DNA of 64,000 bases, from NCBI RefSeq assembly GCF_021729075.1, contig NZ_JAJSAQ010000002.1:62001-126000 (forward strand). The letters are read 5' to 3'. The notes beneath the pieces were generated by a model. That model worked only from the letters and a program-made list of their open reading frames with translations. It was not told the origin of the DNA and searched no databases. The DNA is from Microbulbifer guangxiensis. Its GTDB lineage: Bacteria > Pseudomonadota > Gammaproteobacteria > Pseudomonadales > Cellvibrionaceae. A program made the translations under genes and the position numbers. Below, one piece after another: positions 1 through 64,000 of this stretch. How positions within the stretch are numbered: position 1 is the first letter of the stretch; every line of letters begins with the position of its first letter.

Positions 1-32
1 ACAAAAAGGACTTTGTTCTCCGGAGATTCTCC

Positions 33-3000
33 ATGAAGCGTTTGTTTCTCGCTGCAATCGTGCTCCTGTTCGCGCACCTGACAGCCTGTAGTGCCGACGT
101 CAACACGGCCAGGCAGACTTCACCCACCGACACACAACCCCAGACTGTCGTCGATACCGACGGCGACGGCATCCAGGACACCAGTGATAACTGCCCGGAG
201 ACAGTGAACACCAACCAGGCCGACCTGGATGGTGATGGCACCGGGGATGCCTGTGACACGGACAAAGACGGGGACAGCGTTGCCGACGAAGCGGACAACT
301 GCCCTGCCGTCGCCAACCCGGGGCAGGGAGATCTGGATGGCGACGGAGCGGGCGATGCCTGTGACGCCGATGACGACAACGACGGCATCGACGACGGCAG
401 CGACAACTGTCCGGCCGTGCCCAACGAAGATCAGCCGGATGCAGACGGGGATGGCATCGGCGATGCCTGCGACGATGACCTGGACGGTGACGGCATCGAC
501 AACGAAGCCGACAACTGCCCGGCAGTGCCGAACAATGACCAGAGCGACCTGGACAGCGACGGTATTGGTGATGCCTGCGATAACGACCGCGATGGCGACG
601 ACATTACCGACAGCAACGACAACTGCCCTGGAATCGTCAACCCGGAACAGGATGACCAGGACAACGATGGCATCGGCGACGCCTGTGATGCGGACAGCGA
701 CACCGACGATGACGGCCTCGACGATGGCTCGGACAACTGCCCCACCGTAGAGAACCCGGACCAGACTGACACCGACAACGACGGCATCGGCGACGCATGC
801 GACAGCGACGATGACGGTGACAGCGTTGAGGACAGCGTGGACAACTGCCCCACCGACGCCAATACCGGGCAGGAGGACCTGGATGATGATGGCATCGGCG
901 ATGCCTGCGATAGCGACCGCGATGGCGACGGTGTGGACAACAATCCCGATGACAACAACCCGGGAGACAATTGCCCCGACATTGCCAACCCCGGGCAGGA
1001 AGATGCCGACAACGACGGCATCGGCGATGCCTGTGATCCACTGACGGACTCCGATGGCGACGGCCTCGGCGATGACGAGGACAACTGCCCTGCGGTTGCC
1101 AACCCGGACCAAGCAGACCTGGACGGTGACGGCATTGGCGATGCCTGTGATACGGATACCGACGGAGATGGTATTGGCAACAGTGCTGACAATTGTCCGG
1201 TAGATGCCAATTCAGACCAGCTCGATACGGACGGTGACACCACAGGCAATGCCTGTGACGATGATGATGACGGCGACGATGTCGGCGATATCGATGACAA
1301 TTGCCCACAGACAGCCAATGCGGACCAGGCCGACCAGGACGGCGACGGCATCGGCGATGCCTGCGACAGCGATCGCGATGGCGATGGCGTCGATAACAGC
1401 ACGGATAACTGCCCACTGACGGCCAATAGCGACCAGACCGACACCGATAATGATGGTTTCGGTGATGCCTGCGATGACAATACCGACAGTGACGGCGACA
1501 CCATCCCGGACGAGGCCGATAACTGCCCCAATACCGCCAACAGCGATCAGGCAGACCTGGACGCTGATGGCATCGGCGATGCCTGTGATGATGACGTCGA
1601 TGGCGACGGCGACAATAACGACGCTGACAACTGCCCAACCACGGCCAATCCCTCCCAGCTTGATACCGATGGCGATGGCCTCGGCAATGCCTGTGACGCC
1701 GATGATGATAACGATGGCGTCGATGACACAGTCGACAACTGCCCCACGATCGAGAATAGCGACCAGGCCAACCTGGATGGCGATGCGTTCGGCGATGCCT
1801 GCGACACTGACGAGGATGGCGACGGCCTCGAGGATGATGTGGACAACTGCCCGTCAGTCGCCAACCCCCGGCAGGAAGACCTGGATGGCGACAGCATTGG
1901 TGATGCCTGTGATACTGATGATGACAATGACGGTGTGGAAGACGGCGCCGATAACTGTCCGCTAGCCGCCAATCAAGGGCAGACAGACACCGATGGCGAT
2001 GGTATCGGCGATGCCTGTGATCCGGATCGCGACGGTGACGGCACCTCGAATAGTGAGGACAACTGTCCAGCAGTCAGCAATGAGGATCAGGCAGACCTCG
2101 ATGGCGACGGGCTCGGAGACGCCTGTGACAGTGATGAGGATGGTGACGGTGTAGACAATCTCGTCGATAACTGTCCATCAGTCGCCAATACCAGCCAGGA
2201 AGACCGTGACGATGACAGCCTGGGGGATGCCTGCGACTCCGATGACGATAACGACGGCACTCCAGATGAGAGCGACAACTGTCCCCTCCTCGCCAACAAC
2301 GCGCAGGAAGACGCTGACGGCGATGGTATCGGGGATGCCTGTGACGACGATCGCGATGGTGATGGCGTTGTCAACGACGAGGACAACTGCCCCGCCATCT
2401 CCAATCCAAACCAGGAAAACGCTGACGGGGATGAATTTGGAGACGCCTGTGACAGTAATACCGACAGCGATGGGGACAGCGTTCCCGATGAGTCTGACAA
2501 CTGCCCCACCATCCCCAACCCTGAGCAGGCTGACCAGGATGGCGACGGTTTAGGAGATGTTTGTGACAGCGATGTGGATGGAGACGGCACTGATAACGAT
2601 GCAGACAACTGTCAGAACATTGCCAACGATCAGGCAGATAGCGATGGCGACGGGATCGGGGACGCATGTGACGATGACATCGATGGAGATGGAGTCAGCA
2701 ACGAAAGCGACAACTGCCCCACTGACGCCAACGGCGACCAGGCAGACCTGGATGGTGACGGGAACGGGAATGCCTGTGACACCGACCTCGATGGCGACGG
2801 CGTAGACAACGGCTCGGACAACTGCCCCGTCACGGCGAATCCGGACCAACTGGATCTGGATGGCGACGGTCTGGGGGATGCCTGTGACCCGGATACAGAC
2901 GGTGATGGCATCAACGACGACATCGACAACTGTCCAATGACCGCCAATGATGACCAGGCCGACACAGACGGTGACGGCATCGGCGATGCCTGCGACGAGG

Positions 3001-3827
3001 ATCTGGATGGTGACGGTGTCAATGATGACGTCGACAACTGTCCGCTCGATCCGAATGCCGGTCAGCAAGACAGCGATGGTGATGGCACCGGCGATGCCTG
3101 CGACCTCGATCGGGATGGCGACGGTATCGAAAACGACGGGGACAACTGTCCATCCATTCCGAACCCTGCGCAGCTCGATGCGGATGGCGATGGTAACGGT
3201 GATGTCTGCGATACCGATTCTGATGGGGACGGTATCGAAAATAATGCCGATAACTGCCCGCAGACCCCCAACCCGGATCAGACCGACACTGACGGGGATG
3301 GCATCGGTGATGTCTGTGATGACGAGCAGGCCGCAAGCTGTGCGTCTTTCGGCGACTTCCAGCCGATTACCACCAGCGACTCCCGGCTCGCCAGCGGCAA
3401 AGTCGAGCCCTGTGTGGGCTGTTCGGTGACCAGCCCGGGGCGGGTCACCAACAGCGTGCTCACGGATGCGGCACGTATCGAAGTCACTGCCGATGCCGGG
3501 GGCTACGCCTATATCGACGTCACCAAGGCATCCGTGCTTTCGGGCCGCCATATGATCGGTTTCCTGGTGGAGAAACCCACCAGCCTGCTGGATACGGTGC
3601 TGCTGAATACCATCACCATCAGTACCTGGCTCAACGGCACAGCCACCGGTGACAGCTCCTCGGGCAGCTCACTGGTGGCCTTCAAAGTGGACGGCGCCGT
3701 CAATCAGCGGGTGATCGTGATTGCCACGGACAAGGACTTCAACAAGGTACGACTGCGTCTCGGCAGCCTGCCCGGGGAGCTGAACCAGCTGGATGTCTAC
3801 ATGGCCTGTATGGCACCACTCCAATAA
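33..3827 (+). CDS. Giant thrombospondin type-3 repeat lipoprotein
   Basis: The 1264-residue product starts with a lipoprotein signal peptide ending in the lipobox LTAC, so it is probably lipid-anchored. From about residue 45 to 1100 it consists of 29 repeats of roughly 36 residues, each built on DNCP-x-x-x-N-x-x-Q-x-D-x-DGDGxGDACD, the thrombospondin type-3 pattern that binds several Ca2+ ions per repeat. One repeat has DNCQ and is a residue short; others replace DACD with NACD or DVCD, and a few linkers carry extra residues. The last 160 or so residues are non-repetitive and look like a small beta-rich domain of unknown role. GGAG at 22-25 supports the ATG. A calcium-stiffened surface or adhesive rod is an inference. 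Confidence 0.88.
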
Positions 3828-3849
3828 ACCAACTACGTCACCTGCCCAT

Positions 3850-3877
3850 AGCCCCGGCATCGCCGGGGCTTTTTTTT
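3850..3877 (+). terminator. Rho-independent terminator of the TSP3-repeat gene
   Basis: A GC-rich stem (gccccggc / gccggggc, tiny loop) is followed by eight T residues, 23 bases after the stop codon of the repeat lipoprotein. Confidence 0.85.
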
Positions 3878-3945
3878 GCTCTGAATGCGGGCGCCCCGAG
3901 TGAAAGGTTTCCAACTTTTGGTCTGAATATATCTTTCAGAGAGCA

Positions 3946-3975
3946 CAAAAAAACCCGGCCGGAGCCGGGTTTCTT
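3946..3975 (-). terminator. Rho-independent terminator of the outer-membrane barrel gene
   Basis: The stem aacccggc / gccgggtt is preceded on the plus strand by seven A residues, which become the U tract for transcription from the minus strand. It lies 36 bases beyond the stop of the barrel gene. Confidence 0.8.
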
Positions 3976-4010
3976 GTAATCACGCTGTATTGCCCGATAT
4001 CCGGGCCGGG

Positions 4011-4571
4011 CTACCAGACAAATTGCAAACCGGCGCTGGCGAAATACAGCAGATCCGTTTCGGCCACACCCGGGTAGGCGTCTACATTCAGGCCCACTCT
4101 TAAATGTCCCTTGCCCAGCTCGGCACCAAAGCCAGCCATTGGTGTTATGCCGCTTGAGCTGTTGCCCCCAACAAGAAAAGCACCACCGGATTGGTTTTCC
4201 TCCCAATATCCGAGGCCGCCTTTCACGTGCCACTGGACCAATTCATTGATGGGTTTTCGCCATAAGAATGAAGCATCAGTAATACTCGAGCTTACACTGG
4301 GGGCGTTAAAAATCGGGTCGACGTCCCCCGTCAAGCGAACGTCAAAAAATGTGCTTCCCAACCGGAGTTCGAATTGTTCCGAAAGCCTCAGGCCATAAAA
4401 AAGACGGAACGCCTGATCGCTGTCGTCACAATCAGAAATCGTTGAAAAATTCGCACACGGACTTCCTGAGACGCCTGCGGGGCCGATCTCGATACCAAGG
4501 GCATGGTCAACTGCATAGGAAGATGCCGGAAGAGCTAAAGCGAAGCCGAATAACAGAACCCCAAATTTCAT
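4011..4571 (-). CDS. Small outer-membrane beta-barrel protein, family not recognised
   Basis: The 186-residue product has a Sec signal peptide (MKFGVLLFGF then an ASSYA cleavage site near residue 20). The mature part alternates hydrophobic and polar residues and ends in GLQFVW, an aromatic C-terminus typical of BAM substrates. Its size fits an eight-stranded barrel. Two cysteines near residues 39 and 48 could form a periplasmic disulfide. I do not recognise the exact family and propose no ligand. It is monocistronic, with its own terminator and about 400 bases of non-coding DNA upstream. Confidence 0.65.
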   Translation of the reverse strand: MKFGVLLFGFALALPASSYAVDHALGIEIGPAGVSGSPCANFSTISDCDDSDQAFRLFYGLRLSEQFELRLGSTFFDVRLTGDVDPIFNAPSVSSSITDASFLWRKPINELVQWHVKGGLGYWEENQSGGAFLVGGNSSSGITPMAGFGAELGKGHLRVGLNVDAYPGVAETDLLYFASAGLQFVW

Positions 4572-4851
4572 GACAAATCTCCTTGATCGATAATCGAATC
4601 AGTCCCTGGAGCAATCAATTTATGCGTCATGCGGTTGAACCCGTTTCTCCGGGCCACCAGACAAACAACAACCGTAAAGTCTGACGGGGTGTTAACCCAA
4701 TCCAGATCGTATCCCCTGGCAAATGGCTTGACCAGCGCAATCTTGTGTGGGGTACATTTTCCTGATGCAGGGAGGCAGGCCAAAATTGGCTCAATGGCGC
4801 CATATCGTGGGTCGCCTGCAGCGGGTGATGCCGCTGTCCTGCAGGTAGTGA

Positions 4852-4880
4852 CTGGGTCCCGGCTTTCGCCGGGATGACGG
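4852..4880. repeat. Copy of a common proteobacterial intergenic palindrome
   Basis: The segment holds cccggc-ttt-gccggg followed by atgacgg. Read on the minus strand it gives GTCATCCCGGCGAAAGCCGG, the hallmark of a dispersed repeat found between genes in many proteobacteria. It often yields spurious translations such as RHPGESRDP, as here. Confidence 0.6.
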
Positions 4881-4922
4881 GAATGACGGGGGTACACCGG
4901 GGTAGCGATAGCCGAGAAACAA

Positions 4923-4947
4923 AAAGCCCCGCTGCTGCGGGGCTTCT
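4923..4947 (-). terminator. Rho-independent terminator of the M49-like peptidase gene
   Basis: The stem agccccgc / gcggggct has a run of A residues on its plus-strand left side, giving a U tract in the minus-strand transcript, 22 bases past the peptidase stop codon. Confidence 0.8.
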
Positions 4948-4968
4948 GAAACGTGAGGAGAGGAGGGC

Positions 4969-6666
4969 TTACTGCAACCCGAGCACTTCCTTGCCCTGCA
5001 CGAAAGTCACATCCACCGGAATACTCGCTTCTGCGAGCCGGTCCAGATCGGCCTGGAGCTCTGCACCAACTACGCCCTTGCCTTCCAGCAGCTCTTTGGA
5101 CTTCTCGTAATCGCCGTCTCCCTGGATTGTCAGGATCAGGTTGGAGAGGCTGGTCATGGCCTCCTGCATCTTGTCGAAGTCGACGCTGTACTGACCGGAC
5201 TCAGGATCACGGGTAAACGCGCCCTGCTCCTTGAAGTAGTTGAAGCGCATCATGTTGGCCTTACCGTGGGCGCTGGCTGCACCAAAGCGCACACTGCGGA
5301 AGATACTGGCGAGGAAGGTCACGTAGTTGTCCATCAGCTCGCCCTCTTCCAGCTCCCCTTTCTCGTGCAGGCGGGTCACCATGTACAGGCCGAGGATGTC
5401 TGCCTTGCCCTCTTCCAGCGCAGAGGAAGTCTCCTTCAGGGCCTGGCGCACGTTGGCACCGTCGGTCACGGTCTTCTTGATACCCAGCCCGTGCGCCACT
5501 TCATGGAACATGGTGTTGGAGAAGAAGGCCGGGAAGGTGATGTGCTTGCGCTGGTCCTCAGCGATCAGCACCTCACTGATCGGCACCAGGATCTTGTCGA
5601 ATTTGGCGCGCATGGCGTTCTTCAACTGCAGGCGCCGGGTGCCCTTGGCCAACTGCACTTCCTCGTCATTGGGAAGGTTGATGGCAATGGTCTTGGAGCC
5701 GGCATTGCTGTGACCTGCGTAATACAGAACATCATACGCGTTCAGGTCAGAGTCGGTCCCGGGCACTTCGGACTTGTACTTTTCATCCACCGGCAGCCCC
5801 TTCTGCAACTCAGGCAGGAAGGCGGCGAACTTGGCCAGCTTCTCGCTCCATTCCATGTCCTTCAGCAGTACGTAGGACTCATAAGCGGTACGGTAGGCGA
5901 AGAGCTGGTCTTCATAGTTTTCGATGGGACCGATCACCACGTCGATCTCGTTGTTCTTCATGTCCATCCAGGCCATATCACTTGGACGGAAATCATCGGT
6001 TATCAGCGCCTCGGCACGCATGTTCAGGTAGTTGGCGAACTGCTCATCCTCTGCCAGCCCGGCGGCCTCACGCAGGATGCCGGCAGCCTTCTCCAGGTCG
6101 GCCTTGTAGGCCTCGTGATAGGGCACAAGCGTCAGGTTGCCCTGATCATCGCGACGCACCAGCGAATACAGTCCGTCCTTGCCGGGCTGTTCCCAGGCCT
6201 CAAACTCGGCCTTGGTCATATCTTCCGGATAGAACCGGGCCCCGAGAGGCTTGGGCCCGTAACCCTCTACGAATGGCTCATTGTTGGCGAGCCGGTCCCA
6301 GGGGCCGTAGTTGATGTCGGCAAACTTGCGCTTGGCCGGGTCATCGATCTCTGGCAGCAGCTGATCCGCCGGGCCAAAGGACTGCAGCCAGAACAGCCGG
6401 TCCATGATTTCACTGGCATCGATCAGCCTGGCAATCATCTGCCGCTGGTCGTCAGAGAGGTCGGAGAGATCGGCATTCAACTCTACCGGTACATAGATAT
6501 CGAACCGGGAGCTGCTCTCCGCTTGCTCGGAAGCGGTTTCGCTCTGGGACTCAACCTGAGCTGCCGGGGCTTCTCCGGCGTTGCGGGGCTGCTGCTCATC
6601 GCGGGGCGAGCAGGCGCTCACCAGTGCCAGCGCCATCAGGGCGGCGGTGATCTTAGCGGTTTTCAT
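4969..6666 (-). CDS. M49-like (dipeptidyl-peptidase III type) zinc peptidase lipoprotein
   Basis: The 565-residue product begins with a lipoprotein signal peptide (lipobox LVSAC), so it should be anchored to an envelope membrane. A low-complexity linker (residues 22-50) precedes the enzyme domain. HEVAH at residues 388-392 is a gluzincin zinc site, and EEGKAD at 418-423 supplies the third zinc ligand. The NAGSKTIAINLPNDE stretch before it matches the dipeptidyl-peptidase III-like branch also seen in plant Nudix-3-type proteins. The active site is HExxH, not the HExxxH of classical M49 enzymes. Release of dipeptides or small peptides is expected, but substrate is unknown. It is transcribed alone, behind the ABC exporter. 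Confidence 0.72.
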   Translation of the reverse strand: MKTAKITAALMALALVSACSPRDEQQPRNAGEAPAAQVESQSETASEQAESSSRFDIYVPVELNADLSDLSDDQRQMIARLIDASEIMDRLFWLQSFGPADQLLPEIDDPAKRKFADINYGPWDRLANNEPFVEGYGPKPLGARFYPEDMTKAEFEAWEQPGKDGLYSLVRRDDQGNLTLVPYHEAYKADLEKAAGILREAAGLAEDEQFANYLNMRAEALITDDFRPSDMAWMDMKNNEIDVVIGPIENYEDQLFAYRTAYESYVLLKDMEWSEKLAKFAAFLPELQKGLPVDEKYKSEVPGTDSDLNAYDVLYYAGHSNAGSKTIAINLPNDEEVQLAKGTRRLQLKNAMRAKFDKILVPISEVLIAEDQRKHITFPAFFSNTMFHEVAHGLGIKKTVTDGANVRQALKETSSALEEGKADILGLYMVTRLHEKGELEEGELMDNYVTFLASIFRSVRFGAASAHGKANMMRFNYFKEQGAFTRDPESGQYSVDFDKMQEAMTSLSNLILTIQGDGDYEKSKELLEGKGVVGAELQADLDRLAEASIPVDVTFVQGKEVLGLQ

Positions 6667-6758
6667 AGAAATCCTGCCTGTTATCTGTAATGGTCCGGCG
6701 CCACATTACGGCGGCACCAGATTTTTATCAAGACAGTGGCAAGCCCGGAGGACAGGAC

Positions 6759-8624
6759 TCAGGCGTCCGGCATGTCGTTGTCGACCCGGCTTTGTCGTTC
6801 CTGTTGCTGCAGCCGCCACAGCGACGCGTAGAGACCATCCTCTGACAGCAGCTGCGAGTGGGATCCCCGCTCTACCACCCGGCCCTGGTCCAGCACCAGG
6901 ATCACATCCGCATCCACGACCGTGGACAAGCGGTGGGCGATCACCAGGGTGGTCTGCTCCGACGCCACCTGCCGCAGGGCGCCGAGGATGCCCTGCTCCG
7001 AGCGGCTGTCCAGGGACGAAGTGGCCTCATCAAAGACCATGATAGGTGGGTGCTTGAGCAGCGCGCGGGCAATGGCCACCCGCTGTTTCTCGCCACCCGA
7101 GAGCTTCAGCCCCCGCTCCCCTACCAGCGTATTCACGCCCTCTGGCAGCTGCCGGATAAAGCTCTCCAGCTGGGCGTGACGAATGGCCTCCATTACTTCG
7201 TCGTCACTGGCCCCGACCCGACCATAGCGCACGTTTTCAAGGATCGACTGGTTGAACAGCACCGCATCCTGGGGCACGACACCGATGGCGGCACGCAGGG
7301 ACGACTGGCTTACAGCAGCGATATCCTGGCCGTCGATGGTAATACGCCCGGATGTCGGGTCGTAAAACCGGAACAGCAGCTTGAACAGGGTCGACTTTCC
7401 GGCACCGCTGGCCCCGACGATGGCCACCTTCTGCCGCGGCTCTACCGTGAAACTGACTCCCTTGAGAATTTCACGATCTTTCCGATAAGCAAAATGCACG
7501 TCGTCAAAGATGATCCGCCCCTGCCCCACCTGCAGGTCCGGTGCATCCGCCGGATCTCCGATCGCGGGCTTAACCCGCAATAGAGCAAACATCTTCTCGA
7601 TATTGGCGAGGGAACCTTTCATCTCCCGGTAAACGAAACCGAGGAAGTTCAGCGGGATAAAGATCTGCATCATGAAGGCGTTGATGAGAACGAAGTCGCC
7701 GATGGTCATATCACCGGAAACCACGCTCATGGCCGCGAGGATCATCGCTGTGGCCATGGCGCTGGCGATGATCAGGGCCTGGCCAGCGTTCAGGCCGAAC
7801 AGCGACAGGCGGTTCTTGCGCCGTGCCTGCTCCCAGAAAGCCAGCTCCCGATCGTAGTGCCCGGCCTCGTAGTCTTCATTGCCGAAATACTTGACTGTTT
7901 CGTAATTGAGCAGGCTGTCCACAGCGCGGCTGCTGCTCTGACTCTCGGCCTGGTTGAGCTCGCGGACAAAACGGGTACGCCATTCCGTGGCTACCACGGA
8001 AAAACCGATGTAAATTACCACCGCACCCAGCACCAGCAGGGCAAAGACACCACTGTAGTTCCACCAGAGCAACCCCGCCACCATGCCGATTTCCAACAGT
8101 GTCGGCACGATGTTGAAGACCATGAAGCGCATCAGGAACCCGATACCGGCATTGCCGCGCTCTATGTCCCGGGATAGCCCGCCAGTGCGGCGGTTGAGAT
8201 GAAAATCGAGGTCGAGTTTGTGCAGATGCTCAAATACCTCGAGTCCGATGCGACGCTGTGCCCGCTCTGTCACACGCCCAAAGATCGTGTCCCGAAGCTC
8301 TCCGAACAGGACACTGGAGAAACGCACGGCACCGTAGGCGAGCAACAACCCCAGGGGAAGTGCCACGGCGGCACCAATACCGCCGGCCGCATCCAGGTCG
8401 TCGACGATATGCTTGAGTAAAAACGGCAGCGCCACGCTTGCCAGCTTGGCGCCTACCAGGCATAACAGTGCCAGAATCACCGCGCGGCGGAATTCCAGCA
8501 GGTAGGGAAACAGGGTCTTGAGTGCGCCCCAGTGCACCTCGCTCAGGGGAACATCGGACTTGGGTCTCGGCATGGCAGAACTCGGTGAAAACCGGTCCAC
8601 AGTATACGGCCCGGGTTCGCTCAC
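6759..8624 (-). CDS. Atm1/HMT-type ABC exporter (fused membrane and ATPase domains)
   Basis: This 621-residue half-transporter has an N-terminal six-helix export domain (residues 40-340) followed by an ATPase domain. Walker A GASGAGKST is at 404-412, the signature LSGGEKQ at 508-514, then a Walker B ending FDEATSSLD. The N-terminal PYLLEFRRAV...LPFLLKHIVDDLD region resembles the Atm1/HMT1 class, which exports glutathione-linked metal or Fe-S-related compounds. The longest frame starts at GTG 8624; ATG at 8573 (MPRPKSDVP) gives a more usual N-terminus and neither has a clear Shine-Dalgarno site. It probably works as a homodimer in the inner membrane. Confidence 0.85.
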   Translation of the reverse strand: MSEPGPYTVDRFSPSSAMPRPKSDVPLSEVHWGALKTLFPYLLEFRRAVILALLCLVGAKLASVALPFLLKHIVDDLDAAGGIGAAVALPLGLLLAYGAVRFSSVLFGELRDTIFGRVTERAQRRIGLEVFEHLHKLDLDFHLNRRTGGLSRDIERGNAGIGFLMRFMVFNIVPTLLEIGMVAGLLWWNYSGVFALLVLGAVVIYIGFSVVATEWRTRFVRELNQAESQSSSRAVDSLLNYETVKYFGNEDYEAGHYDRELAFWEQARRKNRLSLFGLNAGQALIIASAMATAMILAAMSVVSGDMTIGDFVLINAFMMQIFIPLNFLGFVYREMKGSLANIEKMFALLRVKPAIGDPADAPDLQVGQGRIIFDDVHFAYRKDREILKGVSFTVEPRQKVAIVGASGAGKSTLFKLLFRFYDPTSGRITIDGQDIAAVSQSSLRAAIGVVPQDAVLFNQSILENVRYGRVGASDDEVMEAIRHAQLESFIRQLPEGVNTLVGERGLKLSGGEKQRVAIARALLKHPPIMVFDEATSSLDSRSEQGILGALRQVASEQTTLVIAHRLSTVVDADVILVLDQGRVVERGSHSQLLSEDGLYASLWRLQQQERQSRVDNDMPDA

Positions 8625-8717
8625 TGCAGCCGCTGCGTCACCGCCCCAATGAACCGACCCCGGTCTGCAAACCCGCTTCCCCTTACGGTGGGCTTCTTCT
8701 ACCCGGGGCGGGTTGCA

Positions 8718-9329
8718 TCAGTTCAATGCGCGCAACGGCACATCCTTACGGTGGGTAATATCAGCGTCGAGGATCTTCACCAGGAATTCGGTCAGGATGC
8801 CCGCCGTAAAACCCCAGATCTCGTAGTCCTGGAACTGGTAGGCGGGAAGGTAGATGGCATGCTCGTCGATGGTGATGCGATCGGTGCGGATCCGCGGATC
8901 CTCCAGGAAAAACGATAGCGGTACACGAAAGATCGCGTCCAGCTCTCCCGGATTGGGGTACAGCTCCACGTCCGCCGACACCACACCCAGCCACGGCGTG
9001 ACGCGGACATTCCAGCGGGTGGAGCGCGGCCAGAGCGGGCCCAGGATTCGTACCTCCTCGGGTGGCAGCCCAATTTCCTCTTCGGTCTCCCGCAGGGCTG
9101 TGTATTTCAATGACCGGTCGCCGGGCTCCCAGCGGCCACCGGGAAAAGACACTTCACCGGAATGGGTGGAAAGATGTTGTGAGCGCAGGGTCAGAATGAC
9201 CTCCGGATCCGGCTCGTCGGTCAGGGCCAGCAATACTGCTGCGTGCCCCTCCAGATCGGGCCCCCTGGCAACCCTGCCCTCAAGCTTTGCCCGCAGGGTA
9301 GAAAATTTTGCCTCAATTTCAGCCAACAT
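8718..9329 (-). CDS. CoA-pyrophosphatase-type NUDIX hydrolase
   Basis: From ATG 9329 the product has 203 residues. The NUDIX box runs from G64 to G87 with the RETEEEIG core, and the SGEVSFPGGR segment just before it is characteristic of the NudL / CoA-diphosphatase branch. These enzymes cut coenzyme A into phosphopantetheine and 3',5'-ADP. The frame is open to 9377, which would add MVLPICLQAWRHAKNL; I prefer MLAEIEAKF because family members start close to this point. It lies 93 bases before the ABC exporter on the same strand, so co-transcription is possible. Confidence 0.8.
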   Translation of the reverse strand: MLAEIEAKFSTLRAKLEGRVARGPDLEGHAAVLLALTDEPDPEVILTLRSQHLSTHSGEVSFPGGRWEPGDRSLKYTALRETEEEIGLPPEEVRILGPLWPRSTRWNVRVTPWLGVVSADVELYPNPGELDAIFRVPLSFFLEDPRIRTDRITIDEHAIYLPAYQFQDYEIWGFTAGILTEFLVKILDADITHRKDVPLRALN

Positions 9330-9497
9330 AAGATTTTTAGCATGCCGCCAAGCCTGCAAGCATATTGGCAGCACCATACTCCGGAAAACCAGCTCTCTGC
9401 CATTCTATCCTGTGCCCGGCTTTTTCCGCCATTGACTCGTCTGCGCACAAACTGCACAGGAACCTGTTCCAATCGTCGGCGGCCAACACAAGGCTGG

Positions 9498-12400
9498 TCA
9501 GGATTCCAGGGTCCGCTCTATGTCGGTCGTTCCTGTTCCGCGCCCACGCTTCGCCCATTCGCGCACACGCTGCACCAGGGCGAAGTAGACGGGCACGAGG
9601 AAGGTGGAAAAGATACTGGCAGCCAGCATACCGCCCAACACCACCAGACCCAGGGAAACCCGACTGGCGGCACCGGCTCCGGTAGCGATGACCAGGGGGA
9701 AAATGCCGAGGACAAAGGAGAGTGCCGTCATCAGCACCGCGCGCAAACGCAGGCGGGTCGCTTCAAGGGCCGAATCCCTGATCGACAACCCCTTTTCCTG
9801 CCGTTGCACCACGGCAAATTCAGTCATCAGGATCGCGGTCTTGGCAGACATCGCGATGAGCAGCACCACCCCGATCTGCGTGTAGAGGTTATTTTCCCGG
9901 CCCATGATCCAAACGGCAAACATGCCACCGGCGATGGCAATGGGAACAGCCAGTAGTACGGCAATCGGTATTGCCCAGCTCTCGTACTGCGCCACCAGAA
10001 ACAGGTAGGCGAATATCAGGGCGAGCGTGAACAGGATCGGTGCCATATTTCCGGCCTCGATTTCCTCGAGGCTCGAGCCGGTCCACTCGAAGCTGTAGCC
10101 TTGGGGCATCTGCCCCGCGACCTCTTCCATCGCTTTCATTGCGTCGCCACTGGAATATCCCGGGGCCTGGCTACCGTTGATGATGATACTGTTGTAGAGG
10201 TTGTAGCGGTTGATGCTGAGCGGCCCCACCATGGGCTCGAATTCTGCCAACGCATTCATGGGGACCAGGTCACCGGCGCGATTGCGGGCAAAAAAACCAC
10301 TTAACACCGTCTCATCACTGCGAAACTGTGCATCCGCCTGTACCAGTACACGGAATACCTTGCCAAACCGGTTGAAATCATTCACATAAATACCGCCGAG
10401 ATAGGCCTGCAGTGTGGTGTACACATTCTCCAGCGGCAGATCGAGGGTATGAGTGCGGTCCTTGTCGATGATCAGCCGCAGCTGGGGTGTCGCCGACTGA
10501 TAGGTAGTGTAGGCAGAGCCAATTTCCGGCCGCTGGTTAGCCGATGCAAGTAATTCCTTCATGACCTCAGCCAACTCTGTAATGCTGCCGCCCTGAAGGT
10601 CCTCGAGCACAAAGGAAAACCCACCGACCGCGCCCAGCCCGGGTAATGCCGGCACTGGAAATGCCCCTACAGACGCCGAGGTAATGCCACCCATCAGCTG
10701 TTGAACACGATTCATGATCGCGAACTGGAACAACTCTGGATCGGTGCGCTCCTCCCAGGGATGCAGCATTACAATCATCATGGCCGCGTTCGAGGCGAGT
10801 GTGTTGGACAGCAGGTTGTAGCCGGGCACCGCGATCACATGGGCCACGCCTTCCTGCTCCAGCACCGTCTCGGTGATCTGTTGCACCACCGGCTCGGTGC
10901 GCTCGATCGAGGCGGCATCGGGCAACTGCACGTGCATCATGAAAAAACCCTTGTCCTCATCCGGGACAAACCCGGTGGGAACGGCCGAGAACAGGTACCA
11001 GCACAGAGCAACCACACCAGCGACCGTTGCCAACCCAAGCAGAGGTATGCCGACAAAGAACCCCACTATGCCCGTATAGATCCGGGACAACACTTCCAGT
11101 ATCCGGTTAAAAAAACCGAAAATACCACCGGTCTTTTGCCCCTCCCCACTGGTGCCCTCCTGTTTCCTGAGCAAGAGTGAGCAGAGCGCAGGGCTGAGCG
11201 TCAGGGCATTGATACTGGAAATCAGTACAGACACCGCAATGGTAATGGCAAACTGCTGGTACATCTTGCCGGTCAGGCCCGGCATTAGCATCACGGGAAC
11301 GAAAACCGCGAGCAGCACTGCGGTAGTGGCGATCACGGGACCCGTGACCTCTTTCATGGACTGAAGGGCTGCCTCTCTGGGCTTCATGCCCTCCTGCAAC
11401 AACCGCTGGGTATTTTCAACCACGATGACGGCATCATCGACGACAATACCGATGGCCAGGATCAGCGCAAACAGTGTCACGGTGTTGATCGTCATCCCGA
11501 TCGCAAACATCACGGCAAAAGTGCCGATCAGGGAGACCGGGATGGCGACGGCGGGAATCAGGGTGGCGCGCCAGTCCTGCAGAAACACAAATACCACAAT
11601 GATCACCAGCACCAGGGCAATTAGCAGTGTCTCCACCACTTCCTCGATGGAAGCCTCAACAAATTTTGTGGTGTCGTAAATGATTTCCGCCCGCAGCCCC
11701 TCGGGAAATCGCTGGCGCAGCTCCTCAAGACGCGCATGAACATCTTCAGAGACGTTGACGGCGTTGGCATCCGGCAGCTGGAAGATACCCATGACGGTAG
11801 AGGGCTTGCCATCCAGCAGGCCGAAAGCGCCGTAATAGCGGCTGCCCAGTTCCACTCGTGCCACATCGCCGAGACGCAGGATGCTGCCATCGACGCGCGA
11901 GCGGATACTGATCTTGGCAAACTCTTCCTCCTTGGCCAATCGTCCTTGCACGATGACGGCATATTCAAACTTCTGGTCTTCTTTCGCCGGGGCCGCCCCG
12001 ATCTTGCCCGCGGCTACCTGGACATTCTGCGCCCGGATCGCCTGGATGACATCCTGCGCGGTCACATTCAGGGCGGCCATTCGGTCGGGATTCAACCAGA
12101 TCCGCATGGCGTAGTCCTGGGCTCCGAGGATATTTACCTCGCTGACGCCGTTGATACGCGCCAGTTCATCCTTGATAAAGATTTCGCCATAGTTGGCCAG
12201 GAAAAGTGGATCCAGCGCCTCGCTGGCCCCCTCTTCGGCATAGATATTGACGATCAACAGCATGTCGGTGGACTTCTTCCGCACCTTGACGCCATTGCGC
12301 TTCACTTCCTCCGGCAGTTGCGGCAGCGCTTCCTGCACACGGTTCTGCACATTCACCTGCGCAATATCACCGTCGTAGCCGCTCTCAAATACGACCCGCA

Positions 12401-12671
12401 GCGCATAGGCGCCGTCGTTGCTGCTGACGGAAGACATGTATTTCATGCCCTCGACACCGTTCACCGCGGACTCCAATGGAACGGCCACACTGTCGCGCAT
12501 CACTTCAGCGCTAGCGCCGGGGTAAACTGTCTGCACCTGTACCGTGGGCGGGGTGATATCGGGAAACTGGGCCACAGGCAGAAGTGGCAGGGTCAGCAAC
12601 CCTGCCAGGGTAATCAGAATCGAAATGACGAATGCGAATCGGGGGCGCCGGATGCTGAATGCACTGATCAT
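9498..12671 (-). CDS. RND multidrug efflux pump, HAE1 (AcrB/MexB-like) family
   Basis: The 1057-residue protein has the full RND plan: a first helix directly after MISAFSIRRPRFAF, a large periplasmic loop, a central membrane block, a second periplasmic loop and a C-terminal membrane block. Motifs include QFPDITPPTV near residue 36, the proton-relay segment GIVVDDAVIVVEN near residue 410 with its paired aspartates, and LQDWRATLIP. It is a proton-driven exporter of hydrophobic compounds, acting as a trimer in the inner membrane. The adaptor gene ends 36 bases upstream on the same strand, so the two form an operon. No outer-membrane channel or local regulator is present. Confidence 0.92.
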   Translation of the reverse strand: MISAFSIRRPRFAFVISILITLAGLLTLPLLPVAQFPDITPPTVQVQTVYPGASAEVMRDSVAVPLESAVNGVEGMKYMSSVSSNDGAYALRVVFESGYDGDIAQVNVQNRVQEALPQLPEEVKRNGVKVRKKSTDMLLIVNIYAEEGASEALDPLFLANYGEIFIKDELARINGVSEVNILGAQDYAMRIWLNPDRMAALNVTAQDVIQAIRAQNVQVAAGKIGAAPAKEDQKFEYAVIVQGRLAKEEEFAKISIRSRVDGSILRLGDVARVELGSRYYGAFGLLDGKPSTVMGIFQLPDANAVNVSEDVHARLEELRQRFPEGLRAEIIYDTTKFVEASIEEVVETLLIALVLVIIVVFVFLQDWRATLIPAVAIPVSLIGTFAVMFAIGMTINTVTLFALILAIGIVVDDAVIVVENTQRLLQEGMKPREAALQSMKEVTGPVIATTAVLLAVFVPVMLMPGLTGKMYQQFAITIAVSVLISSINALTLSPALCSLLLRKQEGTSGEGQKTGGIFGFFNRILEVLSRIYTGIVGFFVGIPLLGLATVAGVVALCWYLFSAVPTGFVPDEDKGFFMMHVQLPDAASIERTEPVVQQITETVLEQEGVAHVIAVPGYNLLSNTLASNAAMMIVMLHPWEERTDPELFQFAIMNRVQQLMGGITSASVGAFPVPALPGLGAVGGFSFVLEDLQGGSITELAEVMKELLASANQRPEIGSAYTTYQSATPQLRLIIDKDRTHTLDLPLENVYTTLQAYLGGIYVNDFNRFGKVFRVLVQADAQFRSDETVLSGFFARNRAGDLVPMNALAEFEPMVGPLSINRYNLYNSIIINGSQAPGYSSGDAMKAMEEVAGQMPQGYSFEWTGSSLEEIEAGNMAPILFTLALIFAYLFLVAQYESWAIPIAVLLAVPIAIAGGMFAVWIMGRENNLYTQIGVVLLIAMSAKTAILMTEFAVVQRQEKGLSIRDSALEATRLRLRAVLMTALSFVLGIFPLVIATGAGAASRVSLGLVVLGGMLAASIFSTFLVPVYFALVQRVREWAKRGRGTGTTDIERTLES

Positions 12672-12707
12672 TCATGCCCCCATGCCACAAGCCGTATGGT
12701 CGAGATC

Positions 12708-14006
12708 TTACTTCCAGCCATCATCCACTCCGGGTGGAGGCTGCGGCAATCCATCATATGGCTCCGCCTCATCCGGTTTGATGCGTCGTTCGAGGCGAGG
12801 CGGAGGGGTGCGCGTCTTCAGATCCTCGTAGGGATCCATCGAAGGCTTTTGCGGATCCACGGGCTTCCCTATCGCCACCCGCTGCAAGCCACTGACCACC
12901 ACCCGCTCACCCGCGCTCAACCCTTTTTTCACAGCCCATAGCACGCCCTCCCGCTGCCCGAGCTCGATGTAGCGCTTTTCGACCTTGTCTTCCTGGCCAA
13001 TGACATAGCAGAAGTACCCCTGCATATCCTCCTGCACCGCAACCTGCGGGATCAGGGGCTTCACCGACTCGGCCCCCCGGAACACCAATACCGTCACCCG
13101 CGCAAACTGGCCCTGCACCAGTAACTGATTTGGATTTGGGAAACTGACCCGCACGGTGACCGTGCCCGTGGAGGAATCGATGGTGTTGTCGACGAACTCG
13201 ATCACCCCGGGATGCGGGTAGTACTCGCCATCCGGTTGCTTGATGCGGATATCACGGCGGATGGGTTCCAGCCCCTGTGCGCGCCGCTCTGCCTCCTCGG
13301 AGCGAACGGAAAACAGCTCAGACTCGGGCACCTCGAAGCGCACAAAGATGGGATCCATTCGCACGATCGTCGTCAGCGGAGTCTCGATATCAGGCCCCAC
13401 CAGTGAACCCTCGGGAAACTCACTGCGACCGATGGGCCCGGACAGCGGCGCACGGATTTCGGTGTATGACAGGTCCAATTCGGCACTGCGGACGTCAGCA
13501 GCGATCGCCTGAACCCGTGACTGGGCCTGCTCGAAAGTGCCCTCCAGCTCGTCCATCTGAACCTTGCTGATGGCTCCGGTCTCAACCAGCTGCCGGCCCC
13601 GGCGATAATTCCGCTCTGCGACCTGCAGAGCCGACTGCGCCTGGGCAAAGTTGGCGCGTTGGTTTTCTACCCTGGCCATAAAAGGCTGGGGGTCGATCAC
13701 ATAGAGCAGCTCTCCCTCACGGACCTGCTGCCCCTCGACAAAGTGCCGGCTCTCGATATGGCCGGAGACCCGTGAGCGCACCTCATATTCATCCGTGGCC
13801 TCCACCTTGCCCACATACTCGTAGCGCGGCACCACCTGATGCTCGCGGATGGTCACGACCTCGACGGAGGGGGGCGAAACAGTTTTCTCAGCCTGTTCCT
13901 TATCCCCACAGGCGATAAGGCCGATCGCGAGTGAAATGAATAAAAAAAGACGTGCCACGATTACCAACCATGCCCTGTGTACTACCAACGGGCCGATGAA
14001 GAGCAT
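12708..14006 (-). CDS. RND efflux periplasmic adaptor (membrane fusion) lipoprotein
   Basis: The 432-residue product has a lipobox (GLIAC, Cys33). The first 16 residues look like an over-long N-terminus; GTG 13958 (VARLFLF) is an alternative start that gives a standard lipoprotein signal. Then come a lipoyl half-motif (VRSRVSGHIESRHFVEGQQVREG), an alpha-helical hairpin (residues 115-185), a second lipoyl half (APLSGPIGRSEF) and beta-barrel and membrane-proximal domains. It bridges the RND pump to an outer-membrane channel encoded elsewhere. The proline-rich C-terminal tail after residue 385 (TPPPRLERR, PQPPPGVDD) is longer than usual for AcrA/MexA-type adaptors. Confidence 0.9.
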   Translation of the reverse strand: MLFIGPLVVHRAWLVIVARLFLFISLAIGLIACGDKEQAEKTVSPPSVEVVTIREHQVVPRYEYVGKVEATDEYEVRSRVSGHIESRHFVEGQQVREGELLYVIDPQPFMARVENQRANFAQAQSALQVAERNYRRGRQLVETGAISKVQMDELEGTFEQAQSRVQAIAADVRSAELDLSYTEIRAPLSGPIGRSEFPEGSLVGPDIETPLTTIVRMDPIFVRFEVPESELFSVRSEEAERRAQGLEPIRRDIRIKQPDGEYYPHPGVIEFVDNTIDSSTGTVTVRVSFPNPNQLLVQGQFARVTVLVFRGAESVKPLIPQVAVQEDMQGYFCYVIGQEDKVEKRYIELGQREGVLWAVKKGLSAGERVVVSGLQRVAIGKPVDPQKPSMDPYEDLKTRTPPPRLERRIKPDEAEPYDGLPQPPPGVDDGWK

Positions 14007-14279
14007 TTTTTCATCAACCAGTTCATCACTTTCAACTATAGGACCTCAGAACCCTGTCGCTGCGCACAAAGCGGGGAAAGCAAAAACTGGCGGGATATTT
14101 CACGCAGTGATGGCTTCGCCCGAGACTGAAAGCTAGCGCACCTAAACCTGTACTCAGGTGACGCCAGCGCAGATCAGGCAGTGATCAGCGCTTACTTTCC
14201 ACCTAGGAAGCCCGCTAAGCCAGCAGGTGTAATGGGACGTCTAGACTGTTTTCAGAACCCCAAGAGTAAGTAAGTCCCT
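14007..14279. other. Divergent intergenic region between the RND adaptor and arcD
   Basis: It must hold promoters in both directions. I looked for an ANR/FNR-type TTGAT-N4-ATCAA box, expected if the deiminase genes were anaerobically induced, and found none. No clear sigma-70 pair stands out. A weak purine-rich AAGAGTAAGTAAG precedes the arcD ATG. Confidence 0.4.
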
Positions 14280-15713
14280 ATGTCAGCAGCGACGGAGCAC
14301 AACCTGACGCGCACCACCATGATGGGCATGGTTGTCGGCTCAATGGTGGGCGCCGGGATTTTTTCCTTGCCGGCTACCTTCGGTAATGCTACCGGCCCTT
14401 TCGGCGCCCTGATTGCCTGGACGATCGCCGGTACCGGCATGCTGATGCTGGCGTTTGTTTTCCAGTTTCTGGCGGTACGAAAGCCAGACCTGGAAGCCGG
14501 CATTTTTACCTACGCGAGAGAGGGATTTGGTAATTACATCGGCTTTATGGCGGCCTTTGGTTTCTGGGCTGGCAGTTGCCTGGGTAACACGACCTATTTC
14601 ATCCTCATCAAATCGACGCTCGGCGCAGCGATACCCGCTTTTGGGGAAGGCAACACCATTACCGCGGTCGCTGTATCATCCGTCATTCTGTGGTCGATCC
14701 ATTTCATGATCCTGCGCGGCATCAAGCAGGCCGCGTTTATCAACAAGATCGTCACTGTCGCCAAGATCATCCCCATTATCATCTTCATCATCATCGTGGC
14801 ATCTGCGTTCCAGAAAGACCTGTTTGCGGTCAACTTCTGGGGTGGCAGCGAATACAGCTTCAGCGATGTGATGGGCCAGGTTCGCAAGACCATGCTGGTG
14901 ACGGTGTTCGTGTTTATCGGTGTGGAGGGTGCGAGTGTCTTTTCCCGCTACGCCAAAAACCGGGCAGATGTAGGCTGGGCGACTGTAATGGGATTTCTTG
15001 GCGTTCTGTGCCTGATGATCCTCGTCACTTTGCTGCCCTACGGAGTCATGTTACGCCCCGAAATCGCTGAGCTACGCCAGCCATCCATGGCCGGTGTATT
15101 GCAGGCAGTTGTCGGCACCTGGGGGGCGGTGTTTGTCAGTGCCGGGTTGATCATCTCGGTACTCGGTGCTTACCTGGCGTGGACGCTGCTCTGTGCAGAA
15201 GCGCTGTTCACCGCCTCCAAGTACGACCTGGTACCCAAGGTCTTCGGGCACGAGAACAAAAACGGCGTCCCATCATCAGCGCTATGGCTGACCAATGCCC
15301 TGGTACAGATCTTCCTGATCCTGACCATCTTTGCCCAGTATGCTTTCGACCTGACCCTGGAAATGACCAGTTCCATGACATTGATCCCCTATCTGCTGGT
15401 GGCAGGCTATGGACTGAAGTTGGCGCTGAGCAACGAAACCTACGAGTCCGATCCCCGGCGACTGCGTCAGCGAGAGCTGGTCTTCGCGCTGATCGCAACC
15501 ATCTATGCCGTCTTCATGATTATCGCGGGCGGTCTCGAGTATGTGCTGCTGGCCTGTATTCTGTTCGCCCCCGGCACCCTTCTTTTCATCCTTGCAAGAA
15601 GGGAGCTGAAACTAACCACGTTCAGGACACCAGAGCTTTTACTGTTCGGGATGGTCATCCTCGGTGCGCTCGTCGGAATTTACGGCCTCGCCACCGGCAC
15701 CATCACTCTCTGA
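14280..15713 (+). CDS. arcD: Basic amino-acid antiporter, arginine/ornithine type (APC family)
   Basis: The 477-residue polytopic protein has about twelve or thirteen predicted helices and the APC-family opening GMVVGSMVGAGIFSLP near residues 16-31. GFGNYIGFMAAFGFWAG and VFVFIGVEGASVFSRYAK match the basic amino-acid/polyamine antiporter group that includes ArcD. The arginine deiminase gene begins 16 bases after its stop, which makes exchange of arginine for a product of the deiminase reaction likely. Because arcB and arcC are absent here, the counter-substrate could be citrulline or ornithine; that is inference. Confidence 0.85.
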   Translation: MSAATEHNLTRTTMMGMVVGSMVGAGIFSLPATFGNATGPFGALIAWTIAGTGMLMLAFVFQFLAVRKPDLEAGIFTYAREGFGNYIGFMAAFGFWAGSCLGNTTYFILIKSTLGAAIPAFGEGNTITAVAVSSVILWSIHFMILRGIKQAAFINKIVTVAKIIPIIIFIIIVASAFQKDLFAVNFWGGSEYSFSDVMGQVRKTMLVTVFVFIGVEGASVFSRYAKNRADVGWATVMGFLGVLCLMILVTLLPYGVMLRPEIAELRQPSMAGVLQAVVGTWGAVFVSAGLIISVLGAYLAWTLLCAEALFTASKYDLVPKVFGHENKNGVPSSALWLTNALVQIFLILTIFAQYAFDLTLEMTSSMTLIPYLLVAGYGLKLALSNETYESDPRRLRQRELVFALIATIYAVFMIIAGGLEYVLLACILFAPGTLLFILARRELKLTTFRTPELLLFGMVILGALVGIYGLATGTITL

Positions 15714-15728
15714 CGGAGACCTGCTCAC

Positions 15729-16997
15729 ATGGCCAAAGCCAAGCCAAACTCTCAAGCCACACTCGGTGTGCACTCGGAGGTCGGGCAGTTGCGGACCGTC
15801 ATGGTCTGCGCCCCGAGCCTCGCCCATATGCGCCTGACGCCAACCAACTGTGACGACCTCCTGTTTGACGATGTGCTCTGGGTGCAGAATGCCAAGCGAG
15901 ACCACTTCGACTTCATGACCAAGATGCGGGACTTCGATGTGGAAGTGCTGGAAATGCACAACATGCTGGAGGAAACCGTCGCCATCCCGGAAGCCAGGAA
16001 GTGGCTGCTCGACCGCAAGGTGACAGCCAACAATGTGGGCCTGAGCCTGATGGAAGATACCCGGGCCTATCTGGAGAGCCTGGAGCCGCGCAAACTGGCA
16101 GAATTCCTGATCGGCGGTGTCTCGGTCATGGACCTGCCGGATGAATATGCAAAGTCCGAATTCGTGGAACTGGCCCGGGAGGCTCACGGGGCCACTGAAT
16201 ACCTACTGCCCCCGCTGCCCAACACCCTCTACACGAGGGATACCACCTGCTGGATCTATGGTGGTGTGTCCCTGAACCCGCTCTACTGGCCGGCCAGAAA
16301 GGAAGAAACCTTCCTCACCACCGCCATCTACAAGTTTCACCCGCGCTTCACCCAGGAGAAATTCAATGTCTGGTGGGGCGACCCGGACACGAACTACGGC
16401 CTCGCCACCGTGGAAGGGGGCGACGTCATGCCGGTGGGCAATGGCGTGGTTCTGATCGGCATGAGCGAGCGCACTTCTCGGCAGGGTATTTCGCAACTGG
16501 CGACCGCCCTGTTCGAGCAAGAGGCGGCCCAGCAAGTGATCGTCGCCGCCATGCCCAAGCTCCGCTCGGCCATGCACCTGGATACGGTATTTACCTTCGC
16601 CGACCGGGACCTGGTCACGCTCTATCCGGAAATCATGAATCAGGTGCACCCGGTGGTGATGCGCCCCGGCAATGGCAAGGGCGGCCTTCATGTCACGCTG
16701 GAAAGCAAATCCTTCGTCGATGTCGTGGCCAGGGCGCTCAACCTGAGGAAGCTGCGCGTGGTGGAAACCGGTGGCGATGCCTACACGGCCGAGCGCCAGC
16801 AGTGGGATAGCGGCAACAACCTCGTGGCTGCCAAGCCCGGAGTCGTTTTCGCCTACGACCGCAACACCACCACCAACACCGCCCTGCGCAAGGAGGGGGT
16901 GGAAGTGGTCACCATCGTCGGCGCCGAGCTGGGCCGCGGCCGCGGCGGCGGCCACTGCATGACCTGCCCGATCAAGCGGGATCCCATCGACTTCTAG
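15729..16997 (+). CDS. arcA: Arginine deiminase
   Basis: The 422-residue enzyme hydrolyses arginine to citrulline and ammonia in the cytoplasm. [17 protein letters not shown] at the N-terminus, [18 protein letters not shown] around residue 165 and [22 protein letters not shown] mark the guanidino-modifying fold. The terminal [10 protein letters not shown] places the nucleophile at Cys410, equivalent to Cys406 of the Pseudomonas enzyme. Length and all landmark motifs are normal. GGAGACC a few bases before the ATG is the likely ribosome site. It follows arcD directly, but ornithine carbamoyltransferase and carbamate kinase are not in the window. Confidence 0.95.
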
Positions 16998-17020
16998 CCC
17001 GCGCGCGATGCTGTCACCCG

Positions 17021-17049
17021 CTGACGACAGCGGGTGGCGGGGGTATACT
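17021..17049 (+). promoter_or_regulatory. Candidate sigma-70 promoter of the NUDIX gene
   Basis: CTGACG at 17021-17026 and TATACT at 17044-17049 are separated by 17 bases. A start about seven bases downstream would fall on the ATG at 17056. The -35 sits in the loop side of a hairpin (cacccgctg / cagcgggtg, 17016-17037) that follows arcA. Confidence 0.4.
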
Positions 17050-17055
17050 GCCGCC

Positions 17056-17595
17056 ATGAAATTTTGTTGTCATTGCGGCAGTGCGTCCGTTTCCTTCGCC
17101 ATCCCCGAGGGGGATGACCGCCCGCGCCATCTGTGCGGCGGCTGTGGCGCCATTCACTATATCAACCCCAGGGTCATCGTCGGCTCGGTGCCCTATCTCG
17201 GCGACCAGGTGTTGCTGTGCAAACGTGCCATTGAGCCGCGCCTCGGCCTGTGGACGCTGCCCGCCGGCTTCATGGAAAACGGCGAGACCAGTGAAGAGGG
17301 AGCGCTGCGGGAATCCTGGGAGGAAGCCCGGGCCAGTATCCGCGTGGATGATCTCTATACCGTCTACGATATCCCGCACATCAACCAGGTCTACCTGATG
17401 TACCGCGGGGAGCTGACCGACACGAATTTTGGCCCGGGGCCGGAATCACTGGAGGTGGAACTGTTTCGGGAAGACGAAATTCCCTGGGACCAGATGGCCT
17501 TCCCTATCATGGAGCAGACGCTGAAACATTATTTCAGCGACCGGCGTGCCGGGCACTATCGCCTCCACCGCGGGGTGATTGCCCGCAAGCTCTAG
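17056..17595 (+). CDS. Zinc-ribbon NUDIX hydrolase (NudC-like, nucleotide-sugar/NAD type)
   Basis: From ATG 17056 the product has 179 residues. It opens with a zinc ribbon (C4-x-x-C7 and C27-x-x-C30), like NADH pyrophosphatases, followed by a NUDIX box at 71-92 (GFMENGETSEEGALRESWEEAR). The box keeps the catalytic REx2EE glutamates but has R instead of the usual glycine after them. It probably hydrolyses a nucleoside diphosphate linked to another moiety; substrate cannot be assigned. The frame is open from 17008, but those 16 extra codons overlap the candidate promoter and precede the zinc ribbon found at the start of relatives. Confidence 0.82.
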   Translation: MKFCCHCGSASVSFAIPEGDDRPRHLCGGCGAIHYINPRVIVGSVPYLGDQVLLCKRAIEPRLGLWTLPAGFMENGETSEEGALRESWEEARASIRVDDLYTVYDIPHINQVYLMYRGELTDTNFGPGPESLEVELFREDEIPWDQMAFPIMEQTLKHYFSDRRAGHYRLHRGVIARKL

Positions 17596-17601
17596 GGACG
17601 G

Positions 17602-17625
17602 AAAAAGCCCGGTGAGAAGCCGGGC
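17602..17625 (-). terminator. Rho-independent terminator of the esterase gene
   Basis: The stem gcccgg(c) / gccgggc is preceded on the plus strand by AAAAA, giving a U tract for minus-strand transcription. It sits between the convergent NUDIX and esterase genes. Confidence 0.7.
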
Positions 17626-17632
17626 AGGCCCA

Positions 17633-18571
17633 TCAATCGTCCCCGAGGCTGTGCTGCAATAGCCAGTGGTATAAATCCTGTCCCTCGTAGACGCGGCGCC
17701 AGACGTCGTGGGACATGTCCTCATGGACGGTGAAGCGCACTTCGCCCCCGAGCTCTTCCAGGCGGTTGACCCCGGCATAGAAATAGGATTTTTCCACCGT
17801 CCGGTCCCGTCCGCCGGCGAACACCCACACCGGCACCTTGCTTTCAGCGATGGGGGCCATCAGTTCCGGATGCCCCCAGCCGACCACGGGCGCCACAGCG
17901 GCAAACCTGTCCGGATGGCGGCTCGCCATGTACCAGCTGCCAAACCCACCATAACTGAGGCCTGTCAGGTAGACGCGGCGCTCATCAGCACGGTAGCGCT
18001 GTTTGACCTGCTCCAGCATGGCAAGCAAATCGCTCTCGACCATTTCCCAGCCCCGGGGAAGGCCGTGGGGGATTTCGTCCCAGCCCGATACCGGCTCGCC
18101 AATCCCCATCCGGCCGCGGGGCTGAATGGTCTTACGCGCCGGCACGCCCTCTTTCAGGCGTTCGGGGATACTGGCACGCGAGCGGTTGGCGATATAGCTG
18201 ACAGTTTTGTCCATGCCGAACATATGCAACTGGGGGACAACAATGATGAACGGCAGGTCGCGCTTCTGGATCCAGGCCTCGTAGAGCGGGCCGTGAATCA
18301 GGGTGAAATCCAGTTCATCGAGACCGTTGCCACGCTCGCCATTGCCGTGCAGGTGCAGCAGCACCGGCCATTCCTTGCGCGGCTGGTCCTCATATCCTTT
18401 CGGCAGGTACACGAAATATTCGCGAACGGTCCCGTCGACGTCACTGGTATAGGGCAGTCTCAGTAATCGCGCTTCGCTGACGGGATCTGCCAGGCTTTGG
18501 CAAGCGATAAACATCAGCGCAAGGGACAGGGTCCTCAGCGAGGACACAGCTCGGGAGAAGAAAGTACGCAA
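17633..18571 (-). CDS. Secreted alpha/beta-hydrolase (LpqC/PHB-depolymerase-like esterase)
   Basis: The likely start is TTG at 18571: AAGGAG lies at 18578-18583, six bases upstream, and translation from there gives a clean signal peptide (LRTFFSRAV...ACQSLA). The frame extends to 18661, but those 30 residues are charged and unlike a leader. The 312-residue product has YVYLP-like LPKGYEDQ, HLHGNGERG (oxyanion region), the nucleophile in GLSYGGFG (Ser206), Asp256 in GGRDRTV and His288 in MSHDVW, a complete catalytic triad. The family covers periplasmic or secreted esterases and depolymerases acting on acyl or feruloyl esters; the substrate is unknown. Confidence 0.75.
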   Translation of the reverse strand: MRTFFSRAVSSLRTLSLALMFIACQSLADPVSEARLLRLPYTSDVDGTVREYFVYLPKGYEDQPRKEWPVLLHLHGNGERGNGLDELDFTLIHGPLYEAWIQKRDLPFIIVVPQLHMFGMDKTVSYIANRSRASIPERLKEGVPARKTIQPRGRMGIGEPVSGWDEIPHGLPRGWEMVESDLLAMLEQVKQRYRADERRVYLTGLSYGGFGSWYMASRHPDRFAAVAPVVGWGHPELMAPIAESKVPVWVFAGGRDRTVEKSYFYAGVNRLEELGGEVRFTVHEDMSHDVWRRVYEGQDLYHWLLQHSLGDD

Positions 18572-18577
18572 GCCATA

Positions 18578-18583
18578 CTCCTT
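18578..18583 (-). promoter_or_regulatory. Shine-Dalgarno site that selects a TTG start
   Basis: AAGGAG on the minus strand is six bases from TTG 18571. An overlapping ATG (18576-18574) is in another frame and opens nothing long, so the TTG is favoured for the esterase. Confidence 0.6.
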
Positions 18584-18670
18584 GGTTCTTTTATCGTTTT
18601 TTTTGCGGGGCACGGCGCTGTTGCCAATGCCATGCCGCGAGCGAGCATGACACGGCAACATCAGCGCCGA

Positions 18671-18988
18671 TCAGTTACAACGATCATCCAGCTTCCAGAG
18701 GTCGAACGCCGGCTCCTCATAGGGGTGTGCTTCACGCATTGCCGCCAGTGCCCCATCCACCAGCGCGTCAGCACAAACCATCTCGACCCGGTACTCGGCC
18801 ACCTGCTCTACCTTGCCGGTCTGGCCGATAAACGGCTGGCTGCCCTCGAGGGGGCGGAACTGGCCGGTACCTGCCACTTGAAAGCAGCAACTGTCATAGT
18901 CGCCGATGCGGCCGGCACCGGCGGCGAACAATGCCTGCTTGACCTCTTCCAGATGGCTTTGCGGAATATACACACAGAGTTTGTACAC
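18671..18988 (-). CDS. YqfO / NIF3-middle-domain-like small protein
   Basis: The 105-residue product starts MYKLCVYIP and contains GAGRIGDYDSCCFQ, GTGQFRP and AHPYEEPAFDLWKL. These are the landmarks of the CutA-like insert domain of NIF3/YqfO proteins, here as a free-standing gene. Its role is not established; members have been linked loosely to metal binding and envelope metabolism. It follows the cnoX-like gene by 36 bases on the same strand and precedes the esterase, so the three may share a transcript. Confidence 0.78.
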   Translation of the reverse strand: MYKLCVYIPQSHLEEVKQALFAAGAGRIGDYDSCCFQVAGTGQFRPLEGSQPFIGQTGKVEQVAEYRVEMVCADALVDGALAAMREAHPYEEPAFDLWKLDDRCN

Positions 18989-19024
18989 GAGTGGCTCCGC
19001 TACAGTCTTTGTTTCCGGACGGTC

Positions 19025-19879
19025 TCAGTACAGCAGGGTCATCAGCTTACGCTGATACCTGGCTGCCAGCGGATCGCCCGCACCGAGACTCTTCACCACG
19101 TCCAGATAGGCCTGTTTGGCCGCCCCATCGGAGTAATTCAGGTCACTGCGCAGGATATCCAGCAGCAGTTCCAGGGCCTCTTCGTGACGATGATTCTGGC
19201 TGTACTGCACCGCCAGCTTGTAGGCGGATTCCCGGTCTTCCGGGTTGCTCGCCAGCGCCTGCTCCAGCGCCTTGATCTCCGGGGATTCGGCCGCCTGCTG
19301 CTTCAACTCCAGTTGCGACATCAACTGCTGGTAGTCGGCGTCCTGGTCCGCCAGCAGGATCTTACCCAGCACCGTCTCCGCTTCTGGTACGCGGTTCAGT
19401 TCCAGTAACACTGCTGCCAGCTGCTTGGCGATATCCGCCCGCTCACCGGACTCACCATAGACCTGGCGCAATACCGGCAACGCCTCGTCCAGCTTGCCCT
19501 CGCCCACCAGCCTCTGCGCCTGCTGGAACTGGAGCTCCCAGGCCTTGGGCAGGTATTTGTCCAGCATCTCACGGATCTGCTTTTCGGGCTGGGCACCGGC
19601 AAAGCCGTCCACCGGCTGGCCATCTTTCAGCACCATCACCGTGGGCAGGCTGCGCACACCCAGCTGACCGGCCAGCATCTGCTCGGTATCTGCATTGACC
19701 TTGGCCAGCAGGAATTGACCCTGGTATTCGTTGGCAAGCTTTTCCAGCACCGGCATCAGCTGCTTGCACGGCTCGCACCAGTCGGCCCAGAAATCCACCA
19801 GCACCGGGCGCTTCATGGACTCGTCTATCAGCACCTGCTGTGCGTTTTCTGCCGTCACATCGACAATGTATTCGTTCAC
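19025..19879 (-). CDS. cnoX: Thioredoxin-TPR co-chaperone, CnoX/YbbN-like
   Basis: GTG 19879 is chosen because GGGAGAGG ends two bases before it and the product then begins at the thioredoxin fold (NEYIVDVTAEN). The 284-residue protein has a thioredoxin domain with the active-site motif WCEPC (C35, C38) and LPTVMVLKDG, followed by about 170 helical residues in TPR-like repeats (LVGEGKLDEALP, LAAVLLELNRVPEAE, HRHEEALELLL). CnoX proteins hold oxidised clients and hand them to chaperones. E. coli CnoX lacks the CxxC, whereas this copy keeps both cysteines and could be redox active. Confidence 0.85.
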   Translation of the reverse strand: MNEYIVDVTAENAQQVLIDESMKRPVLVDFWADWCEPCKQLMPVLEKLANEYQGQFLLAKVNADTEQMLAGQLGVRSLPTVMVLKDGQPVDGFAGAQPEKQIREMLDKYLPKAWELQFQQAQRLVGEGKLDEALPVLRQVYGESGERADIAKQLAAVLLELNRVPEAETVLGKILLADQDADYQQLMSQLELKQQAAESPEIKALEQALASNPEDRESAYKLAVQYSQNHRHEEALELLLDILRSDLNYSDGAAKQAYLDVVKSLGAGDPLAARYQRKLMTLLY

Positions 19880-19904
19880 AACCTCTCCCACTCTGTTCTG
19901 TCTG

Positions 19905-20003
19905 TCAGCGGTCGACGAGCTGGAAACCATGACGCGATCCCATTGCCTCCCGCTCGGCCTTGCGCAATTGACGGCCCAACAAACCGTAGGACCGCCCGTT
20001 CAT
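19905..20003 (-). CDS. Possible 32-residue small protein upstream of cnoX
   Basis: The frame MNGRSYGLLGRQLRKAEREAMG...FQLVDR ends 25 bases before the cnoX GTG. GAGGGA lies nine bases before the ATG, and third-position GC is high, as in neighbouring genes. The open frame continues upstream for another 19 codons (LPWNTALLDGRVPDEGKLR) to an in-frame TGA, without a standard start codon. The basic, amphipathic sequence looks more like protein than random DNA. It could be a real co-transcribed small gene or a remnant; I do not know the family. Confidence 0.35.
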   Translation of the reverse strand: MNGRSYGLLGRQLRKAEREAMGSRHGFQLVDR

Positions 20004-20009
20004 GCGCAG

Positions 20010-20293
20010 CTTTCCCTCATCCGGAACACGGCCATCCAGTAGCGCAGTGTTCCAGGGCAGTCAGTTCCTATGATAACCCGGCAGCAGGCCAGTAAAGATG
20101 CCGCACTGTCTGGGTTTTTCCCCGAGCCGCCCTTGAGATTGGTCCTCAGCACGGTATTTTCAACTGCCAATGTGGCAAACATCTTCCCGGCGCCCCTGAA
20201 CACCACCACATCCGGACCAATCAGACAGAAGCACCCCGGTTACCCCGGGATGGTTCAGTGAACAAGCAGGGATCGCCACACGGTCTCTGGGAC
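20010..20293. other. Non-coding spacer between the small ORF and the peptidase operon
   Basis: No convincing gene is visible. An imperfect hairpin (caccccgg / ccccggg) near 20232-20250 could slow transcription leaving the upstream operon, but it lacks a proper U tract. Confidence 0.4.
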
Positions 20294-21688
20294 TCACCAG
20301 TTCAGGGAGGAAGGCAGTCGCGGTGACGACAGTAGCCTGGCAAACCGCTGCCAGCGCTCCTCCTGGCTGTCCGCCCCCTGCTCCACATAGTCGGCGACCA
20401 GCTGCTTGCCCCAGTTGTAATTGATTACATAGGCACCGTAGGTATCCACGAAGCGCTTGCGCTGGCGGGCTTTTTCCGGGCTCATCAGGGTGTACTTCTC
20501 GAACAGTTCCACCGCTCGGTCGCCGTCGATTTCCCCATTGATATATTTCCGCGCGATGGTGTTGCCGGCAAAGCTCACGGTATCGATCAGCTCCAGCACC
20601 CGCTGGTATTTCTCTGCCCGTGAGGGATCAAGGCCCGCCAGCGGATACAGGGTTTTCCGCTCAAATGCGGTCTTCTCGTCCCCCGGGAAAGCCAGGTCGA
20701 TACCATAGTTGGCGGTGCCCTCCGCGATCAGTGACTGCGGACTGAAAAGGGGGTAAACACTGAACTCGATCCAGCCGCGGTCCTTGACCAGCTGCTGCTC
20801 CAGCAGTGCGTTGTAGGTGTGATGCCCGGGATAACCCTCATGGCAGCCCAGGTCGATAGCCCGGTCGATCATGACCGGTAGCTCGGTATTCATCTGGATC
20901 AGGCTGTGGGCATTGCCCTGGTACCAGTTGTAGCCGCTCCAGGGCTTGTCGGTTACGTATTCGAGCGTGAATTCTTCATTCTCGGGAAGTTCGATGTGCT
21001 GTCGGGTCCGCTCCCGGCAGGCATCAATCGCCGCTTCGAAAACGGCCGACAGTTTGTCGGTGGGAATCTCAAACTGTTTCCGGAAGGCCTGCACACGCTG
21101 GTGCAGCGGCCCATCTCCGGGCAGTAATTCTTCCAGCTCCGCCAGGGCCGGCTCGAATTCCTCAAATTCCTGCTTCGGCGGCCGGGTATCGTACAGAAGC
21201 TCTGCCTCGCGGTCGAAATCGCGGGGACCATTGCCGGCGAGGTTGCTGGCGTGGGCGGCGATCGCACGCAGCTGGGTTTTCAGGTAGTGCCGACGCAGCC
21301 TGTCCATCTCTTCCGCTGGTTCAGGCAGAGCCTCGAGCTTGTCGGACAACGCCGCCGCGCGCTCTGCGAGCGCTGCCGGTGAGTCCTCATCCTGCTGTGC
21401 TTTTTCCCGCAACTCCTCAGGGCCGTAATAGGCATCGACGTAATTTTTGTCGTGGTTACCGAGTGACAGCACCAGCAAAACGTAATCCTGTGCCAGCTGG
21501 TCCATGGCATTCTCCGGTTTACCCTGGGTTCTATCCTCCGCGGGAGCCGCCTGCTGTTGTGCAGGGCCCTTACCATCTGCCGAACCGGTCTCGGGCCCGG
21601 TATCGGCATCCCGCTGGCCGCAGCCAGTCATCAGTGCAAGTGTCATGGCCACGATGGAAAAACCAGCCAGAATTCTGGTTGAAGTCAT
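20294..21688 (-). CDS. HExxPGH metallopeptidase lipoprotein (DUF885-related)
   Basis: ATG 21688 begins a lipoprotein leader (lipobox LMTGC) and shares its A with the TGA of the preceding C69 gene, giving TGATG coupling; the frame upstream of it is antisense-like. The 464-residue product has HEGYPGHH at 283-290, the zinc-site pattern of the DUF885 group, and a helical C-terminal half ending near SSLNW. The sequence between leader and domain (residues 25-55) is acidic and rich in A/P/Q. It is the last of four overlapping genes and would act at the envelope, probably on peptides. It is shorter than the two DUF885 proteins elsewhere in the window. Confidence 0.75.
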   Translation of the reverse strand: MTSTRILAGFSIVAMTLALMTGCGQRDADTGPETGSADGKGPAQQQAAPAEDRTQGKPENAMDQLAQDYVLLVLSLGNHDKNYVDAYYGPEELREKAQQDEDSPAALAERAAALSDKLEALPEPAEEMDRLRRHYLKTQLRAIAAHASNLAGNGPRDFDREAELLYDTRPPKQEFEEFEPALAELEELLPGDGPLHQRVQAFRKQFEIPTDKLSAVFEAAIDACRERTRQHIELPENEEFTLEYVTDKPWSGYNWYQGNAHSLIQMNTELPVMIDRAIDLGCHEGYPGHHTYNALLEQQLVKDRGWIEFSVYPLFSPQSLIAEGTANYGIDLAFPGDEKTAFERKTLYPLAGLDPSRAEKYQRVLELIDTVSFAGNTIARKYINGEIDGDRAVELFEKYTLMSPEKARQRKRFVDTYGAYVINYNWGKQLVADYVEQGADSQEERWQRFARLLSSPRLPSSLNW

Positions 21689-22899
21689 CAGCTTCCCTCT
21701 GTCACGGATTGTTTGGAATTGTGTCGGGTGTTCATCGAACCCGCTTCTGCCCGGTGCGGCCAGGAGAAGAGATCGCTGGCGTGGTGCTGCGCAAGCCCTT
21801 CCGCCCGGCTCAGGTCTCCCGCCTCGATGGCAGCAAATATTTTCTCTTCGGCGGCGTTGATCTTCGCCAGCATGCCGGTGCTGCTCCCGCGCTCGATGGT
21901 GTCGGCCATGGCAACACGGTGCAGCTCCCAGAGATCCGGCTCGCACACCTTCCAGGTACCGGTGAAGTCTACCGGACGAAACAGGCTGCCGCAGGTAGCG
22001 GCGGTACCGGTGAAGGCGACCCTTGGCCCCGCTGCCCCCAGCTGCACAATCATGGCATTGGTGGTCTGGGACGGCCGCAGGAACGCCAGAGGCGAATGCG
22101 ACGGCGCTGCGTGCATACACAGGTCGGCGTTGCCGCTGGGGCCGGCCTTGCGATGCTGGCGCAGGATGGCGGCAAAGTGCCGGAAGCCGGTGCCACTCAT
22201 GGGCAAGGCGCCGAGCGCGCTCAGGCTGGCCGCCCTGCGACGCCTGCTGGCTCCGAAGAAAGGCCGCAGCCAGGTATCAAACTGCTGCCGGAAACTGCCC
22301 TGTCTCCCCCCCTCCGTTGCGAGATCCGGGTGAACCCGTTCGGCATCCCGCTCGATGGTGAGACCGTTGGAAATGCTGTCACAAGTGTCTACCCGGGTAA
22401 CGGCCCAGAGTTGCCCTGCGGTTTCCAGCTTCCAGGCGCTGCGGGCATCGGCGATCAGAAAACTGTTGTCATAGCGAAACTCCCGCTGGCTGAACCCCGC
22501 GGGTCCACCCTGGCCATGGGCCCCCAGCAGCGCGACGATCACCTCCAGTGCCTCGTCTGCAGTGGCCGCCCGCTCCAGGCCGAGACGGACCAGGTCCATA
22601 CCCAGCAGTGCCGCCCCACGCCTGCGCAGCCGTCGGGAGAAGATCGCCTCATTGCCGATCGCCACCCCGCATTCATTCACCCCCATTTCCGCGCCCCACA
22701 TCCAGGCGGGTCGGCCGATGATGCAAGCATGGCGATCCGGGACCTGGGGGATTTCGATCCAGGTACAGCGCAGCAAACGGCTGCGGTCACCGCGAACGGC
22801 CGGAATGACCTCTACCCGCTGCGCCTCGTAGGGATCCCGGTCACTGTTCTTGGCCAGCCAGGTTTCACCCGGACCCCGCCATACCAGGGTGTCACACAC
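21688..22899 (-). CDS. C69-family peptidase (dipeptidase/secernin type)
   Basis: GTG 22899 is chosen: GGGAGG lies six bases upstream and the product starts (M)CDTLVWRGPGETWLAKNSDRDPYEAQRVE-like, so after loss of the initiator residue Cys2 becomes the N-terminal nucleophile, as in C69 enzymes. The frame is open further upstream but there it overlaps the amine oxidase antiparallel to no purpose. The 403-residue protein carries WGAEMGVNECGVAIGNEA and the NSFLIAD segment of the family. It is probably cytoplasmic and cuts dipeptides or acyl-amino bonds. It overlaps the amine oxidase gene by eight bases and the peptidase gene by one. Confidence 0.78.
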   Translation of the reverse strand: MCDTLVWRGPGETWLAKNSDRDPYEAQRVEVIPAVRGDRSRLLRCTWIEIPQVPDRHACIIGRPAWMWGAEMGVNECGVAIGNEAIFSRRLRRRGAALLGMDLVRLGLERAATADEALEVIVALLGAHGQGGPAGFSQREFRYDNSFLIADARSAWKLETAGQLWAVTRVDTCDSISNGLTIERDAERVHPDLATEGGRQGSFRQQFDTWLRPFFGASRRRRAASLSALGALPMSGTGFRHFAAILRQHRKAGPSGNADLCMHAAPSHSPLAFLRPSQTTNAMIVQLGAAGPRVAFTGTAATCGSLFRPVDFTGTWKVCEPDLWELHRVAMADTIERGSSTGMLAKINAAEEKIFAAIEAGDLSRAEGLAQHHASDLFSWPHRAEAGSMNTRHNSKQSVTEGS

Positions 22900-24328
22900 G
22901 GGGAACCTCCCGTGTCCGGCGCTGCATGAGCGATGTGCTGTCGACAGAGTACCGCAGGGCCTCGCGGATCTCGCCGGCAGCGCGCTCCGCGGCCTGCAGG
23001 GCGCCCTCCATATAGCCGTACCATTCGGTTGCAGACTCGGTGCCGGCATAGTGGATCGGGGCGTCGTCGCCGCGCAGCGTTTCGCCGTAGTGCGTCCAGA
23101 CACCCGGTGGCATCAGGGCGGCATAGCAGCCCCGGCTCCAGGGCTCGCTGCTCCAGTCCCGGTCGACGTATTCCAGCGGTCTGCGGGCCTGTTCACCAAA
23201 GTAGCGGGCGAAGCAGTCGAGGACGTCCCGCCGGCGTTCTTCGGGGTCGACGCCACTGTAGTGCCGGGCGGTTTCACCCTCGAGAAACCCCATCAACAGA
23301 CCGGAATCTCTGCCGGCCTCCGAGTTGTCGAACATCACCCTCACCGGGCCTTCGGCACTGGTGACCTGGCCTGACAGGCCCTGATCGCGCCAGAAAGGGC
23401 GCTCGTAGCGAGCGACACACTTGATGCAGCTGCCGGCAGGCATCCGCTGCCACAGCTGGTCACGGCTGGCCGGTAATGCCGGCGAAAAGCGGATGCGCAA
23501 TGCCTGGTTGGGGGGCAGCGCCAGAATCAGTCGCCGGCAGCGGAGAACCCCGCCCTCGAAATGCACCTGCAGGTTGCCCTCCGGCTCGCGCTCGACGGAA
23601 TGAACCGGGGCATTCAGATGCAGGTCATCGCCGAGCTCCATAGCCATGCGGGTGCAGAGTCCGGCCGTGCCCCCATGAATACGATCCTGCTGAGCGCCTC
23701 CAGTGACCGAAAGCAGCCTCTCCAGCGAATGGCCGGAACGGGCATAGAACAGCGCATGGAGCAGGGAGAGTTCCTCCGGCTCGGCGGCGAACACGGCACC
23801 GATGCCAATAGCAAACAGCTCGCGCGCGCGACGCGTCTTGCAATTGCGCTGCAGCCAGGTGGCCAGTGTCTGTCGATCCCACTCCTGGGCCCGGGGATGG
23901 GTCCAGGGGGTTGCCGGGTCTATGCTCTTTGCCATCCGCTCGAAACGCGCCATGGCCTGGCCAAGATCCAGCAGTGCCAGTGGCCCGATCCGCGGAATGG
24001 TGCCCCGGTAGCGCCGGCCCCGGGTGCCATCCCAGAGCAGGTTGTCGCCGCTGTCATACAGCGGCCAGGTCTCGAAACCGAGCTCCCCGATCAGGCGATA
24101 CATCCTGTCCTGTCCCGGCCCCACCCACTGGCCACCGATATCCACGGTCTCGCCATTGGCAAAACGGTGGTTACAGAGACGGCCGCCAACCCGCTCACGG
24201 GCCTCGAGCACCGCGATGCGGAAATCCGGGCGGAGCAGCCGCGCCGCGTGCAGCCCGGAAATGCCCGCCCCCACGATCACCACATCCAGCAGGTCCGGCG
24301 GTACAGCGTTGGTATTCTGGTTGTTCAC
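22892..24328 (-). CDS. FAD-dependent amine oxidase (MAO-like)
   Basis: GTG 24328 forms a GTGA overlap with the nitrilase stop and has AGGGAG ten bases upstream; GTG 24364 is the longer alternative. The 478-residue product has the dinucleotide-binding loop GAGISG at 20-25, then VLEARERVGGRL and, near the C-terminus, a GYMEGALQAAERAAGEI segment that closes the FAD site. These define the flavin amine oxidase family, which oxidises primary or secondary amines (including polyamines) to aldehydes with release of ammonia and H2O2. No signal peptide is visible. Substrate is unknown. Confidence 0.85.
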   Translation of the reverse strand: MNNQNTNAVPPDLLDVVIVGAGISGLHAARLLRPDFRIAVLEARERVGGRLCNHRFANGETVDIGGQWVGPGQDRMYRLIGELGFETWPLYDSGDNLLWDGTRGRRYRGTIPRIGPLALLDLGQAMARFERMAKSIDPATPWTHPRAQEWDRQTLATWLQRNCKTRRARELFAIGIGAVFAAEPEELSLLHALFYARSGHSLERLLSVTGGAQQDRIHGGTAGLCTRMAMELGDDLHLNAPVHSVEREPEGNLQVHFEGGVLRCRRLILALPPNQALRIRFSPALPASRDQLWQRMPAGSCIKCVARYERPFWRDQGLSGQVTSAEGPVRVMFDNSEAGRDSGLLMGFLEGETARHYSGVDPEERRRDVLDCFARYFGEQARRPLEYVDRDWSSEPWSRGCYAALMPPGVWTHYGETLRGDDAPIHYAGTESATEWYGYMEGALQAAERAAGEIREALRYSVDSTSLMQRRTREVPRV

Positions 24329-25506
24329 TGGAGAGACACTCCCTGTTGGTGCGGCTCGAGCCACAAGCTGGAAACCATGGCGGTATCCCGACGCTGGCCG
24401 AGAATCAGTTCACCCTGCAGCACGGCCATGGTCTGGCCGTCATCACCCAGGTCCCAGAGATCCCCACGCAGGAAGGTATTGATGCCGGCGCGCAGCTGCC
24501 GGCCACGTCCGCCCAGTGCGTATTTGCGCCAGGCCTCGGCCTCGGTCAGGCGCCCCACGTCATCGGCAGCCACATCCGCCGGAGCAACCGCGCCGTTATA
24601 GCCACCCCAGGGCGTCTGCCAGATACCGTCCGGGGACGAGAAAGACGGTACCGCCACGAGTTCGGCTTGTTCCACCTGGGCCCAGGTATCCGGATACCAG
24701 CTGTCAGCACAGATCAATACCGCCAGAGGCCCCGCGGGGGTCTCGAAAACCGGCAGGCTGTCTGCAACCGGCGCCGGCTCGGTAAAAGGCAGTTCGCTAT
24801 CGATGGGATACACCTTGCGCACGGGCCCCGAAACCCGGCCATCCGCGTAAAACACAAAACTGCTGTTGTACAACGGCCCCCCGTGCACCCGGATCTGGCC
24901 ATCCAGCACAGTCGGGGCGGGTAACAGAATCGAACCGGCAACAACGGTCACGCCGTATTCAATGGCGAGAGTGGAGAACAGCTGCTGGTATTGGCTGGCC
25001 ATGTTTGCGGACTTGGTGCGGAACAGGGCTGCAGCAAAGGGATCCGCTTCATTCGCCTGCACAAGCCGGGAGAGAAAGCCCGGCAGGTTGCCGAGCGCTG
25101 CCCAGGTCAGCGCGTCGGTGGTGGTGCCGGAGCTGAATACGAGAGCGCTCTCGCCCTCCGCAACCAGCCAGGTACCGATATGCTCGGGAAAGACCACGAT
25201 GGATTCGGCGCTCAACCAACCAGCAGTGCGGGCTTGCGCCAGATAGGTGGAAAGTTTGTACCGCAGTTTGCCGACATGGGCATAGTCCGTCACATCCAGG
25301 TGTGGCTGAACAGAGACCAGGTTCGCCGCGCCGGGAAGCGGGCGGTTCAGGGGTTCCAGCAGGGCCGGAGTAACCCTGGTGATCCCTGCGGGTGGCGGAC
25401 GCAATGCCAGGAAAATGGTAACCGCACAAACCAGCAGCAACAGGAGCACAGTGAGGACAGAGCGACCGGGGAGCGCAGGTTTGTCGGGCAATTCTTTCAT
25501 CATCAT
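24325..25506 (-). CDS. Membrane-anchored nitrilase-superfamily amidohydrolase
   Basis: The 393-residue protein has one N-terminal membrane helix (residues 16-36, SVLTVLLLLLVCAVTIFLAL) and then a carbon-nitrogen hydrolase domain facing the periplasm. The Glu-Lys-Cys catalytic triad is visible: E108 in VVFPEHIG, K231 in RKVYPI and C266 in LICADSWYP. Such enzymes split amides or nitriles. Three ATG codons in a row (25506, 25503, 25500) are possible starts without a strong ribosome site. It heads the four-gene overlapping operon. The usual membrane relative Lnt has many helices; this protein has one, so it is not Lnt. Confidence 0.75.
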   Translation of the reverse strand: MMMKELPDKPALPGRSVLTVLLLLLVCAVTIFLALRPPPAGITRVTPALLEPLNRPLPGAANLVSVQPHLDVTDYAHVGKLRYKLSTYLAQARTAGWLSAESIVVFPEHIGTWLVAEGESALVFSSGTTTDALTWAALGNLPGFLSRLVQANEADPFAAALFRTKSANMASQYQQLFSTLAIEYGVTVVAGSILLPAPTVLDGQIRVHGGPLYNSSFVFYADGRVSGPVRKVYPIDSELPFTEPAPVADSLPVFETPAGPLAVLICADSWYPDTWAQVEQAELVAVPSFSSPDGIWQTPWGGYNGAVAPADVAADDVGRLTEAEAWRKYALGGRGRQLRAGINTFLRGDLWDLGDDGQTMAVLQGELILGQRRDTAMVSSLWLEPHQQGVSLQ

Positions 25507-25632
25507 GAGCGCCGTTTTTATCGTTATTCATCACGCCGTTTACTTTTCGGCCACTATTATCCAGTGCAGGGCCGGATTATCGCAACGCCACAACCCGCCT
25601 GAGGACAATGATCACAGGGAGGACAGCGACTG

Positions 25633-26400
25633 GTGACAGATCCAGGCGCAGGTATCACCGTCACTTTCCGTTTTTACCGCGAGCTGAATGACTTCCTGCC
25701 CAGAAGCGAGCGCCAGCGCGACATCGTGCGCCACTACCCGGGGGCCGGCTCGATCAAGGATGCCATTGAAAACCTGGGCGTGCCCCATACGGAAATAGAC
25801 CTCATCCTGGTGAATGGCGATTCCGTGAGCTTCGAATACCAGCTACTGGATGGCGATCGTGTCAGTGTCTACCCCCTGTTCGAGGCCCTCGACATCTCCA
25901 CAGTGACGCGCCTGCGCCCGCATCCGCTGCGGGAACCCCGCTTCGTTCTCGACTGCCACCTGGGTCGCCTGTCCCGCTACCTGCGACTGCTGGGATTCGA
26001 TACATTGCTGCCGGAAGATTCAGACGATGGTGCGCTGGTCCGGGTCTCAGTCGAACAGCAGCGCATCCTGCTGAGCCGGGATCGCGCCCTGTTCCGGCGC
26101 CGGGCACTGCAGCGAGGCTATTGGGTCCGGGCCACCAATCCGCGCCAGCAGCTGGCAGAGGTCATCGAGCGCTTCCAGCTGCAGAATGTCCTGCAGCCGT
26201 TTTCCCGCTGCACCCGCTGCAACGGCTCCCTCAGGCCTGTGCAGAAAGATGCCGTGCAATCCCGCCTCAGGGCAAACACCCGCCGGCTTTTTGATCAGTT
26301 CTGGCAGTGCACTCAGTGCGGCCGGGTGTACTGGAAGGGCAGCCACTACGATCGCATGTGCGCACTGATCAGTAACCTGGTCGGGCGCCAGAGCCAGTGA
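25633..26400 (+). CDS. Mut7-C ubiquitin-like plus Mut7-C RNase/zinc-ribbon protein
   Basis: GTG 25633 follows AGGGAGG by about ten bases. The 255-residue product has an N-terminal MoaD/ubiquitin-like domain (residues 8-85, TVTFRFYRELNDFL ... DGDRVSVYPLFE) and then a Mut7-C PIN-type domain starting FVLDCHLGRLSRYLRLLGFDT, with conserved LSRDRALFRR, and a terminal zinc ribbon (CTRC and CTQC pairs). The two-domain arrangement is widespread in bacteria; Mut7-C is predicted to be a ribonuclease, with no assigned bacterial target. It is a lone gene, divergent from the nitrilase operon and convergent with nhaA. Confidence 0.85.
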   Translation: MTDPGAGITVTFRFYRELNDFLPRSERQRDIVRHYPGAGSIKDAIENLGVPHTEIDLILVNGDSVSFEYQLLDGDRVSVYPLFEALDISTVTRLRPHPLREPRFVLDCHLGRLSRYLRLLGFDTLLPEDSDDGALVRVSVEQQRILLSRDRALFRRRALQRGYWVRATNPRQQLAEVIERFQLQNVLQPFSRCTRCNGSLRPVQKDAVQSRLRANTRRLFDQFWQCTQCGRVYWKGSHYDRMCALISNLVGRQSQ

Positions 26401-26425
26401 ATCCGCCAAAGCGTTTGCCAGAGAT

Positions 26426-26454
26426 AAAAAAGGCCGGGCTGCAAGCCCGGCCTC
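26426..26454 (-). terminator. Rho-independent terminator of nhaA
   Basis: The stem ggccgggct / agcccggcc has AAAAAA on its plus-strand left side, so it ends minus-strand transcription from nhaA and separates it from the convergent Mut7-C gene. Confidence 0.8.
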
Positions 26455-26491
26455 TCGGTCGACCCGGGGGAAACCCGGTTCTACCTGTTAC

Positions 26492-27988
26492 TTAACCCTG
26501 CCGATCGCTGCTGCCGGCAGCAGCGGGGGTACCTTCTCCGGCTTCCTTCCCCTGGGCTTCTGTGTCCTCGTCCTCCTCTTCATCGGAGTCAGGCACAGCA
26601 TACTCATCGGAAATCGGCGCCTTGCGCAGGATCAGAAAGCCACTGAAACCGGCAATCAGGGAAGCCAGCAAGACACCTGCCTTGGCCTGGATCAGCAGTT
26701 CCTCACTGCCAGCGAAAGCCAGCTCGGAGATAAAGATCGACATGGTGAAGCCGATACCACCCAATAACGCCACACCCACAATATGGTGGAAGGTGGCGCC
26801 TTTTGGCAAGCTGCCCAGGCCGAGGCGCCAGCCAATCCAGGTGGCACCGACAATACCAATCAGCTTGCCGAACACCAGGCCCAGGATCACGCCTAGAGTC
26901 ACAGGATTCAGCACGGCGGTGCCAGTGGTAAAGCTGTCGATGGGAATGCCCGCATTCGCCAGCGCAAATATCGGGATGACCAGGAAAGCCACTGGCGTGT
27001 GCAAACGGGTCTCCATACGCTGCAGCGGCGACTGCGCCAGTTTCACGCCATTGCCCAGCGCCATCACCCGCGCGCGCAGGGCGTCGTTGGCAATGATCCT
27101 GTCACCGGGCCGGAAACTGCGATCGAAACTGCGGATAATGTCCTTGACGAAGGTGCTGAAGGCCACCGGGTCATACTTGGGCCGGGCCGGCAGCGCCATG
27201 GCCGTGATCACGCCCGCCAGCGTGGCGTGGATACCACTCAGGTAAAACTCGTACCAGAGCAGCACACCAACGAACATGTAGGCCGGAGAACTGCGCACGC
27301 CCGCAGCTTTCAGCAACCACAGGATGACCACCAGCACACCGGCGGCTGCCAGTGCAACCATGTTCACACTCTCGGTGTACCAGATGGCAATCACCAGGAT
27401 GGCGCCCAGGTCATCGACGATCGCCAGCGCCACCAGGAACATCACCACCGCCCGTGGTACCCGGTTGCCAAGCAGGGCAATACAGCCCACCGCAAACGCG
27501 ATATCCGTAGCCATGGGGATACCCCAGCCACGTGCCGCATCGCCGTCGCCGTTGAGTCCGGCATAGATCAGTGCGGGTATCACCATGCCGCCGATGGCCG
27601 CCATGATCGGCAGGACCGCCTGCTTCAGCTCGGAGAGCTCACCGACGAGAAACTCCCGCTTGAGTTCCAGGCCGACGAGGAAGAAGAAGATCGCCATCAG
27701 CGCATCGTTGATCCAGTGATGCACCGTGAGGGACAGCTTCCACTCCCCGGCACCAATACTGATGGGCATATGCAGCAGGTGCTTATAGGCCTCCTGCAGC
27801 GGTGAATTGGCTATCACAAGGGCCGCAATTGCCGAAATCATGAGCAGGATGCCACTGCTGCTCTGACGGTGAATAAACTCTTCAAAAGGCGTCACCAGAC
27901 GCCCGAAAGCGCTCTCCAGGGGAGCCTCGAACACCCTGCCCTTGCGAATCCTGAACTTGCCCAGAACGCTTTTCGCCACCGCTGCCAA
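26492..27988 (-). CDS. nhaA: Na+/H+ antiporter NhaA with acidic C-terminal tail
   Basis: The 498-residue protein matches NhaA throughout: WINDALMAIFFFLVGLELKREFL, GWGIPMATDIAFAVGCIALLG and the transport aspartates in ALAIVDDLGAILVIA, then GGIGFTMSIFISELAF near the end. It exchanges sodium for protons across the inner membrane, protecting against salt and alkali. An N-terminal extension of about 35 residues precedes the family start. After residue 455 there is a strongly acidic tail (SDEEEDEDTEAQ) ending in a low-complexity A/G/S stretch, beyond the length of E. coli NhaA (388). The tail may be cytoplasmic and regulatory. Confidence 0.93.
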   Translation of the reverse strand: MAAVAKSVLGKFRIRKGRVFEAPLESAFGRLVTPFEEFIHRQSSSGILLMISAIAALVIANSPLQEAYKHLLHMPISIGAGEWKLSLTVHHWINDALMAIFFFLVGLELKREFLVGELSELKQAVLPIMAAIGGMVIPALIYAGLNGDGDAARGWGIPMATDIAFAVGCIALLGNRVPRAVVMFLVALAIVDDLGAILVIAIWYTESVNMVALAAAGVLVVILWLLKAAGVRSSPAYMFVGVLLWYEFYLSGIHATLAGVITAMALPARPKYDPVAFSTFVKDIIRSFDRSFRPGDRIIANDALRARVMALGNGVKLAQSPLQRMETRLHTPVAFLVIPIFALANAGIPIDSFTTGTAVLNPVTLGVILGLVFGKLIGIVGATWIGWRLGLGSLPKGATFHHIVGVALLGGIGFTMSIFISELAFAGSEELLIQAKAGVLLASLIAGFSGFLILRKAPISDEYAVPDSDEEEDEDTEAQGKEAGEGTPAAAGSSDRQG

Positions 27989-28081
27989 CCTCCTATCCAG
28001 CTCACTGCTTCTAACAAGTGGGCCCAGAGGTTAGCATGTCAGCATCGAATTCCACCATATTTTTAGGATCGCCCTCCGCCG

Positions 28082-28834
28082 ATGCGCCTGGATATCCTCC
28101 TCGTCGAACGCCAGTTGGCCAACTCCCGCACCCATGCCAAAAAACTGATTGAGGCGGGTCGGGTATGGCTGGATAACGGGGCTGGCTGGCAGCTGGCGCA
28201 GAAACCGGGCCAGTCGGTAACTCAGGATCAGCCATTGCGCGTCGAGCCCCTGCCGGAGGATCGCTATGTCTCCAGGGCCGGGCTGAAACTGGAAGCCATT
28301 CTCGACCATACCGGTCTCCAGCCCGAAGGCTGGCGGGCCCTGGATGTGGGCTGCTCCACTGGTGGTTTCAGCGACTGCCTGTTACAGCGGGGCGCGTCCC
28401 TGGTGGTCGGAGTCGATGTGGGCCACGACCAGCTGGCGCCCGAGCTGCGGGAGCACCCCCGCATGCAGCTGTTCGAGGGCCTGAACGCGCGCTACCTGGC
28501 TCCGACGCAGTTAATCCCCTACAGCGAGGAGGGATTTGATGCGGTGGTCATGGACGTATCCTTTATCTCCCAGACTCTGATCCTGCCGCGCCTGCCAGCA
28601 CTGATGCGGCCCGGCGCACAGCTGCTCAGCCTCGTCAAACCCCAGTTCGAAGTGGGCCCGGAAAATATCGGCAAGGGCGGGCTGGTGCGTGACACGAAAC
28701 TCTACAGGCAGGTGCAGGAGAAAATCGAAGCCCTGTGTGGAGAGCTCGGTTTGTCGGTGCGGGCCTATATCGACAGCCCGATTCTCGGTGGGGATGGCAA
28801 CCGCGAATTCCTGCTCTGGGCACAGAAAACCTGA
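28082..28834 (+). CDS. tlyA: TlyA-family rRNA 2'-O-methyltransferase (S4 + FtsJ)
   Basis: The 250-residue protein starts with an S4 RNA-binding domain (MRLDILLVERQLANSRTHAKKLIEAGRV) and RYVSRAGLKL, then an FtsJ/RrmJ-type Rossmann methyltransferase with the SAM-binding loop LDVGCSTGGFSDCLL near residue 90. Family members methylate ribose of cytidine in 16S and 23S rRNA using SAM. VKPQFEVGPENIGKGGLVRD completes the family signature. Length is typical. It diverges from nhaA and converges on the DUF1272 gene, with only nine bases between the stops. Confidence 0.9.
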   Translation: MRLDILLVERQLANSRTHAKKLIEAGRVWLDNGAGWQLAQKPGQSVTQDQPLRVEPLPEDRYVSRAGLKLEAILDHTGLQPEGWRALDVGCSTGGFSDCLLQRGASLVVGVDVGHDQLAPELREHPRMQLFEGLNARYLAPTQLIPYSEEGFDAVVMDVSFISQTLILPRLPALMRPGAQLLSLVKPQFEVGPENIGKGGLVRDTKLYRQVQEKIEALCGELGLSVRAYIDSPILGGDGNREFLLWAQKT

Positions 28835-28843
28835 CCCGGAAGC

Positions 28844-29080
28844 TCAGGAGCGATTGAGGATCTCCTCCAGCTTGGCCTTGAAGCCCTGGCTCGGAACCTC
28901 GGTGGGAGAAGTGGTGCGTGGCGGGCGGTGCACAAGGCTCCCCTGACAGTTGGGGCAACTGCGGGAGAGTGCTTCCGCGCAGCTCGGGCAAAAAGTGCAC
29001 TCAAAAGAACAGATATACGCCCGGTCGCCCAGGCCCAGGGCTGCGCTGCAGCGCTCGCAGCTTGGCTTCATTTTCAGCAT
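28844..29080 (-). CDS. DUF1272 small zinc-binding protein
   Basis: From ATG 29080 the 78-residue product begins MLKMKPSCERCSAAL and continues AYICSFECTFCPSCAEAL and CPNCQGSL, eight cysteines in the DUF1272 pattern that should bind zinc. The family has no assigned role. The frame is open to 29158, but the added residues (MAAASRRRARRSQ) are absent from relatives as I know them. The remaining C-terminal 20 residues are a short helix (FKAKLEEILNRS). Confidence 0.8.
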   Translation of the reverse strand: MLKMKPSCERCSAALGLGDRAYICSFECTFCPSCAEALSRSCPNCQGSLVHRPPRTTSPTEVPSQGFKAKLEEILNRS

Positions 29081-29167
29081 GACAGCTAAACCCAACTCCT
29101 GCTTCAGGTCACGCCCGGCTTGAGACCGCCGGGCGCGACGGCGAGAGGCGGCTGCCAATGCGCTCGG

Positions 29168-29512
29168 CTATTCCGCCTCGACTTGCTTGTCAGTGCGCGC
29201 CGCCATGATGAAGTCATTCTTGTGCAGGCCGCCGGCTTCGTGGCTCCACCAGGTAACCGTCACCTTGCCCCACTCGGTCAGCAGAGCCGGGTGGTGGCCG
29301 ACTTCTTCCGCTATTTCACCAACCCGGTTGGTGAAGGCCAGAGCCTGCTTGAAATTGCGGAACTTGAAGACACGCTCAAGCTGCATCACGCCGTCACGGG
29401 CTATCGGAGTCCAGTCAGGGATTTCCCGCAACAGCTCTGCCAGCTCTTCATCAGAAACCAGCGGGGCATCGGCGCGACAGGCTTCACATTTTTGTTCGGC
29501 AAGTTCGGTCAT
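29168..29512 (-). CDS. phhB: Pterin-4a-carbinolamine dehydratase
   Basis: The 114-residue product is full length for PCD/DCoH: IPDWTP near residue 32, the helix [27 protein letters not shown] with the paired histidines, then [20 protein letters not shown]. It dehydrates 4a-hydroxytetrahydrobiopterin, recycling the cofactor of aromatic amino-acid hydroxylases. An N-terminal CEAC pair and CRAD extension (residues 9-15) is seen in the Pseudomonas-type proteins. No phenylalanine hydroxylase gene lies nearby. Confidence 0.92.
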
Positions 29513-29750
29513 GAATCAGTCCTCGAAGTGTTTCAATTATTATGGACTCGAGTGAGCAGCGGATGACTCTAACCGCGCCCCGGGACTGAAACAAGCGCAC
29601 TGTGTAAAAGGCTATTTTATGTGGTTGTGCTGCACTTTAATGGGACAGAGTGCTAAAAAACACCAATGACCCTGCCCGCAATCCGGCCCTATCGGCGGGA
29701 AAATGGACGGCAGCATCCGCCACAGCAAGCGTTAAAGATCGAGGAAACCA

Positions 29751-31589
29751 ATGAAAGCCACACTTCCGACACTATTGATTTCCGCCCTCGCGCTGGGTCT
29801 GGTGGCCTGCGACCGCGAGCAGAGCAGCGACACCGACATGCAGACTTCCCCTGGGGATAGTGCCGCGGAGCTTGCCACCGCGGCTGTAAATAAAGCCGAA
29901 AGCGACAGCCAGGATCAGCACTTCGATACACTGTCAGAGAAAATGATCGAAGAACTCTGGCAGCTGTTTCCCTCCTGGGCCGTCAGCAAGGGCTACTATG
30001 CCGTCGCCGATCAGCTCCAGGTGCCGAATGACGCCTACCGGGATCGGGTGCTGGCTTTCGCCCGTCAGTATCGCGAGCAGTTCTCACAGCTCGATGCGGA
30101 ATCCCTCGATGCCAATGACCGCAGCGACCTGGCCCTGATCCTGAACTTCCTCGACCGCACGGAGTGGGAGCTGACCGAATTCCAGCCACACCTCTGGAAC
30201 CCGGCCGAATACAATGTCTCCCACTCATTTGCCCTCATCCTTAACACCGAATACGCCCCGCTGGAGGAACGCCTGCGCACTTTCAGTGAGCGCCTGGAAA
30301 ACGTGCCCGTCTACTACGACGCAGCGGAGAAAACCCTGGAGAAGCCGGCCTCGCCCCAGCTGGTACTGGCAATCCAGCAAAATCAAGGCGCGCTCAAGGT
30401 ATTTGAGGGCGAAGTGGAGGAAAAACTGGCAGGGAGCGGACTCAGCGAAGAGGAAAAGCGGCTTTTCCGCGAGCGCCTGGAAAATGCACGCAAGGCAATC
30501 CGGGAGTACATCACCTTCCTGCAAACCCGCCACTCCGAGCTGGAGGAGAGCCAGGACTACAGGAATTTCCGCATCGGCGAGGAGCTGTATGAGCAGAAAT
30601 TCGCGTACGAAATCCAGATCGGCATGACCGGCCGTGAACTTTACGAACGCGCATTGACGGAGAAGGAAAAGCTCCATGACAAAATGGAAGAGCTGGCAAC
30701 CGAGCTGTGGCCGAAATACTTCCCGGATCAGCAGCCACCGGAAGGCCGGCTGGAAAAAATAGGCATGGTGCTGGAAAAACTCTCCGAGCATCACGCCACC
30801 AAGGAGACCTTCAAGGCCGAAGTGGAAAAGCAGATCCCGGAGCTGGTGGCTTTCGTCAAAGAAAAGGACCTGCTGACCCTGGACGAGGATAAGCCACTGG
30901 TGGTCCGCACCACTCCGCCCTACATGCGCGGCTTCTCGGTAGCCTCCATCAACGCGCCCGGCCCCTATGACAAGGGAGCCAACACCTACTACAACGTCAT
31001 GCCGATCGAGGAATTCAGCGACGATCGCGCCGATAGCCTGCTCAGGGAGTACAACAAGTACATGATGCAGATCCTCAATATTCACGAGGCGATCCCCGGG
31101 CATTACACCCAGCTTATCTACGCCAATCAATCACCGAGCCTGATCAAGAGCATTCTTGGCAACGGCGCCATGATCGAGGGCTGGGCCGTTTACACCGAGC
31201 AGATGATGCTGGAGGCGGGCTACGGCGACTTCTCACCCGAACTGTGGCTGATGTATTACAAGTGGAGGCTGCGCGTCGTGATCAACACCATCCTCGACTA
31301 TGAGATTCAGGTAAAAGGCATCGATGAGGAGCGGGCGCTGGACCTGATGGTGCGCCAGGGCTTCCAGCAAAAGGCCGAAGCCATGGGCAAATGGCGCCGC
31401 GCCACCCTGAGCCAGGTTCAGCTCACCAGTTACTACGCTGGTTATGCAGATATTCTCGCACTGCGCGAGGAAATGAAGGAGAAGCTCGGAGACAACTTCG
31501 ACCTGAAGGCCTTCCATGAAAAGTTCCTGAGCTACGGCAATGCGCCGGTACCGGTGATCCGGGAGTTGATGCTGGGGGAACTGCAATAG
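29751..31589 (+). CDS. DUF885 metallopeptidase-like lipoprotein (copy 1)
   Basis: The 612-residue product has a lipoprotein leader (lipobox GLVAC) and a Q/S/D-rich linker. HEAIPGHYTQ at residues 445-454 is the DUF885 zinc motif, and MIEGWAVYTEQMMLEAGY downstream provides the third ligand glutamate. The family consists of large, helical, probably envelope-bound gluzincins with unproven peptide substrates. GAGGAAACC before the ATG is a good ribosome site. It stands alone; no terminator with a U tract is obvious before the convergent gene at 31674. Confidence 0.85.
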   Translation: MKATLPTLLISALALGLVACDREQSSDTDMQTSPGDSAAELATAAVNKAESDSQDQHFDTLSEKMIEELWQLFPSWAVSKGYYAVADQLQVPNDAYRDRVLAFARQYREQFSQLDAESLDANDRSDLALILNFLDRTEWELTEFQPHLWNPAEYNVSHSFALILNTEYAPLEERLRTFSERLENVPVYYDAAEKTLEKPASPQLVLAIQQNQGALKVFEGEVEEKLAGSGLSEEEKRLFRERLENARKAIREYITFLQTRHSELEESQDYRNFRIGEELYEQKFAYEIQIGMTGRELYERALTEKEKLHDKMEELATELWPKYFPDQQPPEGRLEKIGMVLEKLSEHHATKETFKAEVEKQIPELVAFVKEKDLLTLDEDKPLVVRTTPPYMRGFSVASINAPGPYDKGANTYYNVMPIEEFSDDRADSLLREYNKYMMQILNIHEAIPGHYTQLIYANQSPSLIKSILGNGAMIEGWAVYTEQMMLEAGYGDFSPELWLMYYKWRLRVVINTILDYEIQVKGIDEERALDLMVRQGFQQKAEAMGKWRRATLSQVQLTSYYAGYADILALREEMKEKLGDNFDLKAFHEKFLSYGNAPVPVIRELMLGELQ

Positions 31590-31673
31590 CTCATCCCGGT
31601 AAGCACCGGTAAAAGTGCCTGGTGGCGGTGCTGTCTGCTGACGCACCACCGCCACACCTCCTGACTGCATCAT

Positions 31674-32666
31674 TTACAGGCGATAAAACTTGACCGGAAC
31701 TTTCATCGCCTTCATACAGCGCTGACTGAACTTGTCCGCCCCCAGAAAACCCGGCACATCCTCGGTGAGACAAAAACCGAACTTTTCTGGTAACTGGGAG
31801 TACAGTGAGCGTGGCGGCAGTCGGTACCTGATTCCCTTCAGCGCAGCTCCCGACTCGTATGAGTGGTAGTAGATGTCCATCTCACCCAGCTCGTTCCGGA
31901 TAAACTCGATCGCGGCTGTCAGCGAGGCTTCTGACCAGATCTGCCGATACGGCCGCAGGTAATCACGGGCGTATTCCACAAACTGGTCATAGTGTCCACG
32001 AAACTGAGGCCATGCTTTGCGCAGGCGCTGGAGCCCTTTCCCGTCAGCCAGCACTCTCTGGAACCCACTTGCCAGTGCCTGACAGTTACGCAACCAGTCG
32101 GTCTGCAATTCCTCGATCAGAACCTCACCCCGGTCCAGGTCGATGTCGAGTCGCGCCCAGGACATGGTGTAGCCGCGATCCCGGTTGACAGGATGAGCGC
32201 TTCGACCGCGAATCGATACCTTGCTGCTACAGTTACGCCACCGTGGCTCATCGGGGAATGGCGAAACCAACCTTTCATACTCGCGGTTATGACGCCGATC
32301 AAAATTGAGCTGTAATACTAGGCTTGAACCTTTACGGGACGTCTGCTGCCAGTACCTTTTTTTCTGACTCCAGTGATCCACCGTCAAGTTGAAGGCCAAT
32401 GGGTCTTGTGGCCATGCCAAGGGCAACTGGTGCCGGTGCAACTGGCCATCACCACAGCCTGCAAGTACAGGTTTCAAGAGTGGCCGGGACAGGAATTTAG
32501 CCCAGCGCCCCTGCCGAAGGACACGCAACGGTATTGACTCACACGGCCGGCCTGCCAGTTCCCGATCGAGCAGGTCCAGGCAGAACTTGTCGCGAAAATA
32601 GTAAAACGTTCGCCGGTGGCTACCCAGGCATTCCACCAGCAGATCCAGTTCGTATCTGTTCATCAT
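31674..32666 (-). CDS. Conserved-looking 330-residue protein of unknown function
   Basis: I do not recognise this family. The product is soluble, without signal peptide or membrane helix, and rich in Arg, Trp and Tyr. It opens MMNRYELDLLVECLGSHRRTFYYFRDKF and contains a central basic segment (LNFDRRHNREYERLV) and a well-ordered MSWARLDIDLDRGEVLIEELQTDW stretch that resembles a beta-hairpin with a conserved acidic pair. It ends PVKFYRL. Codon use is like that of its neighbours. It is flanked by about 80 bases before and 460 bases after without other genes, so context gives no clue. Confidence 0.6.
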   Translation of the reverse strand: MMNRYELDLLVECLGSHRRTFYYFRDKFCLDLLDRELAGRPCESIPLRVLRQGRWAKFLSRPLLKPVLAGCGDGQLHRHQLPLAWPQDPLAFNLTVDHWSQKKRYWQQTSRKGSSLVLQLNFDRRHNREYERLVSPFPDEPRWRNCSSKVSIRGRSAHPVNRDRGYTMSWARLDIDLDRGEVLIEELQTDWLRNCQALASGFQRVLADGKGLQRLRKAWPQFRGHYDQFVEYARDYLRPYRQIWSEASLTAAIEFIRNELGEMDIYYHSYESGAALKGIRYRLPPRSLYSQLPEKFGFCLTEDVPGFLGADKFSQRCMKAMKVPVKFYRL

Positions 32667-33130
32667 TCACCGCGGATGCTATCCGCCGCCTATGTCGATT
32701 CCGCCTCCAACGAGCAGCCGCAAGCCTCGCAGTGCCCAGAAGGACGCGTGAAAAATTGGAGATTCATTTCCCTGCATCCAGGAAAATGAAAGAGTTTTGT
32801 GAAAATTGCTTTATGGAGTGCCGGGCCGGGCCCGAACAACACCCCGGAATCTATCGACAGAGCGACTAGCGGGGGGCAGTACCGGGGAGGCCCTGCACGG
32901 CAGCAATATCAAATTGACTGAACATTTGAGCCTCCTGTGGTCTGAGGGGGAATTGAATTGGGTGCGAACTATACGAGCTGGAAAAATAATAACAAGCGGC
33001 AAGAAAAGATTCGGGTAAATTCACGCGTCATTTTTTCGGCCCCGTGCGAGACTGCTTACGTAAGGCTTCCATCAAGCATAAAAAAACCGGGGCGGTGCCC
33101 CGGTTTTTTATTCTCTGGCCTGTGCGGTAA
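32667..33130. other. Intergenic region with lower GC and no clear gene
   Basis: This interval upstream of the 330-residue protein and downstream of fumarase holds a bidirectional terminator at 33082-33109. A 27-codon frame at 32786-32869 (MKEFCENCFMECRAGPEQ and so on) has four cysteine-rich positions near its start but a poorly spaced AGGA; I cannot support it as a gene. Confidence 0.5.
33082..33109 (-). terminator. Bidirectional terminator downstream of fumarase
   Basis: The stem aaaaccggggc / gccccggtttt is flanked by A and T runs on both sides, so it can end transcription in either direction; the adjacent source is the minus-strand fumarase gene 22 bases away. Confidence 0.8.
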
Positions 33131-34645
33131 TCAGCCCTGCACCTCGCCTTCCTCGATTTTGTGCTTCCAGATCAGTGGCCCGGTGTTGTGTACCGACTCG
33201 CCTTTGCTGTCGACGGCCACCGTGACCGGCATATCCTGGACATCGAACTCATAGATGGCTTCCATTCCCAGCTCGGGGAAGGCAACCACTTTGGCGTCCT
33301 TGATGGCCTGGGCCACCAGGTAAGCCGCACCGCCGACAGCCATCAGGTAAACCGCCTGGTTATCGCGGATGGCATCGATTGCCGCAGGGCCGCGCTCGGC
33401 CTTGCCGATCATGCCCAGCAGGCCGGTTTCTTCCAGCATGGTGCGGGTGAACTTGTCCATGCGGGTTGCAGTTGTCGGGCCAGCCGGACCAACCACCTCC
33501 TCGCGCACCGGGTCCACCGGGCCCACGTAGTAAATAAAGCGGCCCTGCAGGTCCACCGGCAGCTTCTCGCCCCTGGCCAGGATATCCACCATCTTCTTGT
33601 GGGCGGCATCACGGCCGGTCAGCATTTTGCCGTTCAGCAGCAGGGTCTCGCCGGGCTGCCAGCCGAGCACGTCTTCCCGGGTCACTTCATCCAGATTCAC
33701 ACGGCGGGTGTTGGCGCCGGCTTCGCGGGTAATCTCCGGCCAGTCTTCCAGCTTCGGCGGCGTCTGGCGCGCTGCGCCGCTGCCGTCGAGAGTGAAGTGG
33801 GTGTGACGGGTGGCGGCGCAGTTGGGGATGATGGCCACCGCCTTGTTGGCGGCGTGGGTCGGGTAATCCCTGACCTTCACGTCCAGCACGGTGGTCAGGC
33901 CGCCCAGGCCCTGGGCGCCGATACCGAGCTTGTTGACCTTGTCGTACAGTTCCAGGCGCAGCTCTTCGGCGCGATTGGAAGCACCACGCTCCTGCAGCTC
34001 CTGAATATCGATGGGGTCCAGCAGGGACTCCTTCGCCAGCAGCATCGCTTTCTCGGCGGTACCACCGATACCGATGCCGAGCATGCCGGGCGGGCACCAG
34101 CCTGCACCCATCTTCGGCACCATCTCCAGCACCCAGTCCACCACGGAGTCAGACGGGTTCAGCATGGCGAATTTGCTCTTCGCCTCGCTGCCGCCGCCCT
34201 TGGCCGCCACATAGACATCGACGGTGTCACCGGGCACGATCTCGTAGTGAATCACCGCCGGGGTGTTGTCACCGGTGTTCTTGCGGGCACCATCAGGGTC
34301 CTCGAGGATGGAGGCCCGCAGTACGTTGTCCGGGTTGTTGTAGGCGCGACGCACACCCTCGTTGACCATATCGGTCACGCTCATGTCCGCGTCCCACTGC
34401 ACATTCATGCCCACTTTCAGCTTCACGGTCACGATACCCGTGTCCTGGCAGATCGGGCGATGTCCCTGGGCGCACATGCGCGAGTTGATCAGGATCTGGG
34501 CCATGGCGTCTTTCGCCGCCGGGTTGGCTTCCTTCTCGTAGGCCTTGTTCAGGGCCTGGATGAAATCCTGCGGGTGGTAGTAGGAAATGAATTGCAGCGC
34601 GTCGGCGACGCTGTCGATCAGATCATCCTGGCGGATAGTGGTCAT
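33131..34645 (-). CDS. fumA: Class I (iron-sulfur) fumarate hydratase
   Basis: The 504-residue enzyme interconverts fumarate and malate in the TCA cycle using an oxygen-sensitive 4Fe-4S cluster. Landmarks are MCAQGHRPICQDTGIVTVKLKVG (first cluster cysteine region), AAKGGGSEAKSKFAMLNPS, GAGWCPPGMLGIGIGGTAEKAM, and ADSHRVN-like NCAATRHTHFTLDGSG. Alpha and beta portions are fused, as in E. coli FumA/FumB. CGGAG lies just ahead of the ATG. It has its own terminator. The gene symbol denotes the class; distinction from fumB is not possible here. Confidence 0.93.
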   Translation of the reverse strand: MTTIRQDDLIDSVADALQFISYYHPQDFIQALNKAYEKEANPAAKDAMAQILINSRMCAQGHRPICQDTGIVTVKLKVGMNVQWDADMSVTDMVNEGVRRAYNNPDNVLRASILEDPDGARKNTGDNTPAVIHYEIVPGDTVDVYVAAKGGGSEAKSKFAMLNPSDSVVDWVLEMVPKMGAGWCPPGMLGIGIGGTAEKAMLLAKESLLDPIDIQELQERGASNRAEELRLELYDKVNKLGIGAQGLGGLTTVLDVKVRDYPTHAANKAVAIIPNCAATRHTHFTLDGSGAARQTPPKLEDWPEITREAGANTRRVNLDEVTREDVLGWQPGETLLLNGKMLTGRDAAHKKMVDILARGEKLPVDLQGRFIYYVGPVDPVREEVVGPAGPTTATRMDKFTRTMLEETGLLGMIGKAERGPAAIDAIRDNQAVYLMAVGGAAYLVAQAIKDAKVVAFPELGMEAIYEFDVQDMPVTVAVDSKGESVHNTGPLIWKHKIEEGEVQG

Positions 34646-34780
34646 AGCCGGCTCCGGTTAACGTCTCGAGGCGGGCGATTTTACACGAATCGGCGGCAAG
34701 TTGGGGCCTGTGCCCTGACGGATCAGCCGGGCCGATAACCTGGGGCAGTCAGCGCAGGGAGGGGTGGGGAGAGGATGAGA

Positions 34781-34803
34781 GCCGGGCGGTGTGACCGCCC
34801 GGC
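34781..34803 (-). terminator. GC-rich hairpin after the coiled-coil gene
   Basis: A perfect ten-base stem (gccgggcggt / accgcccggc) with a three-base loop lies 26 bases past the stop codon at 34829. The U tract is poor, so termination efficiency is uncertain. Confidence 0.5.
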
Positions 34804-34828
34804 CCCGGATAGGATCCTGAATGGCTCC

Positions 34829-35572
34829 TTAGAGGGAGGATGCCGTGTTGCTGCCGCCGGACTGCAGGGAGCGCACTGCATCCCGCAGCTGGACCAGGTC
34901 CTTGTTGACGGAGCGGCGATAGGCGTCGATCGACTGTACCGCTTCCTCGTTCGCGCCAACACGGGCGGTCAGGTCGCTGCGCACGGAAGACAGCTGACGC
35001 TCCAGTCGGGCCAGTTTATCGGTCATCTCTCGCTGGCTGGAGGTGTTGCTTTTCTTCAGTTCGGCCAGGGCGCTTTCCACCGCGGCGATCTTGTTCACGC
35101 TGGAGCTCAGCCCACTGACCTTGCTGGCCAGGGCCGCAACCTCTTTCTTGGCCTGGGCAGCCGCCGCCTTGTTGGCCTCGATGCTCTTACGATTGGTGTC
35201 GTAGGACACACCCCACAACTTGCGGATCTCGGAGGCATTCTCCTTGACCCTGGCGTTCAGCACTTCAACGGAAGCGGTAGACTCCTCGTCGGACATTTCA
35301 AAGCGCTTCTCCAGCTCGGCGATGCGGTTCTCGGCATCGGACAATGCTGCGCGGCTCAGCTGCCACTGGTTATACAGGAAGCCGGAAGCACCTAGGCCGG
35401 CGAGGGCCAGAATTAGGGCGAACACACCGACCATCGAGACACCACCGCGGCTTTCCTCCGGCTCCAGCGGTGCCGGGGCCGGGCGCTGCGGGGCGGCGCC
35501 AATGGGCTTGTTGTCCAGTTGCGGCTCGATGGACGGCGCACCGCCACCTATAGTCGGCTCTTTGCGTTGCAT
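34829..35572 (-). CDS. Single-pass membrane protein with periplasmic coiled coil
   Basis: The 247-residue product has a proline-rich cytoplasmic head (residues 1-44), one membrane helix (MVGVFALILALAGLGASGFLY, about 47-67) and then about 160 residues of heptad-like helix (LSDAENRIAELEKRFEM ... LARLERQLSSVRSDL). This is a type II topology with an envelope-facing coiled coil, reminiscent of small division or envelope scaffolds, but I cannot name a family. The C-terminus is short and S/G rich (SLQSGGSNTASSL). It lies 183 bases upstream of the fumarase start region on the same strand, separated by a hairpin. Confidence 0.6.
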   Translation of the reverse strand: MQRKEPTIGGGAPSIEPQLDNKPIGAAPQRPAPAPLEPEESRGGVSMVGVFALILALAGLGASGFLYNQWQLSRAALSDAENRIAELEKRFEMSDEESTASVEVLNARVKENASEIRKLWGVSYDTNRKSIEANKAAAAQAKKEVAALASKVSGLSSSVNKIAAVESALAELKKSNTSSQREMTDKLARLERQLSSVRSDLTARVGANEEAVQSIDAYRRSVNKDLVQLRDAVRSLQSGGSNTASSL

Positions 35573-35766
35573 ACAGACTCGTACCTGCTAGTCACGCCAC
35601 GGGAATCTATTCTTTCTCCGCAGGCGTAGATTGGTGGAATTCAGCGGCAAGTTATACCAAAAATTGACGAAAAAGTAACCGCCCAGACGATAAGATTCCC
35701 CCCTACTCTTGCCTTTGGGAAATCTGCCCCAAATAGAGGGGGCAAGCGCGCAGTTTGTGCGCCGGG

Positions 35767-35795
35767 TTAATTCTGCCACAGCCGGTGTGTAGAAT
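35767..35795 (+). promoter_or_regulatory. Candidate sigma-70 promoter of sodB
   Basis: TTAATT at 35767-35772 and TAGAAT at 35790-35795 are separated by exactly 17 bases and lie about 50 bases ahead of the sodB ATG. Confidence 0.45.
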
Positions 35796-35843
35796 GACCA
35801 GACTCACAAATCCAGACAATTCATACAGAAGAAGGAATACAGC

Positions 35844-36425
35844 ATGGCTCACGTTCTTCCCGAACTCCCCTACGCGATGGACGCCCTGGAACCGCACATC
35901 TCCAAGGAAACCCTGGAGTACCATTACGGCAAGCACCACAAGACCTATGTCGACAAGCTGAACGGCCTGCTGGAAGGCACCGCTGACGCCGACAAGACCC
36001 TGGAGGAAGTGATCAAGTCCTCTTCCGGTGGTGTGTTCAACAACGCGGCCCAGGTCTGGAACCACACCTTCTACTGGAACTGTCTGAGCCCCAATGGCGG
36101 CGGTGAACCCACTGGCGCAGTGGCGGAAGCGATCACCAAGGCGTTCGGCTCTTTCGAGAAGTTCAAGGAAGAGTTTACCAACAGCGCCGTCAACAACTTC
36201 GGCTCCGGCTGGACCTGGCTGGTCAAGAAGAGCGACGGCTCAGTGGCCATCGTCAACACCTCCAACGCCGGCACTCCGGTAACCGAGAGCGACCAGACTC
36301 CGCTGCTGACCTGTGATGTCTGGGAGCATGCCTATTACATCGACTACCGCAACGCACGTCCGAAGTACATGGAAGCGTTCTGGAAGCTGGTGAACTGGGA
36401 CTTCGTAAACCAGAATTTCTCCTGA
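35844..36425 (+). CDS. sodB: Iron-type superoxide dismutase
   Basis: The 193-residue enzyme converts superoxide to oxygen and H2O2 in the cytoplasm. [39 protein letters not shown] opening (in pieces), the [16 protein letters not shown] motif, and [24 protein letters not shown] with metal ligands Asp and His identify the Fe/Mn family. [10 protein letters not shown] and GSGWTWLV favour the iron type. AGAAGGAA ahead of the ATG is a good ribosome site. It has a candidate promoter upstream and a terminator just behind. Confidence 0.95.
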
Positions 36426-36439
36426 TCCCTGAGATCTGA

Positions 36440-36466
36440 AAGCGGGCACCATGCCCGCTTTTTGCT
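36440..36466 (+). terminator. Rho-independent terminator of sodB
   Basis: The stem aagcgggca / tgcccgctt followed by TTTTGCTTTT lies 15 bases past the sodB stop. Confidence 0.85.
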
Positions 36467-36537
36467 TTTGAGCCACCGCCCTCCGCGGTGGTGCTTCCCC
36501 AACCCATAACGATTTCAACCAGACGGGAATGCCAAAC

Positions 36538-38439
36538 ATGCAGTTCAACAAGACCCTGATTGCCGCGGCCATAAGCGCGCTGGTGATGACAGGCTGTGAC
36601 CGGGCCGAAGAAAAGCCGGCTCCGGGCCAGGACACCGAAATCAGTGCAGAGGCCTCGACGGGCAGTGTGACCGCCGACCAGTCCGCATCCACAGAAGAAA
36701 GCTCCGTCAACCCGGAGGTGGTGGCCAAGGCCAACCAGCTGTTCGAGGATCATTTCGAGGAGCTTCTGCAGCGGACCCCGGAATTCAAGACCTTCCTCGG
36801 CATGAAGGAAGACTATGACAAGTGGAATAACCTCTCGCCCGAGTTCGAGAAGGAAACCCATGAAATCGTTCAGCGCCAACTCGCAGAACTGAAAAAAATC
36901 GACGCGAGCCAGCTGGACGAAGCCACGGCACTGAGCCTCAAGCTGGCCATCCGCAACAAAGAGCAGGATATCGAAGGTTTCAAGTGGCGCTTGCATACCT
37001 ACCCTGTCAACCAGATGTACGCCGTGCACACCGGCGTTGCGTCATTGCTGATCAACCAGCACCGCATCGATAGTGTCGATGATGCCGAGGCCTATATCGC
37101 CCGATTGAACGCCCTGCCGGCGCATTTCGACCAACTGACTGCCAACCTCAAAGACCGGGCTGAAGCCGGCATCATCCCACCGAAGTTTGCCTTCCCCTAT
37201 GTCATCAGCGACGGCAAGAACCTGATTACCGGTGCGCCCTATACCGATGGCAAGGACAGTACGTTGCTGGCGGACTTCAAGGGCAAGGTGGACAAGCTGG
37301 AAATCAGCGATGAACAGAAGCAGGCGCTGGTGGAGAAAGCCAAGGCCGCCATGCTGGATAGTGTCAAACCCGCCTACGAAAACCTGATCGCTTACCTCGG
37401 CGAACTGGAGAAAAAGGCCAGTACTGATGACGGCGCCTGGAAATTTCCCGATGGTGACGACTATTACGCCCATCGCCTGAATGTTTATACCACCACCGAC
37501 ATGACCGCCGACGAGATTCACCAGAAGGGTCTCGAGGAAGTGGAGCGTATTCACGGTGAGATGCGCGAGATCATGGAACAGGTGGGCTTCGAGGGTTCCC
37601 TGCAGGAATTCTTCGAATTCATGCGCACCGACGATCAGTTCTACTATCCCAATACCGAAGAGGGCAAGCAGCGCTACCTGAAAGAAGCCACGGCCATCAT
37701 CGACAATATGAAGGAGCGCCTGGACGAGCTGTTTATCACCAAGCCGAAAGCCGACCTGATCGTGAAGGCCGTAGAACCCTTCCGCGAGAAATCCGCCGGC
37801 AAGGCGTTCTACCAGCGCCCTGCACCGGACGGCTCCCGCCCCGGCATCTATTACGCCAACCTGTACAACACCAAAGATATGCCCACCTACCAGATGGAGG
37901 CGCTGGCCTATCATGAGGGCGTGCCGGGCCACCACATGCAGCTGTCGATCGCCCAGGAGCTGGAAGGTATTCCCAAGTTCCGCAAGTTTGGCGGCTATAC
38001 CGCCTACACCGAGGGCTGGGGCCTCTACTCCGAGCTGGTGCCGAAGGAAATCGGCCTGTACAAGGATCCCTACTCCGACTTTGGTCGCCTGGCCATGGAG
38101 CTGTGGCGCGCCGCACGCCTGGTGGTCGACACCGGCATCCACAGCAAAAAGTGGACTCGAGAGGAAGCGATCAACTACCTGGGTGAAAACACTCCTAACC
38201 CGAAGGGGGACCAGGTCAAGGCCATCGAGCGCTATATCGTCATGCCCGGCCAGGCCACGGCCTACAAGATCGGCATGCTGAAGATTGTCGAACTGCGCGA
38301 GAATGCCCGGGAAGCACTGGGCGACCAGTTCGACATCCGCGCGTTCCACGATGTGGTCCTCGCCAACGGCGCCGTGCCGCTGGACGTGCTCGAGGAGCTG
38401 GTCGACGAGTGGGTTGCAGAAGTGAAGGCCCAGCAGTAA
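36538..38439 (+). CDS. DUF885 metallopeptidase-like lipoprotein (copy 2)
   Basis: ATG 36538 is preferred to ATG 36529 because the GGGA ribosome site is then nine bases away. The 633-residue product has a lipobox (VMTGC) and an acidic, E/S/T-rich linker. HEGVPGHHMQ at residues 459-468 is the zinc motif, and YTEGWGLYSELVPKEIG supplies the further ligand glutamate. FYQRPAPDGSRPGIYYANLY before the motif is typical of DUF885. It should act on peptides at the envelope; the substrate is unknown. It differs from the copy at 29.8 kb over most of its length, so it is not a recent duplicate. Confidence 0.85.
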   Translation: MQFNKTLIAAAISALVMTGCDRAEEKPAPGQDTEISAEASTGSVTADQSASTEESSVNPEVVAKANQLFEDHFEELLQRTPEFKTFLGMKEDYDKWNNLSPEFEKETHEIVQRQLAELKKIDASQLDEATALSLKLAIRNKEQDIEGFKWRLHTYPVNQMYAVHTGVASLLINQHRIDSVDDAEAYIARLNALPAHFDQLTANLKDRAEAGIIPPKFAFPYVISDGKNLITGAPYTDGKDSTLLADFKGKVDKLEISDEQKQALVEKAKAAMLDSVKPAYENLIAYLGELEKKASTDDGAWKFPDGDDYYAHRLNVYTTTDMTADEIHQKGLEEVERIHGEMREIMEQVGFEGSLQEFFEFMRTDDQFYYPNTEEGKQRYLKEATAIIDNMKERLDELFITKPKADLIVKAVEPFREKSAGKAFYQRPAPDGSRPGIYYANLYNTKDMPTYQMEALAYHEGVPGHHMQLSIAQELEGIPKFRKFGGYTAYTEGWGLYSELVPKEIGLYKDPYSDFGRLAMELWRAARLVVDTGIHSKKWTREEAINYLGENTPNPKGDQVKAIERYIVMPGQATAYKIGMLKIVELRENAREALGDQFDIRAFHDVVLANGAVPLDVLEELVDEWVAEVKAQQ

Positions 38440-38460
38440 TTGCTGCCGTACACTGCCGTG

Positions 38461-38483
38461 GGAGTCCGGTCGCATCGGACTCC
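38461..38483 (+). other. Perfect hairpin ahead of a terminator
   Basis: Arms ggagtccg / cggactcc (loop gtcgcat) lie 21 bases past the DUF885 stop and 14 bases before the terminator, giving the transcript two stacked stem-loops. Confidence 0.6.
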
Positions 38484-38496
38484 AACCTCATAGAAA

Positions 38497-38525
38497 ACGG
38501 GCCCCATCGGGGCCCGTTTTTTTTG
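38497..38525 (+). terminator. Rho-independent terminator after the DUF885 gene
   Basis: The stem aacgggcccc / ggggcccgtt is followed by eight T residues. The A run on the left also allows action against the convergent universal-stress gene. Confidence 0.85.
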
Positions 38526-38580
38526 TGCCGCGAGCCCCGCATACCGGACAGCCGCGCACTATCGCCAGCTATCCCAGCCC

Positions 38581-39516
38581 TTACACCTTCACCGGTGACT
38601 TGTAGTCACTGGGCTTCAGTGCCAGCAGTGAGCAGCTGATGTGCTGAAGTATATTTTCTGCTGTATTGCCCATGATGAAACCCGGTATGCCAGTGCGGCC
38701 CACCGTTCCCATCACCAGGATATCCAGCTGTTTTTCCTCGATCAGCAGCGGGATAAACGAGTCCGGACGGGCAATGGCGTGGTGCACTTCCATCGGGCCC
38801 TCGATGCCGGCGGCATGGATCAGCGCGTCCAGCTTGCCCCGATGTTTGGAACCCGCCTTCTCCAGCGCCCGGTCGAGCTCCTCATCGGAGATATTGATGG
38901 GATAGTTGTGGCGCAGATATTCGTCCACGTCGTAGTCCCAGCACGACACCACGTGCAGCGTCCCACTGCAACTGTCGGCCAACGCCCTGGACAACCGCAG
39001 GAGACGAATGCTGAGGTCATAGGCACTGGGTTGCTCGTGCTCGGGATCCACCGCCACAACCACCCGGACCTCTTCACGGGGGTGTTCGATCCGCCGGCTC
39101 AGCCACACCGGGCAGGGGCACTTGCGCAGCAGCTCCATATCCATGGCCTTGAAGCCCTTGCGGTGATTGCGCCCCTCGACATTTTTTACCACCAGGTCAA
39201 AGTCTTCTTTCAGCACCCGCTGGATGATGCGCTCTGCGGGCGTATCGCCGGCATCCACATCGATCTCCGCCGGCACCTGCCCCTCATCGATCTTGAGCAG
39301 TTCCCGTGACTTCTTCAGCGACTGGCCGGCCCGTGCAATCAGTCCATCCGTATAGGCGCCCTCGTACTCCGTAAACCCATCCGGCAGGTCCGGGCAAACA
39401 ACCACAATCGTCAGGGGGGCACCGCTGACCCGCGCCACACTCAGCGCCTGCATCAATCCGTCGCTTTCATCAACGGTACCGTGGCTGACAAACAGTATTT
39501 TGCGGAAGTTCTGCAT
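38581..39516 (-). CDS. Tandem-domain universal stress protein (UspE-like)
   Basis: The 311-residue protein has two Usp domains. The first opens MQNFRKILFVSHGTVDESDGL and includes FDLVVKNVEGRNHRKG; the second opens VRVVVAVDPEHEQPSAYDLSIRLL and ends with the nucleotide-binding motif VMGTVGRTGIPGFIMGNTAENIL, a close match to GxxGxxG(S/T)-type ATP-binding Usp. These soluble proteins accompany survival under growth arrest and oxidative stress; mode of action is not settled. It diverges from the phosphorylase operon across a 172-base gap. Confidence 0.9.
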   Translation of the reverse strand: MQNFRKILFVSHGTVDESDGLMQALSVARVSGAPLTIVVVCPDLPDGFTEYEGAYTDGLIARAGQSLKKSRELLKIDEGQVPAEIDVDAGDTPAERIIQRVLKEDFDLVVKNVEGRNHRKGFKAMDMELLRKCPCPVWLSRRIEHPREEVRVVVAVDPEHEQPSAYDLSIRLLRLSRALADSCSGTLHVVSCWDYDVDEYLRHNYPINISDEELDRALEKAGSKHRGKLDALIHAAGIEGPMEVHHAIARPDSFIPLLIEEKQLDILVMGTVGRTGIPGFIMGNTAENILQHISCSLLALKPSDYKSPVKV

Positions 39517-39688
39517 ATGCTGTTTAAACTCCTATCCCTGAGGCACATTCGGCTGATCATGTTACGCTCAAACCGGTACTGGTTGCGTATCGACAGCTTC
39601 TCATTATGGCGCTGTCGAAGCATCAAGGTCACGTGGCTGGCATGTATTTCATCCTCATGTAAGGAGCGCTGTAGCTTTTAGGCGATCG

Positions 39689-41200
39689 ATGCGACATATC
39701 CCCCCGCTCACTGCGCACCTGATGGGTGTCGACACCCATGAAGAGCCCATTGTCTTCATGCGTAGTGACTGTGCCATCTGTCGCGCGGAGGGCTTCAGCG
39801 CCAACACCCGTCTGCAGGTACAGGCAGAAGAGCACAGTCTCATTGCCACACTCAATATCGTGAGCGACGAGCTTCTGGCTGAAGGCAGCATTGGGTTTTC
39901 CGACAGTGCCTGGGAGTTCCTGCAGCTGACTGAAGAACAACCGGTTCATGTCCGGCATGCGCCGCTGGTGCGCTCCCTCAGTGCCCTGCGTAAAAAAATC
40001 TATGGCCATGAACTGAACCCACTCGAAATCAAATCGATTGTTCACGACATCAGTCGACGCTTGTATTCGGATATCGAAATCGCCAGTTTCCTGACTGCCA
40101 GCGCTGCCGGCCACCTCTCTTCTGCTGAAGTCACCGCCCTGACCCGGGCCATGGTGAGCAGCGGCAACCAGTTGCACTGGTCCGGAGCCGAACGGATATT
40201 CGATAAACACTGCATCGGCGGCCTGCCCGGCAACCGGACAACGCCAATTGTCATCTCCATCGCCAGCGCCGCGGGGCTGATGATTCCGAAGACTTCCTCC
40301 CGCGCAATTACCTCACCTGCGGGCACGGCAGACACCATGGAGGAACTCACCGAGGTCGACCTGTCTCTCAAGCAGTTACAGGATGTGGTGGAACAAACGG
40401 GCGCCTGCCTGGCTGCTGGCGGCGAAGTAGGACTGAGCCCTGTCGATGACCTGCTGATCCGCATCGAACGGGCACTGGATCTGGACAGCCCCGGACAGCT
40501 GGTGGCCTCTGTATTGTCAAAGAAAGTCGCTGCCGGCTCTAACCACATACTGATCGATATGCCCGTAGGCCCCACCGCGAAACTGCGTTCCGTGGAAGAA
40601 GCCAACGAACTGGCCGCCCTGTTCCGTCAGGTTGCAAAAGCCATGAACCTGCAACTCCGGTGTGTGATCACCGACGGCACACAAGCCATCGGCTACGGTA
40701 TCGGCCCCAACCAGGAGGCTCGCGACGTGCTCTCCGTGCTCCGCAACAGCCCCGAGGCGCCACCAGACCTCGCTGAGCGCTCCCTGTTTCTGGCCGCAAA
40801 CATGCTGTCAATGGCATCCGGTGAAACCCTGGACGCCGTCCTGCCCAGAGCCAGGGAAATACTCCTCTCCGGACAGGCGTGGCAACAGTTTCAAAGAATC
40901 TGTACTGCCCAGGGGGGGCTCAAGACGCTACAAGAGGCACCCCATCACTGCCGCCTTCGGGCCCAGCGCACCGGCAAGCTGTTGGGCATGGACAACCGGC
41001 GACTCGCTCAGCTGGCGAAACTGGCAGGGGCCCCCAGCTCACCCCTCGCCGGACTGCGTTTACATGTCAAAGTCGGCGACAGCGTCATACCCGGCCAGCC
41101 ACTGGCCACACTTTATGCCGACACACCGGGAGAGCTGGCCTACGCACGGGACTACTACCATCAGAACCGCGACCTGTTCGATATCGGGGTCACACCGTGA
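39689..41200 (+). CDS. Thymidine/AMP phosphorylase-family enzyme
   Basis: The 503-residue protein has an 80-residue N-terminal extension followed by the phosphorylase core: a helical block starting IVHDISRRLYSDIEIASFLTA, DKHCIGGLPGNRTTPIVISIASAAGLMIPKTSSRA (phosphate/ribose site) and a C-terminal lipoyl-like domain (LHVKVGDSVIPGQPLATLY). Overall length and the N-terminal domain resemble archaeal AMP phosphorylase rather than 440-residue DeoA, so NMP + Pi to ribose-1,5-bisphosphate plus base is a plausible reaction. Its stop overlaps the next start (GTGA). Thymidine phosphorolysis remains an alternative. Confidence 0.82.
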   Translation: MRHIPPLTAHLMGVDTHEEPIVFMRSDCAICRAEGFSANTRLQVQAEEHSLIATLNIVSDELLAEGSIGFSDSAWEFLQLTEEQPVHVRHAPLVRSLSALRKKIYGHELNPLEIKSIVHDISRRLYSDIEIASFLTASAAGHLSSAEVTALTRAMVSSGNQLHWSGAERIFDKHCIGGLPGNRTTPIVISIASAAGLMIPKTSSRAITSPAGTADTMEELTEVDLSLKQLQDVVEQTGACLAAGGEVGLSPVDDLLIRIERALDLDSPGQLVASVLSKKVAAGSNHILIDMPVGPTAKLRSVEEANELAALFRQVAKAMNLQLRCVITDGTQAIGYGIGPNQEARDVLSVLRNSPEAPPDLAERSLFLAANMLSMASGETLDAVLPRAREILLSGQAWQQFQRICTAQGGLKTLQEAPHHCRLRAQRTGKLLGMDNRRLAQLAKLAGAPSSPLAGLRLHVKVGDSVIPGQPLATLYADTPGELAYARDYYHQNRDLFDIGVTP

Positions 41201-42120
41201 AACCACTCCTGATACCCATGGAGGCCGACCTTCCCCTTTCAACGCCACTCTGTGGGGCATTGGGGGCAGAAGCCATGGAGCTGGAGCGACGTCGTTTCCC
41301 CGACGGCGAGACTTACCTGCGTGTCATGGGCACGCTTGAGCAAAGGCACTGCATCGTCCTCGCGAACCTCACCAATCCCGACCCGGAAGTACCTGCCCTG
41401 TTGTTCCTGGCAGATACACTGCGGGAAATGGGGGCTGCCAAGGTTGGCCTGATCGCCCCCTATCTGTGCTACATGCGCCAGGACCGCCGTTTCCACCCGG
41501 GAGAGGCGGTGACCGCGCCCAGCTTTGCGCGCTTGATCTCCGCCTATTTCGACTGGCTTGTCTGTGTCGACCCGCATCTGCACCGCATTCACCATCTGGA
41601 TGAGGTTTATTCCATCCCCGCTACGGCAGTCAGTGCAGCTCCGGTACTCGCTGACTGGCTTGCTAAACGGGACGAGCCCTGCCTTCTGGTCGGACCAGAT
41701 GCGGAGAGCCGCCAGTGGGTCAGCACGGTAGCCGGGCACACGGGCAGCCCGATCGCGGTAGGGGAGAAACAACGCCTGGGAGATCGAACGGTTGAAATTA
41801 CTTTTAAAGGACTCGCCGACTTTGCCGGGTATACCGCAGTACTGCTCGACGATGTGATCTCCAGCGGACACACGATTCTGGAGTCGGTGGAGAAACTGAA
41901 GGCTGCAGGCTTCTCCAGAATCGACTGCCTGACGGTGCACGGGCTTTACGCCGAAGGGGCACAGGGGAAACTCAAAGACGCCGGCATTCGGCATCTGCTG
42001 GCAAGCAATAGTATCCCGGGATCCGGGAACACCCTGGACCTGAGCCCCGTCCTGGCCCCGGCCATCAAAGCGCTGCTGAAGAACTTCGCCGAAACATCGC
42101 AGGGAATAGCCAAATCATGA
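41197..42120 (+). CDS. Divergent ribose-phosphate pyrophosphokinase-like protein
   Basis: GTG 41197 overlaps the previous stop as GTGA. The 307-residue product keeps the PRPP-synthetase fold marks: RRFPDGETYLRV, YLCYMRQDRRFHPGE (ATP loop), VCVDPHLHRIHH and the PRPP-binding loop LLDDVISSGHTILE. It departs from housekeeping enzymes in the catalytic flexible loop and in LVGPDAESRQW, where the canonical protein has SPDxGGxxRA. It may make PRPP from ribose-5-phosphate and ATP or use a related sugar phosphate produced by its partner. Overlap on both sides (GTGA, ATGA) shows tight coupling. Confidence 0.82.
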   Translation: MKPLLIPMEADLPLSTPLCGALGAEAMELERRRFPDGETYLRVMGTLEQRHCIVLANLTNPDPEVPALLFLADTLREMGAAKVGLIAPYLCYMRQDRRFHPGEAVTAPSFARLISAYFDWLVCVDPHLHRIHHLDEVYSIPATAVSAAPVLADWLAKRDEPCLLVGPDAESRQWVSTVAGHTGSPIAVGEKQRLGDRTVEITFKGLADFAGYTAVLLDDVISSGHTILESVEKLKAAGFSRIDCLTVHGLYAEGAQGKLKDAGIRHLLASNSIPGSGNTLDLSPVLAPAIKALLKNFAETSQGIAKS

Positions 42121-43472
42121 ATATCCTTTTTCTGGGCGCCACCGAAACCGTCACCGGCTCCAAATTTCTGGTCGAACACAAGGACACCCGCCTGCTGGTG
42201 GACTGCGGCCTCTACCAGGGCTACAAATGGCTGCGGGAGCGCAACTGGCAAGCGCCGGATTTCGATATCAATACCATTGACGGCATCCTGCTGACCCACG
42301 CCCATCTGGATCATTCCGGCTACATCCCGCGGTTGTACAAACTGGGCTACAGGGGGCCGGTCTTCTGTCACCCGGCGACCCGCGACCTCTGTTCCATCCT
42401 GCTGCCAGACGCCGGGCATATACAGGAGGAAGACGCCCGCTTCTACGCCCGTCACCGCCTCAGCAAGCACGCCCACCCCGAACCTCTGTATGACGGCGAA
42501 ACCGCGGAACGCAGCCTGGAGCTGTTCCAGCCCATCGAATTTGGCGAGGAAGCCCAGGTCGGGGATATCACCTTCCACCTGCAGGGGGCCGGCCATATCC
42601 TCGGCGCCGGCAGCGCCATCCTGAAAGCCGATGGTAAACAGGTTGGATTCTCTGGCGACGTGGGCCGGCCGGACGATATCGTGATGTATCCCCCCGAGCC
42701 ACTGCCCCCTCTCGACCTGTTGATGCTCGAATCCACCTACGGTGACCGCCGTCACCCGGACCTGGATGTCTGTGGCGAACTCAACCGGGTCGTCAACGAA
42801 GCCGTGTCACGGGGCGGGGTACTGCTGATCCCGAGCTTTGCGGTGGGCCGCGCCCAGATGCTCCAGCATATGCTGGTATCCGCCATGAAGGCCGGTGAAA
42901 TTCCCAAGCTGCCGGTTTTTCTCGATAGTCCCATGGCGATCGACGCATCGCATATTTACCAGCGCTATCCAGAACTCCACCGACTCACTGAGTCACAATG
43001 CCGGGAAATGGGCCGGCTGGTCACTTACACCCGGGACGTCGAGGAATCGAAAGCACTGGAACAGATCACCTACCCCCACATCATCATCGCTGGCAGCGGC
43101 ATGGCCACCGGGGGCCGGATACTCCATCACATGAAGCGGTTGCTGCCCAACCATCGCACGACAGTGCTGTTTGTCGGTTTTCAGGCAGGGGGCACGCGCG
43201 GAGCCCGGATGGTCGCCGGGGCGGACTCGGTGAAAATCCACGGGGAATATGTGCCCTGCAAGGCGCAGGTGGAGATGCTGGACGGGCTCTCTGCCCACGG
43301 GGACTTCGAGGACCTGACCCAATGGCTGCTGCAGTCGCGGCTCGAGAAGGGTACGAGAATCCAGCTGGTCCACGGGGAGCCCGATGCCGCCGATTGCATG
43401 CGGCTGCACCTCAATGATCACACCCCGTTCCGGGTGAAGGTGGCGCAGTACCGACAGATACTGCGCCTCTGA
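42117..43472 (+). CDS. Metallo-beta-lactamase/beta-CASP nuclease
   Basis: The 451-residue protein starts at ATG 42117, overlapping the preceding TGA. THAHLDHSGYIPRLYK holds the metal motif HxHxDH (61-66); GAGHILGAGSAI and FSGDVGRPDDI follow, then the beta-CASP domain (PSFAVGRAQML, GSGMATGGRILHHMKRL) and a final HGEPDA. It is the RNA-specificity (RMMBL) type, related to CPSF73/RNase J-like proteins, so RNA cleavage is expected. Co-encoding with a nucleoside-phosphate phosphorylase and a PRPP-synthetase-like protein suggests a shared role in recycling RNA-derived ribose phosphates. Confidence 0.88.
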   Translation: MNILFLGATETVTGSKFLVEHKDTRLLVDCGLYQGYKWLRERNWQAPDFDINTIDGILLTHAHLDHSGYIPRLYKLGYRGPVFCHPATRDLCSILLPDAGHIQEEDARFYARHRLSKHAHPEPLYDGETAERSLELFQPIEFGEEAQVGDITFHLQGAGHILGAGSAILKADGKQVGFSGDVGRPDDIVMYPPEPLPPLDLLMLESTYGDRRHPDLDVCGELNRVVNEAVSRGGVLLIPSFAVGRAQMLQHMLVSAMKAGEIPKLPVFLDSPMAIDASHIYQRYPELHRLTESQCREMGRLVTYTRDVEESKALEQITYPHIIIAGSGMATGGRILHHMKRLLPNHRTTVLFVGFQAGGTRGARMVAGADSVKIHGEYVPCKAQVEMLDGLSAHGDFEDLTQWLLQSRLEKGTRIQLVHGEPDAADCMRLHLNDHTPFRVKVAQYRQILRL

Positions 43473-43494
43473 AAGGCCCCGGGCCGGTCGGCAC

Positions 43495-44220
43495 TCAGAT
43501 ACCGAGCACCTCTTTGACAAAGGGAATGGTGATCTTGCGCTTGGCCATCAGTGAGGCCCGGTCGAGGGTTTCCAGGCACTGGAACAGCGCCCGGGTATCG
43601 CGCGGCGCCCGGTGCAGGATGTACTGGGCCACATCCTCCGGCAGGTCAAAGCCACGCAGGCGGCTGCGCTGGCGCAGAGCCGCCAGCTTGTCGCTGTCCG
43701 ACAGCGGCTGTAACTGGAAGGTGAGCCCCCACTGCAGGCGGGAATGGAGGTCTGCGAGCGTCAGTTCGAGCCCCCGCGGCGACTTGCGCGCCCCCAGCAG
43801 CAACTGGCCGCCGCCGTCCCGCACCCGGTTGTAGAGGTGGAACAACGCCTCCTGCCACGCCGGCTGCCCCTCCACAAGGTGCAGGTCATCGATACACACC
43901 AGCTCCAGCTGCTCGAGACCATCCAGCATCACGGCGGGATCCATGGCCATCAGCTCTGACAGAGGCAGGTACTGGAAGCTCCGGGCTGCCTCCTCTGCAG
44001 CCTGGCAGGCGGACTGCAGCAGATGGCTGACGCCACTACCCGGCTCCCCCCAGAGATAGAGCACCTGCTCGGGTGAGTGGCCGGAAGCGAAAGCCTGCAG
44101 CGCCACGACCACCTGGCGGTTGGTGTCCTCTCCGGAGAGGTAAAAATTATCGAAGGTGGCATCGTCGCGCAGGGAAACCCCCAACGGCAGCTGCTGCGGC
44201 GCGCCTTGCTTGTTGCTCAT
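43495..44220 (-). CDS. hda: DnaA regulatory inactivator Hda
   Basis: From ATG 44220 the product has 241 residues, a normal length; the longer frame overlaps DUF2066. It opens MSNKQGAPQQLPLGVSLRD, the clamp-binding QL(S/P)L motif, and continues with an AAA+ domain: LWGEPGSGVSHLL (degenerate Walker A), LVCIDDLHLVEG (Walker B) and LLLGARKSPRGLELTLADL. With the beta clamp it promotes hydrolysis of DnaA-bound ATP to stop re-initiation. Its start is one base after the DUF2066 stop, and the DUF2066-hda order is standard in Pseudomonas-type genomes. Confidence 0.93.
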   Translation of the reverse strand: MSNKQGAPQQLPLGVSLRDDATFDNFYLSGEDTNRQVVVALQAFASGHSPEQVLYLWGEPGSGVSHLLQSACQAAEEAARSFQYLPLSELMAMDPAVMLDGLEQLELVCIDDLHLVEGQPAWQEALFHLYNRVRDGGGQLLLGARKSPRGLELTLADLHSRLQWGLTFQLQPLSDSDKLAALRQRSRLRGFDLPEDVAQYILHRAPRDTRALFQCLETLDRASLMAKRKITIPFVKEVLGI

Positions 44221-44221
44221 C

Positions 44222-45319
44222 TCAGTGCCAGCGATAGCGCAGGGGATTCTCCGCACTGCCGATCGGCGCCCGGTAACCAGTGAGATCGATCGGGTCCTCT
44301 TCCGCCCCGGCACTCAGCCGGCGGTTCAGGGCCAGAGCATCGCGCAGGCGATCCAGACTCACGGTCGGGGTCACGGAAAAGCGCAACCGGTCGTTATCGG
44401 CCGCCAGCAGTTCGGCACCGCGAACCTGGGCCAGCCCCTGCAGGTAGGCGATGGCACCGGTGTAATCGGCGAACTCGTTGATACCGGAAAGCTCCAGCAC
44501 CAGCGCATTCTGCGGGCCGGTTTCGCCATTGGTGTGCACCGCATAGCGCTGGGCCAGCATGTTCGCGGCCCCATCGATGCCCTGCTGCGCAACTTCCTCG
44601 AGGGAGTTACCAGTGGCATCAAACGCATGGGCCCGACCGCCGTGAATCAGCAGCCAGTTGGCCTGCCAGCGGTCCGTGGACAGTTCCAGTGCACGCCCCA
44701 TCAGGGTGGCATCCGGCCGGTAACGCACACCGGCCCGCTCCGCCGCGCGCTCGTCCTGGGCCCAGAGGTTGCCCAGCGGCATGGCACTGCGATCAACGGC
44801 ATCCATGGCCGGGAAGTCCACCGGCAGGCCGCGGTCGATGGCCATGGCCTCCAGTGCCGCAAAGAGCTCCGGCGAATCCTGCTCACCCAGTGCCGCGCGC
44901 CCGCCCTGCAGGGTGTCTGCCGCCAGCCAGACCAGAGTGCCCGGGCGATTGTTCGGCCACAGCGGCAACTTCAGGGCGTGGACCCGCTCAGACACCGCCT
45001 GGGGGTCGTAGGACAGGTGCAGATAGAGCTGGTTTTCCTCTACTTCGTAGCGATAGCTCTGCAGAAAGCGCTGTGCCCGCTGCAGTTCGGCGCGCAACTG
45101 CGGGTCACTGCCGATGGCGGCATCCCCAGTAACGCGCACGAACACCCGCTCCAGGCCCCGGCGCGCCGCATCTGCGCGGTCCGTAGCGCCACGGCTGGGC
45201 ACGGCCTCAACCACCTCGTACAGGTCCGCCACCACCCGCGCCTGGGCAGGCATCACCAGGGCGCACAGCAACAGCGCTATCAAATGAGCCGCCAGTCCGT
45301 GCCGGAGCAGCTTGTGCAT
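44222..45319 (-). CDS. DUF2066 secreted protein
   Basis: ATG 45319 follows GGGAGAGATCCG. The 365-residue product has a signal peptide (LIALLLCALVMPAQA) and the DUF2066 body: VTGDAAIGSDPQLRAELQRAQRFLQSYRYE and WPNNRPGTLVWLAAD. The family role is unknown, but it is regularly paired with hda and purM. The open frame continues upstream to 45607, where it overlaps purM's 5' region; that part is not coding. Divergent from purM with about 300 bases between starts. Confidence 0.88.
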   Translation of the reverse strand: MHKLLRHGLAAHLIALLLCALVMPAQARVVADLYEVVEAVPSRGATDRADAARRGLERVFVRVTGDAAIGSDPQLRAELQRAQRFLQSYRYEVEENQLYLHLSYDPQAVSERVHALKLPLWPNNRPGTLVWLAADTLQGGRAALGEQDSPELFAALEAMAIDRGLPVDFPAMDAVDRSAMPLGNLWAQDERAAERAGVRYRPDATLMGRALELSTDRWQANWLLIHGGRAHAFDATGNSLEEVAQQGIDGAANMLAQRYAVHTNGETGPQNALVLELSGINEFADYTGAIAYLQGLAQVRGAELLAADNDRLRFSVTPTVSLDRLRDALALNRRLSAGAEEDPIDLTGYRAPIGSAENPLRYRWH

Positions 45320-45621
45320 CGGATCTCTCCCAACATCGTGTTTCTTGACGGGCCAATCCGCCCGACAGTGGTCTGGGGCGGGAGATTGGCCGCGGAGCAG
45401 GACCTCAGCCTGCCTCCGAGCGGCTATTGTATCAGTGTCGGCTTTTTCTCCCAGCCCCGAGTTCGCACAATGGCACACCAGCCGCGTCGACGGCCCATCC
45501 TCGGGGCTCAGGGAGACAAATCCCGTCCGACAGACGGCAGATCGGCACAGGGCGTGGCTACGCGGGCGACTCCGGGCTAGAATACGCGCCCTCTCGAATC
45601 CCCCCATTTGCAGGAAGAATC

Positions 45622-46671
45622 ATGAGCGATTCCAAACCCCAGTCCCTCAGTTATAAAGATGCAGGTGTCGACATCGACGCGGGCAATGCGTTGGTCGACC
45701 GCATCAAGCACGTGGCCAAGCGCACCCAGCGCCCCGAAGTCATGGGCGGACTGGGTGGGTTTGGCGCCCTCTGCGAGCTGCCTTCCGGCTACCGCGAGCC
45801 GGTACTGGTATCGGGTACCGACGGTGTCGGCACCAAGCTGCGCCTCGCCATGGACCTTGGGGTTCACGACACCATCGGTATCGACCTGGTCGCAATGTGT
45901 GTCAACGACCTGGTCGTCGCTGGTGCCGAGCCCCTGTTCTTCCTCGATTATTACGCCACTGGCAAGCTGAATGTGGATGTGGCTGCCCAGGTGGTGACCG
46001 GTATCGGCCGCGGCTGTGAGCTGGCAGGCTGTGCCCTTGTGGGCGGAGAGACCGCCGAGATGCCCGGCATGTACGAGGGTGACGACTACGACCTGGCCGG
46101 CTTCTGTGTCGGCGTGGTGGAAAAATCCGAAATCATCGACGGCAGCAAGGTCAAGACCGGCGACAAGCTGATCGGCCTCGCTTCCAGCGGCCCCCACTCC
46201 AACGGTTACTCCCTGATCCGCAAGGTGCTGGAGATCAGCGGTGCAGACCTGCAGCAGGACATGGGCGGCAAGACCCTGGCCGAAGCGCTGATGGCGCCGA
46301 CCCGTATTTATGTGAAGAACCTGCTCGAACTGATGAAGTCCGTCCAGGTCAATGCGCTCAGCCACATCACCGGCGGCGGCCTGCTGGAGAACCTGCCACG
46401 GGTTCTTCCCGAGGGCGCCAAGGCGAAGATTGATGTCAGTAGCTGGGAGCTGCCGCCGGCTTTCCGCTGGCTGCAGCAGGCCGGCAATATCGATGGTCGC
46501 GAAATGTACCGCACCTTCAACTGCGGCGTTGGCATGGTGATCTGTGTGCCCGAAGCCCAGGCAGACAAGGCGCTGGAAACCCTGCGCCAGTTGGGCGAGG
46601 AAGCCTTTATCATCGGCAGCATCGAGTCTGCAGGCGATGGTGAAGAGGCCGTGGAACTGGCGGGGCTCTGA
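45622..46671 (+). CDS. purM: Phosphoribosylformylglycinamidine cyclo-ligase (AIR synthetase)
   Basis: ATG 45622 follows AGGAAGAAT. The 349-residue enzyme closes FGAM to AIR with ATP in purine synthesis. Landmarks: [57 protein letters not shown] and [15 protein letters not shown]. Length is typical. Its stop and the purN start share one base (TGATG). The open frame upstream to 45427 is spurious. Confidence 0.96.
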
Positions 46672-47345
46672 TGTCAGAGAGCACTGGGAACGACCGCTGC
46701 CGCGTGGTGGTCTTGATCTCGGGCAGCGGCACCAACCTGCAGGCCATCATTGATAGCGCAGCCGACGCGGAGTGCCCCTACCAAGTCTGTGCCGTCATCA
46801 GTAACAAGCCGGAAGCCTATGGACTGACGCGCGCCAGCGACGGGGGCATCGAGACCGCGGTGGTCAACCACCGCGACTACCTGGATCGGGAAGGGTTCGA
46901 TACCGCGCTGATCGAGGCCATCGATCGGTACGCCCCTGATCTGGTGGTGCTTGCCGGTTTCATGCGCATCCTGACACCGGGCTTCGTGCGCCATTACAGT
47001 GGCCGGCTGCTCAACATCCACCCATCACTGCTGCCAAAGTACCAGGGCCTGCACACTCACCGGCGGGCCCTTGAAGCCGGCGACCGGGAGCACGGTGCCA
47101 CGGTGCATTTTGTCACCGAAGAACTGGATGGCGGCCCGCCTATCGTCCAGGCCATTGTGCCCGTGGAAGATGGTGACACCGCAGACACACTCGCACAGCG
47201 GGTCCAGATGCAGGAACACCTCATTTACCCCCTGGCGGTGCAGTGGTTCGCCGAGGGCCGGCTGCGCATGAGTACCGACAGGGCTGAGCTGGACGGCCAC
47301 CCCCTCCCCCCTTCCGGCCACCGCATCGACAGCCGCAGAACGTAA
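46671..47345 (+). CDS. purN: Phosphoribosylglycinamide formyltransferase
   Basis: The 224-residue enzyme transfers formyl from 10-formyl-THF to GAR. VVLISGSGTNLQAIID at the N-terminus binds GAR phosphate; LAGFMRILTPGFV, HPSLLPKYQGLHTHRRALEAGD and VTEELDGGPPIVQA hold the folate site and the Asn-His-Asp catalytic set. It is coupled to purM through TGATG. No terminator is evident before the DUF3108 gene, so read-through is possible. Confidence 0.95.
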   Translation: MSESTGNDRCRVVVLISGSGTNLQAIIDSAADAECPYQVCAVISNKPEAYGLTRASDGGIETAVVNHRDYLDREGFDTALIEAIDRYAPDLVVLAGFMRILTPGFVRHYSGRLLNIHPSLLPKYQGLHTHRRALEAGDREHGATVHFVTEELDGGPPIVQAIVPVEDGDTADTLAQRVQMQEHLIYPLAVQWFAEGRLRMSTDRAELDGHPLPPSGHRIDSRRT

Positions 47346-47469
47346 TCGCACTAAACTTCCACGCCGGTGTCAGAGTTTCTACAAGCTTTGGCACCGGCGT
47401 ACCCGAGACCTCAACAGGAGCGGCCGCCGGATGCTACAGTATCCCGGGCCCGGACAACTGGAGGTCAAA

Positions 47470-48183
47470 GTGCCATTTCATCGACTTGCCACACTGGTCT
47501 CGATTTTTGCCGCATTACTGGTGGCGCCGCTGGCCAGCGCAACAGAACTCAAGCCATTCCAGGCCGTCTACGAGGCCCGCTACGGCGCGCTGGAAGTCAC
47601 GGCCACCCGCTCTCTGTCAGGCAAAGCCGGTAACTGGCGCCTGGATTTTCAGGCAGACTCCTTCTTTGCCGACATCAACGAGTATTCCCGCTTCCTGAAC
47701 CGGGATGGCCAGCTCTCACCGATGCACTATGAATATCGCCGCACCGGACTGGGGCGAGACCGGCATACGTCCCTCAATTTCGAGCCTGCCGAAAAGCGTG
47801 TCGTCAATCTCACCAATGCAAAACGCACGCTGGAAAATGCCCCTGAAAAAATACAGGACAAGATCAGTTATCAACTGCAGCTGGCGCTGGATGTTGCCGC
47901 AGGAAAAGAAGATCTCGAGTACGTCGTCACAGACGGCAAGAAACTGCGCGAGTACCGCTTCAGGATTGCCGGGGAGGAAACCCTCAAGACCCCTCTCGGT
48001 GCCGTGAAAGCCATCAAGGTACAGCGGGTCAGGGAAGAAGACGACGACCGGGAAACCAATATCTGGTTTGCCCCGGCCTGGGACTATGCGCTGGTAAAAC
48101 TGGAGCAGGAGGAAGATGGCGAAACCTATCAGATCTCTTTGACCGAATTGATCATCGACGGAAAAAACATCGACACTCCCTGA
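47470..48183 (+). CDS. DUF3108 secreted protein
   Basis: GTG 47470 has GGAGG five bases upstream; the longer frame from 47431 is less likely. The 237-residue product has a signal peptide (LVSIFAALLVAPLASA) and a beta-rich body: FQAVYEARYGALEVTATRSL, YEYRRTGLGRDRHTS and FAPAWDYALVKLEQEEDGETYQISL. DUF3108 is of unknown function, with a fold related to LolA/LolB-like envelope proteins by some proposals. Downstream of purN is its common place in Pseudomonas-type genomes. Confidence 0.85.
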   Translation: MPFHRLATLVSIFAALLVAPLASATELKPFQAVYEARYGALEVTATRSLSGKAGNWRLDFQADSFFADINEYSRFLNRDGQLSPMHYEYRRTGLGRDRHTSLNFEPAEKRVVNLTNAKRTLENAPEKIQDKISYQLQLALDVAAGKEDLEYVVTDGKKLREYRFRIAGEETLKTPLGAVKAIKVQRVREEDDDRETNIWFAPAWDYALVKLEQEEDGETYQISLTELIIDGKNIDTP

Positions 48184-48221
48184 AACACTTCAAAATTCCC
48201 GCCAAAAAGCTGAAAAAACCA

Positions 48222-48256
48222 TGCCACCGGATGGATTTACGGTGGCTGTTTCTTTA
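48222..48256 (+). terminator. Likely terminator of the purMN-DUF3108 unit
   Basis: The stem gccaccg / cggtggc (ten-base loop) is followed by TGTTTCTTT, about 40 bases after the DUF3108 stop. Confidence 0.6.
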
Positions 48257-48434
48257 TAAAGTCGCCGCTTTCCTCAGGTACGCATCCGCGACAGTGTCGT
48301 GCTGCTAGTATTTTTTTTGTACCAAGGAATACATTGCGAGAATTGAGAGCTTTGTAAAAAAGCTTTCCTGCCCGGCCCGCTGCCATCCGGTCGCGACCGG
48401 GCAGTCAGTCATCAGCAATACAGAGTGGGACCTC

Positions 48435-49835
48435 ATGAAAAAGAATTTACTGCGCCGCGCGGCGCTTGCCGTGGCAATCAGCACCGTTTCCAGCGGTTCC
48501 ATGGCCGCCGGTTTCTTCCTCCAGGAATCCAGCACCTCCGGTCTCGGCCGGGCCTTCGCCGCAGAAAATACCATCGGTGACAACGCTGCAATCTTGGCGC
48601 GCAACCCGGCCGGCTCGGCATTGTTCGACAGCATCAGCCTCTCTGGCGGCCTGACCTACATCAACCCGGAAATCGATGCCGCAGGTGACATCACCTTTTT
48701 CTTCGACACGCCGGCAGGCCCCTCCAGCGCGACCTTTTTCGACACCGCGAATGATTATGCCAGTGACGCCTTCGTCCCCAATGCCTACCTGGCAGTGCCC
48801 CTGGACCCATGCTGGTCTCTGGGCCTGGCCATGTATACCACCTATGGCCTCGAGACGGACTTCGATCCGGACTGGCTACTGACCCACGTCAATGATCAGA
48901 CTGAATTGCTGACACTGAATATCGCGCCGTCGGTAGCCTATGATTTCAACGACCAGTTCAGCGTTGGTCTGGCAGTTAACTTTGTTTACGCAGACGCCAC
49001 GCTCAACACCAAGGTGCCTGGCAACTTCCCATTGAACCCGGACGTATCCAATTTATCGATTCTCGATGCGGATGATGCTGACGACTGGGATGTTTCCTGG
49101 ACTTTGGGCGCACTCTGGCACATCGACGACCGCACCCGCCTCGGAATTTCGTACCACGCAGAGATCGAGCTCGATCTCGAAGGTGATGTCAGCTCCGACA
49201 TCCTGCCGACCGTGGCACTGCCTCCGGTTCTGCAGCCCGCGTTCCCCCCGTTTGACAATGCCAGCGTCACAGTCCCTCTGGACCTGCCTGACACACTGGA
49301 GCTGGGCTTTTACCACCGCTTCAGCGATGAATGGGGTATCGCAGCCGGCCTGATGTGGACCGACTGGGATGACTTCGAGCGCCTGGAGGGCTTCTTCCCG
49401 GGCGCCCGCCTGGACATCGAGGACGAGCCATTCAATCCGCTGGTACTGCGCGAAGAGAACTTCGAAAGTGGCATGCGCTACAGCATTGCCGGTGAATACT
49501 ATCCCTGTGAAGAGGTCACCTGGCGTATTGGCTACGCCTATGATGAGGGCGCAGCGCGTGACGGCCTGAACAGGTTTGAGACCGAAGAGAACGGAGGCTT
49601 CCCGGTAACCTGGCGCAACCTCGCCATCCCGGATACCGACCGTCAGTGGATCACCTTTGGTGGTACCTACAAGTTTGACGAGCACCTCAGCGTGGATGGT
49701 GGCTTTGCCTACCTGTGGGGTGACGACGAAACCATCCAGGATTTCACCACGGTGCCCCTGCCCACCTTCTTTGATGGCGAAAGCACTAATATCGAAGCCT
49801 GGCTGTTCGGTGCTTCGGTGAACTACACCTTCTGA
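48435..49835 (+). CDS. fadL: FadL/OmpP1/TodX-family outer-membrane transporter
   Basis: The 466-residue product has a signal peptide ending GSMA-A and the mature start GFFLQESSTSGLGRAFAAENTIGDNAAILARNPAG, the plug region of FadL porins. The rest forms a large barrel with extracellular loops rich in Asp and Phe, and ends NYTF. The family brings long-chain fatty acids or other hydrophobic molecules through the outer membrane. Two cysteines (PLDPCWS, YYPCEE) are spaced to allow a disulfide. It has its own terminator. Confidence 0.93.
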   Translation: MKKNLLRRAALAVAISTVSSGSMAAGFFLQESSTSGLGRAFAAENTIGDNAAILARNPAGSALFDSISLSGGLTYINPEIDAAGDITFFFDTPAGPSSATFFDTANDYASDAFVPNAYLAVPLDPCWSLGLAMYTTYGLETDFDPDWLLTHVNDQTELLTLNIAPSVAYDFNDQFSVGLAVNFVYADATLNTKVPGNFPLNPDVSNLSILDADDADDWDVSWTLGALWHIDDRTRLGISYHAEIELDLEGDVSSDILPTVALPPVLQPAFPPFDNASVTVPLDLPDTLELGFYHRFSDEWGIAAGLMWTDWDDFERLEGFFPGARLDIEDEPFNPLVLREENFESGMRYSIAGEYYPCEEVTWRIGYAYDEGAARDGLNRFETEENGGFPVTWRNLAIPDTDRQWITFGGTYKFDEHLSVDGGFAYLWGDDETIQDFTTVPLPTFFDGESTNIEAWLFGASVNYTF

Positions 49836-49857
49836 TTAAAACCCCTCGGGTTAGCAA

Positions 49858-49895
49858 TAAAAAGGCCGGGCAGCTTTCGCTGTCCGGCCTTTTTG
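49858..49895 (+). terminator. Rho-independent terminator of fadL
   Basis: The long stem aaaggccgg(g/a)cag / ctgtccggccttt with a TTTCG loop and TTTTT tail lies just past the stop codon. Confidence 0.85.
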
Positions 49896-49955
49896 CTTTG
49901 TCTAATTTTTGCATCACCGCAATACGCCTGACTGCAACGAGAAGGGCCTGGTGGC

Positions 49956-50059
49956 GAGTATCCCCTTGCGGGACTGTCTGCGAGAGGGACCTCGCAGACA
50001 AGCCTACAGGGATGTATTCACGGGGGGGGCGCCTAGCTCGTGTCCCGAAGGGGACACTC
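49956..50059. repeat. Inverted-repeat element with tacagggatgta core
   Basis: The left arm gagtatccccttgcgggac (49956-49974) pairs with the right arm gtcccgaaggggacactc (50042-50059) apart from two differences. The interior has a nine-base hairpin (gtctgcgag / ctcgcagac) and then tacagggatgtatt (50005-50018), a 14-mer found again at 57181. Confidence 0.7.
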
Positions 50060-50201
50060 GACATCAGGACCGCCACTGCACCAGACCAAAGCGCTCCACT
50101 CCAATGAGCGGCAAGAAACCATCGCCGGAGTTTTTTCGTAAACAATGCTCGCCAAACGCGCGGGAAAGGTCATCGCTAGTAGCCATCCATGGGGCTAATT
50201 C

Positions 50202-50550
50202 CGGCCCGGCTTCTGACCGCCAGGTATGGCGGAAATGCAGGTTTTGCAGGGAGCAAAAACCTGCCCTGGCCGGGCGATCTTTTTCCTTGAGGATAGCGGC
50301 GCGGCGAGCATGCTCTCGACGGTGCCATAGTTAGTCATTGCCCCGCCATCCATGGCGCGACCCCGGAGTGTTTGATCCGGGTCCGGCCCGGCATCTGACC
50401 GCCAGGGATGGCGGAAATGCAGGTTTTGCATGGAGCAAAAACCTGCCCTGGCCGGGTGAATAATCACGCGGCGAGCATGCTCTCGACGGTGCCATAGTTA
50501 GTCATTGCCCCGCCATCCATGGCGCGACCCCGGAGAGTTTGATCCGGGTC
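50202..50550. repeat. Tandem duplication, units of 182 and 167 bases
   Basis: Unit 1 (50202-50383) and unit 2 (50384-50550) are near-identical, beginning cggcccggc and ending gatccgggtc. They differ by a few substitutions and a 15-base segment missing in unit 2 (the ttccttgagg region). A third copy of the opening cggcccggcc follows at 50551 before the sequence diverges. Confidence 0.85.
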
Positions 50551-50613
50551 CGGCCCGGCCATCCATGGCCAGTCGAGTAACTGCGCGGCGAGCAATGCTC
50601 GCCACACGCGCAG

Positions 50614-52524
50614 TTACTCCCAGCCGCACTGGCGGTCTTTGTTTTGTTCTTCCAGGTAGCCCATCAGGGGCTGGAAGTAGTCGATGATGGCTGACGCATC
50701 CAGCTCGCGCTGGCCGGTGATGGCCTGCATGGCGTCCGGCCACGGCTTGCTGGCGCCCATGGCCAGCATGTTGCGCAATTTCTCACCGGCTGCTTCGTTG
50801 TTATAGATAGAGCAGCGGTGCAGCGGCCCCTCTTCACCTGCCGCTTCACACAGGGCGCGGTGGAACTGGAACTGCTGGATGCGGGCCAGGAAGTAGCGGG
50901 CGTAAGGCGTATTGCCCGGAATATGGTATTTCGCACCCGGATCGAAATTTGCCTCACTGCGCTCAACCGGCGCCTGGATGCCCTGGTAATCCTCGCGCAG
51001 CTGCCACCAGGCCTTGTTGTAGTCGCCCGGCTGTACCTCACCATCGAATACCTGCCAGCGCCATTTGTCGACCAGCAGACCAAACGGCAGGAAGGCGATC
51101 TTGTCCAGTGCCTGTCGCATCAGGAAGCCGATATCCTTCTCACTGCCCGGCACCTCATCCATCAGACCGATTTCCTTCAGGTATTTCGGTGTAATGGAAA
51201 GCGCGATGACATCGCCCACTGCCTCGTGGAAGCCATCGTTGGCACCTTCACGATAGAGGAACGGCTGGTCCTTGTAGATACGCTGGTAGAAGTTGTGGCC
51301 CAGCTCGTGATGCACGGTGATGAAATCATCGGCGGTCTTCTGGATGCACATCTTGATGCGGATATCGTCCTGACCATCCATGTTCCAGGCACTCGCATGA
51401 CAGACCACGTCACGATCGCGGGGCTTGGTGAACTGGGAGCGCTCCCAGAAAGTTTCCGGCAGCGGCTTGAAACCGAGGGAGGTGAAGAACCGCTCACCCA
51501 CCTTGACCATGTCCTTCTCGCTCATGCCGGAGTCCTGGATCAGGGCATCGAGGTCGTAGGGCGCTTCCATCCCCTCATCTTTGACCACGTCATAAATATT
51601 GCCCCACTCCTGGGCCCACATGTTGCCGAGCAGGTGCGCCGGGATCTTGCCGTTGGGCGGCACCACGTCATCCCCATAGCGCTCGTTGAGCTTGGCCCGC
51701 ACATGGCAGTGCAATGCCTCATACAGCGGCTTCACCTTGTTCCACTGGTTGTCCATGTCCGCGGCAAACTCATCGGCGCCCATGTCGTACTTGGAACGCC
51801 ACATGACGCTGAGATTGTCATAACCGAGCTCCTGCGCACCGGCATTGGCGATTTCCACCTGACGCTTGTAGAGCGGCTTCATCGGCGGCGAGACCTTGCG
51901 CCAGCCCACCCAAAGCTCCTTCAACTGCTCCGGGTCGCGACTCTCGGCCATCAGGCGACCCATCTCGGTCAGGCTGTAACATTTCTCCTCGCCGCCCGCT
52001 TCGGTGCAATATTTGCCGGCGCCGTACATGCCCTGCAGCTTGGACTGGATCTGGGCCAGCTCAGCAGTCAGTTTCGGATCCTTCGGGGCCGGCAGGACCA
52101 GCGCCTGCTTCAGCATGGTCAGCTGACGGCGGGTCTCATCATCCAGCTGCAGGTCGTCGAACCTGGCCGCCTCATTGGCCAGCTCCACGGCCAGGGAGGT
52201 GAAGCGCTCGGAGGCAAGGGACTCCACGTACTGGGAATCGGTATTGATGTAGGTGGATGCCAGCCAGCTGGCATGGCTCAACTCTTCCGACATCTCGGCC
52301 AGGCGAGACTGGGCCTCTTCGAGGAAGGCCGTGGCATCCGCGACGCTCAGCTCGCCGCCGTTCTGGGCACCCTGGGCAGCATCACTGCTTGCCTGGACCG
52401 CCTCACTGCCTAATTGGGATTGGGCCGCAGCATTGGTCTCTTGCGCGGTCTGTTTGCTGCTTTCGCCGCCGTCACAACCGGCAAAAACCACCGTGGCTGC
52501 AATCGCCAGTGCAAGTTTCTTCAT
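50614..52524 (-). CDS. M2 (angiotensin-converting-enzyme-like) peptidase lipoprotein
   Basis: ATG 52524 follows GAGGGAACC and opens a lipoprotein leader (lipobox VFAGC); the frame extends to 52560 but no further residues are needed. The 636-residue product has the gluzincin site HELGH at 406-410 and E434 in GFHEAVGD, the ACE pattern. DVVCHASAWNMDGQDDIRIKMC and CEAGGEEKC pairs provide disulfide cysteines typical of this family. It is a peptidyl-dipeptidase removing C-terminal dipeptides, at the envelope. Bacterial ACE homologues of this type are known in Xanthomonas. It stands alone. Confidence 0.9.
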   Translation of the reverse strand: MKKLALAIAATVVFAGCDGGESSKQTAQETNAAAQSQLGSEAVQASSDAAQGAQNGGELSVADATAFLEEAQSRLAEMSEELSHASWLASTYINTDSQYVESLASERFTSLAVELANEAARFDDLQLDDETRRQLTMLKQALVLPAPKDPKLTAELAQIQSKLQGMYGAGKYCTEAGGEEKCYSLTEMGRLMAESRDPEQLKELWVGWRKVSPPMKPLYKRQVEIANAGAQELGYDNLSVMWRSKYDMGADEFAADMDNQWNKVKPLYEALHCHVRAKLNERYGDDVVPPNGKIPAHLLGNMWAQEWGNIYDVVKDEGMEAPYDLDALIQDSGMSEKDMVKVGERFFTSLGFKPLPETFWERSQFTKPRDRDVVCHASAWNMDGQDDIRIKMCIQKTADDFITVHHELGHNFYQRIYKDQPFLYREGANDGFHEAVGDVIALSITPKYLKEIGLMDEVPGSEKDIGFLMRQALDKIAFLPFGLLVDKWRWQVFDGEVQPGDYNKAWWQLREDYQGIQAPVERSEANFDPGAKYHIPGNTPYARYFLARIQQFQFHRALCEAAGEEGPLHRCSIYNNEAAGEKLRNMLAMGASKPWPDAMQAITGQRELDASAIIDYFQPLMGYLEEQNKDRQCGWE

Positions 52525-52730
52525 CGGTTCCCTCGTTGTCTTTATCGGAATCGGATACAAGTGACGCCGTTTATAGCATAGGGAGGAGATGACGCGGGGT
52601 CCTGGGGCGATTCGGCCGAAAACATCGGCACATTATTCCCTGCGGGAGGGGTTCTGCGGACAAAAATACCAGGGAAACCGTGAAACGGGAGCGCATGGGG
52701 AAAAGGGGATTTTCGCAGGGCGGAAATGGA

Positions 52731-52840
<110 letters not shown>

Positions 52841-53007
52841 ACTACACTGCTTAAGATTGCCTTAAGACTTCGACCGATATCGACAGGCGATCAGCATCGA
52901 AGAGGGCGCGATTATAGAGACTCACAGGCGCGAGTTCTACCCCTGTTAACGGTTATACTATGGCCGCCATTTTCACCTGACCCTGACTCCAAACCCTAAG
53001 GCAGTTC
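52841..53007. other. Divergent promoter region of the SRP RNA and QueD-like gene
   Basis: Minus-strand TATAAT (52911-52916) and plus-strand TATACT (52954-52959) are candidate -10 boxes facing opposite ways. No good -35 match was found for either. Confidence 0.35.
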
Positions 53008-53853
53008 ATGCACCTGTTCGTCGACAACCTCACCAACGTAGATTTCAGCTACCTGGACCACTCCCGCGGCCTGGTGGGCGAAACCTGGCTCGCCAGTGCA
53101 GCCCTCGACGGTGCACTGGACGAACAGGGCATGGTGTGTGACTTCGGCATCGTCAAGAAAACCCTGCGCAGCTGGCTCGACGACGAGCTCGACCACCGGC
53201 TGCTAGTGCCCGTGCAGTCACCACACCTGGTCCTGCGGCGCAGCGGCGACGCCCTGTCGCTGACCTGGAAGCTTGAAGACGGCACAGAGATAACCGTCGG
53301 CGGTCCGGAGCAGGCTTTCGCGCTGGTGGACGCCGAGGTTATTCACGAGGAAAGCGTCGCCGCCTGGTGCGTATCCCGCCTGCGTGATGCCTTCCCCACC
53401 AGCGTCGCCCGGCTGCAGCTGCGCTTCCGCTGTGAGCCCATTGACGATGCCTTCTACCACTACAGCCACGGCCTGAAAAAGCACGACGGCAACTGCCAGC
53501 GCATCGCCCATGGCCACCGTTCGCGGATACAGATATTCGTCGACGGCACGCGGAATCCCGAGTGGGAGGAACGCTGGGCGAAGCGCTGGCAGGACATCTA
53601 CCTGGGCACCAGCGAAGACCTGGTCAGTGGCCAGGACAGCGACCGCTTCGCCTTCGCCTACCGGGCCCGGCAGGGGGAGTTCACCCTAAGCCTGCCGGCC
53701 AGCCGCTGCGAGCTGGTAACCTGTGATACCACCGTGGAGCAGCTGGCGCAGTATATTGCCGACACCATTGCCGACCAGGAGAAGGGACGGATCATCCGGG
53801 TCCGCGCCTATGAGGGGCTCGGTAAGGGCGCAGAAGCCAGCGCTTCACGCTGA
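53008..53853 (+). CDS. 6-carboxytetrahydropterin synthase (QueD/PTPS)-like, double length
   Basis: The 281-residue protein is about twice QueD length. The N-terminal half (MHLFVDNLTNVDFSYLDHSRG ... MVCDFGIVKKTLRSWLDDELDHRLLVP) retains VCDFG and DHRLL, the PTPS marks. The second half has HGHRSRIQIFVDG and another cysteine-containing strand. Tandem PTPS-like proteins are common in Pseudomonas relatives; some or all zinc ligands must be checked before assigning queuosine synthesis. rsmE begins ten bases after the stop. Confidence 0.8.
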   Translation: MHLFVDNLTNVDFSYLDHSRGLVGETWLASAALDGALDEQGMVCDFGIVKKTLRSWLDDELDHRLLVPVQSPHLVLRRSGDALSLTWKLEDGTEITVGGPEQAFALVDAEVIHEESVAAWCVSRLRDAFPTSVARLQLRFRCEPIDDAFYHYSHGLKKHDGNCQRIAHGHRSRIQIFVDGTRNPEWEERWAKRWQDIYLGTSEDLVSGQDSDRFAFAYRARQGEFTLSLPASRCELVTCDTTVEQLAQYIADTIADQEKGRIIRVRAYEGLGKGAEASASR

Positions 53854-53863
53854 GCACAGAACC

Positions 53864-54580
53864 TTGAACCTGATCATCCTGTTCCCGGACGATTTCACCG
53901 ACGCGACCCGGGTCACGCTCAGCGGCCGCCGTCTCGAACACATTCGCCAGATACACCGCGCTGCACCAGGTGACTCACTAAAAGTCGGGCTGCTCAATGG
54001 CGCCATCGGTCGCGGCCAGGTTTTAACCATTGATGACAGGCAGCTGGAACTCGAGGTGACTCTGCAGGCACCGGCACCGCCGGCGCTGCCGCTGACGGTC
54101 ATTTTGGCGTTGCCCCGCCCCAAAATGCTCAAGCGCATCGTCCAGCATGTCACCACCCTCGGCGCCAAGAAAATCTATCTGGTCAACGCCTACAGGGTGG
54201 AAAAGTCCTACTGGCAGTCGCCGTGGCTGGAACCCGGGAAACTGCGGGAGCTGTGCCTGCTCGGCCTCGAACAGGCCGTGGATACACAGATGCCGGACAT
54301 TGAGCTGCGCAAGCGTTTCAAACCGTTTGTTGAGGACGAACTCGGTGAGATCGCGGCGGGCACTCGCCGCCTGGTGGCGCACCCTGTGACCAACCAACCC
54401 TGCCCGGTGGATATCGAAGGACCCGTGACCCTAGCCGTGGGGCCGGAGGGCGGGTTTATTCCCTATGAGGTCGAGAAACTGCAGGAACTGGGTTTCGAGG
54501 GCGTGCACCTGGGGCCACGTATCCTGCGGGTCGAGACGGCGCTGCCGGTGCTCCTGGGGCGCCTGTTCCCCGGCCGTTGA
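53864..54580 (+). CDS. rsmE: 16S rRNA m3U1498 methyltransferase
   Basis: TTG 53864 is the probable start: it falls just after the previous stop and gives LNLIILFPDDF, matching the MNLILLF opening of this subgroup; no strong ribosome site is present. The 238-residue protein has the SPOUT knot near its end (VGPEGGFIPYEVEKLQELGFEGVHLGPRILRVETA) and an N-terminal PUA-like domain. It uses SAM to methylate U1498 in 16S rRNA. The frame is open upstream into the QueD-like gene, which is out of frame and not used. Confidence 0.9.
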   Translation: MNLIILFPDDFTDATRVTLSGRRLEHIRQIHRAAPGDSLKVGLLNGAIGRGQVLTIDDRQLELEVTLQAPAPPALPLTVILALPRPKMLKRIVQHVTTLGAKKIYLVNAYRVEKSYWQSPWLEPGKLRELCLLGLEQAVDTQMPDIELRKRFKPFVEDELGEIAAGTRRLVAHPVTNQPCPVDIEGPVTLAVGPEGGFIPYEVEKLQELGFEGVHLGPRILRVETALPVLLGRLFPGR

Positions 54581-54670
54581 GCCTCACTGCATCCAAACAC
54601 ACCCTGTCGCGCATCTATTGATGAAACAACGCCGGTTTTCGGCATCGACATCAATCAGGAGCACGACAAC

Positions 54671-55054
54671 ATGACTGAAGGCACCCTCGCCCTGCTGATC
54701 CCGTTCGCATTCTTTGCATTGGTAGGCCTGCTGGCCTGGATGGTTCTCTACTTTCGCCAGAGAAAGAACCTGGAAGTGCAGCAGACCATCCGTATGGCAC
54801 TGGAAAGAGGCCATGAACTGGCACCAGGGCTAATCGAGCAACTCGGCAACGGCGCGGCACAGCCGAAACGCGACACCCGCATCGGTATCATCTGGATCGC
54901 GGTCGCCCTGGGCATGGCAATGATGGGATTCTTTGCCCCCGACCCGACTGGCAATGCCTTCAAAGGCATGCTGGCCATGGGCTCCATACCGCTGATGATC
55001 GGGATCGCCTATCTGCTGATGTCGAGAATGGCCAGGGCTCCCCGGCCGGCCTGA
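54671..55054 (+). CDS. DUF6249 two-helix membrane protein
   Basis: The 127-residue product has three hydrophobic stretches (residues 6-28, 77-92 and 100-118) and a short basic cytoplasmic loop (RQRKNLEVQQTIRMALERG). The layout and the QQTIRxALERG motif match DUF6249, small inner-membrane proteins of unknown role often near regulators. AGGAG lies nine bases before the ATG. Confidence 0.6.
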   Translation: MTEGTLALLIPFAFFALVGLLAWMVLYFRQRKNLEVQQTIRMALERGHELAPGLIEQLGNGAAQPKRDTRIGIIWIAVALGMAMMGFFAPDPTGNAFKGMLAMGSIPLMIGIAYLLMSRMARAPRPA

Positions 55055-55106
55055 GCGGACAGGCTGTCGACTTCTTCCCCGCCCCAAGCTCAAAACCCGC
55101 AAAATA

Positions 55107-55131
55107 AAAAAGCCGCGTAAACACGCGGCTC
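55107..55131 (-). terminator. Rho-independent terminator of the alanine dehydrogenase gene
   Basis: The stem agccgcgt / acgcggct has AAAAAA on the plus-strand left side, so it ends minus-strand transcription; it lies about 120 bases beyond the ald stop. Confidence 0.75.
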
Positions 55132-55252
55132 AAAAATGGTGGCTCCCGCCACCGGGTCTCACAGAGCGGGACGCGCAATCGCGCCCCCGGGGAGAAAATC
55201 TGCTCAAACAAGAATAAGCACGTTACTCCATCAAACGTGGTAAAGCGGCCGA

Positions 55253-56398
55253 TCAGGCCACTTCACCCTGTTGCACTGCAGATTTCTGCAGGGCCAGTTT
55301 CGGATCGACAAACTCGTAGCCCAGTACATCGGCCACTGCCTGATAGGTCACCATACCGGCGTGAACGTTCAGGCCTTCCAGCAGGTTGGCGTCGTCCAGC
55401 AGCGCCTGCTTGGCGCCTTTGTTGGCCAGCGCGACTGCAAACGGCAGGGTGGCGTTGTTCAGGGCCATGGTGGAGGTACGGGCAACGCCGCCCGGCATGT
55501 TGGCAACACAGTAGTGCACCACGCCGTCGACAACGTAAGTCGGCTCCTGGTGGGTAGTGGCCTTGGAGGTTTCGAAACAACCGCCCTGGTCGATGGCCAC
55601 GTCCACGACTACGGCACCTTTCTTCATGCGGCTGATGATGTCGCGGGTCAGCAGCTTCGGTGCAGCGGCACCCGGAATCAGGACCGCACCGATCACCAGG
55701 TCTGCTTCCAGAGCGTGGGACTCGATCGCGTCGTTGGTGGAGTACTCGGTGCGCACAGCGCCACCGAAGATGTCGTCCAGCTGGCGCAGGCGCGGCAGGG
55801 AACGGTCCAGGATGGTCACGTCGGCACCCATACCCAGGGCCATCTTGGCCGCGTTGGTACCCACAACACCACCACCGATAATCAGCACCTTGGCCGGAGC
55901 AACACCGGGCACACCGCCCAGCAGCACGCCGAGGCCACCCTGGGCTTTCTCCAGGTGGTGGGCGCCGCACTGAACGGACATACGGCCAGCGACTTCAGAC
56001 ATCGGCGCCAGCAGCGGCAGTGCACCGAAGCGGTCGGTTACGGTTTCGTAAGCGATACAGGTTGCACCGGACTTCACCAGCAGCTCGGTCTGCTTGGGAT
56101 CGGGCGCCAGGTGCAGGTAGGTGTAAAGAATCTGGCCCGGGCGCAGCATCTCGCACTCATGGGGCTGCGGCTCCTTCACCTTGACGATCATGTCAGCACT
56201 GGCGAAGATCTCTTCCGGCGTATCGATGATGCGGGCACCCGCATCGACGTACATTTCGTCGGTGAAGCCGATGGCGGAACCACCGTCTTTCTGCACGATT
56301 ACCTCGTGGCCATGGCTGATCAGCTCGCGCACGCTGGCCGGGGTCAGGCCGATGCGGTACTCGTGGTTTTTGATCTCTTTTGGTACACCAATCAACAT
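55253..56398 (-). CDS. ald: Alanine dehydrogenase
   Basis: The 381-residue enzyme oxidises L-alanine to pyruvate and ammonia with NAD. MLIGVPKEIKNHEYRIGLTP is the family start; KVKEPQPHECEMLRPGQILYTYLHLA and the Rossmann loop IIGGGVVGTNAAKMALGMGA follow; DQGGCFETSKATTHQEPTY ends the substrate site. It diverges from an Lrp-type regulator across 196 bases containing a perfect palindrome, a usual arrangement for an alanine-responsive Lrp family pair. Confidence 0.95.
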   Translation of the reverse strand: MLIGVPKEIKNHEYRIGLTPASVRELISHGHEVIVQKDGGSAIGFTDEMYVDAGARIIDTPEEIFASADMIVKVKEPQPHECEMLRPGQILYTYLHLAPDPKQTELLVKSGATCIAYETVTDRFGALPLLAPMSEVAGRMSVQCGAHHLEKAQGGLGVLLGGVPGVAPAKVLIIGGGVVGTNAAKMALGMGADVTILDRSLPRLRQLDDIFGGAVRTEYSTNDAIESHALEADLVIGAVLIPGAAAPKLLTRDIISRMKKGAVVVDVAIDQGGCFETSKATTHQEPTYVVDGVVHYCVANMPGGVARTSTMALNNATLPFAVALANKGAKQALLDDANLLEGLNVHAGMVTYQAVADVLGYEFVDPKLALQKSAVQQGEVA

Positions 56399-56515
56399 TT
56401 CTCTCTACTCCTCAAAAATGAAGGACGCCCGTGCTTCACTGGCCGGTTTTTCGTCCTGCCTCTGTGATTTCGGCTAGTATAGGGCCGACCTGCAAGTGAA
56501 TTTATGCTAGATTTT

Positions 56516-56548
56516 CGCCTTAACCAGTGGATTCCACTGGTTAAGGCG
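56516..56548. promoter_or_regulatory. Perfect 15-bp palindrome between ald and lrp
   Basis: Arms cgccttaaccagtgg and ccactggttaaggcg flank a three-base centre. It lies 47 bases before the lrp ATG and 118 before the ald ATG on the other side. A dimeric regulator site is a natural reading; a hairpin in the lrp leader is the alternative. Confidence 0.6.
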
Positions 56549-56594
56549 TCCGAAAGATGCTTTTTTGTCCGAATCGACCATTTTGGAGCCCGCC

Positions 56595-57080
56595 ATGCGC
56601 AAACGCGCCAATGAACTCAGTACCATCGACCGCAATATCCTGCGCGTGCTGCAGAAGAACGGCCGCACCAGCTATGCCGAGCTGGCGCGCCAGGTAGGGC
56701 TCACCGCCACGCCCTGCGTGGAGCGGGTCCGGCGCCTGGAGGGCGACGGCGTCATCCAGGGCTACACCGCCCTGATCAACCCGGAATTCCTCGACGCCGC
56801 CCTGGTGGTCTTCGTCCAGATCCGTCTCAACCGCTCCGCCCAGGATGCCTTCGAGGAGTTCCGCAATGCGGTGGCGGCACTGCCGGAGGTGCAGGAGTGT
56901 TATCTGGTATCAGGCAACTTTGACTACCTGATCAAGGCGCGGGTGGCGGACATGAGCGCTTACCGCCGCTTCTACGGAGAAACCCTGCTCACCCTGCCCG
57001 AGGTGCAGGAGTGCACCAGCTATGTGGTGATGGAGCAGGTGAAGGAAACCCTGGAGGTACCGGTGCACTACAACCGGTGA
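56595..57080 (+). CDS. Lrp/AsnC-family transcriptional regulator
   Basis: ATG 56595 is chosen since GGAG lies six bases upstream; the frame is open to TTG 56565. The 161-residue product has an N-terminal winged helix (LSTIDRNILRVLQKNGRTSYAELARQVGLTATPCVERVRRLEGDGVIQGY) and a C-terminal RAM ligand domain (LPEVQECYLVSGNFDYLIKARV). It is likely to control the divergent alanine dehydrogenase gene and itself. Confidence 0.92.
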   Translation: MRKRANELSTIDRNILRVLQKNGRTSYAELARQVGLTATPCVERVRRLEGDGVIQGYTALINPEFLDAALVVFVQIRLNRSAQDAFEEFRNAVAALPEVQECYLVSGNFDYLIKARVADMSAYRRFYGETLLTLPEVQECTSYVVMEQVKETLEVPVHYNR

Positions 57081-57154
57081 GGTGGGAGCTGGGCCCGCAG
57101 GCGACCTTCAGGCCGCTGACGCAGTCTCGCGGCCTGAACTAAAGACAGGGAGGT

Positions 57155-57219
57155 AGGGCCGACATTTCGAAACCGTCGGGTACAGGGATGTATTTGTGCG
57201 TTTTCGAAATGTCGGTCCT
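57155..57219. repeat. Inverted-repeat element with tacagggatgta core
   Basis: Arms agggccgacatttcgaaa (57155-57172) and tttcgaaatgtcggtcct (57202-57219) pair with a single mismatch over 18 bases. The loop holds tacagggatgtatt at 57181-57194, the 14-mer shared with the element near 50.0 kb. Confidence 0.75.
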
Positions 57220-57299
57220 GGCGCTCTGTCGCCACCGAGCGATTTAGAAGCATTGGCGGGGTTGATCAACACTCTGGCGTCCGGCGGAAACCACCGCGA

Positions 57300-57764
57300 T
57301 CAGTAGCGAATACCCAGCTTGCGATAAAGAAAACCGATCACCCAGGCCGGGCCGATCAGCAGGAACTGCACGTCCTTGAAGAAGGACGGCTTCTTGCCCT
57401 CCACGTGGTGGCCGATGAACTGGAAAATCCACATCACCACGAACAGCACCAGCGACACCAGCCAGACGCTGTAACCAAGCCGGTCGACAACAGACCAGCC
57501 CCACAGGCAGATCACGCTCAGGGCAACCATGCCCAGGGCCAGCGGGAAGGACATGACGGCGTAAAACATCAGCGCCGGCACCAGTGCTACCACCGCCCAG
57601 TTCAGCCACGGAATGGCGGCCATGAATGCCGGCTGGGGAATGGACCAGACCAGACCGATGACCGTGGCATAGATCACCGGTACCGCAATCCAGTGAATCG
57701 CCTTGTTGGTCGTGTTCTGGTGGCTCTCGCCGTATTCGGCAAACCACTGCTCCGCGCTGCGCAT
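57300..57764 (-). CDS. DUF962 (Mpo1-like) membrane protein
   Basis: The 154-residue product starts MRSAEQWFAEYGESHQNTTNKAIHWIAVP, the DUF962 signature with YxxxHxxxxNxxxHxxGxP, and has four helices ending QFIGHHVEGKKPSFFKD. The yeast member Mpo1 is an Fe-dependent dioxygenase in phytosphingosine breakdown; conserved histidines are present here, but bacterial substrates are unknown. It is separated from the macrodomain gene by 77 bases on the same strand. Confidence 0.85.
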   Translation of the reverse strand: MRSAEQWFAEYGESHQNTTNKAIHWIAVPVIYATVIGLVWSIPQPAFMAAIPWLNWAVVALVPALMFYAVMSFPLALGMVALSVICLWGWSVVDRLGYSVWLVSLVLFVVMWIFQFIGHHVEGKKPSFFKDVQFLLIGPAWVIGFLYRKLGIRY

Positions 57765-57841
57765 ATACTCATCCTCGCGTTTATTATTGTGCGACTAACG
57801 CGCCAATAATGTTGGACGGGAGGGCAAGAATCAACCGCGCA

Positions 57842-58354
57842 TCAGCGACGCACCACGGCCTCCAGCTGCAGGCGATACAGGTCCGCCATTGCTTCGTCGA
57901 AACAACAGAAAATGATTTCGAACGGCGGGCTGTCCCGGTCCAGGTGATCCTGTACCTGGTCCACCGCGATCTCCACCGCGAGCTCCGGCGGGTAGTCATA
58001 GACACCGCAACTGATCGCGGGGAAAGCGATGGAGCGCATACCCTCACGCCGCGCCAGAGACAGGCAGTGCCGGTAACAGCTGGACAGCAGCTCGGGTTCA
58101 CCGAGATTGCCGCCGCGCCATACCGGGCCCACGGTGTGGTAGATGCGCTTGGTGGGAAGGGAAAATGCCGGCGTGGCCCTGACTTCGCCGACCGGGCAAC
58201 CGCCCAGGGCACGACAGGCTTGTGAAAGCTCGGGCCCCGCCGCGCGGTGAATGGCCCCATCGACACCACCGCCACCAGACAGGTGACGGTTGGCCGCATT
58301 GACGATTACATCGACGTGTAATCGAGTGATATCACCGAGATGAACTTCTATCAC
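57842..58354 (-). CDS. ymdB: Macrodomain O-acetyl-ADP-ribose deacetylase (YmdB-like)
   Basis: The 170-residue single-domain protein carries VNAANRHLSGGGGVDGAIHRAAG (ADP-ribose loop with catalytic-side Asn/Asp), IYHTVGPVWRGG and IAFPAISCGVYDYP. YmdB-type enzymes remove acetyl from O-acetyl-ADP-ribose and can remove ADP-ribose from acidic side chains. It begins 150 bases before putP's stop on the same strand; no partner transferase is present. Confidence 0.88.
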   Translation of the reverse strand: MIEVHLGDITRLHVDVIVNAANRHLSGGGGVDGAIHRAAGPELSQACRALGGCPVGEVRATPAFSLPTKRIYHTVGPVWRGGNLGEPELLSSCYRHCLSLARREGMRSIAFPAISCGVYDYPPELAVEIAVDQVQDHLDRDSPPFEIIFCCFDEAMADLYRLQLEAVVRR

Positions 58355-58504
58355 TCAGTATCTCCAACCGCGTTGGGTTAATGCATGCGGATGGAAATCC
58401 ATTTCTCCCCCGACGGACACGGTGCGCCATCAGGGAAACCGCCGGCCGGCAACCAGCCGGCCCGGTCAGTGGCGATGCATCCCGCACAGCCCCGGGGAGG
58501 CGGC

Positions 58505-59971
58505 TCAGCCCACGATTTCACGGTGCCGCTTTGCCACCTCGGCAGGACATTTCGTCACTGCGCTCACTATCACGATAGCAGCTGCGGAGAAAACAAAGCC
58601 CGGTAACAATTCATAGACGTCGAAGATCCCCCCGGACAGCTGTTTCCAGATCACCACGGTCAGGCCGCCCACCAGCACCCCGGCGATGGCGCCGGCGCCG
58701 GTCATGCGCGACCAGAACAGGCTGATGAGCGTCGCGGGGCCAAACGCCGCACCCAGCCCCGCCCACGCATAGGCCACCACGTCCAGCACCTTCGAATCCG
58801 GCTCCAGGGCCACCCAGACCGCCACCAGGGACAGCGCGATCACCGCCCAACGGCCCACTTTCACCATCGCTTCGGGGCTGGTCGTGCGCCCGAACCACAC
58901 GTGATAGATGTCTTCCGCCAGTGCTGCCGAGGAGACCAGCAGTTGGGAATCCGCCGTGCTCATGATGGCTGACAGGATCGCCGCCAGCAGCACGCCGGCC
59001 ACCACCGGGTGGAACAGGGCATCCACCAGCGCCATAAACACCCGCTCGCCATCTGCCAGCACCTGGGTCAGCTCCAGATGTCCGAACAGGCCCACCGCCA
59101 TGGCGCCGAGGAAACCGGCCAGCGACCAGATGGCAGCCACTGAGGCGGCTACCGGCACGTCATCGGCACTGCGGACCGCCTGGAAGCGGGCCAGGATATG
59201 GGGCTGGCCGAAGTATCCCAACCCCCAGGCCAGAGAGCTCAGAATGGCCACGATTCCTAGCGTCTGGCCATTGCTGTCGCGCATCCAGTGCATCAATTCC
59301 GGCACCTGCTGTTGCAGCTTGCCCCAGCTGGCGGACAGACCGCCCTGGTCCATGATCACAATCGCGGGCACGATCACCAGCGCCAGGCTCATCAGCAGGC
59401 CCTGAAATACGTCCGTCCAGGACACCGCCAGGAAACCGCCGAACAGGGTGTAGGAAATCACCGCCGCCGCGCCGATCACCACCGCCCAGCGGTAGTCCCA
59501 GCCAAACACGGTTTCGAACAGCTTGCCGCCGGCGATCAGGCCCGAGGCCACGTAGAAGAGAAAGAACAACAGGATGAAAAACGCACAGAGGGTGCGCAGG
59601 TACGGATGGCCCATATTGAAGCGCCGGTGCAGGTAGGCAGGCACCGTCAGGGCGTCGTCCAGTTCGTAGGTGTAGATGCGCAGGCGCCGCGCCATCACCG
59701 TCCAGCTCAACACGATGCCGCTGAACAGGCCGATGGCGATCCAGCCCGACGACAGGCCACTGGCGTAGGCCGCGCCGGGCAACCCCAGCAGCAGCCAGCC
59801 GCTCATGTCCGAGGCGCCGGCACTCAGTGCCGCCACTGCCGGCGGCAGTGAGCGGCCACCGAGGAAGTAGTCACTGGCATTCTTGGTGCGCAGATAGGCG
59901 TAAATGCCGATCAGCAGGATCAACGCCAGGTAAGCGACAAACGTAAGTGCGACGAGCCACTGTCCAGACAT
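58505..59971 (-). CDS. putP: Sodium/proline symporter PutP
   Basis: The 488-residue, about 13-helix protein has the SSS-family landmarks ASDYFLGGRSLPPAVAALSAGASDMSGWLLLGLPGAAY, AARRLRIYTY-like ARRLRIYTYELDDALTVPAYLHRRF and GYFGQPHILARFQA, close to E. coli PutP. It takes up proline with sodium. No putA lies next to it. About 190 bases separate it from the divergent phage-family gene. Confidence 0.92.
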   Translation of the reverse strand: MSGQWLVALTFVAYLALILLIGIYAYLRTKNASDYFLGGRSLPPAVAALSAGASDMSGWLLLGLPGAAYASGLSSGWIAIGLFSGIVLSWTVMARRLRIYTYELDDALTVPAYLHRRFNMGHPYLRTLCAFFILLFFLFYVASGLIAGGKLFETVFGWDYRWAVVIGAAAVISYTLFGGFLAVSWTDVFQGLLMSLALVIVPAIVIMDQGGLSASWGKLQQQVPELMHWMRDSNGQTLGIVAILSSLAWGLGYFGQPHILARFQAVRSADDVPVAASVAAIWSLAGFLGAMAVGLFGHLELTQVLADGERVFMALVDALFHPVVAGVLLAAILSAIMSTADSQLLVSSAALAEDIYHVWFGRTTSPEAMVKVGRWAVIALSLVAVWVALEPDSKVLDVVAYAWAGLGAAFGPATLISLFWSRMTGAGAIAGVLVGGLTVVIWKQLSGGIFDVYELLPGFVFSAAAIVIVSAVTKCPAEVAKRHREIVG

Positions 59972-60164
59972 GGGAACTTCCTTTCAGGTTGAAGGCGCCC
60001 GGCCCTGCCCCGAACCCGGTTAGCGAGTCCTTGCACAGATGGCCATGAGAATAGGCACTGGAGTCAATTTTTGTGTTTATTGCGCGTAAATCTACCCATT
60101 AGCTGGCGCCGGCTCAATCCACAAACTACATATTGGGAAGAAACATGGAGAACAAGACAACACT

Positions 60165-60764
60165 ATGGGCATCTGTCTGGACGAGTTACGACTGCTGGTC
60201 ATTCGTCCGACCCTCAAGCACTTGAGAGCCTGGTCTGCGGGAATGGAAAACCTGCTGCTGGGCACAGCCGCGCAGGAATCGCAGCTCGGCTTCCATCTCA
60301 AGCAGGGCCGGCGCCACGGACTTGGCATCTATCAGATTCAACCGCACACCCATCGCGAGATCTGGGACGAGTACCTGATCGGGCATCCGGCACTCGCCTC
60401 CAAGGTGCGTGGGCTGGCGAGCCAGAGGGACTTCCTGGATCACCCGCACAGCGAGTTGACCACGAATCTCCGCTACGCGACTGCCATCGCCTGGCTCATC
60501 TACCGGGCCGCAGATGCGGACAAGGTCGTAGAGGATGATGTGCCGGCCATGGCCAGGCTCTGGCACCAGCACTTCCATCACGGGCCCGCCGCTTCACAGC
60601 GGGACTTCGAGCAAAGTTATGCCCAGCTGGTGAGCGGCGCCGACCCTACAGATTCAGCGCCTCGATATACAGGGGAGCCTCCTCCCGCTCGTCCCCATCC
60701 GGCACCCAGGAGTTCACCCGGCGCTCGATTGCCTGATCGTCACGCACAGCAGCCGCTGGCTTAG
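60165..60764 (+). CDS. Phage-type transglycosylase-like protein of unknown role
   Basis: The 199-residue product opens [19 protein letters not shown] and continues [39 protein letters not shown], a pattern I associate with phage and prophage proteins (AAQESxLG ... ALGIFQMEP). The E of QES would be the catalytic residue if it is a lysozyme-like enzyme. No other phage gene is nearby. The last 40 residues (from about G160) are proline-rich and read antisense through the end of ttcA, a 119-base convergent overlap. GGAG is 14 bases before the ATG, which is a poor spacing. Confidence 0.6.
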
Positions 60765-61566
60765 CGCGATCCAGCTCCAGGTTCACGAAGTCATACAGAT
60801 CCCCGTCCGCCAGCTGTGACGGGGAGACTCTCGTGAGTGCCGCAAAGATATTCTCGCTACGCCCGGGGAACTGCCGATCCCACTCCTGCAACATCTTCTT
60901 GATGGCCTGGCGCTGCAGGTTTTCCTGGCTGCCGCACAGGTTGCAGGGAATGATTGGGAAGTCTTTGTGTTCGGCAAACTTCATCAGGTCCGACTCGCGG
61001 CAGTAGGCCAGCGGGCGGATCACGATGTTGCGGCCGTCATCGGCGCGCAGCTTCGGCGGCATCGCCTTCAGGCGGCCCCCGTAAAACATGTTCAGGAACA
61101 GGGTCTCGACGATGTCGTCCTTGTGGTGGCCGAGCGCCACCTTGGTGGCCCCAATCTCTTCGGCGAACCCGTACAGGGTGCCGCGGCGCAGGCGCGAACA
61201 GAGACCACAGGTGGTCTTGCCCTCAGGCACCACTTCCTTCACCACCGAGTAGGTGTCCTTCTCCACGATGTGGTAGGGCACCCCCAGTGACTGCAGGTAT
61301 TCCGGCAGCACGTGCTCGGGGAAGCCCGGCTGCTTCTGGTCCATATTCACCGCTACCAGCTCGAAACTGACCGGCGCCGTCTTCTGCAGGTTCAGCAGGA
61401 TATCCAGCATTGCGTAACTGTCCTTGCCGCCGGACAGGCACACCATGATCTTGTCGCCCTCTTCGATCATATTGAAGTCGGCGATGGCGCGGCCCACATT
61501 GCGGCGCAGGCGCTTCTGCAGCTTGTTGAATTCCAGCCGCTCGCGGCGATTTTCCAGTTCGGACAT
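60646..61566 (-). CDS. ttcA: tRNA 2-thiocytidine synthetase TtcA
   Basis: The 306-residue enzyme adds sulfur to C32 of some tRNAs. [16 protein letters not shown] is the PP-loop ATPase motif; [13 protein letters not shown] and [12 protein letters not shown] supply cluster-binding cysteines. [21 protein letters not shown] at the N-terminus is the family start. Length is normal, so the true stop at 60646 is secure and the overlap with the phage-type gene is due to that gene. Confidence 0.95.
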
Positions 61567-61631
61567 GGTGCTTCTCTAACTCTCTGAGCCGAACCCGCAC
61601 ACCAATCCTTCGATGCGAAGGTACTGGTGTC

Positions 61632-61720
61632 GGTGGCGATTTGCGGGACCTTACGCGGCCGGGGATGGCCGCGTAGAGCGTGCGAGGACGCATCCACAGC
61701 GTGTCCCGCCAATCGCCACC
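61632..61720. repeat. Inverted-repeat element between ttcA and tesA
   Basis: Arms ggtggcgatttgcgggac (61632-61649) and gtcccgccaatcgccacc (61703-61720) pair except at one position over 18 bases. The interior holds acgcggcc-ggggat-ggccgcgt. It resembles the elements at 50.0 and 57.2 kb in layout but lacks their 14-base core. Confidence 0.7.
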
Positions 61721-61799
61721 GGAGGCAGGACCGCCACCGGACTCGACTGGCAGGTCAACGCCTGCCCCTATCAACAGGCGGCGATTGTACGCATTTCGA

Positions 61800-62459
61800 T
61801 CACGGAGTACACGACTCAGTATTCACGCCCTCCTCCAGCAACTGCTGCACACAGGGCCAGACATGTTCCAGCAACGCGGGCTGCGCTTCCGCAGTGGGGT
61901 GGATACCGTCGGTCTGCATGGCGCCTTCCACCAGGGCAATGGGCTCGAGGAAGAAAGGCACCAGCGGCACCTCCTCTGCCTTTGCCACCTTCGGGTAGAC
62001 GCCGGCAAAGGCCTCCGTATAGGCACGACCGTAGTTCGGCGGCATGCGCATGCCCAGCAACAGCACTTCCACATCCTCGTTCCGTGCCAGGCGGATCATC
62101 TGCTGCAGGTTGCGCTGCAGCGCCTGTGGCGGGTAACCGCGCAGGCCGTCATTGCCCCCCAGTTCCAGGATCATCCAGCGGGGTTCATGTTCCTGCAGCA
62201 GCCGCGGCAGTCGCGCCAGGCCTCCGGAGGTAGTCTCGCCACTGACACTGGCATTCACCACCTTTACCGGCTCACCGTTCTCCTGCAGCCGCGACTGCAG
62301 CAATTCCACCCAGCCCTCGGCCTGATCGAGCCCGTAAGCCGCACTGATGCTGTCTCCCAGCACCAGCAGCGTCCCCGCGCGGGCATCAGCCGGCGGGGTG
62401 AGCAGCAGCAAACACAGGCCAAAATGAAGACCTAGGCGCCGGAAAAATTCTGTCGTCAT
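61800..62459 (-). CDS. tesA: SGNH-hydrolase, acyl-CoA thioesterase I / arylesterase
   Basis: The 219-residue product has a signal peptide (LCLLLLTPPADARA) and the SGNH blocks: GDSISAAYGL (nucleophile Ser), the oxyanion Gly in VSGETTSGGL, GGNDGLRGYP (Asn) and DGIHPTAEAQ (Asp-His). It is a periplasmic thioesterase/lysophospholipase-like esterase. The ybbA gene diverges 81 bases away, the same arrangement as tesA-ybbAP in E. coli. Confidence 0.93.
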   Translation of the reverse strand: MTTEFFRRLGLHFGLCLLLLTPPADARAGTLLVLGDSISAAYGLDQAEGWVELLQSRLQENGEPVKVVNASVSGETTSGGLARLPRLLQEHEPRWMILELGGNDGLRGYPPQALQRNLQQMIRLARNEDVEVLLLGMRMPPNYGRAYTEAFAGVYPKVAKAEEVPLVPFFLEPIALVEGAMQTDGIHPTAEAQPALLEHVWPCVQQLLEEGVNTESCTP

Positions 62460-62540
62460 GTCATACTCTCCACTGCTTTATGCGTATAACCGCTTATACG
62501 CACAGCTTTGCGCAATTGCCGACAATAAGGAAGAGTTTCG

Positions 62541-63281
62541 ATGACCGCCATGCTCCGGGCCGAGAACCTGATCCACCGGGTGACCACCAACGAGGGTCCC
62601 CTCACCCTACTGAATGATATCTCCCTGCAACTGGCCCGCGGCGAGAGCCTCGCCATCACCGGCGCCTCCGGCTCCGGCAAATCCACCCTGCTGGGCCTGC
62701 TGGCCGGACTCGACAAACCCACCGAGGGCCGTATCTGGCTGGCCGGGGAGGAAATCACCTCCATGGACGAGGAGCAGCGGGCCGCGGTGCGCGCCCGTTG
62801 TGTCGGCTTTGTGTTCCAGACCTTCCAGCTGCTGCCGGGCCTGACTGCCCTTGAGAACGTGATGCTGCCCAGCGAATTGCGTGGCGAACGCAACGCCGCC
62901 GGGCGCGCCGAAGAGTTCCTAAAGCGCGTCGGCCTCGAGCACCGCCTGCACCACTACCCGCGCCAGCTCTCCGGTGGCGAGCAACAGCGGGTCGCCATCG
63001 CCCGCGCCTTCTGCAGCATCAGTGGTGGCGCTGACAGCACCGGCAGCACTGACGGCATTCTGTTTGCCGACGAGCCCACCGGCAGTCTCGACGCCGGCAA
63101 TGGCGAGAAGATCATCGACCTGCTGTTCCAGCTGAATGCGGAATCCGGCACCACCCTGGTACTGGTCACACACGAGCAGCGGCTTGCGCAGCGCTGCCAG
63201 GCGCATCTGCGCATGGCCGCCGGCGAAGTGGCCGTGGCCGCCGGCCGAGGTGACGGCAGCCTGTCGGAGGTGTCCGCCTGA
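62541..63281 (+). CDS. ybbA: ABC transporter ATPase YbbA with an insertion
   Basis: The 246-residue ATPase has Walker A GASGSGKST (41-49), signature LSGGEQQ (143-149) and Walker B FADEPTGSLD (D177/E178). Between signature helix and Walker B there is a non-standard insertion of about 12 residues (SISGGADSTGSTDG), absent from typical LolD/YbbA proteins. It would power the YbbP permease, a complex proposed to release or export lipid-like molecules linked to TesA. It overlaps ybbP by one base (TGATG). Confidence 0.9.
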   Translation: MTAMLRAENLIHRVTTNEGPLTLLNDISLQLARGESLAITGASGSGKSTLLGLLAGLDKPTEGRIWLAGEEITSMDEEQRAAVRARCVGFVFQTFQLLPGLTALENVMLPSELRGERNAAGRAEEFLKRVGLEHRLHHYPRQLSGGEQQRVAIARAFCSISGGADSTGSTDGILFADEPTGSLDAGNGEKIIDLLFQLNAESGTTLVLVTHEQRLAQRCQAHLRMAAGEVAVAAGRGDGSLSEVSA

Positions 63282-64000
63282 TGCAGTCCGCCAACCCCCT
63301 CTTGCCCCTGAAGCTGCTCGTTCGCGACTGGCGCGGCGGCGAGCTGGCCCTGATCGCCACCGCCCTGGTGCTGGCGGTGACCTGCGTGACCGCCATCGCC
63401 CATTTCAGCGATCGCCTGACCCGCGCCATGTATATCCAGTCCCAGACCTTCCTCGCCGCCGAACGGGTGGTGAGCAGCAGCCGCCCGGTGGAACAGGGAT
63501 GGATGGCGGAAGCGGGCGACCGCGGCCTGGAACAGGCCGAGACCGTCCAGTTTGCCTCCATGCTGTCCGCCGGCGACCAGTTCCAGTTCGCCTCCATCAA
63601 GGCGGTCAGCGACGGCTACCCGCTGGTGGGCCACCTGGAAATGCGGCCCTCTGAAGAAGCTGAAGCCCGGGTCGTGCAACAGGGCCCGCCCCCCGGTGAA
63701 GTGTGGATGGAACCCCGCCTGCTGCCGTTGCTGGGACTCTCCATTGGCGACAGCCTGCAGATCGGCGAGTCCGACTTCACCGTCACCGGCCTCCTCGACC
63801 ACGAGCCGGATCGCAGCGACAACCTTTTCTCCATGGGCGCACGGGTGATGATGCACCGGGACGATCTGGAAGCCACCAATGTGGTCCAGCCCGGCAGCCG
63901 CGTCAGTTACCGCTACCTGTTTGCCGGCGACGACGCCGCCCTCAACGATTACTTCAAATGGCTGGAGCCCCGGCTGACCGAGCACCAGCGGGTGATCGAC
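63281..64000 (+). CDS. ybbP: FtsX-like permease YbbP, N-terminal part (cut by window end)
   Basis: The 240 visible codons start ATG 63281, sharing one base with the ybbA stop. LLVRDWRGGELALIATALVLAVTCVTAI is the first membrane segment; the following periplasmic domain has MEPRLLPLLGLSIGDSLQIGESDFTVTGLL, the MacB-PCD-like region of FtsX-family permeases. No stop occurs before 64000, so the gene continues outside the window. With YbbA it forms an inner-membrane ABC complex. Confidence 0.88.
   Translation, partial: MQSANPLLPLKLLVRDWRGGELALIATALVLAVTCVTAIAHFSDRLTRAMYIQSQTFLAAERVVSSSRPVEQGWMAEAGDRGLEQAETVQFASMLSAGDQFQFASIKAVSDGYPLVGHLEMRPSEEAEARVVQQGPPPGEVWMEPRLLPLLGLSIGDSLQIGESDFTVTGLLDHEPDRSDNLFSMGARVMMHRDDLEATNVVQPGSRVSYRYLFAGDDAALNDYFKWLEPRLTEHQRVID

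Follow-up and report, generated by a model that had tools for sequence, protein, structure and literature searches.

A phosphorylase paired with a PRPP-synthetase-like protein: a possible route for ribose-1,5-bisphosphate without RuBisCO

The archaeal AMP (NMP) pathway consists of NMP phosphorylase, ribose-1,5-bisphosphate (R15P) isomerase and type III RuBisCO (T. kodakarensis TK0352), and in E. coli PhnN is an R15P kinase making PRPP (both from PMC9700705). A gene set described from another angle is bll3117-bll3116-bll3115 of Bradyrhizobium diazoefficiens, a microoxia-induced operon: in microoxia protein changes are log2 2.1, 4.4 and 2.9 and transcripts rise 5.1-, 7.7- and 15.4-fold, loss of fixK2 lowers bll3117 6.6-fold and bll3115 30.6-fold, and a putative FixK2 box lies at -74. 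The available parts of the two source papers (PMC6515984, PMC9104804) give no function for the operon; a FixK2 table in the latter (Table 2) lists both the trio and a phosphoketolase-acetate kinase unit.

Here we analyse a similarly annotated cluster in a 64,000-nucleotide stretch (the window) of Microbulbifer guangxiensis, where an NMP(AMP)-phosphorylase-type gene is joined to a gene for a PRPP-synthetase-like (Prs-like) protein and a beta-CASP ribonuclease gene. We know of no fate for R15P beyond the isomerase/RuBisCO route and PhnN, and literature searches of open-licence papers found none that assigns a function to the phosphorylase/Prs-like pair.

The gene cluster and its products

The cluster is three overlapping genes, all on the plus strand (Table 1), and the GTGA and ATGA joins given in the initial annotation are exact. 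The divergent universal stress protein (USP) gene likewise adjoins the cluster in Microbulbifer loci L004-L006; at locus L108 a USP gene precedes the trio on the same strand.

Table 1. Features of the cluster and its neighbour, in window positions
Feature	Position	Strand	Details
Universal stress protein (USP) gene, divergent neighbour	38581..39516	-	PF00582, 101.4 bits
NMP(AMP)-phosphorylase-type gene	39689..41200	+	503 aa, ATG start
SSRAITS stretch, phosphorylase residues 203-209	40295..40315	+	From alignment with 4ga5, archaeal rows and 5ep8
GPDxES-family PRPP-synthetase-like (Prs-like) gene	41197..42120	+	307 aa, GTG start
GTGA, overlap of phosphorylase stop and Prs-like start	41197..41200	+	
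GPDAESRQWV loop, Prs-like residues 166-175	41692..41721	+	Replaces canonical SPDxGG
beta-CASP ribonuclease gene, TTHA0252/CPSF type, optional third gene	42117..43472	+	451 aa, ATG start
ATGA, overlap of Prs-like stop and RNase start	42117..42120	+	

The first protein passes the cut-offs of NF003338 (617.6 bits; cut-off 434) and TIGR02645 (532.8 bits; cut-off 434.6). Its best solved chain is 4ga5 (E 1.1e-90), titled putative thymidine phosphorylase, which we take to be the T. kodakarensis AMP phosphorylase. The two have SSRAITS in common, near-identical in the archaeal sample and replaced by SGRGLGH in the pyrimidine nucleoside phosphorylase 5ep8; aligned with 4ga5 and 92 archaeal rows, the window protein shows the SSRxITS and N182 of the archaeal-type group. 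Ahead of the thymidine-phosphorylase-like part (that aligned to 5ep8) lie ∼95 extra residues. Models for thymidine and pyrimidine phosphorylases are missed by far (TIGR02643, 128.1 of 570.7 bits; NF004490, 190.3 of 269; TIGR02644, 187.8 of 409.05). Earlier identification of the protein as AMP-phosphorylase-like holds for its archaeal-type family and stops short of the AMP_phos equivalog TIGR03327, whose cut-off it misses (448.4 vs 535 bits) and archaeal relatives L148 and L135 pass. Relatives are annotated as thymidine phosphorylase family protein.

The Prs-like protein scores 353.4 bits with NF005537 (PRK07199, a ribose-phosphate diphosphokinase subfamily; cut-off 322) and has the PRPP-synthetase fold across almost its full length. 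It retains the ATP and 5-phosphate motifs, namely FxDxE, RQD, the K and R of the catalytic loop and the DD ribose-5-phosphate loop; across 25 aligned rows F34, D36, R94, Q95, D96, K191, R193, D218 and D219 are invariant and E38 nearly so. The altered SPDxGG region noticed in the initial annotation proves to be family-wide: GPDAESRQW in the window protein, vs SPDIGG and SPDVGG in the genome's two other Prs genes, becomes (G/A)PDxE(S/A)xxW in all 64 aligned relatives (at the other 16 of 80 loci a crude gene caller missed the gene) and GPDxESx(Q/K)W in 34/34 archaeal Prs-like genes, fitting neither canonical SPDxGG nor archaeal PDxGA. This loop is presumably the pyrophosphate site of PRPP synthetase.

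The third protein is, from its sequence, very probably the beta-CASP nuclease that had been proposed: PF10996, PF07521 and PF12706 (Beta-Casp, RMMBL and metallo-beta-lactamase domains) are over cut-off and the best solved chain is RNase TTHA0252 (E 2.4e-72). The equivalogs for aCPSF1 (261.9 of 580.2 bits) and type VII Cas14 (326.6 of 800 bits) are not reached. The lxa locus of Burkholderia was considered as a lead and set aside; the available parts of PMC6127331, PMC3759415 and PMC3966863 name a metallo-beta-lactamase protein and mention no phosphorylase.

FNR/FixK2-type boxes (TTGATNNNNATCAA), sought in at most 300 bases ahead of the cluster, are not enriched, occurring with at most one mismatch at 4/79 loci vs 27/798 control genes from the same loci. 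The search covered 79 of 88 loci, the others having no same-strand phosphorylase or too short an upstream region; the row for L047 is a contig-edge artefact. The best site in the window's intergenic region has three mismatches, and no box like that of B. diazoefficiens was found ahead of the trio, so we make no claim of low-oxygen control for the window; induction as in Bradyrhizobium would be a guess by analogy. Promoter-like sites number 1, with 0.9 expected from shuffles.

Distribution in bacteria and archaea

Among 274 genomes of the window's class, 59 have the phosphorylase, 53 the Prs-like gene and 51 both (Fisher p 3e-44); counting sub-cut-off Prs-like matches, the latter lies directly downstream of 57/61 phosphorylase genes in these genomes. 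At 80 loci collected by Prs similarity alone, the phosphorylase is directly upstream on the same strand at 74, which argues that the pairing is not chance; one more locus has both genes in another order. Prs-like genes without the phosphorylase occur in the genome of locus L041 and in two others (G145 and G232, at E 1e-90), and two plasmid stretches (L105, L111) have no phosphorylase near theirs. The RNase is inside the cluster at 25/80 loci. The trio had been put forward as a unit to be sought in other genomes, where trios are indeed present; what is conserved as a core is the phosphorylase with the Prs-like protein, and the RNase is optional.

Beyond these three, no family reaches more than 11 of the 80 loci by predicted-gene clustering. 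Phosphoketolase-like genes, confirmed by Pfam at L017, L035 and L106, are nearby at 4/80 loci by tblastn, 6/80 by clustering and 1/8 plasmid stretches, too rarely to be core.

At E 1e-10 the window's genome (G000) matches neither RuBisCO nor R15P isomerase, which bears out the initial remark that no archaeal RuBisCO route is visible, and it has no PhnN above cut-off (best 50.5 of 156 bits). RuBisCO, its form not typed, is found in 33 of the 53 Prs-like carriers of the class, so that exclusion between the two is shown in the archaeal sample only. In the same 53 genomes R15P isomerase is never over cut-off; sub-cut-off matches in 38 (up to 211 of 314 bits) are taken for putative methylthioribose-1-phosphate isomerase. 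PhnN is over cut-off in four and slightly below in one more.

The archaeal sample comprises 147 genomes, of which 34 carry Prs-like; every one of these also has the phosphorylase (p 1.8e-8), and the two genes are never directly adjacent (closest 3.9 kb, G337). The border for archaeal Prs-like proteins was set at 230 bits, within a score gap from 232 to 181, and the loop agrees with it; only 13/34 carriers exceed the NF005537 cut-off, while 92 of the 93 phosphorylase genomes exceed the cut-off. In 26/34 carriers the accompanying phosphorylase matches the AMP_phos equivalog at E 1e-160 or better.

RuBisCO is present in 38 of the 93 archaeal phosphorylase genomes and the Prs-like gene in 34, never jointly (p 5e-11); 21 have neither. 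A short-frame R15P-isomerase-like gene is found in 18/93, also never with Prs-like (p 1.8e-4). This count uses rows cut at E 1e-60 (22/147 genomes, none over cut-off) and drops the matches of three Prs-like carriers (G292, G330, G367), whose frames of 338-371 aa are presumed methylthioribose-1-phosphate isomerases; counting them, the overlap is three.

On the phosphorylase tree, Prs-like and RuBisCO rows switch at least eight times. With the two traits simulated as evolving independently on this tree, the mean number of joint genomes is 13.1, and none occur in a fraction of 4.4e-6 of 2.25 million simulated pairs; the tree is a gene tree made by a quick method as a stand-in for a species tree, with 92/93 rows (fragment G288 dropped). 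An independent-pairs test on supported branches was not significant: of the nine pairs that differ in RuBisCO, an average of 6.5 show no difference in Prs-like and 2.5 show the opposite one, with 0 in the same direction. RuBisCO carriers have smaller genomes (0.99 vs 1.21 Mb). Each of four size classes has zero joint genomes (p 0.051 at ≥1.4 Mb), and the 67 genomes of ≥1.0 Mb include 31 with Prs-like, 17 with RuBisCO and none with both. The exclusion lends support to Prs-like acting on R15P, and suggests an unrecognised alternative for RNA sugar reuse.

Proposed pathway and its alternatives

We tentatively propose, with rather less than even confidence, that the pair is a module handling R15P without RuBisCO. 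By its family and signature residues, the phosphorylase would convert NMP and phosphate to base and R15P. The Prs-like protein would consume R15P, most likely as R15P + ATP -> PRPP, a step that we infer from the near-obligate partnership, the archaeal RuBisCO exclusion and the missing known R15P consumer in the window's genome. Where present, the RNase may release nucleotides from RNA and help to feed the pathway; it is only an optional partner, so this RNA step stays conditional. PRPP synthetases transfer diphosphate, and making PRPP from R15P, a kinase reaction, would require altered chemistry on the same fold.

A wider form of the proposal, slightly more doubtful still, is that an unrecognised GPDxES family with the PRPP-synthetase fold uses R15P and replaces the isomerase/RuBisCO branch of the NMP phosphorylase pathway in Proteobacteria and many small-genome archaea, which would provide this pathway with a second end that conserves carbon and leads from RNA ribose to PRPP. 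If true, one enzyme would account for the fate of R15P outside isomerase/RuBisCO and PhnN, small-genome archaea lacking RuBisCO would have a route from nucleotides to PRPP, the second 'ribose-phosphate pyrophosphokinase' and the 'thymidine phosphorylase' annotated in many Proteobacteria would be explained, and a function would be suggested for the microoxia-induced Bradyrhizobium operon.

The strongest competitor, unlikely in our judgement yet to be taken seriously, is that the Prs-like protein is an ordinary ribose-5-phosphate PRPP synthetase isozyme in a salvage module, the phosphorylase freeing bases that PRPP reuses, and that the archaeal exclusion mirrors the Prs type of each lineage. The nearly full-length fold and kept catalytic motifs agree with this. 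So does a check of four archaeal genomes: in two of them (G275 and G277, completeness not stated) no Pribosyltran_N gene other than Prs-like was found, so that PRPP there probably depends on it. However, with an ordinary isozyme the window's genome, which already has two other Prs genes, would have no known enzyme to consume R15P; this reading also leaves the conserved loop change unexplained and does not account for 34/34 archaeal carriers having the phosphorylase and none RuBisCO.

Considerably less probable is exchange of a single phosphate at C1 (R15P + AMP <-> R5P + ADP), analogous to the diphosphate transfer by PRPP synthetase, which would tie NMPs to the pentose phosphate pool, plus phosphoketolase/acetate kinase where present. 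It would keep PRPP synthetase chemistry and need change only at the pyrophosphate site, where the family differs, and it would suit the phosphoketolase or acetate kinase genes near some copies and the FixK2 table shared in Bradyrhizobium; against it, phosphoketolase-like neighbours are as rare as counted above and the energy-yielding direction is uphill.

There is a similarly slim chance that the phosphorylase is a nucleoside enzyme using thymidine or uridine; its product, ribose-1-phosphate, would be converted by a phosphopentomutase to ribose-5-phosphate, the substrate of an ordinary PRPP synthetase. Annotations and the names of the NF003338 and TIGR02645 models say thymidine phosphorylase and the AMP_phos cut-off is missed, but the thymidine and pyrimidine phosphorylase models lie far below cut-off, and 5ep8 departs at 20 positions that are conserved across 4ga5, the archaeal sample and the window protein with its relatives.

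Comparison with known systems

The window RNase has the domain make-up of T. thermophilus TTHA0252 and CPSF-type beta-CASP nucleases, its closest solved relatives, and differs from them in sitting within a metabolic operon. The B. diazoefficiens operon carries three annotations identical to those of the window trio, a likeness by annotation in the available parts of its papers; at the sequence level, the Bradyrhizobium genes compared with those of the window come from Bradyrhizobium septentrionale (L108).

Archaeal PRPP synthetases (T. volcanium 3mbi/3lpn, M. jannaschii 1u9y) resemble the Prs-like protein in fold and ATP motifs, and share with it the catalytic K and R and the DD..S.G.T loop. 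They part at the altered loop, GPDxESxQW-type in Prs-like vs APDKGA in 1u9y, and where Prs-like has HLHR 1u9y has PHE.

The archaeal AMP pathway begins with an enzyme of the same family as the window phosphorylase, with signature residues in common; unlike that pathway, the window's genome pairs it with a GPDxES Prs-like partner in place of any R15P isomerase or RuBisCO match. E. coli PhnN, whose fold is unrelated to PRPP synthetase, performs the very reaction, R15P to PRPP, that is proposed here for the Prs-like protein.

Three overlapping genes in the window

The initial annotation had placed three overlapping genes in the window: an AMP-phosphorylase-like gene, a PRPP-synthetase-like gene (Prs-like) with an altered SPDxGG region, and a beta-CASP RNase. 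Its positions match ours exactly, with all three genes on one strand and joins GTGA (phosphorylase/Prs-like) and ATGA (Prs-like/RNase).

Genes of the trio, in window coordinates
Gene	Position	Strand	Description
Phosphorylase	39689-41200	+	503 aa
Prs-like	41197-42120	+	307 aa, GTG start
beta-CASP RNase	42117-43472	+	451 aa

The phosphorylase scores above cut-off with profiles NF003338 (617.6 versus 434 bits) and TIGR02645 (532.8 versus 434.6) and below that of the AMP_phos equivalog TIGR03327 (448.4 versus 535 bits); scores with the thymidine and pyrimidine phosphorylase models fall far below their cut-offs. Its closest solved structure is 4ga5 (E 1.1e-90), which we take to be T. kodakarensis AMP phosphorylase, while the best pyrimidine phosphorylase reaches only 4e-36. 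The Prs-like protein exceeds the NF005537 cut-off (353.4 versus 322 bits) and has a GPDxES loop in place of canonical SPDxGG. The RNase, with Beta-Casp, RMMBL and metallo-beta-lactamase domains, has RNase TTHA0252 as its nearest solved relative. A divergent universal stress protein gene lies upstream of the trio. Three loci of Microbulbifer, the closest relatives with a name, share this arrangement, and on the strength of these relatives the window's class was taken to be Gammaproteobacteria. Neighbour genes at 36529-38439 and 44222-45607 belong to the uncharacterised families DUF885 and DUF2066. Elsewhere in this genome, a third Prs gene (locus L002, contig C5:165111-165470) carries VPYLCYGRKD and SPDVGG, differing from the canonical and Prs-like copies.

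The phosphorylase/Prs-like pair across genomes

Among 80 loci selected solely by Prs similarity, the phosphorylase gene lies directly upstream of the Prs-like gene on the same strand in 74 and is clustered with it in a different order in one (L037); it is absent from the locus in five, four of them from Woesearchaeota and one from Pokkaliibacter. The RNase gene falls within the cluster in 25 loci (21 downstream of Prs-like, three upstream of the phosphorylase, one between), lies elsewhere in the locus in six, and was not found in 49, where some contigs are short. Conserved trios, which the initial annotation had proposed seeking in other genomes, are represented by those 25 loci, but the conserved core is the pair. 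Of 274 sampled genomes of the window's class, 53 have an NF005537 match over cut-off, 59 an NF003338 match and 51 both (Fisher p 3e-44); a Prs-like gene stands directly downstream of 57 of the 61 phosphorylase genes, sub-cut-off Prs-like matches included. Two genomes (G145, G232) have Prs-like without phosphorylase at a threshold of E 1e-90, and four (G058, G123, G146, G216) have a phosphorylase with no adjoining Prs-like gene. The module is real and widely conserved. Two genomes (G004, G065) carry the pair in two copies each.

Plasmid-borne trios were found in both gene orders, and Sphingobium accounts for 30 of 103 matched plasmid records. In the examined stretches of two loci, a Prs-like gene occurs without a phosphorylase: at 8995-9903 in L105 (from plasmid pISP0 of Sphingomonas sp. 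MM-1) and at 8881-9807 in L111. The plasmid of L105 is conjugative, and its Prs-like gene adjoins copper-resistance genes. The Pokkaliibacter locus (L041) has a GPDxES Prs-like gene at 8001-8864, and a profile search of that genome gave no NMP phosphorylase match over cut-off, making it a useful case for the role of Prs-like by itself.

Exclusion between Prs-like and RuBisCO in the archaeal sample

The sharpest evidence in this analysis is the archaeal sample, 147 genomes from the phylum of G277, one of the four Woesearchaeota genomes whose loci have no phosphorylase beside the Prs-like gene. All four encode a phosphorylase elsewhere, above the TIGR02645 cut-off, and in two of them, of unstated completeness, Prs-like is the sole Pribosyltran_N gene found. 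Prs-like is present in 34 of the 147 (13 above the NF005537 cut-off and 21 at 232-321 bits, the next scores being 181 bits and lower). Phosphorylase is present in 93, including all 34 Prs-like carriers (p 1.8e-8), and 26 of these 34 partner phosphorylases match TIGR03327 at E 1e-160, approximately its cut-off. Direct adjacency of the two genes occurs in none of the sample genomes, the nearest being 3.9 kb apart (G337). RuBisCO is found in 41 genomes, 38 of which have a phosphorylase; the 93 phosphorylase genomes divide into 38 with RuBisCO, 34 with Prs-like, none with both and 21 with neither (p 5e-11). Eighteen of the 93 have short-frame genes resembling the isomerase of ribose-1,5-bisphosphate (R15P), at a threshold of E 1e-60 and none over cut-off, and no Prs-like carrier is among them (p 1.8e-4); a further three matches, which had long frames and each came from a genome with Prs-like, were left out as a presumed other isomerase. 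The 21 genomes with neither gene (e.g. G282, G290, G295) may be incomplete, or may have a third R15P route.

Genome size does not account for the exclusion: of the 67 archaeal genomes of at least 1.0 Mb, 31 have Prs-like, 17 RuBisCO and none both. For ancestry, phosphorylases from archaea (92, one fragment being dropped) and bacteria (12) were placed on a gene tree built by a quick method; the bacterial sequences form one fully supported group. The tree needs 10 changes for Prs-like (six forced by strongly supported branches) and 18 for RuBisCO (nine), with at least eight alternations between Prs-like and RuBisCO rows. Simulating independent traits on it gave a mean of 13.1 joint genomes, and zero in 4.4e-6 of pairs. 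A stricter independent-pairs test on supported branches was not significant; in nine pairs differing in RuBisCO, Prs-like was opposite in a mean of 2.5, the same in 0 and without difference in 6.5.

Proposed route and comparison with a known operon

Gene order, family membership, conserved residues, co-occurrence and the archaeal-sample exclusion are established, and on them we propose a route in which the phosphorylase would convert NMPs to R15P and Prs-like would consume it, most likely yielding PRPP; linkage suggests that the RNase may feed the pathway. PRPP synthetases transfer a diphosphate and the step from R15P to PRPP needs a single phosphate, so PRPP as product is the least certain step. 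Two serious rivals are that Prs-like is a PRPP synthetase isozyme using ribose-5-phosphate, and that it carries out a one-phosphate exchange with AMP/ADP. In the account of PMC9700705, TK0352 makes R15P from NMPs and E. coli PhnN transfers a single phosphate to R15P.

That no RuBisCO route is visible, as originally remarked, holds genome-wide: at E 1e-10 neither RuBisCO nor R15P isomerase gave a match in the window's genome. Its best PhnN match, of 50.5 bits against a cut-off of 156, is, at a guess, probably guanylate kinase. Among the 53 Prs-like carriers of the class, PhnN is over cut-off in four (G033 lies just below) and R15P isomerase in none; sub-cut-off isomerase matches in 38 were taken for methylthioribose-1-phosphate isomerase. 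RuBisCO, its form not typed, is present in 33 of the 53, and thus Prs-like and RuBisCO coexist in bacteria; without the isomerase, R15P would not feed these RuBisCOs.

As an operon the trio is already known. Table 2 of PMC6515984 lists the annotated Bradyrhizobium diazoefficiens trio bll3117-bll3116-bll3115 as up in microoxia (0.5% O2) at gene and protein levels. Table 2 of PMC9104804 gives it as one predicted operon and places a putative FixK2 box at position -74, bll3117 and bll3115 being down 6.6-fold and 30.6-fold without fixK2, and lists a phosphoketolase-acetate kinase unit alongside these two genes. Unlike that trio, the window's has no comparable FixK2 box that we could find, and FixK2-type boxes are not enriched in relatives. 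In the open-licence literature we found no function assigned to the pair and no mention of the exclusion. As far as literature searches go, three features are unreported: the signature of the Prs-like family, the family's dependence on the phosphorylase in two domains of life, and the RuBisCO exclusion in the archaeal sample. Together they give a clear, testable prediction.
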